A program made the position numbers and the translations under genes. Below the pieces are notes generated by a model. That model made no database searches. It had not been told where the DNA came from and saw nothing but the letters and a program-made list of their open reading frames with translations. Below are positions 1 through 64,000 of a stretch of DNA of 64,000 nucleotides, one piece after another (the first letter of the stretch is position 1; each line of letters begins with the position of its first letter). The DNA lies in assembly GCA_018829205.1 (NCBI GenBank), contig JAHJUE010000006.1, positions 186,001 through 250,000 of the forward strand, read 5' to 3'. Origin of the DNA: Bacteroidota bacterium. Its GTDB lineage: Bacteria > Bacteroidota > Ignavibacteria > Ignavibacteriales > Melioribacteraceae.

Positions 1-16
1 AATTGAACGGTGACAA

Positions 17-3000
17 ATGAAGAATAAATCTGTTATGAATAATGAGTTGATAGAAGACAATTTATCAATCGAAGAGAAATTAATTCAGAGAGAAGCTGAA
101 CTGGCAATTATAAGCAGTGTTAGTGAAGCAATTTCAAAAAGACTTGATGCAAAAACCATTACCCGCATAATCGGTGACAAAGTAAAAGAAATATTTAATT
201 CAGAAGTGACTGAAATCCTTTTGCTCAATGAAACAACTAATATGATAGATATTCCTTATTCATACTACAGGGGATATCAAACTGCCGATTCTTTTCAGCT
301 CGGAGAAGGTTTGACTTCAAAAGTAATAAAATCCGCTAAGCCTCTTGTAATAGGGACTTTTGAAGAAAGCTTAAAAAATGGGGTGATTGTACAATCCGAC
401 GAAGAAAAAACGGAAACCTATATTGGCGTCCCAATTATTTCACATGAAAAAGTTTTAGGCGTTGTAAGTATTCAAAGCTATAAAAAGAATGACTACAACG
501 ATGAAAAAGTGCGTTTGCTTTCTATACTTTCATCAAACATGGGTGTTGCGCTTGAAAACGCTAGACTATTTGAAGAAACAAATATTTTATTAAATGAAAC
601 AAAACAAAGAAATGCCGAATTGGGAGTTATAAACAGCGTGCAGGAAGGTTTAGCAAAAGAGCTTGATATAAACGGCATTTATGAACTTGTTGGTGAAAAG
701 ATAAGAGAAATTTTTAATGCACAAGTTATAGACATTGTCTCATATGATAAAAATACAAACATGATCCGTGATAGTTATTCTTATGAAAAGGGTGACCGGA
801 CATTAATTGGACCGAGACCGCTTACGGGATTTAGAAAACACATAGTTAAATCATTAAAGCCGTTGGTTATCAATAAAGACAATGAAAAAGAATCAATTAA
901 GTACGGCAACAAGGTAGTATTTGGTGAAATGCCGAAATCATTACTATTTGTTCCTATGATAACCGGCGGAGAAGTTTCATGTATAATCAGTCTGCAGAAT
1001 CTTGATATAGAAAATGCTTTCAGTGAATCTGATGTACGGCTATTAACTACTCTTGCTAACAGTATGAGTGTAGCCCTTGAAAATGCTAGGTTATTTGATG
1101 AAACCAACCGATTATTAAAAGAAACGGAACAGCGTTCGGCTGAACTTACCGTTATTAATAGTGTGCAGGAAGGATTGGTAAAGCAGGTAGAACTTAATGC
1201 TATTTTTGAACTGGTGGGTGAAAAGATAAGGGAAATTTTTGATGCTCAGGTGGTGTCAATAGGAGTCTATGATTATGAGAATGAATTATGCCAGTTTAAA
1301 TACGATATAGAAAAAGGCGAAAGATTTTTTGACGAACCAAGAAAATTCATTTCAATTGATAAACATCTTATAAACTTTAAAAAAATTCTACTGGTAAACA
1401 GTAATATAGTTGATGAGTTAGTGAAAATTGGTGAAAAAAAACCAAAAGCTGCAGAAGGAACAGAAATGCCCAAATCCGCAATTTGGGTACCTATGATTGT
1501 TGATAATAACGTAAAAGGATATGTAAGCTTACAGAATATAGATCGTGAAAATGCATTCAGCGATTCGGATGTTAGACTTTTAACAACGCTTACAAACTCA
1601 ATGAGTGTCGCTCTTGAAAACGCCAGACTCTTTGATGAAACAAACAAATTATTAGAGGAAACCAAACAGCAGGCTATCGAATTAAAAATTATCAACAGTG
1701 TAGGCGAAGGTTTGGCAAAGCAGCTTGACTTTCAATCTATTATAGATTTGGTAGGTGAAAAAATTCGGGAAGTATTCAGCGCACAGGTAGTAAGTATTTC
1801 AACATATGAAAAAGAAACTGAACAAATACATCATAGGTACGCAGTTGAATTAGACAAACGTTTTTACTTCGATAAACCGCAGGCAATTGACAACGACAGA
1901 AAAGAAATTATTGAATCCAAACAGCCTTTGATTTTCGGAACTGCCAAAGAAGCTATTGAACATAGCGGCGAAGAAGTTGTAGCCGGCGAAATGCCGGAAT
2001 CGTTTATGGGTGTTCCTATAATCAGAAATCAGGAAGTAACAGGCGTAATTACAGTACAAGATATTGATAAAAAATATCTTTATACAAAAAAGGATGTACG
2101 TCTTTTAATGACGTTGGCCTCAAATATGGGTGTCGCCCTTGAAAACGCTAGACTTTTTGAAGAAACTAAACGTTTATTAAATGAAACGCAGCAGCGTAAT
2201 GTTGAGCTTTCTATTTTAAATGCCATCCAGGAAGGTTTGGTAATGGAAATGGATTTTAATTCTATAATTAATCTTGTTGGCGATAAATTTAGAGAAGCTC
2301 TTGGATTTCTTGATTTGGGTATAAGAATTTATGACAAAGAAAAAAATATCCTTCATTACCCGTATGAATATGAACACGGAAAAAGGTTGAATATCGAGTC
2401 AATGGAACCTACACCATTATCAGACTATGTTCTTAAAACCGGCAAAATGCTTTTGCTGAAAAAGGTAACAGATGAAGAAATTGCAAAGCTGGGTATTACC
2501 GGAAAAACAACAATCCCCGGCACAGATGAAAGCAAATCTCTCGTATTTGTCCCAATTATTGTAGGCACTGAGGCTAAAGGATTAATCTTAATAGAAAATT
2601 ATGAAAAAGAAGACGCTTTTAGCGATTCGGATATACGGTTGTTAACCACTGTTGCAAATAGTATGAGTGTCGCTCTTGAAAACGCAAGACTTTTTAACGA
2701 GACACTGCGTTTACTAGACGAAAGTAAAAAAAGGACAGCCGAGCTTAGTACCGTAAACAGTATTAGTCAGGCAATTGTTGGGCATCTCGAAATTAATAAG
2801 CTAATCAATTTGGTCGGAGATAAAGTCCGCGACCTTTTTAATGCAAATGTTGTCTATGTAGCTCTGCTTGATAAAGAAAGAGTAATGATAAACTTTCCAT
2901 ATGGCTACGGCGATGAATATCCTCCTTTAAAATTAGGAAACGGTTTAACTTCGCATATTATTCTTAAAAAGGAACCTCTGCTTATTAATAAAGAAGTAGA

Positions 3001-4039
3001 TGAAATGACACATGAGCTTGGTGTTGCGCGAATAGGCACGCCGTCTGCATCTTACTTGGGAGTGCCGATTCCTGTCGGCAGCGAAATAATCGGAGTTCTA
3101 AGCGTACAAAGTACTGAAAAAGAAAACCTTTTTAATGAAGACGATTTAAGATTGCTGAGTACAATAGCGGCGCATGTTGGAATAGCGATTAATAATGCCA
3201 ATGCATATGAAGAATTAAACATAACATTGGAAAACCTAAAATCGACTCAGGATCAATTAATTGCTCAGGAAAAATTAGCTTCACTCGGACAATTAACAGC
3301 CGGCATTGCCCACGAAATAAAAAATCCTCTGAATTTTGTTAATAATTTTTCTGAATTATCTGTCGGACTTGTTGACGAGCTTAATGAAGAACTCGGTAAG
3401 TTTAAAAATAAAATTAATGAAGAAGAATATAACGAAGTTACCGACTTGCTTGAAATGTTAAAACAGAACTCGGAAAAAATAAAAGAACATGGTAAAAGAG
3501 CCGACAGCATTGTACACAGCATGCTTCAGCATTCAAGAGGCAAATCGGGAGACAAACAGCCGACCGATATTAACTCAATGCTGGATGAAGATCTCAATTT
3601 AGTTTACCATGGACTTAGGGCGCAGGATAATACATTCAACATTAAAATAGAAAGAAATTATAAAAAGGACCTCGTTAAACTTAACGTTGTTCCGCAGGAT
3701 ATAAGCCGTGTATTTCTAAATATTCTTACTAACGGATGTTATGAAGCGCATAGAAGAAAATCTGAAACCAATTCCGAAGAACCGGCTAAAATTATAGTTT
3801 CCACTAATGATCTTGGCAAGTATGTTGAAATAAGAGTTAGAGATAACGGCAGCGGAATACCTAAAAAAATAAGAGATGATTTGTTTACTCCCTTCTTTAC
3901 AACTAAACCTGCCGGCAAAGGTACAGGTCTTGGTTTGTCAATTAGTTACGATATTGTAGTTCAAGAGCATAAGGGTGAATTGTTTTTTGAGACCGAAGAA
4001 GATAAGTATACGGAATTTATAATAAGACTTCCTAAATAA
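17..4039 (+). CDS. Multi-GAF sensor histidine kinase (six GAF domains)
   Basis: This 1340-residue soluble histidine kinase has no signal peptide and no membrane segment. Six GAF modules follow one another, beginning near residues 27, 200, 375, 554, 729 and 908. Each starts with an (E)L..INSVQEGL-type helix and ends with a GVALENARLFEET-type helix. A short coiled coil leads to the HisKA H-box GIAHEIKNPLNF with His1099 as the phosphoacceptor, then the HATPase: N-box near 1236, G1 DNGSGIP near 1276 and G2 GKGTGLGLS near 1300. There is no receiver domain. The response regulator 20 bp downstream is the likely partner. What the GAFs bind (cyclic nucleotide, small ligand or protein) cannot be told from the sequence. 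The ATG at 17 is preceded by a weak GGTGA. Confidence 0.93.
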   Translation: MKNKSVMNNELIEDNLSIEEKLIQREAELAIISSVSEAISKRLDAKTITRIIGDKVKEIFNSEVTEILLLNETTNMIDIPYSYYRGYQTADSFQLGEGLTSKVIKSAKPLVIGTFEESLKNGVIVQSDEEKTETYIGVPIISHEKVLGVVSIQSYKKNDYNDEKVRLLSILSSNMGVALENARLFEETNILLNETKQRNAELGVINSVQEGLAKELDINGIYELVGEKIREIFNAQVIDIVSYDKNTNMIRDSYSYEKGDRTLIGPRPLTGFRKHIVKSLKPLVINKDNEKESIKYGNKVVFGEMPKSLLFVPMITGGEVSCIISLQNLDIENAFSESDVRLLTTLANSMSVALENARLFDETNRLLKETEQRSAELTVINSVQEGLVKQVELNAIFELVGEKIREIFDAQVVSIGVYDYENELCQFKYDIEKGERFFDEPRKFISIDKHLINFKKILLVNSNIVDELVKIGEKKPKAAEGTEMPKSAIWVPMIVDNNVKGYVSLQNIDRENAFSDSDVRLLTTLTNSMSVALENARLFDETNKLLEETKQQAIELKIINSVGEGLAKQLDFQSIIDLVGEKIREVFSAQVVSISTYEKETEQIHHRYAVELDKRFYFDKPQAIDNDRKEIIESKQPLIFGTAKEAIEHSGEEVVAGEMPESFMGVPIIRNQEVTGVITVQDIDKKYLYTKKDVRLLMTLASNMGVALENARLFEETKRLLNETQQRNVELSILNAIQEGLVMEMDFNSIINLVGDKFREALGFLDLGIRIYDKEKNILHYPYEYEHGKRLNIESMEPTPLSDYVLKTGKMLLLKKVTDEEIAKLGITGKTTIPGTDESKSLVFVPIIVGTEAKGLILIENYEKEDAFSDSDIRLLTTVANSMSVALENARLFNETLRLLDESKKRTAELSTVNSISQAIVGHLEINKLINLVGDKVRDLFNANVVYVALLDKERVMINFPYGYGDEYPPLKLGNGLTSHIILKKEPLLINKEVDEMTHELGVARIGTPSASYLGVPIPVGSEIIGVLSVQSTEKENLFNEDDLRLLSTIAAHVGIAINNANAYEELNITLENLKSTQDQLIAQEKLASLGQLTAGIAHEIKNPLNFVNNFSELSVGLVDELNEELGKFKNKINEEEYNEVTDLLEMLKQNSEKIKEHGKRADSIVHSMLQHSRGKSGDKQPTDINSMLDEDLNLVYHGLRAQDNTFNIKIERNYKKDLVKLNVVPQDISRVFLNILTNGCYEAHRRKSETNSEEPAKIIVSTNDLGKYVEIRVRDNGSGIPKKIRDDLFTPFFTTKPAGKGTGLGLSISYDIVVQEHKGELFFETEEDKYTEFIIRLPK
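94..3230 (+). repeat. Six in-frame GAF repeats, period about 525 bp
   Basis: Repeat units start near 94, 613, 1139, 1677, 2201 and 2738, a spacing of 519-538 bp. Similarity is visible in the DNA as well as the protein, for example in the GTGAAAAGATAAG and CTTGAAAACGC words that recur in several units. The pattern fits growth of the sensor array by in-frame tandem duplication. Units 2 to 4 look most alike and the first and last most diverged. Confidence 0.8.
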
Positions 4040-4059
4040 TAAAATACAGAGAGAGATTA

Positions 4060-5202
4060 ATGGTACCAAAAATTCTTGTAGTAGATGATGAACCGGATCT
4101 TGAACATCTTATAAAACAAAAATTTAGAAAAGAAATAAGAGACAACAAATATAATTTCTTTTTCGCGGGCAACGGTGTTAAAGCCCTTGAAAAATTAAAT
4201 GAAGACAATAACATAGAGCTTGTACTTACAGATATTAATATGCCTGAAATGGACGGCTTAACTCTTCTTAAGAAAATGCAGGAACTGAATAATCCTCTTC
4301 TTCGTTCTGTTTTTATTTCTGCATACGGTGACATTGTAAACATTAGAACAGCTATGAACGGCGGCGCGTTCGATTTTGTTGTTAAACCGATTGATCTTAA
4401 TGATCTTGAAATAACAATTAAAAAAGCTCTCGATAATTTAGAAACTTTAAAGAAAGCTCTGAAATCGCGCGACGAACTTATACTTGTGCAAAAAGAACTT
4501 CAGGATGCCAGAGAACTTCAGCTTTCAATGCTTCCTAAAAATCTACCCGATTATAATAATCTGGATATAGCAGTATATATGCGTACTGCAACTGAAGTCG
4601 GCGGCGACTATTATGATTTTCATGTTAATAAGGATGATGGATTGACTGTTGTTATAGGTGATGCAACCGGACATGGATTAAAAGCGGGTATGATGGTTAC
4701 AACTGCAAAATCATTGTTCAACAGCTATTCTAATAGTGATGATATTATTTATATTTTCAGTGAGATGACAAGATGCATTAAGCAGATGCATTTTAATAAA
4801 CTTTCCATGTGTCTTGCTTTATTAAAATTTAATGAAAGTAAATTAACCATGTCATCTGCCGGAATGCCTTCAATTTATATTTACAGAAAGAAAACGAATA
4901 CAGTAGAAGAATTTGAATTTCAAGGTATGCCCTTGGGCACGATGGAAAACTTTCCCTATAAGACTGAGGTAACTGATTTGAATTCTGGGGATACAATATT
5001 TTTAACTTCCGACGGTTTTCCGGAATTATTGAACGGTAAAAATGAACAGTTCGGTTACGAAAGGATTAAAACAACGTTTTTAGAATGCGCGGATAAAGCC
5101 CCTGAAGAAATAATTGAAAATTTCAAAATCAAGGGATCTAACTGGGCAGGCGATAAAGATCCGGACGATGATGTAACGTTTGTAGTGATAAAAGTAAAAT
5201 AA
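4060..5202 (+). CDS. Response regulator with PP2C (SpoIIE/RsbU-type) phosphatase output
   Basis: The N-terminal receiver domain (residues 1-120) has acidic pocket Asp9/Asp10, phosphoacceptor Asp58 in LVLTDINMPEMDG, Ser87 and Lys109 in VVKPID. A coiled linker (about 120-158) ends in the ELQLSMLPK motif usual before SpoIIE-type PP2C domains. The phosphatase follows, with metal-binding residues in GGDYYDF (Asp183, Asp186), IGDATGHG and the terminal DPDDDVTF. The protein should dephosphorylate an anti-sigma antagonist such as the STAS protein encoded at 9190 when its receiver is phosphorylated. The gene starts 20 bp after the kinase with a GAGAGAG ribosome site, so the two are probably co-transcribed. 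Its PP2C domain is closely related to that of the next gene. Confidence 0.93.
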   Translation: MVPKILVVDDEPDLEHLIKQKFRKEIRDNKYNFFFAGNGVKALEKLNEDNNIELVLTDINMPEMDGLTLLKKMQELNNPLLRSVFISAYGDIVNIRTAMNGGAFDFVVKPIDLNDLEITIKKALDNLETLKKALKSRDELILVQKELQDARELQLSMLPKNLPDYNNLDIAVYMRTATEVGGDYYDFHVNKDDGLTVVIGDATGHGLKAGMMVTTAKSLFNSYSNSDDIIYIFSEMTRCIKQMHFNKLSMCLALLKFNESKLTMSSAGMPSIYIYRKKTNTVEEFEFQGMPLGTMENFPYKTEVTDLNSGDTIFLTSDGFPELLNGKNEQFGYERIKTTFLECADKAPEEIIENFKIKGSNWAGDKDPDDDVTFVVIKVK

Positions 5203-5223
5203 TAATTTTAGGATTACTTTAGA

Positions 5224-5376
5224 ATGAGATATATTCCCCTCTCCCACTATATTCAATTATTTATAGCTGTGTTAATGCCAATTTCAGTATTCTCTAAATC
5301 ATTTTCTAAATATGAAAGAAACGCATATTTGGTTGAGTATGGTATTAAAGACGGACTCCCAATAACAAACAGTTGA
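5224..5376 (+). pseudogene. 5' remnant of a propeller-PP2C receptor paralogue
   Basis: A 50-codon ORF encodes a signal-peptide-like N-terminus (MRYIPLSHYIQLFIAVLMP...) followed by YLVEYGIKDGLPITN. It stops exactly where the first regulator-propeller repeat would continue. The motif matches IIEYRSKDGLPSNN at the same place in the full-length neighbour that begins 4 bp later. I read it as the truncated front end of a second copy of that gene family. An expressed small secreted peptide is possible but less likely. Confidence 0.65.
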
Positions 5377-5380
5377 GAAT

Positions 5381-8300
5381 ATGAAATCGAATTATATTAA
5401 AAATATTGTGCTGATCTCTGCACTTTTGTTCGTAAATGTTAATGCACAAAATAAAATAAAGACTTCACAAAACTCTGATATTATTGAGTACCGAAGCAAG
5501 GATGGTCTTCCATCCAATAATTTTACTTCAGCCGCCCAAACCAAAGATGGTTACATTTGGCTTTCCGGCCCCGAGGGAACATTCAGATTTGATGGATATG
5601 AATTTGCTTATATAGGCAAGGAATTGGGTATTCCGGAAATGCAGGCTGTTTTTTACGATTCGTCCAAAGATATGCTGTATTTTGCTTCACCGGAAAAATT
5701 TGCGAGCTTCGACGGGAGTAAATTTATAACGTATGACCATTCTTCGGGCTATGCATTAAACGATAATCCCGGACAGGTAATTAGTTTCGTAAAAAAAGAT
5801 AGTAAAGGAACTATTTGGATTGGTTCTTATACTCCGTTTGTTGATAAGTCTTTTAACGGGAGCCTGTTAAATTTCAAGAATAATAAATTTACGATTTTTG
5901 ATTCTTTATCCTTTCCTCTGCACAACGCATCTAATTTTTTGGAAACACCATTTGGCGATTTAATATTTACTTCATTTGGCAGAAATACTCAAAACGGCGA
6001 TGGAGCCTATATTGCTCTATACAAAAATGATAGATTTACAAAAATAGATAGCACCTATGGTTTCAATTATTATAATGCAATAATTGAGGATGAGTATTCA
6101 TCATATATTGATTTAAATGGGAATACATATATTCCTTTTTCCGGGAACTTAGATCTTGAAAGTGAAAATACTAATAAAGGCAGCGGAGTTTTAATTTATG
6201 ATGGTGAAAATTTTAAGAGCCTGCCCGGACTAGAAAATAATTTAGCTAAAGGTAATTATGTCGGCTCTGTTTTTTGTGATAATGAGAATAAAAAAGTATA
6301 TGCTAATATTTATAGGTTTGCTGCAGAAAAAATATCCAAATCAGATAATACAATTTTTGAAATAGATAATAATAAATGGGAACCAAGCGAGATACTAAAA
6401 GAGATATATTTTAATGCAGGTAATGATGCTTCAAAGTTATTGAACTTTTCATATAATTTCTCACGTTTTCAAAAATCAAGTAACCAATTTCCTTTTTCTC
6501 TTATTTTTGGATCAGTAGGAATTTCTCAAAGCTCATCTGATGTAACACAGTTTTTTACAGTTAAGAATAACAAATGGGATAAATATGAAGCATTTATAGG
6601 AAACACAATTCTTAATTTGAATAACGGCGTAATGCTTGCCACAGCCAAAGGCATCGGATTTTTCTCAAAAAACAATTCCATTTTATTAACTAAGAAGGAC
6701 GGATTATTATATCCTGAAACAACAATTCCGCAATTGTACACTGATAAAAACGGTTTAGTTTGGATTATAAATTCGTATTCGGATATCCCCAGTTATATAA
6801 GTCTTAGCAGTGTTGGAATAAATGTTTGGGATGGGAATAAACTAAGAACAATTAATATTAATGATGGACTTAAAAGCAATATTACATTTGAACCTTTGCA
6901 GGACAGCAACATGCGTACTTGGATTCCAACCGATAAAGGAATTACTCAAATCCGTGAAATTAGAAATAGTGACGGCGAATGGATATTCAAATTGAAAAAC
7001 TATAATTTAAAAAATGGTGAAGACTATAACGTATCAACTGTTCTGGAAACTGAAAAAAAAGAATTATATGTTTATCAAAACTACGTTAGGCCTCAATATT
7101 CTTCAGTACCAAAAGCTGATTTTTTCCTCGGCAAAATAGTTGACAATAATATAGAAGAAATTAAATCGCCTTTTAGTAAAGAACTTCAGTCTCTTCCATA
7201 TCAATTATTTTCCTTTAGAGCAGCAAAAAACGGGCATTTATGGCTTGCAGGACATTTCGCTAATAATATTGAAAAATTATCTTCAGTAAAAACTGAATTG
7301 AAAATATTTGACGGTACTAATTGGATAGATCCTCCTAAAGATTGGAATGTTCCTAATCAGAAGCTGCATTTTGTAGGAGAGCTTGATAATGGTGCTTTTT
7401 ATTTAACTGCCGGACATTTTTATAATTTTAACGGCAGAGAGTTTATTGAACTTTCTGACAGCATCGATCAGTTTGCCAATTATAGCATTCTTAAAGGCGC
7501 TAGTGTTTCAGGTACTCAAACTAACATTCAAGTTGGGAATTATTTGTACATAAGACTTAGAAACAGAGGACTAGCTATTTTTGACGGGAAAAATCTAAAT
7601 TACTATACACCGCGCAACAGTATAATTCCAACAGATATTCATAACCCAGAAATAAATTTTAATGGTGATGTTTTCTTCGGCAGCCATTCAGGGGCAGTTA
7701 AAATAAGAGGTGAAAAAGTTGAACTTTATTATGATGACGAAACGATTACTGTAGGAGGTCCCGCTTCAGCTGCAGTTGATATGTATGGCAATATAGTTAA
7801 ATTTTTTACAGGCATTGGATTATCTATTGAAAAATACAAAAAGGAATCAGCGGTGTTAAAAATTTCAAGCGTATCTATTAATGATAAATCATATTATTAT
7901 CAATATCCAAATACTCTGTCTTATTCAGATAATTCTCTTTTATTTAATTACGCGGTTTTAAATTTCAGCCATCCTGATCAAACAATGTATGAGCATATAC
8001 TTGAAGGCTATGACAAAGAATGGTCAAGACAATCGAATTTATCATTCTCAGAATATCAAAATCTACCTCCTGGTAATTATGTATTCAAAGTTAGAGCTAC
8101 TGTTGCAAATGGTGAAAAAATTAATGAATCCACTTATGCTTTTGTAATACATCCACCTTACTGGAAAACATGGTGGGCCTATTCAACATACTTGTTAATA
8201 TTAGGCGGATTTCTTTACACGGTTAGAAAAATTGAACTAAAGAGGCAGGAAAAAAACGCTGCCATTCAGGAAAGTAAATTGCGCGCTGAAGCAGCTGAAC

Positions 8301-9073
8301 TTCAGGCAAAAGCAGCGGAGGCTCAGTCAAGAGTAGTTCAAGCTGAGAATGAACGTAAATCAAACGAACTTGAAGAGGCAAGGCAGCTGCAGTTGTCAAT
8401 GCTGCCGAAAGAATTACCCTTTGTTAAGGATTTGGATATCGCTGTTTATATGAAAACCGCGACAGAAGTAGGCGGAGATTATTATGATTTTGCATTATCT
8501 GCTGACGGAACATTAAACGTTGCCGTAGGCGATGGTACCGGACACGGGATGCAGGCTGGAACTCTTGTTACATTAATTAAAGGTTTGTTTACATCCGAAG
8601 TTTGTTCAAAGCAAATATTGAACTTTTTTAATGATGCCAGCAGAACAATTAAAGAAATAAATCTAGGCCGACTAATGATGGCATTTTCACTTCTGAAAAT
8701 AAAAGAAGGTCATGTTCAATTTTCCAGCGCAGGTATGCCGCCATTGTATATTTATAGAAGTTCATCAAAAATGGTTGAAGAAATTAATCTTGAAGGAATG
8801 CCTTTGGGTGCAATGAAAAAATTCAACTATAAACTTTATGAAACTCAAATTGAATCGGGAGATATCCTTTTGTTGATGAGCGACGGGTATCCTGAATTGT
8901 CGAACGATAATAAAGAGCAAATAGGCTATGAAAGAGTTAAAATTCAAATTGCTGAAACGGCTGAAAGATCATCATCTGAAATAATTGAATATTTTAAGAA
9001 ATCCGGTTCAGATTGGGTCAACGATAAAAATCCCGATGATGATGTTACTTTTGTTGTTCTAAAAGTTAAGTAG
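5381..9073 (+). CDS. Periplasmic two-component-type propeller receptor with cytoplasmic PP2C phosphatase
   Basis: This 1230-residue inner-membrane receptor has an N-terminal signal peptide ending near NVNAQ. A long beta-propeller region follows with repeated regulator-propeller motifs (KDGLPSNN, DGYIWL, GLVWI, GHLWLAG). A Y_Y_Y-like domain (about 850-923) contains EGYDKEWS and LPPGNYVFKVRA. One membrane helix lies near 929-948 and a charged Ala/Glu-rich coiled coil covers about 955-1010. The SpoIIE-type PP2C domain has ELQLSMLPK, GGDYYDF near 1033, GDGTGHG and NPDDDVTF at the C-terminus. The architecture couples an extracytoplasmic signal, often a polysaccharide in related propeller sensors, to dephosphorylation of a partner-switching antagonist. 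Paralogue fragments sit on both sides. Confidence 0.92.
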   Translation: MKSNYIKNIVLISALLFVNVNAQNKIKTSQNSDIIEYRSKDGLPSNNFTSAAQTKDGYIWLSGPEGTFRFDGYEFAYIGKELGIPEMQAVFYDSSKDMLYFASPEKFASFDGSKFITYDHSSGYALNDNPGQVISFVKKDSKGTIWIGSYTPFVDKSFNGSLLNFKNNKFTIFDSLSFPLHNASNFLETPFGDLIFTSFGRNTQNGDGAYIALYKNDRFTKIDSTYGFNYYNAIIEDEYSSYIDLNGNTYIPFSGNLDLESENTNKGSGVLIYDGENFKSLPGLENNLAKGNYVGSVFCDNENKKVYANIYRFAAEKISKSDNTIFEIDNNKWEPSEILKEIYFNAGNDASKLLNFSYNFSRFQKSSNQFPFSLIFGSVGISQSSSDVTQFFTVKNNKWDKYEAFIGNTILNLNNGVMLATAKGIGFFSKNNSILLTKKDGLLYPETTIPQLYTDKNGLVWIINSYSDIPSYISLSSVGINVWDGNKLRTININDGLKSNITFEPLQDSNMRTWIPTDKGITQIREIRNSDGEWIFKLKNYNLKNGEDYNVSTVLETEKKELYVYQNYVRPQYSSVPKADFFLGKIVDNNIEEIKSPFSKELQSLPYQLFSFRAAKNGHLWLAGHFANNIEKLSSVKTELKIFDGTNWIDPPKDWNVPNQKLHFVGELDNGAFYLTAGHFYNFNGREFIELSDSIDQFANYSILKGASVSGTQTNIQVGNYLYIRLRNRGLAIFDGKNLNYYTPRNSIIPTDIHNPEINFNGDVFFGSHSGAVKIRGEKVELYYDDETITVGGPASAAVDMYGNIVKFFTGIGLSIEKYKKESAVLKISSVSINDKSYYYQYPNTLSYSDNSLLFNYAVLNFSHPDQTMYEHILEGYDKEWSRQSNLSFSEYQNLPPGNYVFKVRATVANGEKINESTYAFVIHPPYWKTWWAYSTYLLILGGFLYTVRKIELKRQEKNAAIQESKLRAEAAELQAKAAEAQSRVVQAENERKSNELEEARQLQLSMLPKELPFVKDLDIAVYMKTATEVGGDYYDFALSADGTLNVAVGDGTGHGMQAGTLVTLIKGLFTSEVCSKQILNFFNDASRTIKEINLGRLMMAFSLLKIKEGHVQFSSAGMPPLYIYRSSSKMVEEINLEGMPLGAMKKFNYKLYETQIESGDILLLMSDGYPELSNDNKEQIGYERVKIQIAETAERSSSEIIEYFKKSGSDWVNDKNPDDDVTFVVLKVK

Positions 9074-9154
9074 TCTGTTATTGATGCAGCAAATCAGGAT
9101 AATAATTATAATCCGGGTGACGATATTACTTTTGTAATAATTAAAATAAAATAA
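9074..9154 (+). pseudogene. 3' remnant of a PP2C phosphatase gene
   Basis: Directly after the TAG stop of the receptor gene, the same reading frame continues for 26 codons to a TAA. It encodes SVIDAANQDNNYNPGDDITF followed by VIIKIK. This is a second copy of the PP2C C-terminal strand (compare NPDDDVTFVVLKVK just before the stop). It cannot be an independent gene because it has no start codon. It is best read as the tail of a lost paralogue. Confidence 0.7.
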
Positions 9155-9189
9155 TAAATTGTTTTACAAAACTAACCAAAGGAGATTCC

Positions 9190-9522
9190 ATGAAATTCAA
9201 CACCAAAGAAATATACAATGCCGTTGTTATTGAAGTTATCGGTAAATTAATGGGCGGTCCTGAAGCAGAAGATTTTCACAATGTTCTAGCAAAATCAATA
9301 AGCGAAGATAAAAAAATGGTGCTCGTAGATTTAAGCGATGTAAAATTTGTTAACAGTTCAGGTTTGGGAATATTAGTAAGGGGTTTAACAACAATGAAAA
9401 CAGCGGGCGGCGATTTAAGAATAGCCGGAATATCCGATAAAGTGAAAGGTGTACTTTCTATTACAAAATTAACCAGTGTTTTTAAACTATACGACTCTGT
9501 TGAAGAGGCAGCAAAACCTTAA
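9190..9522 (+). CDS. STAS-domain anti-sigma factor antagonist (SpoIIAA/RsbV type)
   Basis: This 110-residue single STAS domain has the VKFVNSSGLG motif carrying Ser56/Ser57, the phosphorylatable serine site of the SpoIIAA/RsbV family. In partner switching an anti-sigma kinase phosphorylates the serine and a PP2C phosphatase such as the two encoded upstream removes the phosphate, freeing the antagonist to bind the anti-sigma factor. No anti-sigma kinase of the RsbW type is seen in the window, so that partner must lie elsewhere. AAAGGAGA about 5 bp before the ATG is a strong ribosome site, and a terminator follows. Confidence 0.93.
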   Translation: MKFNTKEIYNAVVIEVIGKLMGGPEAEDFHNVLAKSISEDKKMVLVDLSDVKFVNSSGLGILVRGLTTMKTAGGDLRIAGISDKVKGVLSITKLTSVFKLYDSVEEAAKP

Positions 9523-9548
9523 AAATAAAGGCTGTTAAAACTATTATA

Positions 9549-9582
9549 AGCTCTTCTTAATTTTATGAGAAGAGCTTTTTTT
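9549..9582 (+). terminator. Rho-independent terminator after the STAS gene
   Basis: AGCTCTTCT and AGAAGAGCT form a 9-bp stem around a 10-nt loop, followed by a run of seven T residues. It closes the + strand signalling block and overlaps the stop codon of the convergent permease gene. Confidence 0.85.
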
Positions 9583-10468
9583 ATTCAACAGCTTCCGCAA
9601 TTCTTCTTCTTCTTAAAAAATAGGTTCCGTCAATAGAATAGAAAAGCAATGCGATCCAAATAAAAATAAATCCAATAATTTTTGCTTCCGTTAATACCTC
9701 ATTATACATATATGCACCAATAAAAAATATTATCGAAGGATAAATGTATTGAAGTATTCCAATAAGCGATAAATTTATCATTCTAGCCGCCGTAATAAAA
9801 ACCAATAACGGTACTCCCCCCATTAACCCGCTGCAGGCAAGCAATAATGTTGTGTTCAAATCAATTCCGAATGAGCCTGTGCTGCTGGCTGTTAAATAAA
9901 TAATATATATTAGAACAGGAAAAGACAGCAGTCCGGTTTCAAGTGTTAGTCCCTCTACTGCATTAAGCGGAGATTTTTTTCTTAGCAAGCCGTAAATTGA
10001 CCACGAGCCTGCAAGCAATATTGATATCCATGGAAACTGCCCGTAGAATAAAGTCATTACTAATACACCAATACCGGCTGTTGCAACGGCTATCCATTGA
10101 AGCCTTCTCAAGCTTTCTTTTAAAAATATTACTCCTAGAAAGACACTGAACAATGGACTTATAAAATATCCCAGACTGGTTTCAATTATGTATCCCGATG
10201 TAACTGCCCAAATATATAAGAACCAGTTACCGCCGATAATTAATGGAGGTAAAAACATAATCCAGGGATTATCCCCTTTTTTGATTTTTTTTAACAGATC
10301 AGGCCAGCCGTTCCTAAAAGAAATTACAATTATAAAAAATATGAACGACCATAAAATTCTATGCGATACAATTTCTACGGAAGGCACATGATCTAAATAC
10401 TTCCAATAAATTGGAAGAAATCCCCAGAATATATATGTAAAAAGAGCGTAAGTTATACCTCTGTTCAT
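9581..10468 (-). CDS. rarD: EamA-family permease, RarD type
   Basis: This hydrophobic protein of about 295 residues has ten predicted membrane helices arranged as two EamA halves, the drug/metabolite transporter fold. RarD-like sequence is visible at the start (GITYALFTYIFWGFLPIYWK) and in SHRILWSF, NWFLYIWAV and ETSLGYFISPL. RarD proteins are inner-membrane carriers of uncertain substrate. I place the start at the ATG at 10468, because GAGG lies 6 bp before it; an upstream TTG at 10480 would overlap that site. The gene lies 66 bp downstream of the aminotransferase and may form a unit with it and the MocR regulator. Confidence 0.85.
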   Translation of the reverse strand: MNRGITYALFTYIFWGFLPIYWKYLDHVPSVEIVSHRILWSFIFFIIVISFRNGWPDLLKKIKKGDNPWIMFLPPLIIGGNWFLYIWAVTSGYIIETSLGYFISPLFSVFLGVIFLKESLRRLQWIAVATAGIGVLVMTLFYGQFPWISILLAGSWSIYGLLRKKSPLNAVEGLTLETGLLSFPVLIYIIYLTASSTGSFGIDLNTTLLLACSGLMGGVPLLVFITAARMINLSLIGILQYIYPSIIFFIGAYMYNEVLTEAKIIGFIFIWIALLFYSIDGTYFLRRRRIAEAVE

Positions 10469-10534
10469 CAACATCCTCAAAATGAGCTTTTTAATGACTT
10501 AGTGTTCTGAATATTCTAAAATAATTTTTTAGGT

Positions 10535-11734
10535 TTAGATCATTACATTTTCTGATTCTTCTTTTAACACTTCGGATAATAATTTTATAGAACTATTTAA
10601 TTGTTCATGTGTAACATTCGTAAAATTTAATCTCATAGTTTCTAATCCGTCCCCCGGATTCGGGAAGAAAAATTTCCCGGGCACGAATCCTACGCCTTTT
10701 TTAATAGCTTTTTGATATACTTCTTCCATATCCATTCCTTTAGGCCCTTCTACCCAAAGGAACATACCGCCGTCAGGTTTTGACCATTTACATTCCGATG
10801 GAAAATATTTTTCAAGCGCATTCAGCATTGTATCTAATTTGGGAGCATAAATTTTTATGATTTTATTTACCTGCTCGGGCACATAACCGCCGATTAAATA
10901 TTCCGCGGCTAAAGCCTGTGTATAGGTGCTTGTATGAAGATCAATTCCTTGTTTAGCGATTACCATCCATCTCCCGATTTTTTCGGGCGCAATAAAAAAT
11001 CCGACTCGCAAACCCGGAGCGAATATTTTGGAAAACGTACTCGCATAAACTACATATTCAGGAGCTAATGATTTTATCGTCGGAAGTTCTTCTCCTTTAA
11101 ATCTTAATGCACTGTAAGGATCGTCCTCTACTAACAGTACTTCATATTTTTTAATTATTTCGGCAATTTGTTCTCTTCTTTTCCTTTGAATTGTTTTCCC
11201 GGAGGGATTTTGAAATGTAGGAATCAAGTAAACAAACTTTACGGGATATGAAGAAATAATTTCTTCCAAAGATTCAGGAACAACTCCTTCATCATCAGTT
11301 TCAATTTGCAGATATTTAGCTTCATATGAATTAAAACTTTGAAGAGCCGCAAGATAAGTTGGGCCTTCAACCGCAATATATTCGCCAGGTGAAACAAGAA
11401 CTTTCGCGATTGCGTCAAGAAATCCCTGAGAGCCGCTTGTGATATAAACGTTTTCAAGTTCCGCATTAATACCTTTTTGCCCCACATATTCAATTAAAGC
11501 TTTTCTTAAGGGCATAAATCCCTCAGTCATATCATATTGAAGCGCTGTGCCGCCATATTTGCTTATTACTTTTTCGGTTAATATGGGCAATAGTTCCATT
11601 GGAAAGCTATCGGGTGAGGGAAGTCCGCCGCCTAAGGAAATTAGATTTGGGTTTGCCGCTAATTTTAATAATTCTCGAATCGCGCTTGCTTTCATGCTTG
11701 AAGTTCTAGTCGCTAATAATTTTTCATAATTCAT
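10535..11734 (-). CDS. PLP-dependent aminotransferase, fold type I (LysN/2-aminoadipate-like)
   Basis: This 399-residue class I/II aminotransferase has the N-terminal LISLGGGLPSPDSFP motif and the NPSG motif of the 2-aminoadipate/aromatic group (IPTFQNPSGKT). VEDDPY supplies the Asp that contacts the PLP ring, and the Schiff-base lysine sits near residue 236 in STFSKIFAPGLRVGF. RLNFTNV near the end holds the carboxylate-binding arginine. The substrate is not fixed by the sequence; related enzymes use 2-aminoadipate, branched-chain or aromatic amino acids. The MocR regulator ends 29 bp upstream, and regulators of that family often control an adjacent aminotransferase or permease. Confidence 0.85.
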   Translation of the reverse strand: MNYEKLLATRTSSMKASAIRELLKLAANPNLISLGGGLPSPDSFPMELLPILTEKVISKYGGTALQYDMTEGFMPLRKALIEYVGQKGINAELENVYITSGSQGFLDAIAKVLVSPGEYIAVEGPTYLAALQSFNSYEAKYLQIETDDEGVVPESLEEIISSYPVKFVYLIPTFQNPSGKTIQRKRREQIAEIIKKYEVLLVEDDPYSALRFKGEELPTIKSLAPEYVVYASTFSKIFAPGLRVGFFIAPEKIGRWMVIAKQGIDLHTSTYTQALAAEYLIGGYVPEQVNKIIKIYAPKLDTMLNALEKYFPSECKWSKPDGGMFLWVEGPKGMDMEEVYQKAIKKGVGFVPGKFFFPNPGDGLETMRLNFTNVTHEQLNSSIKLLSEVLKEESENVMI

Positions 11735-11763
11735 ATATCCGCCGGTTTAATAATTATATTTTT

Positions 11764-13251
11764 TTAACTTTTATAAATTTCTTTAAATGATTTTGCCAAT
11801 CTTTCAATTCCTTCAACAATTTCATTTTCGTCGAGACTAGCAATTGAAAGCCTGCAGTATTTTTTCTTTTCGGGATTTGGATAAAAATCTTTTCCCAAAG
11901 CTGTTCTGATTTTATTTTTATAAAATATTTTATTCATATCATCGTAATCAATTTTCACATTTTCAAGCATAAGCCAAATTGTAAAACCGCCGTTAGGCTC
12001 AATCCATTTAATATTCTTGTTTTTAATTTTTTTCTGCAATTGTTGAACTGCAAGCTGCATTCTTTTTCTGTAAATTTTATGAATCCTTTTTATATGAAGT
12101 TCATAATGTCCCTGCATGCAGAAATCGGCTAAAGCTGCTTGTTCGGGCAAGGAAGAACTTAAATCAGCAAATCTTTTTAATGTTGTTAGCCTTTCAATAC
12201 AGTTTTTATCAGCTGCAATCCATCCGACTCTTATCCCCGGGAATAAGATTTTGGAAAAACTTCCCACATAAAAAACTATCTGATTTATATCCATTGTTTT
12301 TATTGAAAGAGGAACCTTTCCGAAATATTTCATTTCCTCTTCATATGCATCTTCAATAATGGGCACATGATATTTTTCAAATAATGCTATTAATTTTTCA
12401 CGGTGTTCCTGATTTGTTGTAATTCCGGTTGGATTGTGAAAATTAGGCATTGTGTAAAAGAAAGCAGGCAGACCATTTTGAAATTCTTTTTCAATTGCTT
12501 TAATATCTACGCCGTCTGGAAGCATTGGAATGCTAACAATTTCACAATTATAGTATTTAAGCGTGGGGATAATCATTCCGTATGTAGGAGACTCAACAAA
12601 TACCCGCGATCCGGGTTTTGCCAATAATTTCATCAACAAATCTATTGCGTTCTGCGCTCCGTTAGTTATAAGAATTTCCTGCACTCCAACAGATATTCCG
12701 TGCATTCTTGAACGCCTTGCAATAAATTCCCTTAAAGGATCGAAACCTTTCGATTTACCGTAATCAAATACAATTTCTCCTTTCTCCGAAATTACTTTAT
12801 TAAGTGATTTTTTAAATTCTTTAACAGGAAATATTCTTGTGTCCGGGTGAAGCCTGCCGAAATCTATTCCCTCAAAATCCTCTCTTTCTTCGCTGAATGG
12901 ATAATTTATTTTCCCGAACATTTGATATACTTTTTCAGCATCCGGGTTTATTTTATTTGCCCAGTTTATGGTATTACTAAGCTGTTCTTCCTTAGATGAT
13001 TTTAATTCTCTTCTCTGCCGTACATAAGAATAAGAACCTGATCTGCTTTCAATATAGCCGAGCGCCCAAAGTTCCTGATACGCTTTGTATATAGTTGTTC
13101 TGTTAACACCGTGCATATTTGATAAAGTCCGTGTAGAAGGAAGTTTTTCTCCGGGCTTCAGCACATCTGCGTCAATTTTATTTTTAAGCTGAACTATAAC
13201 CTGTTTAAATAACGGCGTATCGCTATTTTTATCAAGATTAAGAATTATCAT
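11764..13251 (-). CDS. MocR-family regulator (GntR HTH plus aminotransferase domain)
   Basis: This 495-residue protein joins an N-terminal winged helix of GntR type (residues 5-75: PLFKQVIVQLKN, LPSTRTLSNMHGVNRTTIYK) to a fold-type-I aminotransferase-like domain. The latter keeps the PLP lysine in GSFSKILFPGIRVGW and the NPTG motif (MPNFHNPTGIT). MocR proteins use PLP or a PLP-amino acid adduct as effector and usually act as regulators rather than enzymes. A candidate operator lies just upstream at 13296-13317. The aminotransferase and RarD-type permease downstream on the same strand are likely targets. Confidence 0.9.
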   Translation of the reverse strand: MIILNLDKNSDTPLFKQVIVQLKNKIDADVLKPGEKLPSTRTLSNMHGVNRTTIYKAYQELWALGYIESRSGSYSYVRQRRELKSSKEEQLSNTINWANKINPDAEKVYQMFGKINYPFSEEREDFEGIDFGRLHPDTRIFPVKEFKKSLNKVISEKGEIVFDYGKSKGFDPLREFIARRSRMHGISVGVQEILITNGAQNAIDLLMKLLAKPGSRVFVESPTYGMIIPTLKYYNCEIVSIPMLPDGVDIKAIEKEFQNGLPAFFYTMPNFHNPTGITTNQEHREKLIALFEKYHVPIIEDAYEEEMKYFGKVPLSIKTMDINQIVFYVGSFSKILFPGIRVGWIAADKNCIERLTTLKRFADLSSSLPEQAALADFCMQGHYELHIKRIHKIYRKRMQLAVQQLQKKIKNKNIKWIEPNGGFTIWLMLENVKIDYDDMNKIFYKNKIRTALGKDFYPNPEKKKYCRLSIASLDENEIVEGIERLAKSFKEIYKS

Positions 13252-13295
13252 ATTTCTATTCTCCGGATTTTAACCCTGAGAATAATAATCATTTT

Positions 13296-13317
13296 TTGGC
13301 TCCCCCGAAACAGCCAA
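13296..13317. promoter_or_regulatory. Inverted repeat upstream of the MocR gene
   Basis: TTGGCT and AGCCAA form 6-bp arms separated by 10 bases rich in C, 45 bp upstream of the MocR start. It could be an autoregulatory operator or a leader hairpin. Support is only its symmetry and position. Confidence 0.35.
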
Positions 13318-13372
13318 TTTTATAATATTCCAAGCATGCCAATATTGTTTATTTTTATATCCGGTTTTTAGG

Positions 13373-14149
13373 TCAAAAACTAGTAAGCAGAGAAATAATA
13401 TATCCGATTTGACCCAGATGATAATAATCATGCGAGATGATTCCTTCAATTACGTATTTATTTGTATAACCGGATTGATACTCTTCTTCAAGGAAATTAT
13501 CATTCTTTACTTTTAGAAAATTTATTAATGATTTATGGCTGTCTGCAAATTCGGCAAGAAGTTTTTTCCAACCTTTCTTTTTAAGCAATTCAAGCGAAAG
13601 AAAATTTTGTTCTTCTTCCGTGATTCTTCCGAACTCCCTATCGCCTTCCATTCTTTTAATCAGAACTTTTCTCCAGTAAATACAATGCCATAAAACTTCC
13701 GCAACAGAATGCTTTCCGGGGTATGGTTGTTTAAAAGCTATTTCACTTTTTAAATTGTTAAGCTTCTTTGAAAAATTTTCGTCCATCCAATTATCGCCGT
13801 TATACAATTCTTGAATTTGACGTATGTAGATATTTAATTGCACATTTGAATACGAACTAGCGTTAAAATGGTTTACCTTTTTTTCCAGTTCAAGAAGATA
13901 ATTTTTATCTTCCGGATAATATTTAGCATTTTCATAATTAGCTCCGGCAAACTTTTTTACGGCCTCTAAATCTTTCCAATTTGTAACAGTATAAAAATGT
14001 GTAATATCATTTTCATCTTGCTGCCAGAATTGAATATTTAAAATATCCTTGGAATTCAGATAATCTTTAATTCCAGTTTCAACAATGTACTTTCTGTATT
14101 TATCAGAGACTTCTTTTTTGGTTTTACCGTGCCATACTCTTGTGATCAT
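13373..14149 (-). CDS. Fusion of an ABM-like domain and a DinB-family domain
   Basis: Residues 1-95 resemble the small antibiotic-biosynthesis-monooxygenase ferredoxin-like fold (MITRVWHGKTKKEVSDKY..., IQFWQQDENDITHFYTVTNW). Residues about 105-258 resemble the DinB/YfiT four-helix bundle, with possible metal ligands in HSVAEVLWH and HDYYHLGQIGYI. DinB-like proteins are often thiol- or stress-linked transferases or hydrolases. The two parts are usually separate genes. It is divergent from the CGNR regulator at 14277, and the shared intergenic region carries repeated GTAACCGG elements. The reaction is unknown. Confidence 0.7.
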   Translation of the reverse strand: MITRVWHGKTKKEVSDKYRKYIVETGIKDYLNSKDILNIQFWQQDENDITHFYTVTNWKDLEAVKKFAGANYENAKYYPEDKNYLLELEKKVNHFNASSYSNVQLNIYIRQIQELYNGDNWMDENFSKKLNNLKSEIAFKQPYPGKHSVAEVLWHCIYWRKVLIKRMEGDREFGRITEEEQNFLSLELLKKKGWKKLLAEFADSHKSLINFLKVKNDNFLEEEYQSGYTNKYVIEGIISHDYYHLGQIGYIISLLTSF

Positions 14150-14183
14150 TTTCCCTCCAATTATTTAATTTGTTTAATTAGCC

Positions 14184-14240
14184 GTAACCGGTTACATTTG
14201 TAATGCCGGTTACAATTTAATTATAATTTTGTAACCGGTC
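14184..14240. promoter_or_regulatory. Candidate operator: GTAACCGG inverted repeats between divergent genes
   Basis: GTAACCGGTTAC at 14184-14195 is a perfect 12-bp palindrome. A second pair, CCGGTTACAA (14206-14215) and TTGTAACCGG (14229-14238), forms 10-bp arms around 13 bases. A weaker GTTAC half-site lies at 14256-14260. All lie between the ABM-DinB gene and the CGNR gene, where a shared divergent promoter is expected. Binding by the CGNR protein is inferred. Confidence 0.6.
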
Positions 14241-14276
14241 AAGTACTTTTTACTAGTTACATGTTCGGGGTAAGTT

Positions 14277-14909
14277 ATGAGTGAAAATGAAAAATGGAAA
14301 TTCATTGGCGGAAATCTCTGTCTTGATTTTATCAATACGGTGGGCGGACGAGTAGAAAACGACGCTGATTCTTCAACGAGCTATACTATATTATCTGAAA
14401 AACTTAACGATTTTCTTGATTTAGCAGATTGGGGAAAGAAGAAAAAGTTATTGAATGAAAAGGAAGTTAAAGAACTAATTTTATTCTCGTCGGAAAATAA
14501 CAAAGCCGCTAACAGGTTATTTCAAAGAGCAATAACATTTCGGGAGGCTATTTACAGAATTTTTAAAGGGATTTCGGAAGGAAGAGAACCAACTGATAAA
14601 GATATAAACATAATAAATACTGAATGTTTGTCCGCACGTGAGAATCAGACACTAATCTACGAGAACAAATTATTTGCATGGAAATTTGTTCACGGCGGGA
14701 ATGAGGCTGAAAATATTATAAGAATGATTTCTTTATCCGCGGCTGAGCTTTTAACCTCGGAACAGATAAAAAGAATTAAACAATGTCCGGGCGAGAATTG
14801 CGGATGGCTGTTTCTTGATACAAGTAAAAACGGAAGCCGACAATGGTGCGATATGAAGGTATGCGGAAATTTGGCAAAGGTGCGCCGTTTCCGGGTTAAG
14901 AATAAATAA
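14277..14909 (+). CDS. ABATE/CGNR zinc-finger putative transcription regulator
   Basis: This 210-residue protein has the N-terminal ABATE pattern (FIGGNLCLDFINTVGGR) and a C-terminal CGNR zinc finger. The finger is built from CPGENCGWLFLDTS and RQWCDMKVCGN, giving two cysteine pairs and the name-giving CGN motif, followed by a basic tail (KVRRFRVKNK). The family is described as stress-induced transcription regulators, with DNA binding inferred from the basic finger. It is divergent from the ABM-DinB gene with palindromic repeats between them, so it probably regulates that gene and itself. Confidence 0.85.
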   Translation: MSENEKWKFIGGNLCLDFINTVGGRVENDADSSTSYTILSEKLNDFLDLADWGKKKKLLNEKEVKELILFSSENNKAANRLFQRAITFREAIYRIFKGISEGREPTDKDINIINTECLSARENQTLIYENKLFAWKFVHGGNEAENIIRMISLSAAELLTSEQIKRIKQCPGENCGWLFLDTSKNGSRQWCDMKVCGNLAKVRRFRVKNK

Positions 14910-15000
14910 TGTTGCTGTAAATCATTCTAAAATTATTTTCCAATATTAAAATTTACTAACATTATTAATATGGATTAATAACCGGTGCAAAAATAATAAT

Positions 15001-16065
15001 TTATACGCCTCCCTTATCCTTAGCTGATGTAACAATTTCCATTTGATTACGTAAAAGATAACTGCCTTGACTTAGTCCCATAAGTATTACCAATTCCTCA
15101 GGCACGGCCCATAACCTGCCTTCTAGAGTACTTTTAACAATAAATAAGGCAATTGTAATAAGCGTCCAGAATAACTGCTGTGCCTTAGCAATTGACAATC
15201 TGTTCACACCTCCGGTTTTAATACTTACCAAGGAAGCAATACCGGAAAATGGTTTATAGCTAATATTATTTCCTTCAGCTGTTAATGCCGGAGGTACTTG
15301 AGTTTCGGCTTTTAGAAAATAATTTTGATAATGTCCGGCTGCACTTGCAGTTATTGATAACCCCATCAGCCAGATTAATGTATCGGGGATATCGGGAACG
15401 GATAAATACATTAAACCGTATGCTATTACCATTCCGCCGACTGCCAAGGTCCATAATAGCATTTGGGTCAACGATAAAGAAATTTCATCTTCGGATACTC
15501 TTATTAAATCTAATGTCCGGTTGTTTCTGCCCTTGAATAATATTATGACAACAAAAAACATTACAATAGAAATAAATGCCCAAAACCTTCCGCCTACCGG
15601 GTTTCCAAGATATACTTCCTTTTCCCCAATTACGCTTTGCAGTCGTGGTTTTGTTGAATCATTTAAAGAAATCCATGAAATTACCGGCAGCACTCTGATT
15701 CCAGTTTCATAAAAATCTAAGTCAAAATTACTAAAGTCAAACAGCAAGATTGTACCTGTATAAGTAATTGTATTCTCATCAACAGAGAGCGGAACAGTTT
15801 GATTTTCAGCGACAGTCTTAGGAGAAAATAAATCTTTATAAACTGGTTTTCCTTTTGAAATTATTTTGATTTTTTTTAATCCGATTAAGGTAAGCACAGG
15901 CTGCATTTCATCTGTAATATTTGTATTGACGACAAATATTCTAACAGGGTGCGATATCACTTGCCCGTCAGACATTTTAAGGATAGGTTTTTTCCCGTCG
16001 GATTGTGAAAATAAGTTTATGTATAAAAAGAAGAGCAGTAAAACGGGAATAATATTTTTATTCAT
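15001..16065 (-). CDS. Uncharacterised membrane protein with duplicated two-helix segment
   Basis: I do not recognise a named family. The 354 residues start with a signal peptide (cleavage near LFSQ). A periplasmic beta-rich region (about 22-165) follows, then a membrane helix (RFWAFISIVMFFVVIILF), a short cytoplasmic stretch and two further hydrophobic segments. The last two share a pattern: LSLTQMLLWTL...VPDIPDTLIWLMGLS near 200-240 and LSIAKAQQLFWTL...VPEELVILMGLSQG near 290-335. This looks like an ancient internal duplication. The C-terminus is charged (SAKDKGG). It stands alone between + strand and - strand neighbours, so context gives no role. Confidence 0.7.
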   Translation of the reverse strand: MNKNIIPVLLLFFLYINLFSQSDGKKPILKMSDGQVISHPVRIFVVNTNITDEMQPVLTLIGLKKIKIISKGKPVYKDLFSPKTVAENQTVPLSVDENTITYTGTILLFDFSNFDLDFYETGIRVLPVISWISLNDSTKPRLQSVIGEKEVYLGNPVGGRFWAFISIVMFFVVIILFKGRNNRTLDLIRVSEDEISLSLTQMLLWTLAVGGMVIAYGLMYLSVPDIPDTLIWLMGLSITASAAGHYQNYFLKAETQVPPALTAEGNNISYKPFSGIASLVSIKTGGVNRLSIAKAQQLFWTLITIALFIVKSTLEGRLWAVPEELVILMGLSQGSYLLRNQMEIVTSAKDKGGV

Positions 16066-16124
16066 CTCATTCCCCTAATAATTTATAATTAATTTCAGGT
16101 TATATGTTTATACCTAAATTTATA

Positions 16125-16433
16125 CTATAAGTTATCATTGCTCACGGCTGGAATTATATCCCCTTTTTTCCTGTTATCCATCCATTGTAAAGGCTGAAGA
16201 TTTGATATTTCGTCGGAGCCTCCTTTGGATTTAGGAATGATATGATCAATTTCCCAACCATGTACGGAGTTAATGTTGCCGTGTTCGGAATATTTCATAA
16301 CATTTCCCAGCACATCTTTTCGCCAAATGTGCGGATCAAATTCTTTTCCGTTTTGAAATATAATTTTTCCCTTGAGCCATACTTGAAGTTTGGTGTTTTC
16401 ATCAACGTCTTTGAAAATATAATTGCTGTCCAT
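16125..16433 (-). CDS. Small HNH endonuclease-like protein
   Basis: About 102 residues from the ATG at 16433. The C-terminal half carries the HNH motif: WEIDHIIPKSKGGSDEISNLQPL with the DH pair and the central Asn, then MDNRKKGD. Stand-alone HNH proteins of this size are often degraded selfish elements, nicking enzymes or phage-defence nucleases; nothing here decides among these. A start further upstream at 16496 is open but would overlap the preceding small gene, so I prefer the internal ATG. Confidence 0.7.
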   Translation of the reverse strand: MDSNYIFKDVDENTKLQVWLKGKIIFQNGKEFDPHIWRKDVLGNVMKYSEHGNINSVHGWEIDHIIPKSKGGSDEISNLQPLQWMDNRKKGDIIPAVSNDNL

Positions 16434-16468
16434 ATAATTACCAAATTTATTAAAAAGAAGTATGTTTT

Positions 16469-16777
16469 TTATTTTTTTACAAATTCCAAATACCAATCAG
16501 TATTTTTAAATAACTGTCCTTCTTTTTTAATAATTACTCTGTAACTATTATGCAAAGCAACATTAATTAAGCTGCCGTAAATAAACATAAAAGGAATTCT
16601 GCTTTCCCACGTTCCAAGGGCAAAAAACTCAACGCCTTTGTAAATTCTAAACGTAAGAAAAAAAATAAATTTTGATAAAATATCAAGATTAACCTGAAGT
16701 CTAAAATTTTCTTGTGCGGCACGAGCTAGAAAGTCAGCGTCTTTTATGTTAAGTATTGTCATCATCAATACATTCAT
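16469..16777 (-). CDS. Hypothetical protein (102 residues)
   Basis: No recognised family. The sequence has an amphipathic N-terminus, aromatic-rich hydrophobic segments (FIFFLTFRIYKGVEFF, IPFMFIYGSLINVALHN) and a basic C-terminus (WYLEFVKK). It ends 35 bp before the preferred HNH start and may form a pair with it. There is no clear ribosome-binding site, so the start is uncertain and the ORF could be spurious. Confidence 0.4.
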   Translation of the reverse strand: MNVLMMTILNIKDADFLARAAQENFRLQVNLDILSKFIFFLTFRIYKGVEFFALGTWESRIPFMFIYGSLINVALHNSYRVIIKKEGQLFKNTDWYLEFVKK

Positions 16778-17016
16778 TTATTAATTTGTGCAGTATTCAG
16801 TATTAATTAATCTGCGATTAAGATAAACAATAAAAATTGAGATAACTGAATTTTAAAATAAACAACGATTGGCTCTAATTCAACTTAAATTAATTGTTGT
16901 TATATATTTTTTAATCGGATTTTATTTTGGTTTATTAATACATATTTTAAAACAGAAAAAACAATTAGTTTATCCTTATCTTACATTTTAAATTTTAAAC
17001 TACGGAATATTTCAAG

Positions 17017-17802
17017 ATGAGATTGAATCCAATAATTTTCTTCATATTTACTCTAACTCTATTTATTAATGGTTGCGGGAATGAAAGCGGAACAACGGGG
17101 CCTTCAATGTTGAAAAATGTAAAAGGTCATGTAACATACCTTGACGGTTCCGATGTAGCTAAACTGAACATTCAGTTTCTGAATATCACAACAAAAAGAT
17201 CATATTCAACAACAACCGATGCTTCCGGTAATTTTAACGTATCAAATTTAAGTGAAGGAATATATGAACTTAGTACGCAAGGTACTTCGTCGTTAGTTTA
17301 TAAATATATTGATACGGTTGACGTAAATATTAATAATTCAGAATTCGATTTTATTTTTAAGTACCGATATATTGATGATCAAATTTTTATTGCTGTAAAT
17401 GACGATTTATCTTTTATAAAATTTAATACTTTTGATACAAAAATCGGCTCCGCTTTTGATTCAATTAATTATGTTGCCGGATATTACCAGGGTGATTTCG
17501 CGAATGAGTATACTTTAAGTGCCGAAATATATGAAATACCGGCGGGGGTTAACTGGACGGAACTAGCAGAAACAGCCGACGCTGATTATATTAGAACCAA
17601 TTACACAAAACTTATTACGCTTGAAGAAATATTTGTATCGCAAAGCCATGTTTTAATTTTCCGGGATGATGCATTAAATGTTTTGTACTCAAATCCGTCA
17701 AACGGTTTCGCTTTCGTAAACGCGGATACAACGAAAATACTGAAACTGCCTTGTATCGACAGACAAAACAACGATATTGCATTAGAGATTTATTACAAAT
17801 AA
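17017..17802 (+). CDS. Lipoprotein with carboxypeptidase-regulatory-like domain
   Basis: This 261-residue protein has a type II signal peptide with lipobox LFINGC, so it should be lipid-anchored. Residues about 35-105 form a CarboxypepD_reg-like beta sandwich (GHVTYLDGSDVAKLNIQF, TTDASGNFNVSNLSEGIYEL). The rest is unassigned and beta-rich. There is no neighbour in the same operon. The 239 bp before it are very AT-rich and hold no recognisable element. Confidence 0.75.
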   Translation: MRLNPIIFFIFTLTLFINGCGNESGTTGPSMLKNVKGHVTYLDGSDVAKLNIQFLNITTKRSYSTTTDASGNFNVSNLSEGIYELSTQGTSSLVYKYIDTVDVNINNSEFDFIFKYRYIDDQIFIAVNDDLSFIKFNTFDTKIGSAFDSINYVAGYYQGDFANEYTLSAEIYEIPAGVNWTELAETADADYIRTNYTKLITLEEIFVSQSHVLIFRDDALNVLYSNPSNGFAFVNADTTKILKLPCIDRQNNDIALEIYYK

Positions 17803-17849
17803 TTGCGCTTAAGTATCTAATAAAATGTTTTTATATCATTACAAGAAAA

Positions 17850-17873
17850 ATTAAAAAAAGTATTTTTTTTAAT
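17850..17873. terminator. Possible bidirectional A/T terminator
   Basis: ATTAAAAAAA and TTTTTTTAAT form a 10-bp A:T-only inverted repeat with a 4-base loop between the convergent lipoprotein and AraC genes. It would be weak as a hairpin but gives a U-tract in both directions. Confidence 0.3.
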
Positions 17874-17901
17874 TTGAGAGAAAATTATTAGTATGGAAAA
17901 A

Positions 17902-18774
17902 TCATTTTATCTGATTATTGTTGATTTTTCTTCTTGAATACTCTGTTGGGTTAACTCCCATTTGGGATTTAAATATTCTGTTAAAATTGGAAATATTATT
18001 AAATCCAACCTCAAAAGCAGCTTCCGAAATACTTATATCCTTATTAAGCAATAATTTGCATGCTTCACTGATTCTTAGCTCATTTAAAAAATTAAAAAAT
18101 GTTTTCCGGGTCCTTTTCTTAAAATACCTGCAGAACGCAGGTTCACTTAAATTCGCAATCGCAGAAATTGTTTTTAACCGTATTTCATTTTTATAATTAT
18201 TAAGGACATAATTAAAAACCTGGTTTAATCTTCTGTCGCTTTGTTCGCTTGATTTTATTATTCCTTTTTCAGCGCTTAAATACTGTAACTCCGGACAAGC
18301 ACATATCTCATTAAGTAAATTTAGAAATCTAATTAATTTTTCAATACCCTCAGAGTTAAACACTGCATTAAAATATTTAGTGAATTTGTAATCACTTTTA
18401 ATTTTAACTCCTCTTGGAAACTCAGAAAACATTTTCCCGATATGTTTTGTTTCAGGCAGATTAAAAAAATCAGGTCCAAAGGATTCTTCTTTAAAAAAAA
18501 TAGATCTTGAGTGACTAATCAATTTATTGTTTTCGTAATATTCACGCCCCGATCTAAAAACGTGCGGAACATTTGATCCGATGATAAACATGTCTCCCTG
18601 TACAAAACTGCCGGAACTTTCTCCGATGGTATAGCTTCCTGTGCCTTTAATTATAAGTGTAATTTGAAACTCATGATGAAAATGAAATAAATCATAAAAA
18701 TAATTTAGTTTATCTTCCTGTAATTTTATCGACTCTTCTTCCAATTTTGGAATTCTAAATGAAAAAGCCTTCAT
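17902..18774 (-). CDS. AraC-family transcriptional regulator with cupin sensor domain
   Basis: The 290 residues comprise an N-terminal cupin (HFHHEFQITLIIKGTGSYTIGE, GDMFIIGSNVPHVF) and a C-terminal double helix-turn-helix (LKTISAIANLSEPAFCRYFKKRTRKTF and ISISEAAFEVGFNNISNFNRIFKSQMGVNPTEYSRR). The gene is divergent from the hydroxyproline operon with only 149 bp between them, so it is the most likely activator of that operon and may sense hydroxyproline or an intermediate. That role is inferred from position. Confidence 0.9.
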   Translation of the reverse strand: MKAFSFRIPKLEEESIKLQEDKLNYFYDLFHFHHEFQITLIIKGTGSYTIGESSGSFVQGDMFIIGSNVPHVFRSGREYYENNKLISHSRSIFFKEESFGPDFFNLPETKHIGKMFSEFPRGVKIKSDYKFTKYFNAVFNSEGIEKLIRFLNLLNEICACPELQYLSAEKGIIKSSEQSDRRLNQVFNYVLNNYKNEIRLKTISAIANLSEPAFCRYFKKRTRKTFFNFLNELRISEACKLLLNKDISISEAAFEVGFNNISNFNRIFKSQMGVNPTEYSRRKINNNQIK

Positions 18775-18923
18775 AATGAAAATTTCCCTTATTTGCAGTT
18801 ATTAGCAAAATAAGTTATAAAACAGGTCAATATTCTACAAGTAATTGTTAATGTCGACAAAGCGTCTTTTAATACGTTTATGCACATTTCATTAAATAAT
18901 TTAAAATATTTTTTGAGGTCAAT

Positions 18924-19844
18924 GTGAAAGTAGAATGGAAAGGAATTTTCCCCGCAGTTACAACAAAGTTTGCGGATGATGATAATCTGGATCTTATAAT
19001 GTTTTCTAAAAACATAAAAGCTCAGATTGATGCAGGGGTTAACGGAATTGTGCTTGGAGGAACTTTAGGTGAAGCAAGCACTTTAACAGCTGAAGAAAAA
19101 TCAATTCTCGTTAAAGAAACAATATTAATTTCTAAAGGCAGGATTCCTGTAATTATTAATATAGCAGAACAGTCAACTAAAAATGCAATTCTTGCTGCTG
19201 CAAAGGCAGAAGAGGACGGAGCCGACGGACTTATGCTCCTTCCTCCGATGAGATACAAAGCAAATGATTATGAAACAGTTGTTTATTTTAAAGCAATCGC
19301 AAAATCAACAAATCTTCCAATTATGATTTATAACAATCCAATTGATTATAAAATTGAAGTTACACTGGATATGTTCGAACAACTTACGGAATGCAAAAAT
19401 ATTAACGCTGTTAAAGAATCAACTAGAGATATCAGCAACGTAACAAAAATGATCAACAGATTCGGAGATAGATATAAAGTATTAACAGGTGTAGATACCT
19501 TGGGTTTGGAAAGTTTATTAATGGGAGCCGACGGATGGGTGGCCGGATTAGTATGCGCATTTCCGAAAGAAACTGTGGCAATATATAAATTAGCTAAAGC
19601 AGGAAGAATCAACGAGGCTTTAAAAATATACAGATGGTTCTTACCTTTACTGGAACTTGATATTAGTCCGCAGCTGGTGCAGAATATTAAAATGGCTGAG
19701 ACTGCGGCAGGAATAGGCACCGAGAATGTTCGCGCACCGCGACTTCCATTAATTGGAAAAGAGAGAGAACGCGTTCAAAATATAATTATTACTGCAATAA
19801 ATACAAGACCGGAACTGCCGGATTATTTAAGCATCAATGTTTAG
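18924..19844 (+). CDS. DapA-family lyase; probable pyrroline-4-hydroxy-2-carboxylate deaminase
   Basis: This 306-residue TIM barrel of the dihydrodipicolinate synthase/N-acetylneuraminate lyase family has Schiff-base Lys164 in NAVKEST, Tyr136 in MIYNNP and the substrate-carboxylate loop GGTLGEAS. In the hydroxyproline pathway a member of this family deaminates and dehydrates 1-pyrroline-4-hydroxy-2-carboxylate to alpha-ketoglutarate semialdehyde (LhpC/HypD role). The three following genes supply the rest of that pathway, which makes the assignment strong. Translation starts at GTG, with GAGG placed 5 bp upstream; the overlapping ATG two bases earlier runs straight into a stop. Confidence 0.88.
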   Translation: MKVEWKGIFPAVTTKFADDDNLDLIMFSKNIKAQIDAGVNGIVLGGTLGEASTLTAEEKSILVKETILISKGRIPVIINIAEQSTKNAILAAAKAEEDGADGLMLLPPMRYKANDYETVVYFKAIAKSTNLPIMIYNNPIDYKIEVTLDMFEQLTECKNINAVKESTRDISNVTKMINRFGDRYKVLTGVDTLGLESLLMGADGWVAGLVCAFPKETVAIYKLAKAGRINEALKIYRWFLPLLELDISPQLVQNIKMAETAAGIGTENVRAPRLPLIGKERERVQNIIITAINTRPELPDYLSINV

Positions 19845-19853
19845 AGAGGTTTT

Positions 19854-21440
19854 ATGATTACAGGAAAAAATTATATCGGGAATAAATTATCGGCTAAAGG
19901 AACTACTATTTTTAAAGCATTTAATCCCGTATCATTAAATGAAATTGAAAATGAATTTTTTACTGCAACAATAGAAGAATTAAACGAAGCCGTAAAATTA
20001 TCTGAACAAGCATTCCTAATTTTCAGCAGATTACCACAAAAAAGGAGAGCGGAATTTTTAACTGCGATTGCTGAAGAAATAATAAACTTAGATGATGATC
20101 TTTTGGAACTCGCTTCAGCAGAATCCGGTTTGCCGGTTGCGAGATTTCAAGGTGAACGCGGAAGAACCGTAGGTCAGTTAAAAATGTTTGCAAACTTATT
20201 GGAAGAAGGCAGCTGGGTTGAAGCTTCAATTGATACCGCGATTCCAGACAGGCAGCCTTTACCTAAACCTGATATAAGAAGATATTTAAAACCGCTCGGT
20301 CCGGTTGCGGTTTTCGGCGCAAGTAATTTCCCACTGGCGTTTTCAACCGCGGGCGGAGATACAGCATCGGCGCTTGCCGCAGGCTGTCCCGTAATTGTTA
20401 AATCGCATCCAGCTCATCCGGGAACCGGAGAACTTGTTGCATCAGCAATTATAAAAGCAGCTGAAAAAACCGGAATGCCCAACGGAGTTTTCTCAAATCT
20501 TAACGACAATGGTTTTGTAATAGGAAGCGCTCTTGTTCAGCATCCTTCAATAAAAGCTGTTGGTTTTACCGGTTCATTAATAGGCGGAAGAGCTTTATTC
20601 GATCTTGCGAATAAACGTAAAGATCCTATTCCGGTTTACGCCGAAATGGGAAGTATAAATCCCGTATTGCTTTTTAATAAAGCTTTGGAAAAAAGAAGCA
20701 AAAGCATCGCGCAAGCATACGCCGGGTCAATTAATTTAGGAGTTGGTCAGTTCTGTACAAACCCAGGTTTATTAATTGGAATTGAAAGTGACGGACTAAA
20801 TAATTTCATTAAACATCTTGCCGAAGCAATTAAAATACTTGAACCGGCAAGTATGTTAACAAAAGGAATAGCGCAGGCATATTCAAATAATTTAAATAGC
20901 GCGCTTGGGCAAAAAGGAGTAACAGTTGTAGCCTCTGTCGATAATAATATAAATGATACACAAAGCAAACCTTCTGTAGCCTCTACAAATGGAGAAAACT
21001 TTTTGAGTAATCCAAAACTTCACGAAGAAGTTTTCGGTCCGTATTCATTAATTGTAAAATGCAAGGACGAAAATGAATTAAACGAAGTTGTAAAAAGTTT
21101 AGAGGGACAATTAACGGCGACTATAATCGCGGAAGAGGATGAACTAAAATCTAATATTCCAATCATAAATATAATGGAAGAAAAAGTAGGAAGAATAATT
21201 TATAACGGAGTGCCCACCGGCGTTGAAGTTTGTTCATCCATGCATCACGGCGGCCCTTATCCCGCAAGCACAGGTGTTAAATATACATCAGTCGGTACAG
21301 CGGCGATTAAAAGGTTTATACGTCCCATAAGTTTTCAAGATTTTCCGAATGAACTTTTACCCGATGAATTAAAAAACGAAAACCCTTTAAATATTTGGCG
21401 TTTAGTAAATAACGAATTCACAAAAGATTCAATCAAATAG
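19854..21440 (+). CDS. Aldehyde dehydrogenase; probable alpha-ketoglutarate semialdehyde (2,5-dioxovalerate) dehydrogenase
   Basis: This 528-residue ALDH has catalytic Cys301 in GVGQFCTNPG, Glu264 in AEMGSINP, and the cofactor loop GFTGSLIGGRALF. The long C-terminal part and the AEMGSINP variant are typical of the ketoglutarate semialdehyde dehydrogenases used for hydroxyproline and sugar-acid catabolism. It would oxidise the semialdehyde made by the preceding lyase to 2-oxoglutarate with NAD(P)+. The start lies 9 bp after the lyase stop, with GAGAGG upstream. Confidence 0.9.
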   Translation: MITGKNYIGNKLSAKGTTIFKAFNPVSLNEIENEFFTATIEELNEAVKLSEQAFLIFSRLPQKRRAEFLTAIAEEIINLDDDLLELASAESGLPVARFQGERGRTVGQLKMFANLLEEGSWVEASIDTAIPDRQPLPKPDIRRYLKPLGPVAVFGASNFPLAFSTAGGDTASALAAGCPVIVKSHPAHPGTGELVASAIIKAAEKTGMPNGVFSNLNDNGFVIGSALVQHPSIKAVGFTGSLIGGRALFDLANKRKDPIPVYAEMGSINPVLLFNKALEKRSKSIAQAYAGSINLGVGQFCTNPGLLIGIESDGLNNFIKHLAEAIKILEPASMLTKGIAQAYSNNLNSALGQKGVTVVASVDNNINDTQSKPSVASTNGENFLSNPKLHEEVFGPYSLIVKCKDENELNEVVKSLEGQLTATIIAEEDELKSNIPIINIMEEKVGRIIYNGVPTGVEVCSSMHHGGPYPASTGVKYTSVGTAAIKRFIRPISFQDFPNELLPDELKNENPLNIWRLVNNEFTKDSIK

Positions 21441-21451
21441 GAAAATATTAT

Positions 21452-22453
21452 ATGGGAGTTAAAACTTTCTTCTGTATTGACGCTCACACTTGCGGCAACC
21501 CGGTGCGTTTAGTCGCGGGCGGCGGACCGATTTTAGAAGGCGCAAACATGAACGAAAAAAGATTGGATTTTTTAAAAAGATTTGATTGGATTCGCAAAGG
21601 ATTAATGTTTGAACCGCGCGGCTCGGATATTATGTCCGGGAGTATTTTATATCCGCCACACGACAAACAAAACGACATCGGAATTTTATTTATTGAAACA
21701 AGCGGCTGCCTGCCGATGTGCGGCCACGGAACAATCGGCACTGTAACAATCGGAATCGAACAGGGTTTAATAACTCCGAAAGTCCCTGGCAAACTTAGAT
21801 TAGAAACTCCCGCCGGATTAGTAACTGTTGATTACAAACAGGAGGGTAATAGAGTAACGTCGGTTAGGTTTACAAATGTGCCGGCTTATTTAGCTGCTGC
21901 GGATATTGAAGTTGAATGTCCCGATCTCGGTATGTTAAAAGTTGATGTCGCGTACGGCGGAAACTTTTACGCGATTGTCGACGTTCAGGAAAACTTTCCG
22001 GGGTTGGAAAACTTTGAAACTGCGCAATTGATTAATTGGGGGCGCGCTATAAGAAAATCAATTCGTCAAAAACATGATTTTGTACATCCCGAAAATCCGA
22101 ACATCAACGGATTGAGTCACGTTGAATGGACCGGTAAAACAATTGATCCGAAAGCAACGGCACGTAACGCGGTTCTTTACGGCGAAAAAGCAATCGACCG
22201 TTCCCCTTGCGGAACAGGCACATCTGCGCGTATGGCGCAGTGGTTTGCGAAAGGTAAATTAACAATAGGTGAACCGTTTATTCATGAAAGTATAATCGGG
22301 ACAAAGTTTATTGGAAGAGTTGAAGAAACTGTAAAGATTGGCGAATACGACGGTATAATTCCGAGTATTGAAGGCTGGGCAAGAGTTATCGGTTACAACA
22401 ATATTATAATTGACGACGATGATCAATTCCCTGAAGGATTTCAATTAATATAA
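21452..22453 (+). CDS. Proline racemase family; 4-hydroxyproline 2-epimerase
   Basis: The 333 residues carry the two catalytic cysteines of the proline racemase fold: Cys90 in MCGHGTIG and Cys253 in SPCGTGTSA. Both being Cys argues for an epimerase rather than a trans-3-hydroxyproline dehydratase, where the first is replaced. It should convert trans-4-hydroxy-L-proline to cis-4-hydroxy-D-proline, the substrate of the flavin enzyme encoded next. It starts 11 bp after the dehydrogenase gene. Its codons use more G and C than the neighbours (CGCG words), but family and operon fit are clear. Confidence 0.92.
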   Translation: MGVKTFFCIDAHTCGNPVRLVAGGGPILEGANMNEKRLDFLKRFDWIRKGLMFEPRGSDIMSGSILYPPHDKQNDIGILFIETSGCLPMCGHGTIGTVTIGIEQGLITPKVPGKLRLETPAGLVTVDYKQEGNRVTSVRFTNVPAYLAAADIEVECPDLGMLKVDVAYGGNFYAIVDVQENFPGLENFETAQLINWGRAIRKSIRQKHDFVHPENPNINGLSHVEWTGKTIDPKATARNAVLYGEKAIDRSPCGTGTSARMAQWFAKGKLTIGEPFIHESIIGTKFIGRVEETVKIGEYDGIIPSIEGWARVIGYNNIIIDDDDQFPEGFQLI

Positions 22454-22465
22454 TTCGAGATAAGC

Positions 22466-23704
22466 ATGAGTAAGGTAGTTGTTATCGGCGGCGGAATTGT
22501 CGGATTAATGAGCGCTTATTATCTAAACCAATCCGGGCACCAAGTTACGGTAATTGAAAAATCCGATTTTACAAAAACATGCTCATACGGCAATGCAGGT
22601 TTAATTGTGCCTAGCCACATAATTCCGCTTGCCGCGCCGGGTATGATTTCCATGGGATTAAAATGGATGTTTAATCCCGGCAGCCCTTTTGGTTTTAAAC
22701 CTTCACTCAGTAAGGATTTAATTTCATGGATATGGAAATTTTATAAATCATCAAACAAAACGCATGTTGATAAATCTAAAATTCCACTGCGTGATTTTAA
22801 TCTATTGAGTAAAGAATTATACCAAGAACTTTCTAAAAGTTTTGATTTTCATTTAAAGAACACTGGTATACTTTTGATGTTTAAAACTGAAGAAGCAGGC
22901 AGACATGAAATTGAGACAGGTATTGAAGCGCGGCATTTAGGTCTTGATATAGAAATTCTAAACGGTAAAGAAGTTCAGGAAATTGAACAGATTGAAACTA
23001 ATGTCGCCGGAGCTGTTTACTTTAAATGCGATTCGCATATTTATCCCGGTAAACTTTTAACCGCGATTATTGACCATCTTAAAGATAATAACACCGTAAT
23101 TTTAGACAACACAGAAATATTAAATTTTGAGTTAAAGAACGGGAAAATAACAACGGTTATTACAAAGGATAAAATAATTGAAGCCGATTATTTTGTTCTT
23201 TCCGGCGGAATGTGGTCGAATAAGTTGAGCAGAAAATTAAATATCAATATCCCGCTGCAGTCCGGTAAAGGCTACAGTATAACTTTGCAGAATTTCAAAA
23301 ACCCTCCAAAATATCCGTCGCTGCTGCTTGAAACGCGTGCCGCCGTTACGCCGATGGGAAATGATCTGCGTCTGGCAGGAACAATGGAACTCGGTTCAAA
23401 TAATGATAAGATTAATTTCAAACGTGTGAAAGGTTACTTAAGTAGAATGAAAGATTATTATCCCGGCATTGACCCGATCATTCCAAACGCAAAAGAAATA
23501 TGGTTCGGGCACCGCCCCTGCTCGCCGGACGGACTGCCGTATATCGGAAAGTCTGATAAATTCGATAATCTTGTTTACGCAACAGGTCACGCGATGATGG
23601 GTTTAAGTCTCGGTCCCGCAACAGGCAAACTTGTTCAGGAAATTATTGATGATAAGAAAACTTCCGTAGATTTAACACCTTTTAATCCGGAGAGATATAA
23701 TTGA
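22466..23704 (+). CDS. FAD-dependent D-amino acid oxidoreductase; probable cis-4-hydroxy-D-proline dehydrogenase
   Basis: This 412-residue DAO-family flavoprotein has the N-terminal dinucleotide motif VVIGGGIVGLMSAYYL, the GNAGLIVPSH segment typical of DadA/HypO-like enzymes, and the C-terminal FAD-binding GHRPCSPDGLPYIG...ATGHAMMGLSLGPATGKLV. It should oxidise cis-4-hydroxy-D-proline to 1-pyrroline-4-hydroxy-2-carboxylate and pass electrons to the respiratory chain. It is the last gene of the operon, and its stop directly abuts the stop of the convergent aminotransferase gene. Confidence 0.9.
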   Translation: MSKVVVIGGGIVGLMSAYYLNQSGHQVTVIEKSDFTKTCSYGNAGLIVPSHIIPLAAPGMISMGLKWMFNPGSPFGFKPSLSKDLISWIWKFYKSSNKTHVDKSKIPLRDFNLLSKELYQELSKSFDFHLKNTGILLMFKTEEAGRHEIETGIEARHLGLDIEILNGKEVQEIEQIETNVAGAVYFKCDSHIYPGKLLTAIIDHLKDNNTVILDNTEILNFELKNGKITTVITKDKIIEADYFVLSGGMWSNKLSRKLNINIPLQSGKGYSITLQNFKNPPKYPSLLLETRAAVTPMGNDLRLAGTMELGSNNDKINFKRVKGYLSRMKDYYPGIDPIIPNAKEIWFGHRPCSPDGLPYIGKSDKFDNLVYATGHAMMGLSLGPATGKLVQEIIDDKKTSVDLTPFNPERYN

Positions 23705-24694
23705 TTAATATTTAATATTTTTTATCATCATTTTATAAACGCTCAGAAACTTTTTAATTCCGGCAACGCTGCTCATATGTATTCGAATAAAATTTTCACC
23801 CAGTCCAATACGGTGACCGCCCATTACAAGCACTTTATTCTTTTTCATAAACTGTTCAACATAATCAGATTTTATTTCTACTGGAAGTTTTATAACCGCA
23901 AAATTTGAATATGATTGATAATATTTTGTATCGCTCAAAGTATCAAAATATTCTTTTACATGTTTGTTGCACTCGGTTAAAGTTTTTCTTTTTTCATCGA
24001 CCATTTTATGATTATTCATTACGCTTTTAAATTTCTTTAATGCATGAAGGTTATGATTTAAATCCGCTTTTGGACGCAAAAGTTTTGCAATACCGGAATT
24101 ATTTGTAGCCATATATCCAACACGGGAATCAGATAGGCTGTGACTTTTTGAATAAGAACGTATAATTACAATTTTATTGTTTTTGTATTTTGATAATATT
24201 TCTTTACTCGAAATTTCATGCAAGGTATTTACACAACTCCGGTCAATAAATACAATAGTTTCCTTTGATACTGTTTTTAAAATCCTATCGATTTGTTCAT
24301 CACTTACAGGTTTGCCCGTCGGGTTATTCGGTGTTGTCACAATTACAATATCCGGTTTTGCCGTTTTAATTTTATCAATAAATTTCTTAAAGGGTAAGTT
24401 AAAATTTATATCACGTTTAATTGAAATTTCTTTTACATGCCATTGTTGTAATTGAGTTAAAGTAAAGAAGTAATTCGGTAAATCGAGCAGTACTTTTACT
24501 CTTCTTTTTTTCTTATATAAAAAGAGTTCGGAAAATGTAGATATGAATAAAAGAAGATTACTATTGCAGCCGTAATTTAAAAGAATTTGATTGTTCGGAA
24601 TTCCCAGACTTTCAGCTAACTTATTTTCGAGATAATGTTTTAAATCAATTTCTTCTTTATAATTTTCACCGTAGTTCAAATCAATAATTTTCAT
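23705..24694 (-). CDS. HisC-like PLP aminotransferase (fold type I)
   Basis: This class I/II aminotransferase resembles histidinol-phosphate aminotransferase and L-threonine-phosphate decarboxylase: NYGCNSNLLLF, VTTPNNPTGKPV, and the PLP lysine in RSYSKSHSLSDSRVGYM. I choose the ATG at 24694 (MKIIDLNYGENYKEE), which gives 329 residues and a normal N-terminus; the 41 residues read from a more upstream ATG are hydrophobic and unlike the family. No histidine genes are nearby, so its substrate is open. It is isolated between the hydroxyproline operon and the uronate genes. Confidence 0.75.
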   Translation of the reverse strand: MKIIDLNYGENYKEEIDLKHYLENKLAESLGIPNNQILLNYGCNSNLLLFISTFSELFLYKKKRRVKVLLDLPNYFFTLTQLQQWHVKEISIKRDINFNLPFKKFIDKIKTAKPDIVIVTTPNNPTGKPVSDEQIDRILKTVSKETIVFIDRSCVNTLHEISSKEILSKYKNNKIVIIRSYSKSHSLSDSRVGYMATNNSGIAKLLRPKADLNHNLHALKKFKSVMNNHKMVDEKRKTLTECNKHVKEYFDTLSDTKYYQSYSNFAVIKLPVEIKSDYVEQFMKKNKVLVMGGHRIGLGENFIRIHMSSVAGIKKFLSVYKMMIKNIKY

Positions 24695-24842
24695 GTAATC
24701 CTGATTTGTTTTGATTAAAAAATTTAATGAAAATAAATCTACTAAAAGAAATAAGAACCTGAAACCGCAAACTATATGCATTAGACCTATATTCTGAATT
24801 GAATTTATTGTATCCAATTTCTATTAGAAAGCTGTTTAAAAC

Positions 24843-24880
24843 AAAAAACCCCAAATTGAAGAAATCAATTCGGGGTTTAA
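24843..24880 (-). terminator. Rho-independent terminator after uxaE
   Basis: On the minus strand AAACCCCGAATTGA pairs with TCAATTTGGGGTTT around a five-base loop, followed by further T residues. It lies 20 bp after the uxaE stop and ends the pectin/galacturonate transcription unit. Confidence 0.85.
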
Positions 24881-24898
24881 AAGAGAGACTAAGAATTT

Positions 24899-26455
24899 TT
24901 AATTGAACGGTTCGAGATGCCTTTTGAAATGTTTAATTATAAAATTATAATGAACATTTTCGTTATCAATAAGGCAATTATAAATTTTGTCTTTAAATAT
25001 ATATTTGCCTGAATCGTCCTTAATAGTAAGCACTTTACCGAAAGTTACATGAAGAACCTGTCTTGCATCATCTTGATTAAACAAATCAAGCAGCTCTTCG
25101 TTATTATATTGTTTTGATTCCGAAACTTTATTAATATCGGCAGAAACATGATATGTTTCCTTTTCAACTAAATAAAGCTCTCTGGAGAAATCCAAAATTT
25201 CGCGGAAAACTTCAGGATTAACTGCGGCTACTACACGTAATGCCTCGAGATAACTAGTACCTGCAGTTTTTACGTGAGTGTAACCTCTTTTAAGCGAACC
25301 TATTGCTTTGTAAACCGTAAACTTATCGCTTCCTGAATGAAGGCTAATTTTATAAGAACCGAAGTATTCGGCCACTTTAACATGTTTTAAATACTCTTCT
25401 TTAAATATTTCTATATCGCCTTTATAATCAATTCCTTTTTCAAATTCGCCTATAAATCTAGGCGCGAGACTAATTATTTTTACTCCCAGCCTATAAAGTT
25501 CCGAGGCAATAAAAAAATGTTCAAACGGTGTGGTAACAGATTCTGTTTCATCAACGGAGACTTCTACTTCAAAAGGTTTATTCGAGTGATTTTTAATTAT
25601 ATGTTTATACAAATTATTTATATGAGCAATCGCCCCGCCGTACTTTAAAGTCGCTCTTAAAATTTCTTCTTTTAAAGGTACAATTTCAAATCCTTCTCCC
25701 AAATTAAAACTTATATGTTCGTAACGTTTCAGCATTGAATCGAAATCATCATTTAAACTTTCCCACGGAAGTGATTTTATTTTCTGAGTTAAAGTATCTA
25801 TTGGCAAAACGTCTGCTTCATTTATAACATGTTCGCCGGGATCAAAAGTAAACATAGTAAACCCGTTTGAAATCATTAAATCTATATCTGCAGTAGTTTT
25901 AAGGTGATCGGCATCGGCACCGAATCCATCTTTGTAACCCTCCTGAAATACCGCCCATACAGCGGCGCTCATTACATCGGCAGGCACCCTGCCTGTTCTT
26001 GTTAGTTCCCTAATTGACTGCTGAGCAAGTACAGGTTTGAAGCCGCTGCCCGAAAGCGAACGAAGATGTGCTGAATTCGCAAATCCTATTCTATCTCCGA
26101 AACCAAAAGAATTTGAAAGCCCGAGTAAAACCGGATTCGTAAACGGAAATATTTTTTGTATCGAGGCTGCGTTATTACAATTCAAGGAACATCTTTTTAT
26201 TATTGATTTATTTTCACCCGCGTTAATATCAATTCCTTCGAATGCATCTGCTGTTTTATCGGAAGGTAATCCGGATACAATAAATAAATATTTAACTTCG
26301 TTTTGTTTCCCTATAAAAAATGTGTTTTTTTCATATTGTGAAATTGAATTAGGATAAATTCTAATATCCAAATCAGATGCGAGTTGTAACTCAATAAAAT
26401 CTTTTGCCTCTGTATCCAATATAATTTCGTTATTTAATAGTTCTGTTAATGTCAT
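24899..26455 (-). CDS. uxaE: Tagaturonate epimerase
   Basis: The 518 residues match the UxaE family, first known from thermophiles, which interconverts D-tagaturonate and D-fructuronate and so links galacturonate to the glucuronate route. Conserved-looking segments include GLSNSFGFGDRIGFANSAHL, GRVPADVMSAAVWAVFQEG, GFGADADHLK and SLHSGSDKFTVYKAI, rich in His and Asp as expected for a metal-dependent sugar-acid epimerase. It lies 31 bp downstream of uxaC, which makes its substrate. A terminator follows. Confidence 0.87.
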   Translation of the reverse strand: MTLTELLNNEIILDTEAKDFIELQLASDLDIRIYPNSISQYEKNTFFIGKQNEVKYLFIVSGLPSDKTADAFEGIDINAGENKSIIKRCSLNCNNAASIQKIFPFTNPVLLGLSNSFGFGDRIGFANSAHLRSLSGSGFKPVLAQQSIRELTRTGRVPADVMSAAVWAVFQEGYKDGFGADADHLKTTADIDLMISNGFTMFTFDPGEHVINEADVLPIDTLTQKIKSLPWESLNDDFDSMLKRYEHISFNLGEGFEIVPLKEEILRATLKYGGAIAHINNLYKHIIKNHSNKPFEVEVSVDETESVTTPFEHFFIASELYRLGVKIISLAPRFIGEFEKGIDYKGDIEIFKEEYLKHVKVAEYFGSYKISLHSGSDKFTVYKAIGSLKRGYTHVKTAGTSYLEALRVVAAVNPEVFREILDFSRELYLVEKETYHVSADINKVSESKQYNNEELLDLFNQDDARQVLHVTFGKVLTIKDDSGKYIFKDKIYNCLIDNENVHYNFIIKHFKRHLEPFN

Positions 26456-26486
26456 CTTTTTTTCCTTATATAAAATCCAGCTTAGG

Positions 26487-27899
26487 TTAAAGTTTGTATG
26501 CCTTTTTAACCAATCCGTTTGTTAATTCGTATATTAAATTCCGCGCTTCTTCCATTGAAATTATATGCCTTGCAACATGTCCGGCTAAATAATTTGCATC
26601 CACTCGTCGAGCAACGTCATGCCGGGCGGGAATAGAAACAAATGCTCTTGTATCGTCATTGAAACCGACAGTATTGTAAAATCCCGCAGTTTCGGTAACG
26701 GAGTGTCTGAATCTTGTCATACCTTCTATACTGTCGTGAAACCACCATGAGGGACCTAATTTTAAAGCAGGGTATAAACCTGCAAGTGGAGCAAGTTCTC
26801 TTGAATAGTTTGATTCATCGAGAGTAAAAATAATCATTGAAAAATTCTTATGGCTTCCGAATGCATTTAACAATTCTCTCAAATTGTTTGTGTATTCGGT
26901 ACTTACAGGAATATCAATTCCTTTATCCAGACCGTAAATATCGAAAATTCTGTTATCGTAATTCCTCAAAGAACCGGCATGAATCTGCATTACAAGCCCG
27001 TCTTCACTGCTCATTCTTGCCATTTCCATAAGCATATTAGCTGTAAATAATGCGGCGTCTGTTTCTGTAACATTACCTTTTAACGCTTTTTGAAATATCT
27101 TGTCTGATTCAACATCTGACAGTTTATGAGTGTAGGGAGTTAATACTCCGTGATCGGTTGAAGTCGCGCCCATTTCTTTAAAGAATTTTCTTCTTTCTTC
27201 CAAAGAAGTTAAAAAGCTTTTATAATTTGTAATTTCTTTTCCGTTTACTTCGCCGAGTTTTTTGATATTTTGGGACCAGTTTAAATCAAGTAAATTCGTA
27301 AGTCCGTCAGGTCTAAAGCAGGGTATAATTCTTCCTTTCCATCCTGATTCTTTAATAGTTTTATGATATTCAAGTGAATCAGCTGCAGAATCGGTAGTTG
27401 AAAGAAGCGCAATATTAAACTTTTCAAATAAAGCCCTGGGTAAAAATTCGGGCGACTGTAATTTTTCATTTATTTGAAAATATATTTTTTCCGCGTTTTC
27501 TGATGTTAGTTTTTCATTTATACCAAACACTTCACAAAATTCATAATCAAGCCAAACACCTGAGGGAGTGCCCGCAAACAGATAATAGTTATCACTGAAT
27601 ATCTGCCAAATTTTTAAAGGATCAATACCCTTTCTCGATCCGTCCTTTTTGGGTATATCAAGCTCAGAGTGATCTATTCCGTGCGAATAAAGCATTCTGA
27701 AAACGTAATGATCAGGAATAATAAAAAGTTCAGTCGGGTTCGAGAATGGTTTATTATCAACAAAGATTCGCTGATCAACATGCCCGTGAGGACTAATTAT
27801 TGGAAGACTAAGTGTTTCTTCATATAACTCGCGCGCAATTTTTCGAACGGCCGTTTCGGGATCAAAAAATCTGTCCGGATTTAATTTAAATTCTTTCAT
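26487..27899 (-). CDS. uxaC: Glucuronate/galacturonate isomerase
   Basis: The 470-residue UxaC amidohydrolase-fold isomerase shows SPHGHVDQRIF near the N-terminus (metal-binding His pair), MQIHAGSLRNYDNRIF, FTLDESNYSRELAPLAGLYP and the C-terminal GFNDDTRAFVSIPARHDVARRV. It converts D-galacturonate to D-tagaturonate and D-glucuronate to D-fructuronate. The length is normal for the family. It is followed by uxaE, so galacturonate released by the GH28 enzyme upstream can be carried to fructuronate. Confidence 0.95.
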   Translation of the reverse strand: MKEFKLNPDRFFDPETAVRKIARELYEETLSLPIISPHGHVDQRIFVDNKPFSNPTELFIIPDHYVFRMLYSHGIDHSELDIPKKDGSRKGIDPLKIWQIFSDNYYLFAGTPSGVWLDYEFCEVFGINEKLTSENAEKIYFQINEKLQSPEFLPRALFEKFNIALLSTTDSAADSLEYHKTIKESGWKGRIIPCFRPDGLTNLLDLNWSQNIKKLGEVNGKEITNYKSFLTSLEERRKFFKEMGATSTDHGVLTPYTHKLSDVESDKIFQKALKGNVTETDAALFTANMLMEMARMSSEDGLVMQIHAGSLRNYDNRIFDIYGLDKGIDIPVSTEYTNNLRELLNAFGSHKNFSMIIFTLDESNYSRELAPLAGLYPALKLGPSWWFHDSIEGMTRFRHSVTETAGFYNTVGFNDDTRAFVSIPARHDVARRVDANYLAGHVARHIISMEEARNLIYELTNGLVKKAYKL

Positions 27900-28027
27900 G
27901 TAATTTTACTATGAATCTAATTATTGAGTAAATTATGATTTTATTTTTAATATGCGGCAACAATCGAATTAAAATGCAAGAATGAATTGAATGCGAAATT
28001 CACAATTAACTTTATGTAATTTTTACA

Positions 28028-29437
28028 TCAATTTTTTGCAGCACTTTGTTCTTCGCTATTAATTATGAAATTGGAAAAGTATAGTTCATTTGAATCGTTA
28101 ATAATATTGCCTGAAGAAACATTTTCAAAACTGCAGTCTTCAATAAATATGTTATTAATTTTTGATGATTCTAATCCTTCTAAATAAATGCCGTATTTGC
28201 TTTTATTGCTCTTTATATTAGACAGTTTTACGTTTTTAATTATCGGTATGAAAGTGCCGTCATTGCCTTCATTTGGTTCGTATTTCATATTAATTCTTAA
28301 AACCGATTCCGATACTTCTCCAACATTTATATTTCTTACAAAGATATTTTCAATTGTTCCGCCCCGGTATAAATTTGTTTTTATGCGAACGGCACGGTCC
28401 AAATTTGGGCTGTCCATTTCACAATTTTCAGCAAATACGTTTCTGCAGTCCCCGGAAATTTCACTCCCGATTACGACACCTCCGTGCCCGTCTTTCATTT
28501 TGCAATCTTGAATAATAATATTTTCACTAGGTATCGCAATTCTTCTGCCGTCGTTATTTCTTCCTGATTTGATTGCGATGCAGTCGTCTCCGGTCTGAAA
28601 ATCACATCCTACAATGAGAACATCTTTGCATGATTCAGGATCACATCCGTCGTTGTTCGGACCAAGACCTTTAACAGTAACATTTTTTACTGTTATATTC
28701 TGAGATTCAACAGGGTGAATAAACCACATTGGCGAGTCTAAAAATGTAACGCCTTCAATTAAAATATTTTTACATCTAAAAGGCTGAATAAAATTGGGAC
28801 GAAGATAACCGCCTTTACCGAAAATCCTTTTTTCAACAGGAATGTTTTCGTTACTCATTCTAACCAATAATGGTCTGCCGCTGCTGTCAAGCTGACTAGC
28901 CATTCCTTTTTGCCATCCGTATTCAGTTTTCCCTTTCCATGGCCACCAGTTCTCGTTTGCCCCTTGACCGTCTAGAATTCCCTTTCCGGTAACCGCGATG
29001 TTTTCCTGTTCAAAAGAGTAGATTAACGGAGAATAATTATAACATTCCATACCCTCCCAGCGGGTTAAAACTACAGGCAGGTAATCATCCGGGTTTGTAC
29101 TGAATTTAACAATCGCTCCTTCGGCAATGAAGAGATTGACATTACTTTTAAGATTTATTGGTCCGGCGCAGAAATATTCGCCTTCCGGAATAATTACTTT
29201 ACCGCCGCCGTCATTACTGCATTCGGAAATTACATTGTTAATAATTTCCCGATTATTAAAATCCTTTTCGGCTTTGGCACCGTAATCATTAATATTATAA
29301 TCTTTATCTTGAAATTCAGGCGCTTTAATTCTTTCAAGTATTTGCGGCATTAAATCCCACCCGGTTTTTTCAGGAACTGAGCAGCTAACAAGGCCGGAAA
29401 GAAGCAACATTACAATTGAAATTTTTAATTCTTTCAT
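28028..29437 (-). CDS. GH28 polygalacturonase, lipoprotein
   Basis: This 469-residue right-handed beta-helix enzyme has a lipobox (LLSGLVSCS), so it is probably anchored on an outer or periplasmic membrane face. The GH28 catalytic motifs are present: NNDGCD near residue 260, TGDDCIAIKSG near 283, GHGGVVIGSEISG near 310 and RIKT near 350. They give the three aspartates, the histidine and the substrate-binding RIK. It hydrolyses galacturonan, probably as an exo-enzyme or rhamnogalacturonan-type enzyme since the N-terminal insert is long. The isomerase genes follow 128 bp downstream. Confidence 0.92.
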   Translation of the reverse strand: MKELKISIVMLLLSGLVSCSVPEKTGWDLMPQILERIKAPEFQDKDYNINDYGAKAEKDFNNREIINNVISECSNDGGGKVIIPEGEYFCAGPINLKSNVNLFIAEGAIVKFSTNPDDYLPVVLTRWEGMECYNYSPLIYSFEQENIAVTGKGILDGQGANENWWPWKGKTEYGWQKGMASQLDSSGRPLLVRMSNENIPVEKRIFGKGGYLRPNFIQPFRCKNILIEGVTFLDSPMWFIHPVESQNITVKNVTVKGLGPNNDGCDPESCKDVLIVGCDFQTGDDCIAIKSGRNNDGRRIAIPSENIIIQDCKMKDGHGGVVIGSEISGDCRNVFAENCEMDSPNLDRAVRIKTNLYRGGTIENIFVRNINVGEVSESVLRINMKYEPNEGNDGTFIPIIKNVKLSNIKSNKSKYGIYLEGLESSKINNIFIEDCSFENVSSGNIINDSNELYFSNFIINSEEQSAAKN

Positions 29438-29525
29438 GTTTGAAATATGATTGTTGTAAAAAATTTTTGACTTTTAATTATCACTTGAGGTATTCATCTT
29501 AGATAGATTAAATATAAACGTGGAT

Positions 29526-30554
29526 TTATTTTTTATTAAAGTTGATGCAAGTTCCTCTTAATATTAAATCGGTATCAATCTGAATGTTTCTATGTTCAAA
29601 TTCATCAGGCGATTTAATATTCTGAAGCAGTATTTCCATTGACTTATTAGCTATTTGTTCGGTAGGCTGATCCACGCAACTTAATTGGGGTGAAAGGAAA
29701 TTCTGTACCTTAGCATTACCAAAACAAATTACATCAATATCATCAGGAATACTTAGATTAACTTCCCGCGCGGCCATATAAACGCCGAGAGCAACAGGAT
29801 ATGTAACTGTAAAAATCAGATCAGGCAAATTATTATTTTTATAAAGCTGCATAAAAGCTTCATATCCGTATTTTTCACCGAAGCCTCCGTGTAAAACCCA
29901 ATCAGGATTAATAGGAACTCCATGATGATTCATCGCATCCTCAAAACCAAGATAACGCTGCTTGCCTATATTGATTTCGGGATAACCGGCAAAGTGACCT
30001 ATATTTCTGTAGCCAAGTTTAATTGCATGTGAAATTGCTTTATAAGCTCCCCCGCGGTCGTCTACTGAAACTGTATTTATATTTGATATTTGTGGAATTC
30101 TGTCAATAAAAACCAGGGGAATATCTCTTTTTCTTACTGTATCGAAAATTTCATAATCATTTGTTTCCTGTGAGATTGATACAATAATACCGTCAACACG
30201 CATTGAAAGGAGTGTTTGAATATGTTTTTTTTCTCTTTCGGCATTTTCCTGCGATACAGTTAAAATAATTTCATAATTATTTTTAAAAGCAATATCATAA
30301 ATTGATTCTATAATAGACCCGAAGAAAAAGTGAGCAATTTTAGGAACCACCAATCCTATCATTTGAGATTTACGGGCCGATAAATTCCTTGCCATAAAAT
30401 TGGGTGAATAACCCATTTCATCGGCTAATTCCTTAATTACTTTTGTGGTCTGAATAGAAATATCCGGGTGACCTCTTAATGCTTTTGAGACAGTAACCGT
30501 AGAGACATTAAGCCGTTTTGCGATGTCGCTTAGAGTAACAGATTTATCCGCCAT
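29526..30554 (-). CDS. LacI-family transcriptional regulator
   Basis: The 342 residues begin with a LacI helix-turn-helix (VTLSDIAKRLNVSTVTVSKALRGHPDIS) and hinge, followed by a periplasmic-binding-protein-like effector domain (MIGLVVPKIAHFFFGSIIESIYD, VSVDDRGGAYKAISHAIKLGYRNIGHFAG). It sits inside the pectin locus between GH105 and GH28 genes, so it is the best candidate regulator of the locus, with a uronate or pectin fragment as effector. A 14-bp palindrome lies 16 bp before its start. The recurring TTWATCGNTWAC sites upstream of pectin genes have the central CG typical of LacI operators. Confidence 0.92.
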   Translation of the reverse strand: MADKSVTLSDIAKRLNVSTVTVSKALRGHPDISIQTTKVIKELADEMGYSPNFMARNLSARKSQMIGLVVPKIAHFFFGSIIESIYDIAFKNNYEIILTVSQENAEREKKHIQTLLSMRVDGIIVSISQETNDYEIFDTVRKRDIPLVFIDRIPQISNINTVSVDDRGGAYKAISHAIKLGYRNIGHFAGYPEINIGKQRYLGFEDAMNHHGVPINPDWVLHGGFGEKYGYEAFMQLYKNNNLPDLIFTVTYPVALGVYMAAREVNLSIPDDIDVICFGNAKVQNFLSPQLSCVDQPTEQIANKSMEILLQNIKSPDEFEHRNIQIDTDLILRGTCINFNKK

Positions 30555-30570
30555 AATTCATCCGCTTAAC

Positions 30571-30584
30571 TAGTATATATACTA
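30571..30584. promoter_or_regulatory. Perfect palindrome before the LacI-type gene
   Basis: TAGTATATATACTA is a perfect 14-bp palindrome 16 bp upstream of the LacI start. A partial copy (ATATACTAAATAG) follows at about 30602. It could be an autoregulatory operator or simply an AT-rich promoter core. Confidence 0.4.
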
Positions 30585-30632
30585 AGATTTTAATTTTGCA
30601 AATATACTAAATAGTTAAAAAACATTTCTTGG

Positions 30633-31871
30633 TTATTTGCCCAGCTCTAAAGCCGAATAAATTAATGGGCCGTATCCTTTAAAATCGTTTATTCTTTGAT
30701 CTTCACTAATATAGTATTCGTAAGAACCGTCTCTGTATGGATTGCCGCCCAGTCCGGCTCCTCTGCATGTATGAAGAAGATTTATTAAACCGTTTTTTTC
30801 AACTTCAACGTGAGTTTTAATTATGCTTTCAAATGAGTTTTCGGCAATCTTAAAAAACTTTTTATCCAAATAACCTTTATTTGCTCCTTTGGCAAAGGCA
30901 TAAGTGAACATGGTCGCGCATGAAGCTTCAAGATAATTGCCTTCTCTTTCAGGCATATCCAGTATTTGATACCACAATCCTGTTTCGCTATCTCTAAAAT
31001 TAAGGAGCGATTCACAAACATTTTGAAGAATATTTATTATATCATTTCTATTCTTATCTTCCTGAGGCAAATAGTCGAGCACATCAACAATTGCCATAAC
31101 ATACCAACCAATGGCTCTTCCCCAGAAATGTTTGGATCTGCCTGTTTCGGGATCTGCCCAGCGCTGTTCTTTGTTTTCATTCCACGCATGATACAATAGT
31201 CCTGTTTTTTCATCGAGAGTATGTTTATAAACAGTTTTAATCTGAAATGTTATATCGTCGTAATTTTTATCTTCTTCAAACATAGTAACATACTGAGCAT
31301 AGAAAGGTCCTGACATATAAATTCCGTCGAGCCACATTTGGTATGGATAAATTTGCTTATGCCAGAATCCGCCTTCTTTCGTTCGGGGCTGGTATTTCAA
31401 CTGCTTTCTTAAAGTATCGGCAGCAATTTTATATTTTTCACTTTTTGTTTTTTCGTAAAGAAACAGCAGCTGCCTTCCTGTGTTTATGTTGTCCAGGTTA
31501 AAAGTATCATAATTATATTTTAGAATTTTTCCTTCTTCGGTTACAAACTGATCAATATTTTCTTTAATAAAATTAAAATACTTATCATCGTCTGTTTTTA
31601 CATACATTTGTCTTAACGCTTCAAGCACAACTCCCTGTTCATAATTCCAATCATTTTTTGTCATGTACTCATCAAAAGTAACTGAGCCGGGATGTCGAAC
31701 AATAAAGGATTCGCTCAATCTTTCAGACCATTTAAGCGTATCGGAAATTAAAATATCAGAAGTATTTTCCTGCGGTAATTTTTCCTCTGAACAAGCACTA
31801 CCGTTTTTGGCGCCTGATTGAAAAAATGTTAAAATCAGCATGGATATGATTGATATAGTTTTTGTTATCAT
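30633..31871 (-). CDS. GH105 unsaturated rhamnogalacturonyl/galacturonyl hydrolase
   Basis: This 412-residue alpha6/alpha6-barrel protein has a signal peptide. Family features are NDWNYEQGVVLEALRQMY, YQMWLDGIYMSGPFYAQY with the catalytic-type Asp, GLLYHAWNENKEQRWADPETGRSKHFWGRAIGWYVMAI, and LYEASCATMFTYAFAKG-like text near the end. GH105 enzymes remove the unsaturated uronate left by pectate or rhamnogalacturonan lyases. The product would go to KdgF and KduI encoded further right. The gene has its own upstream region with a 12-bp direct repeat (32008-32044) and heads the unit that runs to uxaE. Confidence 0.9.
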   Translation of the reverse strand: MITKTISIISMLILTFFQSGAKNGSACSEEKLPQENTSDILISDTLKWSERLSESFIVRHPGSVTFDEYMTKNDWNYEQGVVLEALRQMYVKTDDDKYFNFIKENIDQFVTEEGKILKYNYDTFNLDNINTGRQLLFLYEKTKSEKYKIAADTLRKQLKYQPRTKEGGFWHKQIYPYQMWLDGIYMSGPFYAQYVTMFEEDKNYDDITFQIKTVYKHTLDEKTGLLYHAWNENKEQRWADPETGRSKHFWGRAIGWYVMAIVDVLDYLPQEDKNRNDIINILQNVCESLLNFRDSETGLWYQILDMPEREGNYLEASCATMFTYAFAKGANKGYLDKKFFKIAENSFESIIKTHVEVEKNGLINLLHTCRGAGLGGNPYRDGSYEYYISEDQRINDFKGYGPLIYSALELGK

Positions 31872-31923
31872 TTTATCACTTTTTATTTTTATAAAATTAT
31901 CTATTTAAAGCTTCGCCACGTCA

Positions 31924-31948
31924 GTCACAGGCAAAGAATTGCCATGAC
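31924..31948. other. Small intergenic hairpin between esterase and GH105 genes
   Basis: GGCAA and TTGCC pair around AGAA, with flanking GTCA and TGAC extending the stem past an asymmetric bulge. It may mark the end of the esterase transcript or the leader of the GH105 transcript. No T-tract follows on either strand. Confidence 0.35.
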
Positions 31949-32007
31949 TCAGAGAAAAATAAAACTGCATAAATAATGTAGATATCGAATAAAATTCTAA
32001 CTTATAG

Positions 32008-32044
32008 TTATTACTTAATCATTTACTTAATCGATAACTAATTT
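32008..32044. promoter_or_regulatory. 12-bp direct repeat, candidate pectin-regulon operator (GH105 unit)
   Basis: TTACTTAATC occurs at 32011-32020 and again at 32023-32032, and a diverged third unit TAACTAATTT follows at 32035-32044, giving a period of 12 bp. The centre, TTAATCGATAAC, matches sites before the TonB receptor and pectate lyase genes. It lies 140 bp upstream of the GH105 start. An AT-rich gap of 258 bp surrounds it and holds no gene. Confidence 0.6.
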
Positions 32045-32129
32045 CTTGAAATATTCTGAAAAAGTCAACATATAATTTGTTTTTGAACTATAAAAGCAAT
32101 ATTTGTTCTAAAATACATTTTATTTATAT

Positions 32130-33122
32130 CTAATTAAGTCTAAAAACATTTTTTAAAAAACTTTCGACAAAACCAAAGGTTTCCGCATACCACGGATGAA
32201 AAAGCCAAAACGGATGCGGTGTATTTTCAATTGTATAAACTTCATAATAGATGTTAAACTTATCCAATTTTTTAATCATATCGTCTCTTCCGGCATGATA
32301 ATGCGGTATCGAACTATTTATGAAAACAATCGGAATATCTTTTTCATCAACATGAAAATAAGGCGAACCTTTTTTCCATAATTCCGGGTTATTCTTATAT
32401 GAACTTCCAAACCATAAATGCGCCGATCTTGGTTTATCCGGCTCAATATCAAATTCTTTAGATTCGCTGCTTGTAAAATCGAGCAGTCCGTCAATATTAA
32501 CAACAGCATGAACATCACTTGATATTTCTGGGAAAAAATCGTCAGGTTCATATTCAGATTCGTTATTCGAAAATCCGACAAGAGAAGCTAATTGCGCTCC
32601 TGCAGAACAGCCGAGAATTGCTATTTTAGAAGTATCAATACCATACTTTTCCGAATTTACCTTCATCCATTTAATCGAAGCTTTTAAATCCTTTACTGCT
32701 GCGGGATAAACCGCTTCATCCGATAAACGGTATTCAACCGCCGCTGCTATAAACCCCTTTGACGCAAAATCCATTGCCATAGGTACTTGATGTGATTTAT
32801 TCCCGGAATGCCATCCGCCTCCGTGAACAAGAATAACAGCCGGATATTTTTTCTCTTTATTTTTTGGTACGAATAAATCAAGACGCAGTTTTCTTTTTCC
32901 GTAGTTTAAAAATTCAACATTATTAAATGAATCAACTTCTGCCGGCAGTTTTGGTGAAACTAATTTCGCATAAGGGAAATCTTTTACAACCTTAGCGGCT
33001 GCACTGTATATTGTAAATGAAGTATCAACCGAAATAATTTTATTCGAATCCAAGCTTTGCGCGAAAATGAAATTAAATTGCCAAAGTGTTAATAAAAAAA
33101 ATAATATTCTGATATTACCATT
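32130..33122 (-). CDS. Secreted alpha/beta hydrolase, probable pectin acetylesterase-like enzyme
   Basis: The ATG at 33122 gives 330 residues with a clean signal peptide (MNGNIRILFFLLTLWQF...FAQ). A more upstream start would overlap the pectinesterase gene. The fold is the alpha/beta hydrolase of the BD-FAE/acetylesterase group: oxyanion motif HGGGWHSG, nucleophile Ser in GCSAGAQLA, an Asp in the HAGRDD region and His in TPHPFWLFHPW. The sequence supports a carboxylesterase. Removal of acetyl groups from pectin is inferred from its neighbours, the pectin methylesterase upstream and pectin hydrolases downstream. Confidence 0.82.
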   Translation of the reverse strand, partial: NGNIRILFFLLTLWQFNFIFAQSLDSNKIISVDTSFTIYSAAAKVVKDFPYAKLVSPKLPAEVDSFNNVEFLNYGKRKLRLDLFVPKNKEKKYPAVILVHGGGWHSGNKSHQVPMAMDFASKGFIAAAVEYRLSDEAVYPAAVKDLKASIKWMKVNSEKYGIDTSKIAILGCSAGAQLASLVGFSNNESEYEPDDFFPEISSDVHAVVNIDGLLDFTSSESKEFDIEPDKPRSAHLWFGSSYKNNPELWKKGSPYFHVDEKDIPIVFINSSIPHYHAGRDDMIKKLDKFNIYYEVYTIENTPHPFWLFHPWYAETFGFVESFLKNVFRLN

Positions 33123-33156
33123 CATAAATATTTTCAGAAAAAGTTTAGATTTAATT

Positions 33157-34392
33157 TTAATCAATTCCCAAAACAGCTTCTCTTTCATAAATGCCAGCTG
33201 TTGTGCCCAATAATCTTCCCTTAGAAATTTCTAATCCTTTCAAATCATTTTTATTTATTTCAGAAACAGAATAAAAAATGATTGTATCCGAACCGCCTCC
33301 GCTGGAGTAATTAAATTCTTCATTAAAATCATTTACCAAGATCGGATCATCTATTACAGTTATGTTTTCATCAAATAATAAAATTAATTTTTCCCCGGCG
33401 GCTTCATATTTTATTAATTTCGGACCTTCTTTTGATTCAGGATCCCATTTATAATTAAAGGTCCAGGCTGGAGTTATATCATCAACAGAGGGTTGACCTT
33501 CGGCACTGCTTAAATTATTTTTGATCCAATCGTAATCTCCGCCGATGCGTCTGCAATTATAAAAATAATATCTTTCACCCCAGTTAAATGCCTGGTTACG
33601 TGTGGTATCTTCATAAGTAACTCTGAATATTTTTTTATTGCTCATGTTTTCGGAGAATGTACAATTTAACAAGTAGAACTGCGCTTCATAATGATGTCTT
33701 CCCAAATCGAAATCCTTAACTCCGTCAAAATATGAATTCTTAATTACAAATTTCTGTTCTTTACTAAAACCGCCCGCATGCCACAAAGCTGCAGTTTTCT
33801 TCACTTCATAAAATTTTGAATTTTTTATAAAACACCATCCCCGCGGACAAACAAAATCAACAGCGCCTTCAAAATAACAGTCGGCGTGATAATACATACC
33901 CGTTTTATAATCCCAAAGCGAAACCGTATCTGCTCCTTTGCTGATAAGATTACAGTTTAGAATTATAGTGCGTGTCCCTGTGCCGTAAATTACAAATGCG
34001 TGCGGACCTATTTCAGGCTGAGTGTTTTCAACAGTAAGGTTTTTAATTATAATATCGTCGCCGTTTAGATTTATAACAGCCGGACCAATTACGTCTTTGT
34101 TGTTTTTCCAACTTTCTCTCAACTGATTGAAACGAATTATTGTACTGTCCTTACTTTCACCTAACAGTGTAATGTTGTCTTGTTCAATTTTGAATTTTTC
34201 ATTATATACGCCGTTCAGAATTTTTATAATTTTTCTTTGGTAATTAAACATTGGGAGAGACTTAACCGCTTCCGATATAGTCTTATAATCTCCGCTGCCT
34301 TTTGTGTCAACCGTAATAATATATTTGTTCTGCGCACCAGTGTTAACGGATAGAATTAGAAAAAGGGCGGACAAATAAAGTATTTTTTTCAA
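33157..34392 (-). CDS. Pectin methylesterase (CE8), divergent active site
   Basis: This secreted right-handed beta-helix protein of about 411 residues has a signal peptide ending near NTGAQ. I place the start at the TTG at 34392, because GAGG lies 6 bp before it and the signal peptide then begins with KKILYLS; an upstream ATG at 34443 is less likely. CE8 motifs are recognisable but altered: YKTISEAVKSLP, GVYNEKF, KGADTVSLWDYKTGMYYHADCYFEGAVDFV (both catalytic Asp positions kept, QDT changed to ADT) and DLGRHHY in place of LGRPW. It should demethylate pectin and give the lyase and hydrolase access. Confidence 0.85.
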   Translation of the reverse strand: MKKILYLSALFLILSVNTGAQNKYIITVDTKGSGDYKTISEAVKSLPMFNYQRKIIKILNGVYNEKFKIEQDNITLLGESKDSTIIRFNQLRESWKNNKDVIGPAVINLNGDDIIIKNLTVENTQPEIGPHAFVIYGTGTRTIILNCNLISKGADTVSLWDYKTGMYYHADCYFEGAVDFVCPRGWCFIKNSKFYEVKKTAALWHAGGFSKEQKFVIKNSYFDGVKDFDLGRHHYEAQFYLLNCTFSENMSNKKIFRVTYEDTTRNQAFNWGERYYFYNCRRIGGDYDWIKNNLSSAEGQPSVDDITPAWTFNYKWDPESKEGPKLIKYEAAGEKLILLFDENITVIDDPILVNDFNEEFNYSSGGGSDTIIFYSVSEINKNDLKGLEISKGRLLGTTAGIYEREAVLGID

Positions 34393-34487
34393 AGCAGACC
34401 TCAATCGAACATACCAATATTTATGAAATGAGCACCCGGCCAAGGGAGTAAGTATGGCTCAGGTGCTCAATGTAAAGAGTAAGTATT

Positions 34488-36185
34488 TTATTTAATAAGA
34501 ATCATTTTTTTGGAAATCACAGCATTGGATGTTGTAAGCTGATAAAAATAAATGCCTGATGATAATCTGGAAGCATCAAAATTAACAGAGTAACTTCCGG
34601 CCTGCTGGTTTTGATTAACAATAGTTGCAACCTTACTTCCTAATACATCAAATACATCAAGAGAAATTTTTGATTCAACAGGTAAATAATATTGAATAGT
34701 TGTACTTGGATTAAAAGGATTAGGATAATTTTGACTCAACGCGAAATCAGTTGGCAATTCTTCAGCTTCGTTTACATCCGTTGGATCACTTTCCCACGCA
34801 GCTTTTTTATCAGGAAACCAATTTAAATCACCTGCAGGGTATCCTTGCGCGCCAACATAAGCAGCTGAAGATGTTGAGTATGACGCGTTAAGATCATTGA
34901 TCCAGAAAGAAATTGGTCTGCGGTCCATATCGTCTGTTGCTGAGTTCCAAAGTGAAGAAGGAGTATTTTTAGTTTTATTTCCGCCGGTTGGACTTACATA
35001 CCAGCGCATCAAATTCAGCATTAAATCTTGAGTGTTTGTTAATTGCGGATCGGCAATTTGCGTAAATGCATGCACAGAATCGGCTCCTAAACGGCTATTT
35101 ATATGCCATGAAAGAGGAGAGCCGGGAACAATTGGTTCGGCAGTATGCTCATTAAAAAATGCCTGTCCGTCTGCAGAAACTGACCAGTAATTATTTTTAA
35201 CCGTCCAAGCAGTGGTATCATTAGGAGCGGTAAAAATCCACATAATTCTGTTTCCGCCGTTAGGATATTTTTCGCCTGTATTTGCCCATTCGGCATAACG
35301 TGTAGCATCGGTTGAATCTTCTCCAGCTGCGAATGCATCTTTGAATAAGTTATTTGTTATATGAACTTCAGAACCAACGTTGCCTAATGATAATAAACCA
35401 TGATAGCCCATACCGTTAAAGAAGGTATTGTGGTCAATTAATGTATAACCAATGTTTCCAGTTCCTTCAAGAGGATTGCCGAAATTGTAATGTCTTACAA
35501 CTCTATCCTGATAATTTGTAAAAGTATTATTAACAAGAATTAAAGAATCGCAAGAAGAAGCGCGTAAATCAATTCCTTTTCCGGCGCCGAAATTTGAAGT
35601 GCTTAATGCGCCCATGTTTGTCCAAATTGAATTAGTAACTCTAATTGTTCCTGTTGAACCTTCGCAGCGGATAAACTGGCCGTTAATGTTGGAAAATACG
35701 CAGCCGTCAAAATGATAATCAGATCCTTCATTATCATTTCTGAATAAACCGCCCTGTACGTTATCTAAGTTTGCAGGTGCAGGTTCAAAATATCCTGAAA
35801 CAGCAATGTCTTTCATATAAAGGCTGCCACCTCTTAGTCTGATAAAGTATCCGGGAGGTCTTTGAGGGTTTGAGCCTGTCCCTGTTGGGTATAAATAGAT
35901 AACCGGCTTTTCATTGTTAGAAGATCTAAAACGTAGAGTTTGACCTGCTTCTACATAAAATGTTTCTTGACATATGTAAGGAAACCCGATTCCTCCTTCT
36001 AGCTCATATACGCGATCAGCCAACAAACCATTAGTAGCAGTTGTATCAGCTTTAATTTGAGTTATAAGTTCTGTTTCAGCTGTTCCATTATATGGGACCA
36101 ATCGTTTAACCTTTTGCCCAAACATAACGCTTGATAAACAAAGAATTAAAAAAATTACAAATGAACTGTAATACTTATGCTGCAT
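34488..36185 (-). CDS. Secreted beta-helix protein with T9SS C-terminal sorting domain
   Basis: The 565 residues comprise a signal peptide and a parallel beta-helix region resembling pectate-lyase-fold proteins of pectin loci (FHFDGCVFSN-type and NNTFTNYQDRVVRHYNF turns). The last 90 residues form a type IX secretion sorting domain (FALSQNYPNPFNPSTTIQYY...GIYFYQLTTSNAVISKKMILIK). It is therefore exported across the outer membrane and possibly anchored there. Enzyme activity is not certain: I see no catalytic signature I can name, so it may be a lyase or a pectin-binding protein. AGGAGG sits 6 bp before the ATG. Confidence 0.8.
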   Translation of the reverse strand: MQHKYYSSFVIFLILCLSSVMFGQKVKRLVPYNGTAETELITQIKADTTATNGLLADRVYELEGGIGFPYICQETFYVEAGQTLRFRSSNNEKPVIYLYPTGTGSNPQRPPGYFIRLRGGSLYMKDIAVSGYFEPAPANLDNVQGGLFRNDNEGSDYHFDGCVFSNINGQFIRCEGSTGTIRVTNSIWTNMGALSTSNFGAGKGIDLRASSCDSLILVNNTFTNYQDRVVRHYNFGNPLEGTGNIGYTLIDHNTFFNGMGYHGLLSLGNVGSEVHITNNLFKDAFAAGEDSTDATRYAEWANTGEKYPNGGNRIMWIFTAPNDTTAWTVKNNYWSVSADGQAFFNEHTAEPIVPGSPLSWHINSRLGADSVHAFTQIADPQLTNTQDLMLNLMRWYVSPTGGNKTKNTPSSLWNSATDDMDRRPISFWINDLNASYSTSSAAYVGAQGYPAGDLNWFPDKKAAWESDPTDVNEAEELPTDFALSQNYPNPFNPSTTIQYYLPVESKISLDVFDVLGSKVATIVNQNQQAGSYSVNFDASRLSSGIYFYQLTTSNAVISKKMILIK

Positions 36186-36273
36186 AACTCCTCCTATTGA
36201 TTAAAAAATAAATATTAGTTTTACAAAAAAGAACCTCCTTATGAATTTTTTTAAAAACTTTAATTGTCATAAT

Positions 36274-39200
36274 TTATAAATCAACACGTACACCAAGATC
36301 AGCAGTTAGACCGTATAAAGCGCTTGTTCTTAAAATCTTATATTGATTTACACGGTTGTTTAATAAATTTTCTTCTTTAAGATTTGTTAAATTATTTACA
36401 TTTAAGTTTACCGATAAATAATCCGTAATTTTTTGCTTTAACGCCAAATCAACGCGGGTATAAGCTCCAATTACTCTATCTCCTCTTCCGCTAGGTGAAA
36501 ATGATGAGTTATATTCGGATTGATGGAATACAGAAACACGTCCTGAAAACCCTCCAATATCATAGCCTAAAGAAATATTACCGAAAAATTCCGGTTGATC
36601 TTCTAACTGCTGTTTGTATTCAATAGCTCGTTCAACATATGTTTGTATCGGGAACGGAATACCCGGAATGGTGGAATAAGTTGTATCTGTTCTTGCACCA
36701 ATTAAATGAGTTTCAGATTTTACCAACGAAGCGTTGTAAGAAAGCACTATGTTTTTAAGAAGTCCAGGAAGGAAACTGAAGTTTATCTGATGTTCCAATT
36801 CAAATCCCCAAACCTTTGATGGTTTTGGTGAATTATAAGGTATTGTCAGCTGATAGTTTCCTGTATGCAAGGATTCGGTTTCAAGACCAAGCGCCTGAAA
36901 CAATACGTTTCCTTCGGTATTTATTTGATTAAGCATATGATACATATCTACAATTTCTTTATAGAATGCAGATACTGAGAATAATCCAATGTCATTTCCA
37001 TAGAACGATGTATTTATTTCAAAGTTCCATGCTTTTGCTGTTTTTAACAGCGGGTTTCCAACAACAAGCTGTTTATTTCCGCCTACCGCCGCGGGTCGCC
37101 ACGCGAAATATGTATTTAATCTCATATTAAAATCAGGTCTAGCGAGAGCTTTATAAGCAGCAAGTCTGATATTTAAGAAATCTGTAGCTTTAATATTAAA
37201 ATGGAAATTTGGTAAAACAACGGTTTCGGTATAGGCAGCTGTAGTGTCTCTAGTAACAATTTTAATAGAAGGGAAACCGCTCGCTACTTCTCTTGAATAT
37301 GTATTTTTATAATCATTATTCTCCTGTTCAACTCTTAATCCGGCAATAAAAGTAATATCCTGACCGAATTTTAAGGTATTCATTATATAACCGGAGCCGA
37401 CAGTTTCTTTTATATCATAAAAATTTGCTGCAAGTGTCGGGTCATCGTAATACTCTCTTGTACTACCATTTTGGCTTACGCCGTTTCTATTTAAATCGTA
37501 CCACTCTCTTAATTTGTCTCTGTTTATTAAAGGATTTAGATCATATAAATCATAAACTTTTTTTGATTCGGGTGTTGAATCCAAAAACTCAGTAAACGAT
37601 AATGTATTGTTAAGCGGATTCTGTAAATATCGTTGATAGAACGCGTCAAACATAGTTCCTGTCAAATCCTTTTGAACAATTGACCCGTCATCTAATCTTG
37701 TATAAGGCTGCCAATATCCCAAATAGTAAGGGGCAAAATTCTGAGTTGTATGATTGTTTCTGCTTTTTGTTTTATATTTACCGCCGAATTTTAATTCACC
37801 GAAAAAAAGATTTCCTATTGTGTAATCTTTTTTAAAATTAATAAAAATTGATTGATCCTTGTCGAGGTTATCCTGACTGCTGTAATAAGCTCCGGCTAAA
37901 GTAGCGGCTCTAAAATTATTATAGGCATAATCGACAAATCTTTCGGGATGATCCTGAAACTGAGGAGTTGATTTCATCCCCGAAGTACCGGCATTCGAGG
38001 GCTCACTAAAATCCAATTGATAATCATAAGGGAAATCCGAGGTCGACTGTGCAAAAGAAAGTCCCCATGTAATATTAAATCCCAATAAATTATTATCGCC
38101 GGTTAAAGAAGAACTGAAAGTTTTAATTTCCTGTTCTCTATCACGGTAGGTATAGGTTACACCGCCAAGATATTGTGAGTTGCCTCCTCCGTTGGGATAA
38201 TCTCTATTGTGAGTTATATAATCTCTTTTAGTACTGTTAAATGTATTGTTGAATTTAATATTCCCGTCATCCGGAGTATTATAATCAAGAATAAGACTTA
38301 TTCCGTCTCTTTTTCTAATTTCATCAGTAAACTGCACGGAAAAATTATTAATAAAATAACTTGTTTGGTTAAGAATATTCTGATCATAGTTAAGGTTAAT
38401 ACTTTCACTGCTGCGTATTTTATTTTCCAAATTCCCGTTTATTTGAACACCTAAGGATTTATCAAAAAATCTTTCGCCGTATTTAAATGAAAAATCATAT
38501 TGTTCGGCAGAGCTCATAACATCATTATATCCGCCTTTTATTACTGCTCTGATTTCTCTTTCTGAAGGAGCCTTTTTTGTTACCAGGTTAACGCTTCCGG
38601 CAATAGCGTCAGCGTCTTTATCCGATGTAAGGGCTTTGTACAATTCAATACCTGCCAATGAACTTTGCGATATCGCACTTAGATCAATGCCACGTTCTTG
38701 AGAATCGGTCGATGGAATTTTTACTCCGTCAAGCGTTACGCTTGTATATTTGTCGCTTAGTCCGCGCAGAATAATTTTATTCGCTTCACCGCCCGATCTG
38801 CTTAAAGAAACGCCCGGCAGACGTCCGATTGCTTCTGCGGCATTTGCATCGGGCAGTTCTTGTATTTTTTCTTCTGAAATTACATTAACAATTGTGTTTG
38901 ATGTAAGCTGCTGATTAATTGCCGCGGCCTGTCCCAAGGCTTGTGCGGTTATAACAACAGTATTGCCTTCTAATACCTCAAGTACCAGCTCGACATGAAA
39001 TTCCAAAGTTCTGTTATCCTGAATACTTAAATCGAACTCTTTGCTTTCATAACCTATGTATGAGACTTTTAATTTGAACGGGCCCGCAGGAATTCTTGTT
39101 ATTTTATATTCCCCTTCAATATCAGTCGCACTTCCAAGCGAAGTCCCGATAACAAATACATTTGCTCCGACAAGTGGCTGCGATGTTAAGGAATCAATAA

Positions 39201-39288
39201 CAACACCTTTTAATGTTCCCTGTGCCCAAATTGAAGTTGTAAATAGGAACATAAACAATGCGGCTATTTTAAACGTTCTTGATTTCAT
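36274..39288 (-). CDS. TonB-dependent receptor with carboxypeptidase-like N-terminal domain
   Basis: The start at 39288 (MKSRTFKIAALFMFLF) follows AAGGA at good spacing and yields a signal peptide ending at IWAQ. Next come a CarboxypepD_reg-like domain (GTLKGVVIDSLTSQPLVGAN...), a plug (ELPDANAAEAIGRLPGVSL, IILRGLSDKYTSVTLDGVKI) and a 22-strand-type barrel ending in an aromatic-poor VRVDL. It resembles the proteobacterial-style oligosaccharide TonB receptors more than SusC, and no susD gene follows. It probably imports oligogalacturonides. Two 12-bp direct repeats lie upstream in a 317-bp gene-free region. Confidence 0.92.
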   Translation of the reverse strand: MKSRTFKIAALFMFLFTTSIWAQGTLKGVVIDSLTSQPLVGANVFVIGTSLGSATDIEGEYKITRIPAGPFKLKVSYIGYESKEFDLSIQDNRTLEFHVELVLEVLEGNTVVITAQALGQAAAINQQLTSNTIVNVISEEKIQELPDANAAEAIGRLPGVSLSRSGGEANKIILRGLSDKYTSVTLDGVKIPSTDSQERGIDLSAISQSSLAGIELYKALTSDKDADAIAGSVNLVTKKAPSEREIRAVIKGGYNDVMSSAEQYDFSFKYGERFFDKSLGVQINGNLENKIRSSESINLNYDQNILNQTSYFINNFSVQFTDEIRKRDGISLILDYNTPDDGNIKFNNTFNSTKRDYITHNRDYPNGGGNSQYLGGVTYTYRDREQEIKTFSSSLTGDNNLLGFNITWGLSFAQSTSDFPYDYQLDFSEPSNAGTSGMKSTPQFQDHPERFVDYAYNNFRAATLAGAYYSSQDNLDKDQSIFINFKKDYTIGNLFFGELKFGGKYKTKSRNNHTTQNFAPYYLGYWQPYTRLDDGSIVQKDLTGTMFDAFYQRYLQNPLNNTLSFTEFLDSTPESKKVYDLYDLNPLINRDKLREWYDLNRNGVSQNGSTREYYDDPTLAANFYDIKETVGSGYIMNTLKFGQDITFIAGLRVEQENNDYKNTYSREVASGFPSIKIVTRDTTAAYTETVVLPNFHFNIKATDFLNIRLAAYKALARPDFNMRLNTYFAWRPAAVGGNKQLVVGNPLLKTAKAWNFEINTSFYGNDIGLFSVSAFYKEIVDMYHMLNQINTEGNVLFQALGLETESLHTGNYQLTIPYNSPKPSKVWGFELEHQINFSFLPGLLKNIVLSYNASLVKSETHLIGARTDTTYSTIPGIPFPIQTYVERAIEYKQQLEDQPEFFGNISLGYDIGGFSGRVSVFHQSEYNSSFSPSGRGDRVIGAYTRVDLALKQKITDYLSVNLNVNNLTNLKEENLLNNRVNQYKILRTSALYGLTADLGVRVDL

Positions 39289-39413
39289 ATAATTTTCCTT
39301 GGTATTATGCTTAATCATGATGTTTATAATTTATTTATTTTTTGCGGGATTTAGGATAATCAGAAAATAATAAACATCTGTTAATAAAAATGAAACAGGC
39401 AACAAAAAACAAC

Positions 39414-39437
39414 ATCGGTTACTTTATCGATAACTTT
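39414..39437. promoter_or_regulatory. 12-bp direct repeat upstream of the TonB receptor (distal)
   Basis: Two units, ATCGGTTACTTT and ATCGATAACTTT, stand head to tail. TTATCGATAA inside is also a perfect palindrome with central CG. It lies about 126 bp upstream of the receptor start. Confidence 0.6.
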
Positions 39438-39497
39438 TAAGAATAAAAAATTTTATTAAAAAACTCCTTGTATAAATATTTTTCTTAAAATTTAATT

Positions 39498-39521
39498 ATC
39501 GTTTACTTTATCGGTTACTAA
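39498..39521. promoter_or_regulatory. 12-bp direct repeat upstream of the TonB receptor (second copy)
   Basis: ATCGTTTACTTT and ATCGGTTACTAA stand head to tail, exactly 84 bp from the other pair (seven 12-bp units, eight helical turns). It could act with the first copy through looping. The rest of 39289-39605 is AT-rich with no other recognisable element. Confidence 0.6.
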
Positions 39522-39605
39522 GATTATAAAATTTATTCTGTTTGTCAAGTCAATTTTTCCTAAGCAACATTTTTTTTTGAAATATGGAAATTCAGTAAAA
39601 TGGAA

Positions 39606-41309
39606 TTATTTTAATAAAACCATTTTTCCAACTTTCCTAAAATTCATAAATGATAGCTCATAAAAATAAAGCCCGCTTGACAGATTTTTCCCTTCGAATA
39701 CAATTGAATGATGTCCGCTCGACAATTTTTTATTTAATAAAATAGTTACTTCCGAACTTATTATATCGTAGATCTTTAATACAACATTACTGTGATTAGA
39801 ATTTTCCATCTCGGGAATATTAAAAGATATTGTTGTATTAGGATTAAAGGGATTTGGATAATTTTGATACAAAACAAAATCAGAAGGTAAATTGTTTTCA
39901 GATTTAATTGACGTAACATTCCCGTTTAATAAATCCTCTAAATAGACTTCAAGCATGGTATATCCATCAGGGTTTAATAGATTTCTATCATCCGGATTAT
40001 TAAGATCAAGTCCTTTTTGTTGTTCCCAACCGTCGGGCATTCCGTCGTGATCAGTATCTGCAGGCGCCGGAAGTGAATTTAAGAATGGCCATCCCCCGAC
40101 ATCATTTTGAGAATCGATAATTCCGTTGCCCCCTCCGTAATAAGAATTTCCATAAGCCGCAGTTCCGGTTTCTGTTTCTTCGATAATCCTTAAATCAACC
40201 GAATCCCTTCGGGGAAAATTGGCTCCGGCGTTTTCTAAAACTAATTCAAAAGCATTTTCGGCCGTTTGAGCTTCGAGCTGAGAAACCGGAAATGGTTCGT
40301 TCACAATTATTGTATCTTTAACTTCAATAGATACGCCTTGAACTCCGGTGCTAATGTTATCAGCAGTAGTTTCGGGAAATCCGAAAATAAAATTGCCTTC
40401 GACATAAAACTTTCCGAAATTTTTAAATATTCCGTTAGTTGTACTTGACCAAGGTTCAACAATACGGTTCTTTTTTGAACTTTGAGTTGCGGGACCTGAT
40501 TTAAAGTAATTTGCTCTAATATTATAATTACCTTCTTCTCCCCCGTAAATACTATTATCGCCCCAGTTATAAATTACGTTATTAACAAAATCAACAATTT
40601 CCTTTTCGGGCTGATGCAAATACCGGCTGCCGTTAAATCTCGGGTTTCTGCTTGTATGATGCGCCAATAAATTATGATGAAAGGTCGCGCCCCATCCTCC
40701 CCAAATTCCGCCGTAACCGTGATCTCCCTTAGCGTGTACGGAACGGAAAAGGCTCTCAGAAATTATACACCACTGCATTGTAAAATTTTCATTGTCGTAA
40801 AAACTTGCAGCTTCGTCTGTTGACCAGCTCATTGAGCAGTGGTCAATTATAATATTTTTTCTTTCTCTTCCCCAGATGGCATCGTCTTCTACGTTATTAA
40901 TATCTCCAAGTCTGAAGCGAATATATCTTATAATAATATTATCTGCGTCTATTCTTACAGGATAACCCTGTATGCATATACCATCCCCAGGGGCGGTTTG
41001 ACCCGCAATTGTTAAATCGCCGTTTTTTATTCTAAGTATGGATTTTAATTCTATATTCCCTGAAATCCTAAAAATAATAGTTCTTTTGCCGGAAGATTCA
41101 GCAGCGTATCTTAAACTCCCTATTCCGGAATCATTTAAATTTGTTACTTCAAAAACTTCACCGCCTCTTCCGCCTGTTGTAAATTGTCCGTAACCTTCGG
41201 CACTAGGGAAAGCTTTTGTTTGTGCATACAAGAATTGAAATGAAAAAAAGAGGGAAAAAGCTAAAATTTCGACAAGAATGCCTCTTTCTATATTTTTTAA
41301 ATAACTCAT
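39606..41309 (-). CDS. Pectate lyase (PL1-like) with T9SS sorting domain
   Basis: The 567 residues begin with a 30-residue signal peptide (ends FLYAQ). The pectate lyase beta-helix follows: FPSAEGYGQFTTGGRGGEVFEVTNLND at the start, DADNIIIRYIRFRLGD, the Asp-rich IIIDHCSMSWSTDEAAS calcium-binding face, and HHNLLAHHTSRNPRFNG with the conserved lyase arginine. A DTDHDGMPDGWE calcium-loop motif and a type IX sorting tail (YQNYPNPFNPNTTISF...GLYFYELSFMNFRKVGKMVLLK) end the protein. It cleaves demethylated pectin to unsaturated oligogalacturonides outside the cell. A candidate operator directly abuts its start codon. Confidence 0.9.
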   Translation of the reverse strand: MSYLKNIERGILVEILAFSLFFSFQFLYAQTKAFPSAEGYGQFTTGGRGGEVFEVTNLNDSGIGSLRYAAESSGKRTIIFRISGNIELKSILRIKNGDLTIAGQTAPGDGICIQGYPVRIDADNIIIRYIRFRLGDINNVEDDAIWGRERKNIIIDHCSMSWSTDEAASFYDNENFTMQWCIISESLFRSVHAKGDHGYGGIWGGWGATFHHNLLAHHTSRNPRFNGSRYLHQPEKEIVDFVNNVIYNWGDNSIYGGEEGNYNIRANYFKSGPATQSSKKNRIVEPWSSTTNGIFKNFGKFYVEGNFIFGFPETTADNISTGVQGVSIEVKDTIIVNEPFPVSQLEAQTAENAFELVLENAGANFPRRDSVDLRIIEETETGTAAYGNSYYGGGNGIIDSQNDVGGWPFLNSLPAPADTDHDGMPDGWEQQKGLDLNNPDDRNLLNPDGYTMLEVYLEDLLNGNVTSIKSENNLPSDFVLYQNYPNPFNPNTTISFNIPEMENSNHSNVVLKIYDIISSEVTILLNKKLSSGHHSIVFEGKNLSSGLYFYELSFMNFRKVGKMVLLK

Positions 41310-41345
41310 AACTTTTACTTAATCGTTAACTTTATTGTTTACTGA
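41310..41345. promoter_or_regulatory. 12-bp direct repeat touching the pectate lyase start
   Basis: ATCGTTAACTTT (41322-41333) and ATTGTTTACTGA (41334-41345) follow a weaker AACTTTTACTTA unit. The array reaches the base next to the ATG, so a bound protein could block ribosome access as well as transcription, unless the real start is inside the gene. Confidence 0.55.
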
Positions 41346-41398
41346 AAAATTATTAAAATTATTTTTTATTGTCAAGTTTAGAAATAGGAAAAAGGAAA

Positions 41399-41428
41399 AT
41401 ATAAAGCCCTCGATAAGAGGGCTTTATA
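41399..41428 (-). terminator. Rho-independent terminator after the pyrophosphatase gene
   Basis: ATAAAGCCCTC and GAGGGCTTTAT form an 11-bp stem with a 5-base loop. The minus strand then runs into TTTTCC. It lies 15 bp after the hppA stop and would end the long uronate series. Confidence 0.85.
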
Positions 41429-41442
41429 TTAATATTCGGGTT

Positions 41443-43638
41443 TTATAAAATGCTGAAGGCGACTGTTAGTCCCGACATTACAATCGCGACCATGCTCATT
41501 AATTTTATTAAAATGTTTAAACTCGGTCCAGAAGTATCTTTGAAAGGATCTCCTACAGTATCGCCAATAACGGTTGCTTTATGACTAGCGGAACCTTTGC
41601 CTCCGAGATTTCCCTCTTCAACATATTTTTTCGCGTTGTCCCATGCGCCTCCGGAGTTGGACATAAATACAGCAAGCACAAATCCGGATCCTAAACCGCC
41701 TACAAGAAGTCCCATAACACCAGGAACACCTAATACAACTCCCGTAACAATAGGAACAAGAATTGCAAGAGCCGACGGCACAATCATTTCCATCTGCGCT
41801 CCTTTTGTTGAAATTGCAACGCACTTCGCATAATCGGGGGTTGATTTTCCTTCAAGAATTCCGGGTATTTCTTTGAATTGTCTTCTTACTTCATCAACCA
41901 TTTTCTGCGCGGCTCTTCCGACTGCGTTCATTGTTAATCCGCAGAATAAAAATGCCATCATTGATCCGAGGAAAATTCCAACCAATACTAACGGATTCAT
42001 TAAAGTAACATTATAATATTTCATAAAATCCAATAGACCTGCGCTTTTGACATCTACAATTACTCCGTTGCCAAGAGTTAATACTTCCTGACCAATTCTA
42101 ACCAAACCAATTTTTAATTCTTCAATATAAGAAGCAAGCAAAGCTAAAGCCGTTAAAGCCGCAGAACCAATTGCGAAACCTTTCCCCGTGGCCGCTGTTG
42201 TATTTCCTAATGAATCGAGAGCATCCGTTCTTGCCCTTACTTCGGGACCAAGATTGCTCATTTCGGCATTCCCTCCGGCGTTGTCGGCAATCGGTCCGTA
42301 TGCGTCGGTTGCAAGAGTTAAACCGAGAGTTGATAACATTCCAACCGCGGCAATACCAATACCATATAATCCTAAATTAATTTTTGAAGGATCAAATCCC
42401 GATGCAAACATAAATGATAAAATTATTCCGGCAACAACTGCTAAAACAGGAATTGCTGTTGAAATCATACCGACTCCCAAACCTGAAATTATTACTGTAG
42501 CCGGACCTGTTTTAGAACTTTCGGCAATTGATTGCGTCGGTTTGAATGAAGATGAAGTATAATATTCAGTCGATTTACCGATTACGATGCCTGTTAATAG
42601 ACCGACAACAACCGCTGCCCAGATACCGTAAGTATTTTCCAATTCTAAATATTGAATAAGAAAAAATGAAAAAACAACGATTAGTACGGAACTGTAATTT
42701 ATTGATTTGGATAAAGCATTTAATAATTCTTTTTGAGTCGCATTATCTTTTGCTTTGACGACAAATATTCCAAGAATTGAAAGTAAAATCCCGATTGCTG
42801 CAACAAGCATTGGAGCAAGTACAGCTCTTAACTGCATTTCAGGATTGCTCAAAAACGCAGAAGCGCCTAAAGCAGCTGTAGCTAATATTGACCCGCAATA
42901 TGATTCATATAAATCAGCACCCATTCCTGCAACGTCTCCGACATTATCTCCAACATTATCCGCAATTGTAGCCGGGTTTCTTGGATCGTCTTCCGGAATT
43001 CCCGCTTCAACCTTTCCTACCAAATCACCCCCTACATCTGCCGCTTTTGTAAAAATTCCTCCGCCAACTCTTGCAAACAAAGCCTGTGCAGAAGCCCCCA
43101 TTCCGAATGTTAACATAGTTGTTGTAACTATAACCATGTTATGACCTTCACCTAAGGACAACGGATAAAAATAAGTTAACACAAGGAACCAGATTGAAAT
43201 ATCAAGTAGCCCCAATCCTACAACAACAAGTCCCATAACAGCGCCGCTTCTGAATGCGACTTGCAGACCGTCGTTTAATGATTTTTTTGCTTCGTTTGCG
43301 GTTCTTGCCGCAGCGTTTGTAGCCGTTTTCATCCCGAAAAATCCTGCTAGGCCCGAAAAGAAACCTCCCGTAATAAACGCGAACGGTACCCATGGATTTT
43401 GAACATTAAGTCCGTATGACAAAATTGAAAAAAATACGGTCATAACTAAAAAGAAAATTCCAACGACTTTATACTGCTGTTTAAGATATGCCATTGCACC
43501 TTCTCGAACATAGGATGCGATTTTTTTCATAACATCCGTACCTTCGTCTTTCTTCATCATCTGCTGATAAAAATAATAAGCAAAAGCTAATGCCGTTATA
43601 GAACATACTGGTATTACCCAGAAAACAATATTGAACAT
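41443..43638 (-). CDS. hppA: Membrane pyrophosphatase, K+-dependent type
   Basis: This 731-residue protein has about 16 membrane helices. The substrate site is complete: [44 protein letters not shown], then [16 protein letters not shown] and the final [35 protein letters not shown] has Ala and Gly where K+-independent enzymes have Lys and Thr, so it belongs to the K+-dependent class. Whether it pumps H+ or Na+ cannot be decided by eye. It converts PPi hydrolysis into an ion gradient. The PPi-dependent phosphofructokinase encoded at 52615 uses the same currency. GAGG precedes the ATG, and a terminator follows. Confidence 0.95.
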
Positions 43639-43659
43639 AAATTACCTCACAAATTTTAA

Positions 43660-44439
43660 TTATCCACTGAAACCAATATTTACGGCGGATCTCCACCATA
43701 TATAATGTTCGTCATTTAATTCTTTAATTGATGGGAACGGGTAATAAAGTTTCTGAAATTGATTGCCGACAAAGAACCCGTTTTTACACGTCCTGTAAAA
43801 CAATTCGCCTTTAAATAATCTGATAATAGTTTTAGAAGGTTTATCCGGATTATGTGTTAATCCAATAAGGCAGTCTCTTAAGTGTTCAATATTCGGATAG
43901 GGTAAATTTACCATTCTTCCTTTATCAGGATCATTCGCTAGCTCACCAAGTTCAAGTTCAACAAATACTATTTTAGGCACGGATACGGGTTTATTTTGAT
44001 CGGTAAGAATGTTGATAAATTCTTCAGGTCCAGCAATACTTGCTATCATTGGGGTAACCGGGCATAGCTGCTGATAAAGGTGCAGATGATGATTATTTTT
44101 TTCATCAAAAACGCCCTGCGAAAGTTTTAGAACGCGTCCGTCATCCGTAACCAGAAACAAATCCTTAAATGCTTCAAAAGGAATATGTTCGAGTACCCTG
44201 TAAATTGATAAATAAACTGATCTTTTGGGATTTCCTTTTTCATCCGGGACACAACGTTTTTCAATCAGGTCAAGAGGGAAGTGTCCGTCAACCTTATCGA
44301 TATCTAATTCAAAAAATATTGCCTGTCCTCTGGTTCTTTTCCGGGAGCCAATAGCCATGTAATTCCCGAATTCCAATGGAGGCAGCATAGACGCAATAAG
44401 TGCTTCAGGTGTTAAGGAGAGGTACAAATACTTTTTCAT
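43660..44439 (-). CDS. Conserved-looking hypothetical protein (259 residues)
   Basis: I recognise no family. The protein looks soluble and has no signal peptide (MKKYLYLSLTPEALIASMLPPLEFGNYMAIG). It contains several compact hydrophobic strands, the segments IDKVDGHFPLDLIEKRCVPDEKG and PKIVFVELELGELANDP, and an aromatic C-terminus with LNDEHYIWWRSAVNIGF. It ends 21 bp before hppA, so the two are probably co-transcribed and it may have a role linked to the pyrophosphatase or simply share its operon. Confidence 0.7.
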   Translation of the reverse strand: MKKYLYLSLTPEALIASMLPPLEFGNYMAIGSRKRTRGQAIFFELDIDKVDGHFPLDLIEKRCVPDEKGNPKRSVYLSIYRVLEHIPFEAFKDLFLVTDDGRVLKLSQGVFDEKNNHHLHLYQQLCPVTPMIASIAGPEEFINILTDQNKPVSVPKIVFVELELGELANDPDKGRMVNLPYPNIEHLRDCLIGLTHNPDKPSKTIIRLFKGELFYRTCKNGFFVGNQFQKLYYPFPSIKELNDEHYIWWRSAVNIGFSG

Positions 44440-44557
44440 TTTTTTCTCCTGTTTATTTTTATGAGACTAATTCGTCTTATTATAACTTATAAAAAAACAC
44501 GCAATTTCATAAAAGCATCGGCAGTCCTAATGAACAAATTCAATAATCTTAAAATTA

Positions 44558-45070
44558 TCATAAATTTTCTTTCTTATATAAGAAATAGAAAAAAGCAGAG
44601 AAGACAGTTAACATTGCAACCTGTATCATAATCGGAGTTGAAACAAGACTTCCCTGCAAAGCCGCAAAATAAAGCATAAAAAATTTTACAACATAATAAT
44701 AAAGTTTAGCTGCAATTATACTTATAACAAATACAAGTGTGGCATTAGCCAATCTATCTTTTAAATAATAAAATAAAAAGACGTTTAACAACAACTCGCT
44801 TGATATTAACATTGTTTTAATAAGAACCGGGTGCGAAGATATAATATAGGAGAATGCAGGAAGGGTCAGAGCAATCAAATACGCGTTTGTTCTGTTTGTA
44901 AACAAAATTGAAACAACAAGTGCTAGCCTCATTGGCTCAACGTAATATAAAGGAAGACTAAGCAAATGTGAAAAAGTAGGTATATAATAAATTGCAGCAA
45001 CAATCAAAATATCCAATAAATATATTTTCGATTTCGATTTGTTAAATATTTTCTCAATGATTAATTCCAT
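44558..45070 (-). CDS. Small integral membrane protein (about six helices)
   Basis: The 170 residues are almost entirely hydrophobic helices with a charged C-terminus (YKKENL). The spacing and the central text YVEPMRLALVVSILFTNRTNAY and SSHPVLIKTMLISSELLLN resemble substrate-binding S components of ECF vitamin transporters, which are of this length. I cannot confirm that, and no ECF ATPase or EcfT gene is near. It follows the AEC permease gene by 37 bp. Confidence 0.6.
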   Translation of the reverse strand: MELIIEKIFNKSKSKIYLLDILIVAAIYYIPTFSHLLSLPLYYVEPMRLALVVSILFTNRTNAYLIALTLPAFSYIISSHPVLIKTMLISSELLLNVFLFYYLKDRLANATLVFVISIIAAKLYYYVVKFFMLYFAALQGSLVSTPIMIQVAMLTVFSAFFYFLYKKENL

Positions 45071-45107
45071 TGCCGTTTCCTTTATATATATGGTAATAAC
45101 TTTTTAA

Positions 45108-46055
45108 CTAAATAATTCTAAAATACCTTAAGCAAAACAATCCGAAAGTCATAGTAAAAATAGAGCCAAGCGTAGAAATTATAACTATATTTCCCGCAAG
45201 TTTCAAATTTCCTTTCATTGAGGATGCCATTATAAAACTTGCAATTGCAGTAGGCGCAGAAAATATAATAAATAATATGCCCAAATCCTGACCGAAAATA
45301 TCAAGCATAAAACAAAGAGAAATAACAACCAAGGGAGAAACAATATTTTTTAGAACAGGAGCTCCGAAAGCAAGACCGGAAGCTTCTTTAATTGATTTAA
45401 TATTTATTGAACTTCCGATGCCAATTAAAGCAAGAGGCAATGAAATCTGCGCTATATAATTTCCCGTTGTTTCAATCGTTCCGTGAAGTTCAATTTGAAA
45501 TACTGAAAACGGAATCGCCAGAATAATCGAGATCATGAAAGGATTAGCAAGTATTTCAATCACGGTTTTTTTCAAATTAATATTCTTACTTAACCTATGC
45601 GGCAAGGTTAATGAAATAACTCCAAGTAAATTATACAAAGGCAGCGCGAACAATAATAAGAAAGATGCTTTTGAAAGAGCATCAGTCCCGAACATTCTTA
45701 AAATTATTGCAAGCCCCACAATCGCGTCATTATTTCTAAAACTCCCCTGTATAAATACACCTTCATTCTCAGGCTTCAGTTTAAACCTTTTAGCAATAAA
45801 TAAACTGATTGCATACATGATAAAAATTCCGCCGATAACTACTGTAATCATTTTAACGTCAATTGTACTTTCAAGGTCTACATTGTAAAGCTTAAGAAAA
45901 ATTAATACCGGGAGCGAGACCATAAATACAAACTGCGAAGTAATTTTTACGAAATTATCATCTACAATATTTTTCCACTTTAGGATAATGCCGACGATCA
46001 CTAAAAGGAAAACGGGAAATACTGTATTTATAATAAAAAAAAGATCGTCGATCAT
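45108..46055 (-). CDS. AEC-family permease (auxin efflux carrier type)
   Basis: The 315 residues form about ten membrane helices in two halves. AEC-typical segments are NTVFPVFLLVIVGIILKWKNIVDDNFVKI near the start, FRNNDAIVGLAIILRMFG and the LPLALIGIGSSINIK crossover motif. Bacterial AEC permeases move organic acids or auxin-like anions. Inside a uronate cluster a sugar acid or its breakdown acid is a reasonable guess. The gene starts 6 bp after the Gfo/Idh gene and appears co-transcribed with it. Confidence 0.85.
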   Translation of the reverse strand: MIDDLFFIINTVFPVFLLVIVGIILKWKNIVDDNFVKITSQFVFMVSLPVLIFLKLYNVDLESTIDVKMITVVIGGIFIMYAISLFIAKRFKLKPENEGVFIQGSFRNNDAIVGLAIILRMFGTDALSKASFLLLFALPLYNLLGVISLTLPHRLSKNINLKKTVIEILANPFMISIILAIPFSVFQIELHGTIETTGNYIAQISLPLALIGIGSSINIKSIKEASGLAFGAPVLKNIVSPLVVISLCFMLDIFGQDLGILFIIFSAPTAIASFIMASSMKGNLKLAGNIVIISTLGSIFTMTFGLFCLRYFRII

Positions 46056-46061
46056 ATATTC

Positions 46062-47069
46062 TTATGTTATTTGATTTTTATAAATTTCCAATATTACTTC
46101 GGTGGTTATTCTTCCTTCTTCGCCGTTTATTAACGGCTCTCTATTTTCTTTTACCGCATTAATAAAATCTTTAATAATTTTTTCATGATTGGAAGTATCA
46201 TTTACAATGTGAGTAGAAGAACCTGTAAATTTGTTTTTACTTTTTACAATTTTAGGAAAAGGCACATCCGGAATATCCCAATGTGTTATTTCATCGTTTT
46301 CAACTATCAAATAACCCTTATCGGAATAGATTTCAAGTTTTGCGGGGAACCCCGGTTTTGTTGCCGTTGATGCTGTTACAGTTCCTATCATTCCGCTGTT
46401 ATGAATAAAAACCGCAACACCGTGATCTTCGGTTTCAATATTATGAATAAACCTGGATGTTTTGCCCGTAATTTTCCCGGGTCTGCCGAACAACCAGCAG
46501 TATAAATCAATATAATGTGAAGCCTGCTGAATGAATGGTCCTCCTCCGTCTATAGAATAAGTTCCTCTGTAAGGTGCAGATTTATAATAATTTTCGTCGC
46601 GGTAGTTTTTAACTGAAAGATCAACGCTGAAAATGCGCCCAAGTTTATTTTCACTAATCATTTTCTTAATAAATGGATTGTCGCCGCTTAATCTTCTTTG
46701 ATAGGCGACACCAAGTTTTACATTTTTTTCTCTGCACTTATTAATCATCATATCCATCGCTGCAGCGGTTATATCCAGAGGTTTTTCAGTTAATACGTGT
46801 TTTCCGAGTTCGGCCGCTTCAATTGCGTTTATATGATGGTAGTAATTTGGTGTGCATATAATAACGGCGTCGAATTCTGATTTAATATTTTTAATAGAAT
46901 CGGATATTTCAAATTTACCGGGAGATTTTAAATATGACGGAACATTTAGAGTACGAGAAACAAAACCAATTACTTCCGCCTCATTAATGTTCTTGATCGC
47001 ATGAAAATAAGTTGCTGATATATTTCCTGTGCCGATAATTACAAATTTAATTTTCTTATCCGACATCAT
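46062..47069 (-). CDS. Gfo/Idh/MocA-family NAD(P)-dependent oxidoreductase
   Basis: The 335 residues carry an N-terminal Rossmann motif (KFVIIGTGNISATYFHAI), the EKPLDI signature with the catalytic-type Lys, and the C-terminal sandwich with GGGPFIQQASHYIDLYCWLFG holding the second conserved His. Members oxidise or reduce sugars, inositols and sugar acids. Its exact substrate here is unknown, but it sits 24 bp after kduD and 6 bp before an AEC permease gene, suggesting an accessory sugar acid. Confidence 0.88.
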   Translation of the reverse strand: MMSDKKIKFVIIGTGNISATYFHAIKNINEAEVIGFVSRTLNVPSYLKSPGKFEISDSIKNIKSEFDAVIICTPNYYHHINAIEAAELGKHVLTEKPLDITAAAMDMMINKCREKNVKLGVAYQRRLSGDNPFIKKMISENKLGRIFSVDLSVKNYRDENYYKSAPYRGTYSIDGGGPFIQQASHYIDLYCWLFGRPGKITGKTSRFIHNIETEDHGVAVFIHNSGMIGTVTASTATKPGFPAKLEIYSDKGYLIVENDEITHWDIPDVPFPKIVKSKNKFTGSSTHIVNDTSNHEKIIKDFINAVKENREPLINGEEGRITTEVILEIYKNQIT

Positions 47070-47093
47070 AACTTTTATCTCAAAGTATTAAAA

Positions 47094-47855
47094 TTATCTA
47101 CCCATCCATCCGCCGTCAACGGTAACAACTGTGCCGTTTAAATAATTTGATGCATCCGAACACAAGAAAACAATTGTTCCCATTAAGTCTTCCGGATCAC
47201 CCCATCTGCCGGCGGGAATTCTATCCAAAATTGATTTGTTTCTTACAGGGTCCTCGCGCAATGCTTTAGTATTTGCTGTAGCAATATACCCGGGCGCAAT
47301 AGCATTTATTGTAACCCCTTTATTTGCCCATTCATTTGCAAACGACATTGTTAACTGTTTAACTCCGCCTTTTGAAGCGGCATAACCCGGGACAGTAATT
47401 CCTCCCTGGAAAGCTAAAAGCGAGGCTATAAAAACTACTTTACCGTAACCTCTTTCGGCCATATCTTTGCCGATTTCTCTAGTAAGAATAAACTGCGCGT
47501 TTAAATTTATTTCAATTACTTTATCCCAGTATTCATCTGGATGATCGGAGATTGGTTTGCGTAAAATTGTGCCAGCGTTGTTTACAAGAATATCTATTTT
47601 AGGGAAATCGGCTTTTACTTTATTGATGAACTCGTAAAGCGAATCACGGTTTGAAAAATCTGAAACATAAGATGTAAATTTTTTCCCTGTACCCGAAATC
47701 AACTTTTTAGTTTCCGCAAAATCATCCACATAAGATACGCCTATTATATCTGCCCCGGCTTGAGCCAACGCGAGAGCGTAAGACTGCCCGATTCCCTGGT
47801 TGGAACCTGTTACAAGCGCAGTTTTACCGTCGAGTTTGAATTTATCTAAAATCAT
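47094..47855 (-). CDS. kduD: 2-dehydro-3-deoxy-D-gluconate 5-dehydrogenase
   Basis: The 253 residues are exactly the usual KduD length. Short-chain dehydrogenase features are TGSNQGIGQSYALALAQAGA (cofactor), NNAGTILRKP, the YAASKGG catalytic Tyr-Lys pair and a final VTVDGGWMGR. KduD reduces 2,5-diketo-3-deoxygluconate to 2-keto-3-deoxygluconate, the step after KduI, whose gene lies 53 bp upstream. The pairing with kduI makes this assignment strong. Confidence 0.92.
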   Translation of the reverse strand: MILDKFKLDGKTALVTGSNQGIGQSYALALAQAGADIIGVSYVDDFAETKKLISGTGKKFTSYVSDFSNRDSLYEFINKVKADFPKIDILVNNAGTILRKPISDHPDEYWDKVIEINLNAQFILTREIGKDMAERGYGKVVFIASLLAFQGGITVPGYAASKGGVKQLTMSFANEWANKGVTINAIAPGYIATANTKALREDPVRNKSILDRIPAGRWGDPEDLMGTIVFLCSDASNYLNGTVVTVDGGWMGR

Positions 47856-47908
47856 TTTCCGCCTATAATTTTTATTAATATTTTACGATTTATTATTGGT
47901 TAAAAAGT

Positions 47909-48742
47909 TTATTTTAAATCTTTCATCGCTATCCAATCCATATCGTCAAAGACTTGGTTTTCACCCCCCATTGCCCAAATGAAGGTGTAGTTTTTTGTGC
48001 CGCATCCCGAATGCAAAGACCAGCTTGTTGAAAGCACGGCCTGTTTATCTCTCATAACAATATGTCTAGTTTCCGACGGCGAGCCTAAAAAATGCATCAC
48101 TAAGGAATCATCAGGTAAATTAAAATACATATAAACTTCAGAACGTCTTTGATGTGTATGCGCAGGCATTGTATTCCATACGCTTCCCGGTTCAAGCTCT
48201 GTTAAACCCATAACCAATTGGCATGTAGGCATTGTCCCGGGATGAATATATTTATAAATTGTTCTTTCATTTGACTGCTGCAATGAACCAAGTTTAACCG
48301 GAGTTGATTTGGCGAACTTAATCTGCTGAGTTGGATAAGAAGTATGCGCCGGATAACTAACAAAATAAAACATTGCAGGTTTTTTGGCGTTAACACTTTT
48401 AAATGAAATATCTTTAACCCCTCTTCCGATATACAGCGCGTCTTTGTGCTCCATTTTATATTCTTTTTTATCGACAACAATTGAGCCTTTATCACCGATA
48501 TTTATAATTCCTATTTCTCTTCTTTCGGCAAAATGCTCAGCAGCCATTTCTTTTTTTGAAGCCGTTAATTTTAAAACTTTACCGGAAGGAACCGCGGAGC
48601 CGGTTATTGATCTATCAACATCGGAATAAGTCATTGGTATTTTATTTTTTTGAAAAAGATCGTCAATCAAAAAAGAATTTCTTAATTCTTCTGTAGTCAT
48701 ACCTTTAAAACCATTCGAGTCGGGTGAATATCTTACATTCAT
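47909..48742 (-). CDS. kduI: 5-dehydro-4-deoxy-D-glucuronate isomerase
   Basis: The 277-residue KduI cupin shows FLIDDLFQ and IPMTYSDVDRSITGSAVP near the N-terminus and the zinc site PAHTHQRRSEVYMYFNLP. SLHSGCGTKNYTFIWAMGGENQ completes it near the end. It isomerises 4-deoxy-L-threo-5-hexosulose uronate, the product of KdgF from unsaturated galacturonate, to 3-deoxy-D-glycero-2,5-hexodiulosonate. The normal length and intact ligands argue that it is functional. Confidence 0.95.
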   Translation of the reverse strand: MNVRYSPDSNGFKGMTTEELRNSFLIDDLFQKNKIPMTYSDVDRSITGSAVPSGKVLKLTASKKEMAAEHFAERREIGIINIGDKGSIVVDKKEYKMEHKDALYIGRGVKDISFKSVNAKKPAMFYFVSYPAHTSYPTQQIKFAKSTPVKLGSLQQSNERTIYKYIHPGTMPTCQLVMGLTELEPGSVWNTMPAHTHQRRSEVYMYFNLPDDSLVMHFLGSPSETRHIVMRDKQAVLSTSWSLHSGCGTKNYTFIWAMGGENQVFDDMDWIAMKDLK

Positions 48743-48794
48743 TTTATTTCCTTTAAATTATTTTACAAATCATAAAATCATTGCTAAATATTTT

Positions 48795-50246
48795 CTAAAC
48801 AGAATATGTTGTTGATGCTGTATCTCCGCCTCTTCCAGTCCAGTTTGTATGAAAAAACTCTCCTCGTTTTTTATCAAGTCTTTCATATGTATGCGCACCG
48901 AAATAATCTCTCTGCGCCTGAAGCAGGTTCGCCGGAAGTCTTTCATTCCTGTATCCGTCAAAATAATTTAACGCGGTTGTAAGAGCAGGGCACCAGATTC
49001 CATTCATAACCGCGGAAGAAATTACTCTTCTCCACGAATTTTGCGATGACTCAATTTTTTCTTTAAAGAACGGATCGAGCAACAAGTTTGTTAAGTCCGG
49101 GTTATTATCAAACGCGTCTTTAATTTTACCAAGAAAAATAGAGCGAATAATACATCCTCCTCTCCACATTAAAGCTATTCCGCCGTTATTCAGTTTCCAG
49201 CCGTATTCTTTAGCGGCGAATTTCATTAATACATACCCTTGCGCATAAGAAACCATTTTTGAAGCATAAAGCGCTTGTTTCAAATCTTCAAGAAATACTT
49301 TTTTATCACCGTCAAATTTTGGTGTCGGTCCGCTTAATACTTTAGAAGCTTCTACACGTTCATCTTTCATTGCCGACAAGCAACGCGCGTAAACTGCTTC
49401 GCCAATTAATGTTAATGGAACCCCCAAATCAAGAGAAGCGACACCGGTCCATTTGCCTGTTCCTTTTTGTCCGGCAGTATCAAGTATTTTTTCAACAAGC
49501 GGTTCGCCGTCTTTATCTTTGAATCCTAAAATGTCTCTTGTAATTTCTATTAAATAACTGTCAAGTTCCCCTTCATTCCATTCTTTAAAAGTATCGTGCA
49601 TTTCCTGATAGTTCATTCCGAGAAGGTCTTTCATAATTTGATATACTTCGCAAATTAATTGCATGTCGCCGTATTCAATTCCGTTATGAACCATTTTAAC
49701 AAAATGCCCTGCTCCGTCTTCGCCTACCCAGTCACAGCAAGGCGTACCGTCCTCAACTTTAGCGGCTATGCTTTGAAAAATAGGTTTTACATGAGGCCAT
49801 GCCGCGGTTGATCCGCCCGGCATAATTGAAGGACCTTTTAATGCCCCTTCTTCTCCGCCGGAAACACCGGTACCGATAAACAGGAATCCTTTTTCTTCAA
49901 GATATTTTGTTCTTCTTATTGAATCCGGGAAATGCGAGTTTCCGCCGTCAATTATAATATCACCTTTTTCGAGATAGGGTATAATTTGTTCAATAAAATC
50001 ATCAACAGGTTTTCCGGCTTTAACCATCAGCATTACTTTACGCGGTGTTTTTAGATTATTTACAAGATCTTCAATTGAATGTGCACCAATAAAGTTTTTT
50101 CCTTTCCCTCTTCCTTCAATAAAGTTTGTCACTTTTTCTACTGTCCTGTTATAAACAGCAACCGTAAATCCTTTACTTTCCATATTCAGTACAAGGTTTT
50201 CGCCCATCACCGCAAGTCCAACAAGACCAATATCAGCTTTACTCAT
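48795..50246 (-). CDS. gnd: 6-phosphogluconate dehydrogenase, decarboxylating
   Basis: This 483-residue enzyme has the NADP-binding VGLAVMGENLVLNMESKGF, the catalytic Lys/His region GHFVKMVHNGIEYGDMQ and the family C-terminal tail RRGEFFHTNWTGRGGDT. It oxidises 6-phosphogluconate to ribulose 5-phosphate and CO2. Its place in a uronate cluster, 112 bp downstream of a LarA-superfamily gene and a few genes from mannonate oxidoreductase, suggests that gluconate or 6-phosphogluconate is made from uronates here. The long form with more than 450 residues is the ordinary NADP-type enzyme. Confidence 0.95.
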   Translation of the reverse strand: MSKADIGLVGLAVMGENLVLNMESKGFTVAVYNRTVEKVTNFIEGRGKGKNFIGAHSIEDLVNNLKTPRKVMLMVKAGKPVDDFIEQIIPYLEKGDIIIDGGNSHFPDSIRRTKYLEEKGFLFIGTGVSGGEEGALKGPSIMPGGSTAAWPHVKPIFQSIAAKVEDGTPCCDWVGEDGAGHFVKMVHNGIEYGDMQLICEVYQIMKDLLGMNYQEMHDTFKEWNEGELDSYLIEITRDILGFKDKDGEPLVEKILDTAGQKGTGKWTGVASLDLGVPLTLIGEAVYARCLSAMKDERVEASKVLSGPTPKFDGDKKVFLEDLKQALYASKMVSYAQGYVLMKFAAKEYGWKLNNGGIALMWRGGCIIRSIFLGKIKDAFDNNPDLTNLLLDPFFKEKIESSQNSWRRVISSAVMNGIWCPALTTALNYFDGYRNERLPANLLQAQRDYFGAHTYERLDKKRGEFFHTNWTGRGGDTASTTYSV

Positions 50247-50358
50247 TTTTAATAACTCCTATTATTATTTTATTATTTTTCTTCTTCCGGTAGTTTACAA
50301 AAAGCATTAATAAATAAGATTTTCATTTTGTTACTCACCACAAAAGTCGTGGGTTGCT

Positions 50359-51630
50359 TTATATAAATCTTTCTTTATATGCCCACAAACCGAGCGCGGG
50401 ATTTGATATATAAAATAGCTCTTCGCCGTCCGGCATAATATTTATTCCGTCCTTTAGTTTGTCAGGGTTATACTTTATCATCATTTCATCAAGAGGTGCG
50501 TAATTAAAATTTACACTTTCTATTTCTTCTTTTGTTATAGTTCCCGGACAATATGTAATTGTAAATCTGTTCTCAGATGAACCGTGTATTAAATGCGCAG
50601 CGGCGCTTAAATTATTTTTTAAGTCTTCGTTTTCATCAACAAGTTTGAGAATTTCGGGAGTTGTTAAATATCCGTATTTCCTAATTAGCTTGTCTATTCC
50701 CTTATCTTCGCCGAATTCTTTTAGTCCCGGCGCAAGAACAATTAATTCGCCATCATCTTCAATTGCCATTCTTGTTCTATATACACTTTTATTTCCTAGC
50801 CACGTTGATTTAAATTCATGCGGATCAAGATAACATACAACTTTCTTTAAAGGTTTTTCCAGCATAATAAAGTTTACTTTTAATGAAAGTTCGGCCGCGA
50901 GTTTAAAGCATTCAAAATCATCGCCTATATATAATCCTCGTAATACAAGTTTGTTATTTTCATCTTTGCCTACGACAGTCAGTACATAAATAATTGGAAG
51001 ATGTTTGGCAAAATTATCAGAAGCATAATTCAGCACTTTTCGGACCGGAGTATCAGCGCGGCCCATCATTCTTTCCATTCCGTAAACCGCGCCGAGGTAA
51101 TGGCTTTTATTAATACCTTCTTTGCCGCCGGTTCCCACAAATATATTCTTATTGTAGTTTGCCATTCCAACAACTTCGTGGGGAACAACCTGTCCGAGTG
51201 ATAGAATTAAATCGTGACCGCCTTCAACAAGCAGTTTATTTACCTGTGCAGGCCATTCATAATTTAATTTGCCTTCTGATACTTCACTGATAAATTCAGA
51301 AGGGACAATTCCAAGCGTATGTAAATCTTCTTTCCATTTGTGAACTCTGAAAAGGTTTTTCGGAATGCCTTTATACATTACATTAAGTTCTTCTTCAGTC
51401 ATTTCAAAGTGAGTACCAAGAGCAGGCAAAATATCTGTAAGTTTATTTTTATAATATTGATATGTATACTGCGTAAGTTCGCCTGCTTTTGAATGAAAGC
51501 GTGTAAAGTCTGGGGGAATGGCGAGCACTTTGTTCTTTACACCTAATTTATCATAAGCCGAATATAACCCTTCTTTCACCTGTTCTGGTGATAGTGCTGT
51601 GTTTTCCGATCCGTTAGCATATAGTATCAT
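50359..51630 (-). CDS. LarA-superfamily nickel-pincer racemase/epimerase, candidate mannonate-gluconate epimerase
   Basis: The 423-residue protein keeps the lactate racemase layout: PPDFTR with Arg44, GTHFEMTEEE with His74, and His151, Lys161 and His177. The last three have the same +10 and +26 spacing as His174, Lys184 and His200 of Lactobacillus LarA, which bind the nickel-pincer cofactor and do the hydride transfer. The superfamily also contains a gluconate 2-epimerase, and mannonate and gluconate are C2 epimers. Flanking mannonate oxidoreductase and gnd genes make that the favoured substrate pair. This is inference. The cofactor genes larB, larC and larE are not in the window. Confidence 0.8.
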   Translation of the reverse strand: MILYANGSENTALSPEQVKEGLYSAYDKLGVKNKVLAIPPDFTRFHSKAGELTQYTYQYYKNKLTDILPALGTHFEMTEEELNVMYKGIPKNLFRVHKWKEDLHTLGIVPSEFISEVSEGKLNYEWPAQVNKLLVEGGHDLILSLGQVVPHEVVGMANYNKNIFVGTGGKEGINKSHYLGAVYGMERMMGRADTPVRKVLNYASDNFAKHLPIIYVLTVVGKDENNKLVLRGLYIGDDFECFKLAAELSLKVNFIMLEKPLKKVVCYLDPHEFKSTWLGNKSVYRTRMAIEDDGELIVLAPGLKEFGEDKGIDKLIRKYGYLTTPEILKLVDENEDLKNNLSAAAHLIHGSSENRFTITYCPGTITKEEIESVNFNYAPLDEMMIKYNPDKLKDGINIMPDGEELFYISNPALGLWAYKERFI

Positions 51631-51636
51631 TTTATT

Positions 51637-52527
51637 TTACTTCTTCCAATTTGGATGTTCGGGCAAATATGCTTCAAATTCATTAATTAATTTTTCTTCG
51701 TATTCTCCGGCATAAGTGCCGTTAAAAAATTTATCGAGAGCTTCATTATAAAACTTTTCCCATGAAGCTTCTTCGTGGCCGGGGTTAATGGGGTAAAACA
51801 AAACTCCGTTTGACTTTGCGGCTTTGAAATCGCCAGGCGCGTCGCCAATCATTAAAATTTTATTATCGGGATATTTTCCTTTCGCGGCATATTTAATATG
51901 CTCGGTTTTAGTCCCGTATTCTTGTCCCGCAATAATTCTTACGTAGTTATCAATATTGTGTTCTTCCCATTCTCTTTGCAGAGCTTCAACAGGGGTCTGC
52001 GATACGACTATCGCATCAGCTTTTTCATTAATTTTTATCAATGATTCTTTTACAAGCGGGAAGGGAGGAACATCATAAACAATATCCGCGATAGTTTCGT
52101 TAACATCGAGCGACCATTTTAACGTAAGATTAATAATTTGGTCGTTAACTTCGGCGGCGTATTTTTTTAATGCGGGATTTCCAAGTTTAGTTTCATTCTT
52201 TACCCATTCCGCCACTGCCGATAAATCTATCAGATCCGCGTTTCTTGCTTTTACTTCGGGCCTTTCGGCCAGCAGTTCAAAAGTTTTTAATAATGTTACA
52301 AATCTATTCGCGCCGCGAGTTTTAGAATACAGGTTTACGAACTCCCATGTCTCTCTTGCGTATTTGGAAATTTTCTGCAAGTGATAATGTTTTATTAAGT
52401 TGGGACAGAAACACTCTTTCTGCTTAATTTCCATTGTGTCAAATACGCATCCGTCGGAATCTATGCCTATGAAAAATTCTTTTGTCGGTTTTAAGTCGTC
52501 AAGAATTTTATGCGGATTATCTATCAT
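51637..52527 (-). CDS. HAD-superfamily phosphatase
   Basis: The 296 residues contain the HAD motif I FIGIDSDGCVFDTME with the nucleophile and acid/base aspartates, motif II near AIVVSQTPVE, a lysine in the YGTKTEHIK region and motif IV MIGDAPGDFKAA. It is probably a sugar-phosphate or sugar-acid phosphatase. The large cap between motifs I and II is Lys/Asn rich and does not identify the substrate. It lies 6 bp upstream of the LarA-like gene and 87 bp after the phosphofructokinase gene, so it belongs to the same operon. Confidence 0.83.
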   Translation of the reverse strand: MIDNPHKILDDLKPTKEFFIGIDSDGCVFDTMEIKQKECFCPNLIKHYHLQKISKYARETWEFVNLYSKTRGANRFVTLLKTFELLAERPEVKARNADLIDLSAVAEWVKNETKLGNPALKKYAAEVNDQIINLTLKWSLDVNETIADIVYDVPPFPLVKESLIKINEKADAIVVSQTPVEALQREWEEHNIDNYVRIIAGQEYGTKTEHIKYAAKGKYPDNKILMIGDAPGDFKAAKSNGVLFYPINPGHEEASWEKFYNEALDKFFNGTYAGEYEEKLINEFEAYLPEHPNWKK

Positions 52528-52614
52528 TTTTTAAACTCCATTTTTGTTTTCAGTTTTTATTCATTGTGGCTATTTAGTTATTAATTTTGCCACAAAGACA
52601 CAAGGGCTCTAAGA

Positions 52615-53895
52615 TTAATAAGCTTCAGGTGTATAGTTTTTTAATTTCTTTTCTGCGAAAATCGGTTTAAGATTTGCAAATCTTTGTCTTCCGTTTATTA
52701 ATGGAACCGAAACCCAGTCTTCGCCGATTAAAGGTCTTACATAATCTAAGAAATCATCAGTAACGTCTATTCTATTTTTGCTAATCCATTTTTCCGGAAA
52801 GAATCTTTCAGAGAGTGCGACTTTTTCCAGCGGGACTTTATCGTAATAAACATTATAAATAAATCCGGGCTGACGAAGTATTGTAGCCATCCATCCGTTT
52901 CCAACATTTAAAGCAATATCAACCGCTTTCTGTCCTACTTTATAAGCTTCATCAAGATCAACAGTTGACGCATATATCATTGTATCGCGCTGATCTGTTC
53001 CCATTACTTGTCCGCGCGCGGCGCCTTTTGCTTTTAATCCTTTTTCATTTAAATAATTTACAACCGATTGGTAAACAGAAAGTTTACTTGACCCGAATGA
53101 AGTATGACCAAACGCGTCTTTTACTTCGCCGATATTTCCGACATCAAAGCCTTCGCTTATTACAACAATACATCTTCCGTCTTTTACAAGCTGATCATTT
53201 ACATTGTCGGCTAATTGCTCTATAGTCACATTTGATTCAGTTAAATAAATCTGCAAAGGCATTTCACGGTTCGGATCGGCAAGTCTCGCGGCAGCCGGAA
53301 TATAACCGATTTTTCTTCCCATAGCCTGTAAAACCAGAACTGGATCAGCGGGTGATGAACCCATATTTTCTTCATTCGCGTTCTGCACGATATGCGACCA
53401 GTATCTGGCAACGCTTCCGTATCCGGGTGTATGATCTATTATTTTAAATTCACTGTCGCCAACGTCGTTATCAATTGTTTTAGGAACACCTGTCGCGACG
53501 AGTTCAATTCCGCTTTCTTTCGCGAGTTCACTTACTTTAAATGCCGTGTGCTGCGAATCGTTCCCTCCGATATAAAAGAAGTATCCGATATCATGAGCTT
53601 TGATAACATCCATTACCCGCGCAAAATCTTTTTTTTGATTGTCTTTTAATTTATAACGGCAGGTGCCTATGCTTCCGGCGGCCGGTGTAATTCTAAGAAG
53701 AGCAATTTCTTCTTCACTCTGCGCTGATAAATCCAGAAGTTCTTCTTTTAATACGCCTTCAATTCCATGCCATCCTGCATATACTTTTCCAAACTTATCG
53801 GGAAACATTTTGCAAGTATCTATAATTCCCCGCAGGGAATTATTTATTACCGGTGAAGGTCCACCGGATTGTGCAACGATAACATTTTTGCCCAT
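52615..53895 (-). CDS. PPi-dependent 6-phosphofructokinase
   Basis: This 426-residue PfkA-family enzyme has phosphoryl-donor loop YIGGNDSQ with Asp113 and the signature GVPKTIDNDVGD with Lys139. These residues mark PPi-dependent enzymes; ATP enzymes have Gly at both positions. GSSPADPVLVLQAMGRKIGYIPAAARLA gives the substrate-binding face. It reversibly converts fructose 6-phosphate and PPi to fructose 1,6-bisphosphate, and some relatives also accept sedoheptulose 7-phosphate. In a cluster with gnd it would return pentose-phosphate products to glycolysis. Confidence 0.9.
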   Translation of the reverse strand: MGKNVIVAQSGGPSPVINNSLRGIIDTCKMFPDKFGKVYAGWHGIEGVLKEELLDLSAQSEEEIALLRITPAAGSIGTCRYKLKDNQKKDFARVMDVIKAHDIGYFFYIGGNDSQHTAFKVSELAKESGIELVATGVPKTIDNDVGDSEFKIIDHTPGYGSVARYWSHIVQNANEENMGSSPADPVLVLQAMGRKIGYIPAAARLADPNREMPLQIYLTESNVTIEQLADNVNDQLVKDGRCIVVISEGFDVGNIGEVKDAFGHTSFGSSKLSVYQSVVNYLNEKGLKAKGAARGQVMGTDQRDTMIYASTVDLDEAYKVGQKAVDIALNVGNGWMATILRQPGFIYNVYYDKVPLEKVALSERFFPEKWISKNRIDVTDDFLDYVRPLIGEDWVSVPLINGRQRFANLKPIFAEKKLKNYTPEAY

Positions 53896-53925
53896 CTTAC
53901 TTTTCCATTAATTTATTATAAAACT

Positions 53926-54768
53926 TTAAACACCTGAATAAGCATTGAATCCGCCGTCGACCGGTATTACAACGCCTGTTACGAAATTAGAGGAATCCGA
54001 GAGCAGATAAAGCAGTGTACTTATAAGATCTTCAGGATCTCCGAACCTTCCCATTGGAGTGCCATTAATTATTTTTTGTCCTCTTTCGCTCAGCTCATTA
54101 GTTTTTTCGTCAAATAGTAAAAACCTATTCTGATTTGTTACAAAAAATCCGGGTGCGATTGCGTTTACTCTAACATTTACTTTCGCGAAATGCGTTGCAA
54201 GCCATTCAGTAAAATTATTCACGGAAGCCTTTGCTGCCGAATAAGCTGGAATTTTTGTCAGGGGTTTGAAGGCGTTCATCGAAGAGATATTTAATATTGA
54301 TCCTCCCCTATTTATCATATCTTCTGCAAAAACCATAGAAGGGAGAACAGTACCCAAAAAGTTAAGATCAAATACACTTCTAAAGCCTTCGATATCGAGA
54401 CCGAAAAAAGAATCCGACAAATTGTTAATATTTTCGTTTGTAAGAAATTCATTTTTTGTTGTAGCAGTAGGAGCGTTTCCTCCGGCCCCGTTAATAAGTA
54501 TATCAACTTTTCCGAATTCATCATTCACCTGTTTCTTAGCAACTGTCAATCCTTCTTTATCCAGAACATTAGCTACAACACATAATACAGGGGCGCCTGA
54601 TTTTTTAGCCAAATTCTGCGCACATTGATCGCATCTACCTTGTTTATAATCCATGATCGCAAGTTTTGCACCAGCATTTAACAATGCAGTAGCGAATACA
54701 TTTCCAAACACACCGCATCCGCCTGTTAACACACAGACCTTACCCGTTAAATCACCCAATGAGTTCAT
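53926..54768 (-). CDS. uxuB: SDR-type D-mannonate oxidoreductase (fructuronate reductase)
   Basis: The 280-residue short-chain dehydrogenase has the cofactor motif LTGGCGVFGNVFATALLNAGA, INGAGGNAPTAT with the extended GAGGN feature of the YjmF/UxuB subgroup, the catalytic Tyr-Lys pair in YSAAKASVNN, and a final IPVDGGFNAYSGV. This subgroup reduces D-fructuronate to D-mannonate with NADH, the step after UxaC and UxaE. It is not related to the E. coli UxuB, which is of another family. It sits 11 bp upstream of eda, so co-transcription is likely. Confidence 0.8.
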   Translation of the reverse strand: MNSLGDLTGKVCVLTGGCGVFGNVFATALLNAGAKLAIMDYKQGRCDQCAQNLAKKSGAPVLCVVANVLDKEGLTVAKKQVNDEFGKVDILINGAGGNAPTATTKNEFLTNENINNLSDSFFGLDIEGFRSVFDLNFLGTVLPSMVFAEDMINRGGSILNISSMNAFKPLTKIPAYSAAKASVNNFTEWLATHFAKVNVRVNAIAPGFFVTNQNRFLLFDEKTNELSERGQKIINGTPMGRFGDPEDLISTLLYLLSDSSNFVTGVVIPVDGGFNAYSGV

Positions 54769-54779
54769 TTATTTTCCTT

Positions 54780-55430
54780 CTATTTATTCGCTTCGTAGGT
54801 TTTAATTGTTTCAATAATTGTTTTCGCGTTAGCTGTTAATAAATCGTAATTCTCATTTTTTATTGCCGCTTTGTCAAGCAATGCCGTTCCAACTCCTACT
54901 GCGCATGCGCCTGCTTTCAGCCATTCTCCGGCGTTGGTTAACGACACTCCTCCTGTAGGCATCAATTTTAATTGCGGCATCGGCGCCAGAACTCCTTTAA
55001 AGAAATTCATACCAAGAACATCCGCAGGAAATATCTTTACAATATCCGCCCCCATTTCAAAAGCATTCAGAGCTTCGGTGGGAGTAAACGCACCCGGCAT
55101 TACGGGTTTATCAAGCTTAAGTACTGTTTCAACAACTTCTTTTTTTGTAACCGGACTTACGACATAATTAGCGCCTGCTGATATCGCATCGGCTGCAGTT
55201 TGTTTATCTGTTACTGAACCGACTCCAATTAATACTTTATTTCCGAATTCCGCGCTCATTTTCTCAATCATTGAAATAGCATTTGGGACGGTCATGGTTA
55301 TTTCTATAATTTTAACACCGCCGTTATAAATTGCCTGAATAACTTTTTTTAGTTTTTCGGGTTCTTCAACTCTGACAACAGCAACAACTTTTTCTTCAAA
55401 TATAGTTTTTAATATTTCTTGTTTGGTCAT
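54780..55430 (-). CDS. eda: 2-dehydro-3-deoxy-phosphogluconate aldolase
   Basis: The 216-residue class I aldolase has Glu43 (IIEITMTVPN), the Schiff-base Lys132 in ADIVKIFPADVLG, the phosphate loop PTGGVSL and GVGTAL near the C-terminus. It cleaves KDPG to pyruvate and glyceraldehyde 3-phosphate. The family also cleaves 4-hydroxy-2-oxoglutarate. KDPG needs a KDG kinase that is not in this window, so Eda must rely on a kinase elsewhere or the route from unsaturated uronates. It starts 34 bp after the DUF4861-like gene. Confidence 0.93.
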   Translation of the reverse strand: MTKQEILKTIFEEKVVAVVRVEEPEKLKKVIQAIYNGGVKIIEITMTVPNAISMIEKMSAEFGNKVLIGVGSVTDKQTAADAISAGANYVVSPVTKKEVVETVLKLDKPVMPGAFTPTEALNAFEMGADIVKIFPADVLGMNFFKGVLAPMPQLKLMPTGGVSLTNAGEWLKAGACAVGVGTALLDKAAIKNENYDLLTANAKTIIETIKTYEANK

Positions 55431-55464
55431 ATATAAAAATACTCCGTCTTTTTATTGCTTAATA

Positions 55465-56703
55465 CTATAATTCAATCTTAACCGGATAATTTAATTTCTG
55501 TAATTCTTTATCCAGGTAATTAATAAAATCGCTTTCATTCGTAATACCGTTTGGTTCTTGTTCCCAGGCAGCGCAGTAATAGTAAGTAATTTTACCTTCT
55601 GAGGGTTTAAGAATAATTAAGTGATTTATTTCATCTTCCGATATTTCAATTAAATCTTTTTCGTTATAGAAAAGAGCTATTCCAAGTTTATCATTTTCAT
55701 TTACAAGTGTTTGAGCGCCGTACAAAGCAATATAAGACCAGCCCTTTGGGTTTTTCTTTTCAATAAAGTTTGTGCCTTTGTATTTAGCTAATCCAGTAGC
55801 AAGGTTTTGAGCATTGTTATTAATAATTAATTCCTGCTTTGTAAATCTGCTTCCTGCGTTAATTGAAATAAAGGAATGTAAATCATATTTGTTTTCTCCG
55901 ACTTCCCAGCCGTTATAAGTAGTTTTAAATGATGCCTGCACAGGACCGTTTGAAAGAAGTTCATAAAAATTGCTGTCGGTTTTTTCAACTCTAGATACTT
56001 TATCATCGTTCATCATTGCTATTGAACCGATGCCAAGTGTTGAACCGACTTTAAATATATCCATTCCCCAATCCTGCATGTTATGATATGAATCATCGTT
56101 TGCAACAGTATCGTGCCGACCAACCTCTCTTAAAACCAATTCAGAAGTTTTCTTTCCGAAAATATCTGTTGCATTTCTCCAATCCAGATAAAATCTGTAT
56201 CCAACTTTATCAGACTCCCATGTGGGGCCTTCGCATTTGAATAACGCGTCATGGTCTTTATGAATGGCTGGAACTTTATACTTATCAACAAACTCAAATT
56301 CCGTTCCTCTGAATTTTCCCTCATAATAAACATCTCCTTTTTTAGGAGCTAAACCCGCGAATACTCTGCTTTTATAATCTTTTTTGATTTGATCTAAACC
56401 GTATTTAATTTCCAATGATTTTGCTTCACCAGCTTCCAGATCGCATACAAACAAAATTTTTGTCCCGTCTTCATTAGAAGATATTTGATATGAAATTTCA
56501 TTTTGCCCGTCAAATAGTAAAAAACTATTTTCGTCAAAATCGTTATACTTTGCTTTTATATCCTGAAGCGAAAGCTCAATAAATTCATCTGTTCTGGCGA
56601 AATCCGAATTGTTAGATACGACAATTTGAAATGTTTTCTCTTTTCCGCCGCAAGCTATTAAAAATAATAATATTATTACCGTGCCGTAAATTTTGATTCT
56701 CAT
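55465..56703 (-). CDS. Lipoprotein of the DUF4861 type
   Basis: The 412-residue protein has a lipobox (LLFLIACGG), so it is membrane anchored. The body is beta-rich and resembles DUF4861, a family common in polysaccharide loci of Bacteroidota-like bacteria: ECEGPTWESDKVGYRFYLDWRN-like text (KCEGPTWESDKVGYRFYLDW), MQDWGMDIFKVGSTLGIGSIAM and YGAQTLVNENDKLGIALFY. It may bind or cleave acidic sugars; the reaction is not established. It lies between eda and a TRAP transporter, which would fit a periplasmic role in uronate oligosaccharide processing. Confidence 0.72.
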   Translation of the reverse strand: MRIKIYGTVIILLFLIACGGKEKTFQIVVSNNSDFARTDEFIELSLQDIKAKYNDFDENSFLLFDGQNEISYQISSNEDGTKILFVCDLEAGEAKSLEIKYGLDQIKKDYKSRVFAGLAPKKGDVYYEGKFRGTEFEFVDKYKVPAIHKDHDALFKCEGPTWESDKVGYRFYLDWRNATDIFGKKTSELVLREVGRHDTVANDDSYHNMQDWGMDIFKVGSTLGIGSIAMMNDDKVSRVEKTDSNFYELLSNGPVQASFKTTYNGWEVGENKYDLHSFISINAGSRFTKQELIINNNAQNLATGLAKYKGTNFIEKKNPKGWSYIALYGAQTLVNENDKLGIALFYNEKDLIEISEDEINHLIILKPSEGKITYYYCAAWEQEPNGITNESDFINYLDKELQKLNYPVKIEL

Positions 56704-56743
56704 AATTTTTCTCTCTTAAATAATTACTAAACAATTACAAAAG

Positions 56744-56828
56744 TCTGCCGGGAGTTATTTGATCTGCTAACATAATTTTTTGGAGTAACTATGATTTTCA
56801 TAGATCAAATAATTTTACTCCCGGCGAC
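56744..56828. repeat. Long inverted repeat between dctM and the DUF4861-like gene
   Basis: GCCGGGAGT plus TATTTGATCT (56747-56765) pairs with AGATCAAATA and ACTCCCGGC (56802-56825), 19 bp interrupted by one 5-base bulge. The 36-base loop contains a further CTATGA/TCATAG hairpin. The stem would be stable in RNA transcribed from either strand. No T-tract follows, so it may be an mRNA-stabilising or attenuating structure that separates TRAP gene expression from the enzymes. Confidence 0.6.
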
Positions 56829-56855
56829 AAACTTTATAAAAGAACATCTTAAAAA

Positions 56856-58154
56856 TTAATATCCAAACCACCTTGGTACGGTTAAACTTAATTCAGGCAA
56901 ATACGTAACAAACATTAAGGTAACTATCATAGCTATAAACAAAGGTATTAGAGGTTTTATAACTTTTGCTATAGGAAGATTTGCAACTGAACATCCGACA
57001 AACAAAACGCTTCCTACCGGCGGTGTGCAAAGTCCTATACTTAAATTCATTACCATTATTATTCCGAAATGAATTGGATCTATTCCAAGCTGTTGAGCCA
57101 CAGGAAGAAATATCGGTGTAAAGATTAATACCGCCGGAGTCATATCCATAAATACGCCGACAAAAAGTAAAATCAGATTAATAATAATTAGTATGATGAT
57201 TTTATTATTTGATAAAGTAATTAATGCTTCGGCTACATTTTGAGGAATATTTTCATAAGCCATTACCCATGACATAGCCATTGATGTGCCTATAAGCAGC
57301 ATTACTATAGCGGTAGTCGACGCGCTTGTTAACAGTATATCGTACAGATCTTTAAGTTTTACTTCTTTATAAATAAATACCGATAAAATGAAAGCGTATA
57401 AAACCGCCACCGCGGATGCTTCCGTTGCCGTAAAATATCCGGCTACTATTCCTCCGATTACAATAATTATTAATAATAAACTTGGTATTGCGTCAAAGAA
57501 TGTTTTAACGGCTTCTCCGAATGTAACATGATAGTTTACTTTGTATTTGTTTTTTTTAGCATAAATAAAAGCAACAATCATTAATGAAAGTCCAAGTAAA
57601 ATTCCCGGCACATAACCTGCGAGAAAAAGCGCAGCGATAGAAACTCCTCCGCTTGCCAAAGAATAAACGATCAATATATTACTTGGCGGGATAATCATTC
57701 CGGTTGTTGCCGAAGTGATATTTACCGCGGCCGAAAATGATTCATTATACCCTTCTTTTTTCATAACGGGAGCCATGAATCCACCTATTGCCGAAGCCGC
57801 CGCAACGGCAGAACCTGAAATTGCTCCGAACATCATTGCAGCCATAATATTCACGAATGCTAATCCGCCCGGAAGTTTTCCAACAAGAATTTTCGCGAAA
57901 TTTATCAATCTTCTTGCTATTCCCCCAACATTCATTAATTGTCCGGCCAGAATAAAAAAGGGAATAGCCAGCAAAGCGAAACTATCGAGTCCGGTAGCCA
58001 TTCTTTGCGATATTGTTGTAAATGAAGGGATTGTATTAATGCTCATCAGCATAGTAAGCAAACTTGATATTCCTATGCTAAAAGAAATCGGCACTCCAAC
58101 AGAAAGAAGAATAACAAAAGAGATTACAAGAATAAGTATTTCAATTATTTCCAT
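56856..58154 (-). CDS. dctM: TRAP transporter large permease (DctM)
   Basis: The 432 residues form about twelve membrane helices. DctM-typical text includes FAVLLSVGVPISFSIGISSLL-like (VILLSVGVPISFSIGISS), AAMMFGAISGSAVAAASAIGG and MDMTPAVLIFTPIFLPVAQQLGIDPIHFGI. It provides the ion-coupled translocation path of a tripartite transporter whose binding protein and small subunit genes lie directly upstream. The position between kdgF and enzymes of uronate breakdown points to a uronate or unsaturated uronate as cargo. Confidence 0.93.
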   Translation of the reverse strand: MEIIEILILVISFVILLSVGVPISFSIGISSLLTMLMSINTIPSFTTISQRMATGLDSFALLAIPFFILAGQLMNVGGIARRLINFAKILVGKLPGGLAFVNIMAAMMFGAISGSAVAAASAIGGFMAPVMKKEGYNESFSAAVNITSATTGMIIPPSNILIVYSLASGGVSIAALFLAGYVPGILLGLSLMIVAFIYAKKNKYKVNYHVTFGEAVKTFFDAIPSLLLIIIVIGGIVAGYFTATEASAVAVLYAFILSVFIYKEVKLKDLYDILLTSASTTAIVMLLIGTSMAMSWVMAYENIPQNVAEALITLSNNKIIILIIINLILLFVGVFMDMTPAVLIFTPIFLPVAQQLGIDPIHFGIIMVMNLSIGLCTPPVGSVLFVGCSVANLPIAKVIKPLIPLFIAMIVTLMFVTYLPELSLTVPRWFGY

Positions 58155-58190
58155 ATTTTTTGTCTTGTCTAATTAGCAAATATTATTTTG

Positions 58191-58676
58191 TTACTGCTTT
58201 AGTTTTTTAATTTCTTCAATTATAAAATATGACGAATAAAACATCATTAGCAGTCCGCTTAACGGAACAGCAAGATATACATAACCCAGCGGTACCTGCA
58301 GCGCGGCAGATATCTGATTAAGATTTAAAGTTATATAAACAAGCCGCATTCCACCAATAACCATTACGGTTAAAGAGAAAATAAAGATGCACGCCTCAAT
58401 AAAAATTTCGAGATATGATTTTGATTTTCCCTCAAGTTTTGTTGAAAGCAAATCAATTGCAAGATGCATTTTTTGTCCGGCTACATATGCAGCGCCAAGA
58501 ATTCCCGCCCAGACTAATAGGTATCTCGCCAGTTCATCGGTAAACGAGCTGGGATTCTGAAGAACAAATCTTGAAAACACCTGCCATAAAACATTAAGCG
58601 TCATAAACGCCATTATTAAAACAAGCATCCATTTTAGGACCGAATCGATTTTGTTTTTTAAGTTATTCAGCATCAT
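58191..58676 (-). CDS. dctQ: TRAP transporter small permease (DctQ)
   Basis: The 161 residues contain four membrane helices, the DctQ layout, with FVLQNPSSFTDELARYLLVWAGILGAAYVAGQKMHLAIDLL. This conserved W-x-x-x-L-G-A-A segment and the Asp-containing helix pack against DctM. Its start overlaps the end of dctP by 14 bp, a sign of translational coupling. Confidence 0.92.
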   Translation of the reverse strand: MMLNNLKNKIDSVLKWMLVLIMAFMTLNVLWQVFSRFVLQNPSSFTDELARYLLVWAGILGAAYVAGQKMHLAIDLLSTKLEGKSKSYLEIFIEACIFIFSLTVMVIGGMRLVYITLNLNQISAALQVPLGYVYLAVPLSGLLMMFYSSYFIIEEIKKLKQ

Positions 58677-59652
58677 TCATCTTCTTTATTTTTTGAATTA
58701 GATTATAAACTCTCGGCTCACTTTTAAATTCTTCCAGCATGGGCTGAACTTTTTCAATAAACAAATTTTTATCGGGATAAGAAATTTCAACCCCCGCTTT
58801 TTTTACTTCCTCAAGCGCCTTGGTAGTAGCTTCCGCCCATAATATTTTCTGGTATTCATAAGACTCATCCGCCGCTTCCTGCAGCCATTGCTGCTGTTGA
58901 GGAGTTAAATCTTCCCAAACTACTGTACTTACTAATAACACATCCGGCACCGATGTGTGTTCATCCAAGGAATAGTATTTGCATACTTCATAATGCCGGG
59001 AAGTATAAAAACTAGGAGGATTGTTTTCCGCACCGTCAACCACGCCTGATTGCAGACCGGTATATAATTCTCCGTATGAAATCGGAGTAGCGGAACCGCC
59101 CAAAGCGTTTACAAGTTTTACTGACGTAGGACTTTCCTGAGTTCTTATTTTAAGTCCGGCTAAATCCTGCGGAGTAAGAATTGGTTTAGCTTTAGTATAA
59201 AAACTTCTGCTTCCGGCGTCGTAATAATTTAATCCTCTCATCCAGAATTTTTCCGTACTTACAAGCAGCTGCTTGCCGGTTTCGCTTTCAAAAAATTTGA
59301 ATTTATGTTCGTCGCTTTTAAATACATAAGGAAGTGAAAAAACTTTAAAATCGGGGACAAACCCTTCCAGTACCGAAGCCGAAACCTTTGTCATTCCCAA
59401 GCTTCCGATTTGCAAAAGCTCAAGACATTCTCTTTCGGTTCCCAACTGCTGGCTCGGGTAAACAGAAATAAGAAGCTGACCGTTGGATTTTTCTTTGGCT
59501 TTTTCTGCCAAATATTCCATTGCTATATGCACCGGATGCAGTTGATCCAGGCCGTGCCCTATTTTAATTCTTTTAATCCCGTCCTTTGATGAGCAGGAAG
59601 ATAGAACTAAAACGGAGAGAATAAGAATCAAAAATTTCTTAAAGTTTTTCAA
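58663..59652 (-). CDS. dctP: TRAP substrate-binding protein (DctP), lipoprotein
   Basis: The 329-residue periplasmic binding protein has a lipobox (LVLSSCSS). The DctP arginine region GLKIRTQESPTSVKLVNALGGSATPISYGELYTGLQSGVVDGAENNP contains the carboxylate-clamping Arg and the Asn/Tyr-lined pocket. That pattern is shared with binding proteins for glucuronate and galacturonate. Anchoring by lipid is usual in this group. It is translated just after kdgF and before dctQ, with a 14-bp overlap. The likely ligand is a uronate or a 4,5-unsaturated uronate. Confidence 0.92.
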   Translation of the reverse strand: MKNFKKFLILILSVLVLSSCSSKDGIKRIKIGHGLDQLHPVHIAMEYLAEKAKEKSNGQLLISVYPSQQLGTERECLELLQIGSLGMTKVSASVLEGFVPDFKVFSLPYVFKSDEHKFKFFESETGKQLLVSTEKFWMRGLNYYDAGSRSFYTKAKPILTPQDLAGLKIRTQESPTSVKLVNALGGSATPISYGELYTGLQSGVVDGAENNPPSFYTSRHYEVCKYYSLDEHTSVPDVLLVSTVVWEDLTPQQQQWLQEAADESYEYQKILWAEATTKALEEVKKAGVEISYPDKNLFIEKVQPMLEEFKSEPRVYNLIQKIKKMNDAE

Positions 59653-59681
59653 AATATGTACCTTTAATTTTCTGCTGAATA

Positions 59682-60017
59682 TTATTTTAAAAAATCTTCC
59701 CTAGCGGGACTAAAAACATCAATCAAAATTCCTTCTTCAATATTTACAACACCGTGCTCGGTATCGGAAGGGACAAAAAAAGTATCGCCTGCATTAAGAA
59801 TCTTTTTATCTCCGCCAATGTTAACTTCGAATACACCTTTCTCAACAAGCGTAGTCTGAACATGCGGATGTTTATGCAAATCCCCTACCCCCCCTTTTTC
59901 AAATCTGACCTTTACCATCATTATATTTTCATCATAAGCCATAATTTTCCTGTATACTTTATCGGTAACTTTCTCCCATGCTATCTCATTATCCATTTGA
60001 TAAATTTTTTTTTTCAT
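59682..60017 (-). CDS. kdgF: Unsaturated uronate ring-opening cupin KdgF
   Basis: The 111-residue single-domain cupin is the size of known KdgF (about 110). Ligand residues His48 and His50 (DLHKHPH), Gln54 and His88 (SDTEHGVV) match the metal site of the family. KdgF speeds conversion of 4,5-unsaturated galacturonate to 4-deoxy-5-hexosulose uronate, which KduI then isomerises. It lies 10 bp after the GntR gene. The coding start is followed by a run of ten A residues. Confidence 0.85.
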   Translation of the reverse strand: MKKKIYQMDNEIAWEKVTDKVYRKIMAYDENIMMVKVRFEKGGVGDLHKHPHVQTTLVEKGVFEVNIGGDKKILNAGDTFFVPSDTEHGVVNIEEGILIDVFSPAREDFLK

Positions 60018-60027
60018 AATAATTCTA

Positions 60028-60753
60028 TTATTTCTTTTTGAAAATTTCGTCTATTTGATCGCTGGCAATTGCGAGATGGCTAATCATTTCGTGACGAGCC
60101 TTTTCAGCGTCTTGTTCTATAACCGCCTTCAGTATTTTTTTATGTCCCATTTTAGCCGCATTATGCCCCCCTTCTATTTTTGATAATACGTCTCTCTTAA
60201 CGGTGGGGAACAATTTATTTATTGGTTTCAACAATGAAGGCATAATCTGATTTTTTGTTGCTTCGGCCAAATGCAGATGGAAACAAATATCAAAATGGGC
60301 GAGTTTTTCAATTTCTTTTGAATCGCATTCAACCAAATCATCAACATCTTTTTGAAGTAACGCAATATCATCTTCGGTTCTATTCAGAGCCGCGTAATAT
60401 GCAATTCCAGGTTCTATAATCTGCCGCGCAATAATAAGATCATAGGCATAATTTCCCTTTAATATATATTCAAACTGCTTAACCATATTATCGCTTAGAC
60501 TGTCGGTTGAAATACTTTTAACAAAAACTCCCTTGCCCTGTTTTGCTTCAAGCAGTCCTTGCGCAACCAGCGATTTTAACGCTTCTCTAACCGATGTTCT
60601 TCCGACACCGAACAACTGACAGAATTCAGCTTCCGAAGGGATTTTAGAACCAGGAGGGAATTTCTTACTGAAAATAGCCCCCTCAATTTCAGTGGCTATT
60701 ATACTGCTGATAGGCTCTCTGTTGCCGATGGTATTAAATAATTGTTTTTTCAT
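60028..60753 (-). CDS. GntR-family regulator, FadR (FCD) subgroup
   Basis: The 241 residues have an N-terminal winged helix (IPSEAEFCQLFGVGRTSVREALKSLVAQGLLEAKQGKGVFV) and a helical FCD effector domain with HFDICFHLHLAEATKNQIM holding metal-binding Asp and His residues. Close relatives are UxuR/ExuR-type repressors that bind uronates. It is the first gene of the long uronate series and should control it and itself through the palindrome at 60787-60801. Confidence 0.92.
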   Translation of the reverse strand: MKKQLFNTIGNREPISSIIATEIEGAIFSKKFPPGSKIPSEAEFCQLFGVGRTSVREALKSLVAQGLLEAKQGKGVFVKSISTDSLSDNMVKQFEYILKGNYAYDLIIARQIIEPGIAYYAALNRTEDDIALLQKDVDDLVECDSKEIEKLAHFDICFHLHLAEATKNQIMPSLLKPINKLFPTVKRDVLSKIEGGHNAAKMGHKKILKAVIEQDAEKARHEMISHLAIASDQIDEIFKKK

Positions 60754-60786
60754 TTTCTTTCCGGTGTAATTTTACCGCATCTCTTA

Positions 60787-60801
60787 AGTTGTCAGACAAC
60801 T
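60787..60801. promoter_or_regulatory. GntR/FadR-type operator
   Basis: AGTTGTC-A-GACAACT is a perfect 15-bp odd palindrome, in the style of FadR-subfamily operators. It lies 34 bp upstream of the GntR gene and about 135 bp before the divergent aldo/keto reductase, in a position to control both. Confidence 0.75.
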
Positions 60802-60935
60802 GTTGCAAGATAACCGCTCAATTTAATTTTGTCAAGTTAATTTTATTTTATTTCTTAAGAATTGTTTCATGAATAGATTTTAGTAATTAGATTTGTACTA
60901 TATTATTATACTTTTTGATAAGCGTTGGAGTTTAT

Positions 60936-61922
60936 ATGTATGTTGCGGACCAATCACGTTACAACAAAATGAAATATAATTACTGCGGAAACAGCGGGCT
61001 GCAGCTTCCGGCAATTTCTTTGGGACTTTGGCATAATTTCGGCGGAGTAGATACTTTAGAAAATTCCCGCGCGATGTTATTTAAAGCGTTTGATCTTGGA
61101 ATTACTCATTTTGATCTTGCCAACAATTACGGTCCCCCTCCCGGTTCGGCCGAAGAAACTTTCGGAAAGATACTAAAGCAGGATCTTTTCAGCTACCGGG
61201 ATGAACTAATTATATCTTCTAAAGCCGGTTACTTAATGTGGCCGGGACCATACGGTGATTTCGGATCACGCAAATATTTAGTTTCAAGCCTCGATCAAAG
61301 TTTAAAAAGGATGGGAATAGATTACGTTGATATTTTTTATCATCACCGGCCCGACCCGAACACTCCTCTTGAAGAAACCATGCAGACGCTTGCGGATATT
61401 GTTAGCAGCGGAAAAGCTTTGTATATAGGGATTTCCAATTACCCCGCCGAACTTACAAGAAAAGCCGAAGAAATTATTAATTCGCTCGGCAGGCATTTAC
61501 TTATTCATCAGCCCAAATACAGCATGTTTGAAAGATGGGTTGAAGATGAATTACTTGATGTTCTTAAATCAGAAGGAATAGGATCAATTGCTTTCTCACC
61601 TCTGGCGCAAGGAATGCTGACTGATAAATATTTAAACGGAATTCCAAGCGGATCAAGAGCGGCAAAAGCTACAGGATTTCTTCAGCCTGAAGCATTAACC
61701 GATGAGAAGATAAACAAGATTAAAAAACTAAATGAACTTGCGAAAAGCCGGGGACAGAAATTATCGCAGATGGCTATAACATGGATATTGCGGCATGAAA
61801 CAATTACAAGCGTGCTAATTGGCGCAAGCAATGTTGAGCAGATTGAAGATGCGGCGTCGGCGCTTGAAGCACCCCGTTTAAGTGATGATGAATTAATTAA
61901 GATCGAAACAATATTATTTTAA
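60936..61922 (+). CDS. Aldo/keto reductase, YghZ/L-glyceraldehyde 3-phosphate reductase type
   Basis: About 328 residues from the ATG at 60936, which is preceded by GGAG at 5-bp spacing. The N-terminus then aligns with E. coli YghZ (RYNKMKYNYCGNSGLQLPAISLG). Catalytic Asp and Tyr are in ITHFDLANNYGPPPGSAEETFGK, the Lys is in SSKAGYLMWPGPYG, and the NADPH site is near GASNVEQIEDA. YghZ reduces L-glyceraldehyde 3-phosphate and other aldehydes. It is divergent from the GntR gene, so it may be controlled by the same operator and detoxify aldehydes made during sugar-acid breakdown. Confidence 0.88.
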   Translation: MYVADQSRYNKMKYNYCGNSGLQLPAISLGLWHNFGGVDTLENSRAMLFKAFDLGITHFDLANNYGPPPGSAEETFGKILKQDLFSYRDELIISSKAGYLMWPGPYGDFGSRKYLVSSLDQSLKRMGIDYVDIFYHHRPDPNTPLEETMQTLADIVSSGKALYIGISNYPAELTRKAEEIINSLGRHLLIHQPKYSMFERWVEDELLDVLKSEGIGSIAFSPLAQGMLTDKYLNGIPSGSRAAKATGFLQPEALTDEKINKIKKLNELAKSRGQKLSQMAITWILRHETITSVLIGASNVEQIEDAASALEAPRLSDDELIKIETILF

Positions 61923-61944
61923 GTGAAATTGTATTTAAGTAAGT

Positions 61945-62640
61945 TAAATAATTTATCGCTCCAGATTAACGGTAGTTTTATACCTAATATAATAAGACAA
62001 CGTCGCTGTCACGTATAAACAAGGTACGGAGTTTTGCCCGAATACTTTCTCCATCATTAATTTATATTTATCAATGTAATCAATTTTAATTAAGGCGAGG
62101 ATTGTTCATGCAAAATCTCCGCAGTGTACTTTTGACGCGCCTTTCAATTTGTTATAAATAAGAAAATTTTTCTTTAACTTAAGAACTAAAGCAATTCCCT
62201 GATGCCGGGAATCGTTTTTGGAATAAGCATTCGGCAGCGGCTTTACGGAAGAATTTCATACTTCGTTAATTTAAGAAATTATCAAAATTACCTTCTTTAA
62301 TTGCAGGCAGTAAAGTATAAGCTCTTACAACTTCTAAAAAATGAAACGCCCTTAAAACCGCCCTGTCTCCCAAACTGTTTTGCAGATCTAATAAGTCTGC
62401 TTAAAAAAGTTTTTTATTTATAAACCTCAATGTTTTTTTTACCGAAAAAACTCAATATCATATTATTATTTTCTGACGCTACAGAAAGACAATCCAAATG
62501 AACAGCGATGATTTCCCGTTAATTCAATTTTGCCGGGACTTGAGAATAAATATTTTTTTTCAGATTGAAAATATAGATCATAAATATTTAGTAATGCTTT
62601 TGCCCTGTTGTCATCAATTATAATTAATATTTTCCTATAA
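61945..62640 (-). pseudogene. Decayed galactokinase (GHMP family)
   Basis: The 852-bp gap from 61923 to 62774 holds no intact gene but translates on the minus strand to pieces of galactokinase in the right order. They are DDNRAKALLNIYDLYF (from 62615), SPGKIELTGNH (near 62540, compare SPGRTELGGNHTDH), AVHLDCLSVASENN in a shifted frame, GDRAVLRAFHF (near 62370), KEGNFDNFL, QGIALVL (near 62201), KVHCGDFA followed by a TGA and TILAL (near 62110), then YKLMMEKVFG (near 62060). The ATP-binding SSSAA region is missing. There are at least two frameshifts, internal stops and a large deletion. The remaining 134 bp up to 62774 carry no clear homology. A sugar symporter gene follows on the same strand. 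Confidence 0.85.
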
Positions 62641-62774
62641 TATTGTTTAACGGAAATATAAATCGATATAATATTGTATCAATGTACGAATAAGCATTCC
62701 TTCATTCTTTAAAACAAAAAACGTATTCTGAAAGATTTAAACTTGTAAAAGCAAACAGCCTTTTAATGTTAATC

Positions 62775-64000
62775 TTACCAGAATATTCCATATAAAATTA
62801 ATGTAATAACTACAACTGCCGCGCCTGCCCATTTTACCGGAGTTGTGGCGGTCATATCAAAATCTTTTCTTATAGGTAATTCCTTAGGTTTATCAAGTGG
62901 ATTTATAATAGTAATAATCGACATAACAATTATTACAAGTATAAAACTTATCGCCATTCTGTTTAGGAAGGCAATTTCTCCGAACCAAATTAATAATGCG
63001 GCGTAGATTAATAGATTTAACAATAACGCCGCAACGCCGGCAATTGGCGGAGCCTTTTTAACAATTAATCCGAATATAAACGCGGCTAAAACTCCGGGCG
63101 ATATAAATCCTTGAAATTCCTGAATATAGGTAAATATGCCTTGAAGTCTCGGATCATTTAAATTCGGTGCAATTATGCATGCAATTAATACAAAAACAAC
63201 CGTCGCTATTCTTCCTATTGTAACAAGGCTTTTGCCTTGCGGATTTCTTTTTACATACACATTATAAATATCCATTGTAAATATTGTTGATGCTGAATTA
63301 AGCATTGAAGCTAATGAGCTTATAACAGCACCGCTGAGCGCCGCGAAAATAAAACCTTTTATTCCTGCCGGAACAAGTTTCTTAATTAAAACAGGATATG
63401 CGGCGTCGCTGTTGGATAATAATTCCGGATAAAGCTGCGCTGCCATAATTCCGGGGAATACAATTATAAAAGGAATTATTAATTTTATAAATGCGGCGAA
63501 TATTATTCCCATCTGACCGTGTTTTAAACTTTTTGCCGCAAGTGTTCTTTGCGTTATGTATTGATTTAAACCCCAGTAATAAATATTAGGGATCCATAAT
63601 CCTATTACAAGCGCGGTCCAAGGAAGCACCGGATGATCAGCCGGCAGAATCATATGAAGTTTATCGGCATTAGTCTCCATAAAATTCGAAACGCCGATTT
63701 CTTTAAAACCCAGATACATTACAATTCCGCCACCAATTACTAATGCGGAACCTTGAAATAAATCGGCCCATGCAACGGCTTTTAATCCGCCCCATGTTGT
63801 ATAAAGGGCGGCTATAATTCCTATAATCCAGACCGATGTAATTAAATTCATTTCAAAAATTGTACTAAGCGCCAAAGCACCCGAGTAAAGTACGGCAGCA
63901 AGGGTAACCGCCACATAGGTAACCATCATAAATACAGCCATAATTGTTCTGGCGGTTTTATTGTATCTATATTCCAAAAATTCAGGAATAGTAAAGACGC
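62775..64000 (-). CDS. Sodium/solute symporter (SSS), galactose/glucose type, 5' end outside the window
   Basis: The frame stays open to the window edge (VFTIPEFLEYRYNKTART), so roughly the first 100-150 residues are missing here. The visible 409 or so residues contain about ten membrane helices. SGLT-like text includes AALYTTWGGLKAVAWADLFQGSAL, GLWIPNIYYWGLNQYITQRTLAAKS with the GLNQYI(T/V)QR motif of sugar SSS carriers, and AALSGAVISSLASMLNSASTIFTMDIY. It probably imports a hexose with Na+. The decayed galactokinase next to it suggests that galactose was once the cargo. Confidence 0.88.
   Translation of the reverse strand, partial: VFTIPEFLEYRYNKTARTIMAVFMMVTYVAVTLAAVLYSGALALSTIFEMNLITSVWIIGIIAALYTTWGGLKAVAWADLFQGSALVIGGGIVMYLGFKEIGVSNFMETNADKLHMILPADHPVLPWTALVIGLWIPNIYYWGLNQYITQRTLAAKSLKHGQMGIIFAAFIKLIIPFIIVFPGIMAAQLYPELLSNSDAAYPVLIKKLVPAGIKGFIFAALSGAVISSLASMLNSASTIFTMDIYNVYVKRNPQGKSLVTIGRIATVVFVLIACIIAPNLNDPRLQGIFTYIQEFQGFISPGVLAAFIFGLIVKKAPPIAGVAALLLNLLIYAALLIWFGEIAFLNRMAISFILVIIVMSIITIINPLDKPKELPIRKDFDMTATTPVKWAGAAVVVITLILYGIFW

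Follow-up and report, generated by a model that had tools for sequence, protein, structure and literature searches.

Head and tail fragments flanking an intact receptor phosphatase gene as probable scars of receptor turnover

Why should a complete receptor phosphatase gene be bracketed by a short open reading frame (ORF) that resembles the beginning of its own family and by a piece that resembles the family's end? The question is raised by a locus at the start of the window, by which we mean the whole 64,000-nt stretch of a Melioribacteraceae genome (G000) analysed here. A preliminary description had seen in the two pieces the ends of one lost paralogue, left behind by recombination in an array of tandem propeller-PP2C genes or by replacement of the middle of an older copy. 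The coordinates and frames that it gave for both pieces are exact. With a probability of about 0.74, we regard both as non-functional scars, left as receptor phosphatase genes were gained and lost in a tandem array that recombines.

The locus and its intact receptor

The features concerned, with Pfam families in brackets, are the following:

17 to 4039, plus strand: six-GAF histidine kinase (GAF_2 in six stretches, HisKA, HATPase_c)
4060 to 5202, plus strand: response regulator-PP2C gene, immediately to the left of the head stub (Response_reg, SpoIIE)
5224 to 5376, plus strand: head stub, the opening 49 codons of a class III receptor with a signal-peptide-like start, its TGA inside the leader of the next gene
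5371 to 5380, plus strand: left junction, together with the intact gene's short leader; class III homology stops at 5370
5381 to 9073, plus strand: intact class I propeller-Y_Y_Y-SpoIIE receptor phosphatase, 1230 aa (Reg_prop, Y_Y_Y, SpoIIE)
9074 to 9096, plus strand: stretch without recognisable homology after the stop; in blastn, the best tail alignments start at 9097
9097 to 9154, plus strand: tail stub, putatively the last ~19 codons of a lost PP2C gene, 79% identical over 62 nt to array gene 2
9190 to 9522, plus strand: STAS (RsbV-like) protein with an NSSGLG motif (by eye), at the locus end (STAS)
9548 to 9577, plus strand: terminator-like hairpin closing the locus (12-pair stem and T run); the scanned stretch holds 3 such sites against 2.6 expected by chance

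The SpoIIE domain of the intact gene reaches 102.5 bits (Pfam cut-off 25), and all of the PP2C motifs GGDYYD, GDGTGHG, SDGYPE and DDDVT, which we take to be catalytic, are found in it. Class I orthologues occur at 60-61% in four genomes (G002, G023, G150 and G105), and a contig search with the gene returned only nine distant relatives among Bacteroidota and gammaproteobacterial records. The window cuts the array, four more full-length propeller-PP2C receptors lying just upstream of it in the same genome. Throughout, propeller sensors made of Reg_prop and Y_Y_Y are joined to PP2C, with a membrane helix recognised by eye. A HATPase_c_2 (RsbW-like) kinase gene stands at the locus start and the STAS gene begins 116 nt past the stop of the intact gene. 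Judging from these domains, the PP2C domains of the array most likely dephosphorylate the STAS protein of the locus end, against the kinase of the locus start.

Identity of the two fragments

The 5' ORF translates as MRYIPLSHYIQLFIAVLMPISVFSKSFSKYERNAYLVEYGIKDGLPITNS and its stop codon (TGA, 5374-5376) leaves a gap of 4 nt before the intact gene, whose ATG is at 5381. The signal peptide of the ORF was called by eye and by alignment to the starts of relatives. Neither the head piece nor the tail piece alone reached a Pfam family, and other tests were therefore applied to both. The head core (5302-5370) scores 70 against class III (BLOSUM62), above the maximum of 42 obtained with 100,000 shuffles of it against the subfamily cores, while the highest score among 34 further PP2C heads of the array is 35. 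Identical residues number 16/23 with the class III gene of G105, 11-13 with class II and 10-11 with class I. At the DNA level, 46/69 positions are identical to class III through codon 49 and 9/33 thereafter, an abrupt break that falls within a domain, at the start of the propeller. These comparisons indicate that the ORF is a truncated class III propeller-Y_Y_Y-SpoIIE (PP2C) receptor, belonging to another branch of the intact gene's subfamily.

The 3' piece (9074-9154) translates as SVIDAANQDNNYNPGDDITFVIIKIK up to its own stop, in frame with the TAG of the intact gene (9071-9073). Against a PP2C-tail matrix it scores 37.6, the highest value among 840 shuffled gaps being 5.4, which marks it as a genuine PP2C tail. 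The placing of the full gene and both fragments in one family is borne out. The preliminary description was thus right to call the piece a second PP2C tail, except that homology starts only at about 9097, and the agreement in frame means little because 9074-9096 is without recognisable homology and the chance of such agreement is 1 in 3. These 23 nt are probably the intact gene's own 3' intergenic sequence. The tail is nearer to the ends of other receptors than to that of its neighbour, with which it shares 71% over 45 nt (rank 51/66) and 69% over 36 nt (rank 64/66). Its top DNA matches are scattered across many PP2C genes, and its ~19 codons are too few and too conserved to place it in a class.

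Turnover in relatives and competing explanations

That relatives should carry tandem full-length copies was the check proposed at the outset, and one of them does: G105 holds three full-length subfamily genes in tandem (classes I, II and III), class III being the third. Together with the four receptors upstream of the window, this agrees with the proposal of recombination in a tandem propeller-PP2C array and of a lost paralogue. The subfamily occurs in 16 genomes, 15 of them with one match each. In a class-wide search of 391 genomes, a sample drawn without G105, the class III protein of G105 as query matched 10 genomes at E<=1e-150, our own included, and all were known class I or II; beyond G105, no class III was found there. 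Two observations thus speak against the turnover account: several full copies of the subfamily occur in just 1/16 genomes, and intact class III in G105 alone. Gene order also differs, class III lying downstream of class I in G105, and its head upstream of class I in the window.

We define slot 1 as the space from the response regulator-PP2C gene to the class I receptor, and slot 2 as that from the class I receptor to the STAS gene. In G150, the response regulator-PP2C gene, class I and STAS follow one another with gaps of 24 and 111 nt, both slots being empty. In its congener G023, slot 1 (~13.1 kb) is filled by a stub and four genes, three for propeller receptors and one for another PP2C protein, and slot 2 (~5.9 kb) by two receptors. 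The G023 stub (131 aa) consists of a receptor head and a PP2C tail and adjoins a 1041-nt direct repeat (95%), and among 89 gaps, orphan PP2C tails of ~33, 66 and 93 aa turned up in G037, G047 and G063. The state before the loss is unseen, since no listed genome belongs to the window's own genus.

Under the turnover account, a class III receptor would have been lost from slot 1 save for its first 49 codons, and another receptor from slot 2 save for its last ~19 codons, gain and loss proceeding through recombination between conserved PP2C ends plus illegitimate joints. What we observe is the identity of both stubs, the array, and whole genes present or absent at these two slots in relatives; we infer the order of events, the joints and the number of genes lost, one or two. 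Since at each stub site entire genes are missing in some relatives and present in others, two independent losses have at least the same likelihood as a single gene whose middle was replaced.

The strongest competitor, which we rate as rather unlikely, derives the stubs from opposite ends of a single class III gene, replaced in its middle or split by the present class I gene. The single family, the proximity of both joints to the intact gene, the union of receptor head and PP2C tail in the G023 stub and the presence of class II members (G050 and G138) among the best DNA matches of the tail are all in its favour. Both ends are indeed real, as first proposed, but a link to class III is seen in the head only: the tail matches the end of the G105 class III gene at 81% over 42 nt, many other genes doing as well or better, and cannot be assigned to it. 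Moreover, homologous replacement would be expected to yield a fused gene, whereas the gene here is intact and has a start and stop of its own, and whole genes are present or absent at each slot in relatives.

A less likely origin of the 3' piece is a short copy of a gene tail, of the kind that in this clade accompanies hairpin or tandem-repeat elements where PP2C genes end. In G154 a 56-nt unit, which joins a gene end to a hairpin, is present in 7.6 copies, and such copies also occur in G023 and upstream in our own genome, but inspection by eye shows no evident hairpin in 9074-9096, and the copies of G154 and G023 rank 1 and 3 against their adjacent gene where the window tail ranks so low. Rank alone does not exclude a copy, because the hairpin-associated one upstream in G000 ranks 62/66 against its neighbour. 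As a source of the tail, hairpin mini-elements are few in this genome (6 places), with none seen by eye beside the window tail. It should be added, against turnover, that the tail is short and that short tail copies in the clade do also arise with hairpins or tandem repeats.

It is improbable that the 5' ORF functions as a small gene in its own right, encoding a secreted 50-aa peptide or a leader that couples translation of the receptor. Its open, signal-peptide-like frame and the 4-nt spacing would suit such a role, but a receptor head ending abruptly where homology ends is the better explanation. A search with the 50-aa head in 164 genomes of the order (E<=0.05) matched 18 places, namely the ORF itself, 13 N-termini of its own subfamily and 4 that appeared unrelated on inspection; beside itself, the ORF stands alone in none of them, so that the lone short ORF named beforehand as counter-evidence did not appear. 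The four weak matches were considered as decayed heads and rejected, their reading giving stop-bearing frames or a different protein. Translational coupling could still be a by-product of the ORF. Finally, an assembly error is very improbable even though arrays of similar genes are prone to misassembly: repeats of more than 700 nt within the G000 array are at most 85% identical, the PP2C domain of the intact gene shares 65-74% identity with the others, apart from a 41-nt stretch that matches gene 1 at 93%, collapse is disfavoured because these repeats are too different or too short, and the assembly contains no further copy of the head.

Sensors, outputs and the meaning of the scars

If turnover proceeds through the PP2C ends, how do these ends relate to the sensors? 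In array genes 2-4 the ends are 87-91% identical and the sensors just 31-36%. Among 47 receptors, each divided by a fixed split, 15 pairs combine a sensor identity below 35% with a PP2C identity of at least 80%. Class I sensors are 61-62% identical and their PP2C domains just 48-58%; in the 54 pairs with a sensor identity of at least 55%, PP2C is more than 5 points lower in 9, of which 8 lie inside class I. These identities suggest that PP2C ends can recombine independently of sensors, and that output exchange is not the rule among close sensors. We considered a derivation of the G150 class I PP2C from the last gene of G023 and rejected it, the domain reaching 91% with the class I gene of G023 and 74% with that last gene.

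Partner switching by RsbU, RsbV and RsbW with SpoIIE-type PP2C phosphatases is described for the sigma-B pathway of Bacillus subtilis. Like that system, the locus unites SpoIIE-type PP2C genes, a HATPase_c_2 kinase gene and STAS genes; unlike it, it adds several propeller receptors and a response regulator-PP2C gene. Sensors with Reg_prop and Y_Y_Y also occur in the hybrid two-component systems of Bacteroidota, and the array resembles these in the succession of propeller repeats, Y_Y_Y and a membrane helix (by eye), but its output is a PP2C phosphatase instead of a histidine kinase with an AraC-type regulator. Unequal or illegitimate recombination leaves gene fragments in tandem clusters, a subject treated for banana resistance genes and poxviruses. 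The window is comparable in its head and tail stubs among full-length paralogues and in the whole-gene insertions and deletions between relatives; it differs as a bacterial receptor-phosphatase array in which some output ends are nearly alike while the sensors differ. In open-licence PMC text, no paper joined all of the searched terms.

The scar by itself is an ordinary genome scar made by an ordinary mechanism, and the array is the more interesting object. For annotation, it warns that ORF 5224-5376 is probably no peptide gene and that the tail beyond the stop of the intact gene should not be taken for coding sequence reached by read-through. It also marks breakpoint sites in the array and offers a place to test the swapping of bacterial sensors on a common switch. 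We may tentatively go one step further and imagine a sensor-exchange array, in which recombination at the conserved PP2C ends would time and again put different propeller sensors on a shared output feeding one STAS switch, the stubs being breakpoints of this process and the head stub possibly kept since its stop couples translation to the receptor that follows. If this were true, strains would change what they sense without rewiring the output.

The receptor array and its two gene stubs

As the preliminary description had guessed, the intact receptor gene is part of a tandem array, but this array lies mostly outside the window: ORF calling and Pfam searches identified four further full-length genes of the same architecture directly upstream. 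Before them come an HATPase_c_2 kinase gene, a STAS gene and a PP2C gene; after them, a response regulator, a six-GAF kinase and a response regulator-PP2C gene. On reading the sequence, the head, the intact gene and the tail were all found where they had been described. The intact gene has a full set of PP2C motifs, while neither stub, taken alone, reached any Pfam family.

Features of the locus (window positions; C38, contig positions in the window's own genome, G000)
C38:169977-173735, 173772-177557, 177882-181634, 181803-185576: array genes 1-4, tandem, upstream of the window
17-4039: six-GAF kinase
4060-5202: response regulator-PP2C gene
5224-5376, +: head ORF, 50 codons, ending 4 nt upstream of the intact gene's ATG
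5381-9073, +: intact receptor gene, 1230 aa, ATG start, TAG stop; Reg_prop, Y_Y_Y, SpoIIE (Pfam)
9074-9154, +: second PP2C tail, after the intact gene's TAG, same frame
9190-9522: STAS gene at the locus end (Pfam STAS; NSSGLG motif read from the sequence)

A terminator-like hairpin closes the locus, the scanned stretch holding three such sites against 2.6 expected by chance. In the PP2C gene near the locus start (G000:C38:168272-168671; L026:4272-4671), an in-frame reading continues upstream of the first ATG/GTG/TTG and is homologous to relatives' starts; the true start is probably another codon than the one first found.

Identity of the head and the tail

In a search of 164 genomes of the order at E<=0.05, the head's 50 residues matched 18 places. 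One is the ORF itself and 13 are N-termini from a single receptor subfamily, that of the intact gene and its relatives; the other four proved on reading to be stop-containing frames or a different protein. The subfamily occurs in 16 of the 164 genomes, the window's own counted; of its 18 matches at E<=1e-150, the relative G105 accounts for three. No same-genus genome figures among those listed, a list that leaves aside 128 genomes without a subfamily match. In a tree of 15 full-length members three classes are distinguished, class I comprising the receptors of G000, G002, G023 and G150 and the first G105 copy, and class III the third G105 copy only. The head core is closest to class III (16/23 residues, BLOSUM62 70), followed by class II (11-13/23, 41-59) and class I (10-11/23, 38-48), while no score above 35 came from 34 other array heads and none above 42 from 100,000 shuffles. 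At the DNA level, 46/69 nt are identical to the G105 class III gene up to codon 49 and 9/33 beyond, which places a joint at about 5370; the head's stop codon would thus probably lie within the intact gene's short leader. The expectation that a relative might carry tandem full-length copies is borne out by G105, where classes I, II and III share one contig, the 8% contamination listed for this genome having no bearing on gene order inside a contig.

The tail scored 37.6 against a PP2C-tail matrix (840 shuffled gaps, at most 5.4), with ungapped DNA homology from about 9097 to 9158. Its agreement in frame with the intact gene's stop, pointed out in the preliminary description, is real but probably due to chance, since the first 23 nt after that stop have no homology. 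Its DNA matches include array gene 2 (79% over 62 nt) and a G150 receptor (80% over 64 nt), and it cannot be assigned to any class. The adjoining gene's own end comes 51st among 66 tails at 71% over 45 nt and 64th at 69% over 36 nt. Judged by these ranks, the tail is not a recent copy of its neighbour's end.

Origin of the stubs

From these comparisons we conclude that the head and the tail are likely remnants of receptors lost at two slots, slot 1 between the response regulator-PP2C gene and the class I receptor and slot 2 between that receptor and the STAS gene; a receptor gene lost at each would have left the head and the tail, respectively. The same two sites differ between the congeneric relatives G023 and G150: at slot 1 about 13.1 kb, comprising three propeller receptors, another PP2C gene and the head-plus-tail stub described below, and at slot 2 about 5.9 kb (two receptors) are present only in G023; conversely, one receptor of G150, upstream of the kinase, is missing from G023 within the fetched stretch. 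Since the fetched loci are partial, the number of receptors given for a genome is a minimum. A blastx search of 89 gaps between array genes detected, apart from the window's two stubs, orphan tails of 66 aa (G047), 93 aa (G063) and, with an internal stop, about 33 aa (G037); the other matches were two STAS genes under the length cut-off (G002, G026), fragments of two disrupted receptors (G026, G063), two marginal ones (G150, G138) and a PP2C gene start missed by ORF calling (G000).

The preliminary description had favoured a single lost gene, its middle replaced and both stubs being its ends. One stub is able to hold both ends, as in G023, where a 131-codon ORF joins a receptor head to a PP2C tail; most of it lies in the first copy of a 1041-nt direct repeat (95% identity; 18218-19258 and 22368-23408 of the oriented locus; L067, L068) spanning the PP2C end of one receptor and the head of the next. 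Homologous replacement would, however, be expected to fuse genes, and relatives gain and lose entire genes at either slot, so that we hold this account to be unlikely.

For the tail, the main alternative is a short duplicate of a PP2C gene end, of the type found with hairpins or tandem repeats. Second tails follow PP2C genes in four of 42 gaps of at least 30 nt in the clade (the window's, G154, G023 and upstream in G000). In G154 (L107:9519-9941), a PP2C receptor gene ends in 7.6 copies of a 56-nt unit, made up of the gene's last 35 nt plus the hairpin GCCTGTCCGCCATAGGCGGA; at G000:C38:181635-181802 and in the G023 gap before the class I gene, a short second copy of a PP2C gene end comes after a hairpin (CCTCCG..CGAAGGAGG), and some similar hairpins elsewhere seem to lie between short direct repeats. 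The upstream G000 copy is also unlike its neighbour (rank 62 of 66), so dissimilarity alone is insufficient against such an origin; because no hairpin is evident at the window's tail, we nevertheless regard it as improbable, more so than replacement.

Probable exchange of PP2C ends and the putative switch

PP2C ends can recombine separately from sensors. Array genes 2-4 (G000:C38, L159) are 87-91% identical in their PP2C ends and 31-36% in their sensor parts at the protein level, which points to exchange or homogenisation at the output end. Among 47 receptors, 15 pairs combine sensor identity below 35% with PP2C identity of at least 80%; in five of these pairs both receptors come from the same genome. 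Within class I, sensors that are 61-62% identical carry PP2C domains 48-58% identical. Close sensors with lower PP2C identity are not the rule: among 54 pairs with sensor identity of at least 55%, PP2C identity is more than 5 points lower in nine, eight of them within class I; the congeneric class I pair G023-G150 stands at 91% and 94%. The class I copy of G105 (contig C50) shares 87% identity in its PP2C end with a G085 receptor whose sensor is unrelated (19%), likely through output exchange between genes.

Judging from domain content, the propeller of the intact gene would sense outside the membrane, its PP2C domain would take phosphate off the STAS protein, which would be re-phosphorylated by the kinase encoded at the locus start, so that several receptors would feed one switch.
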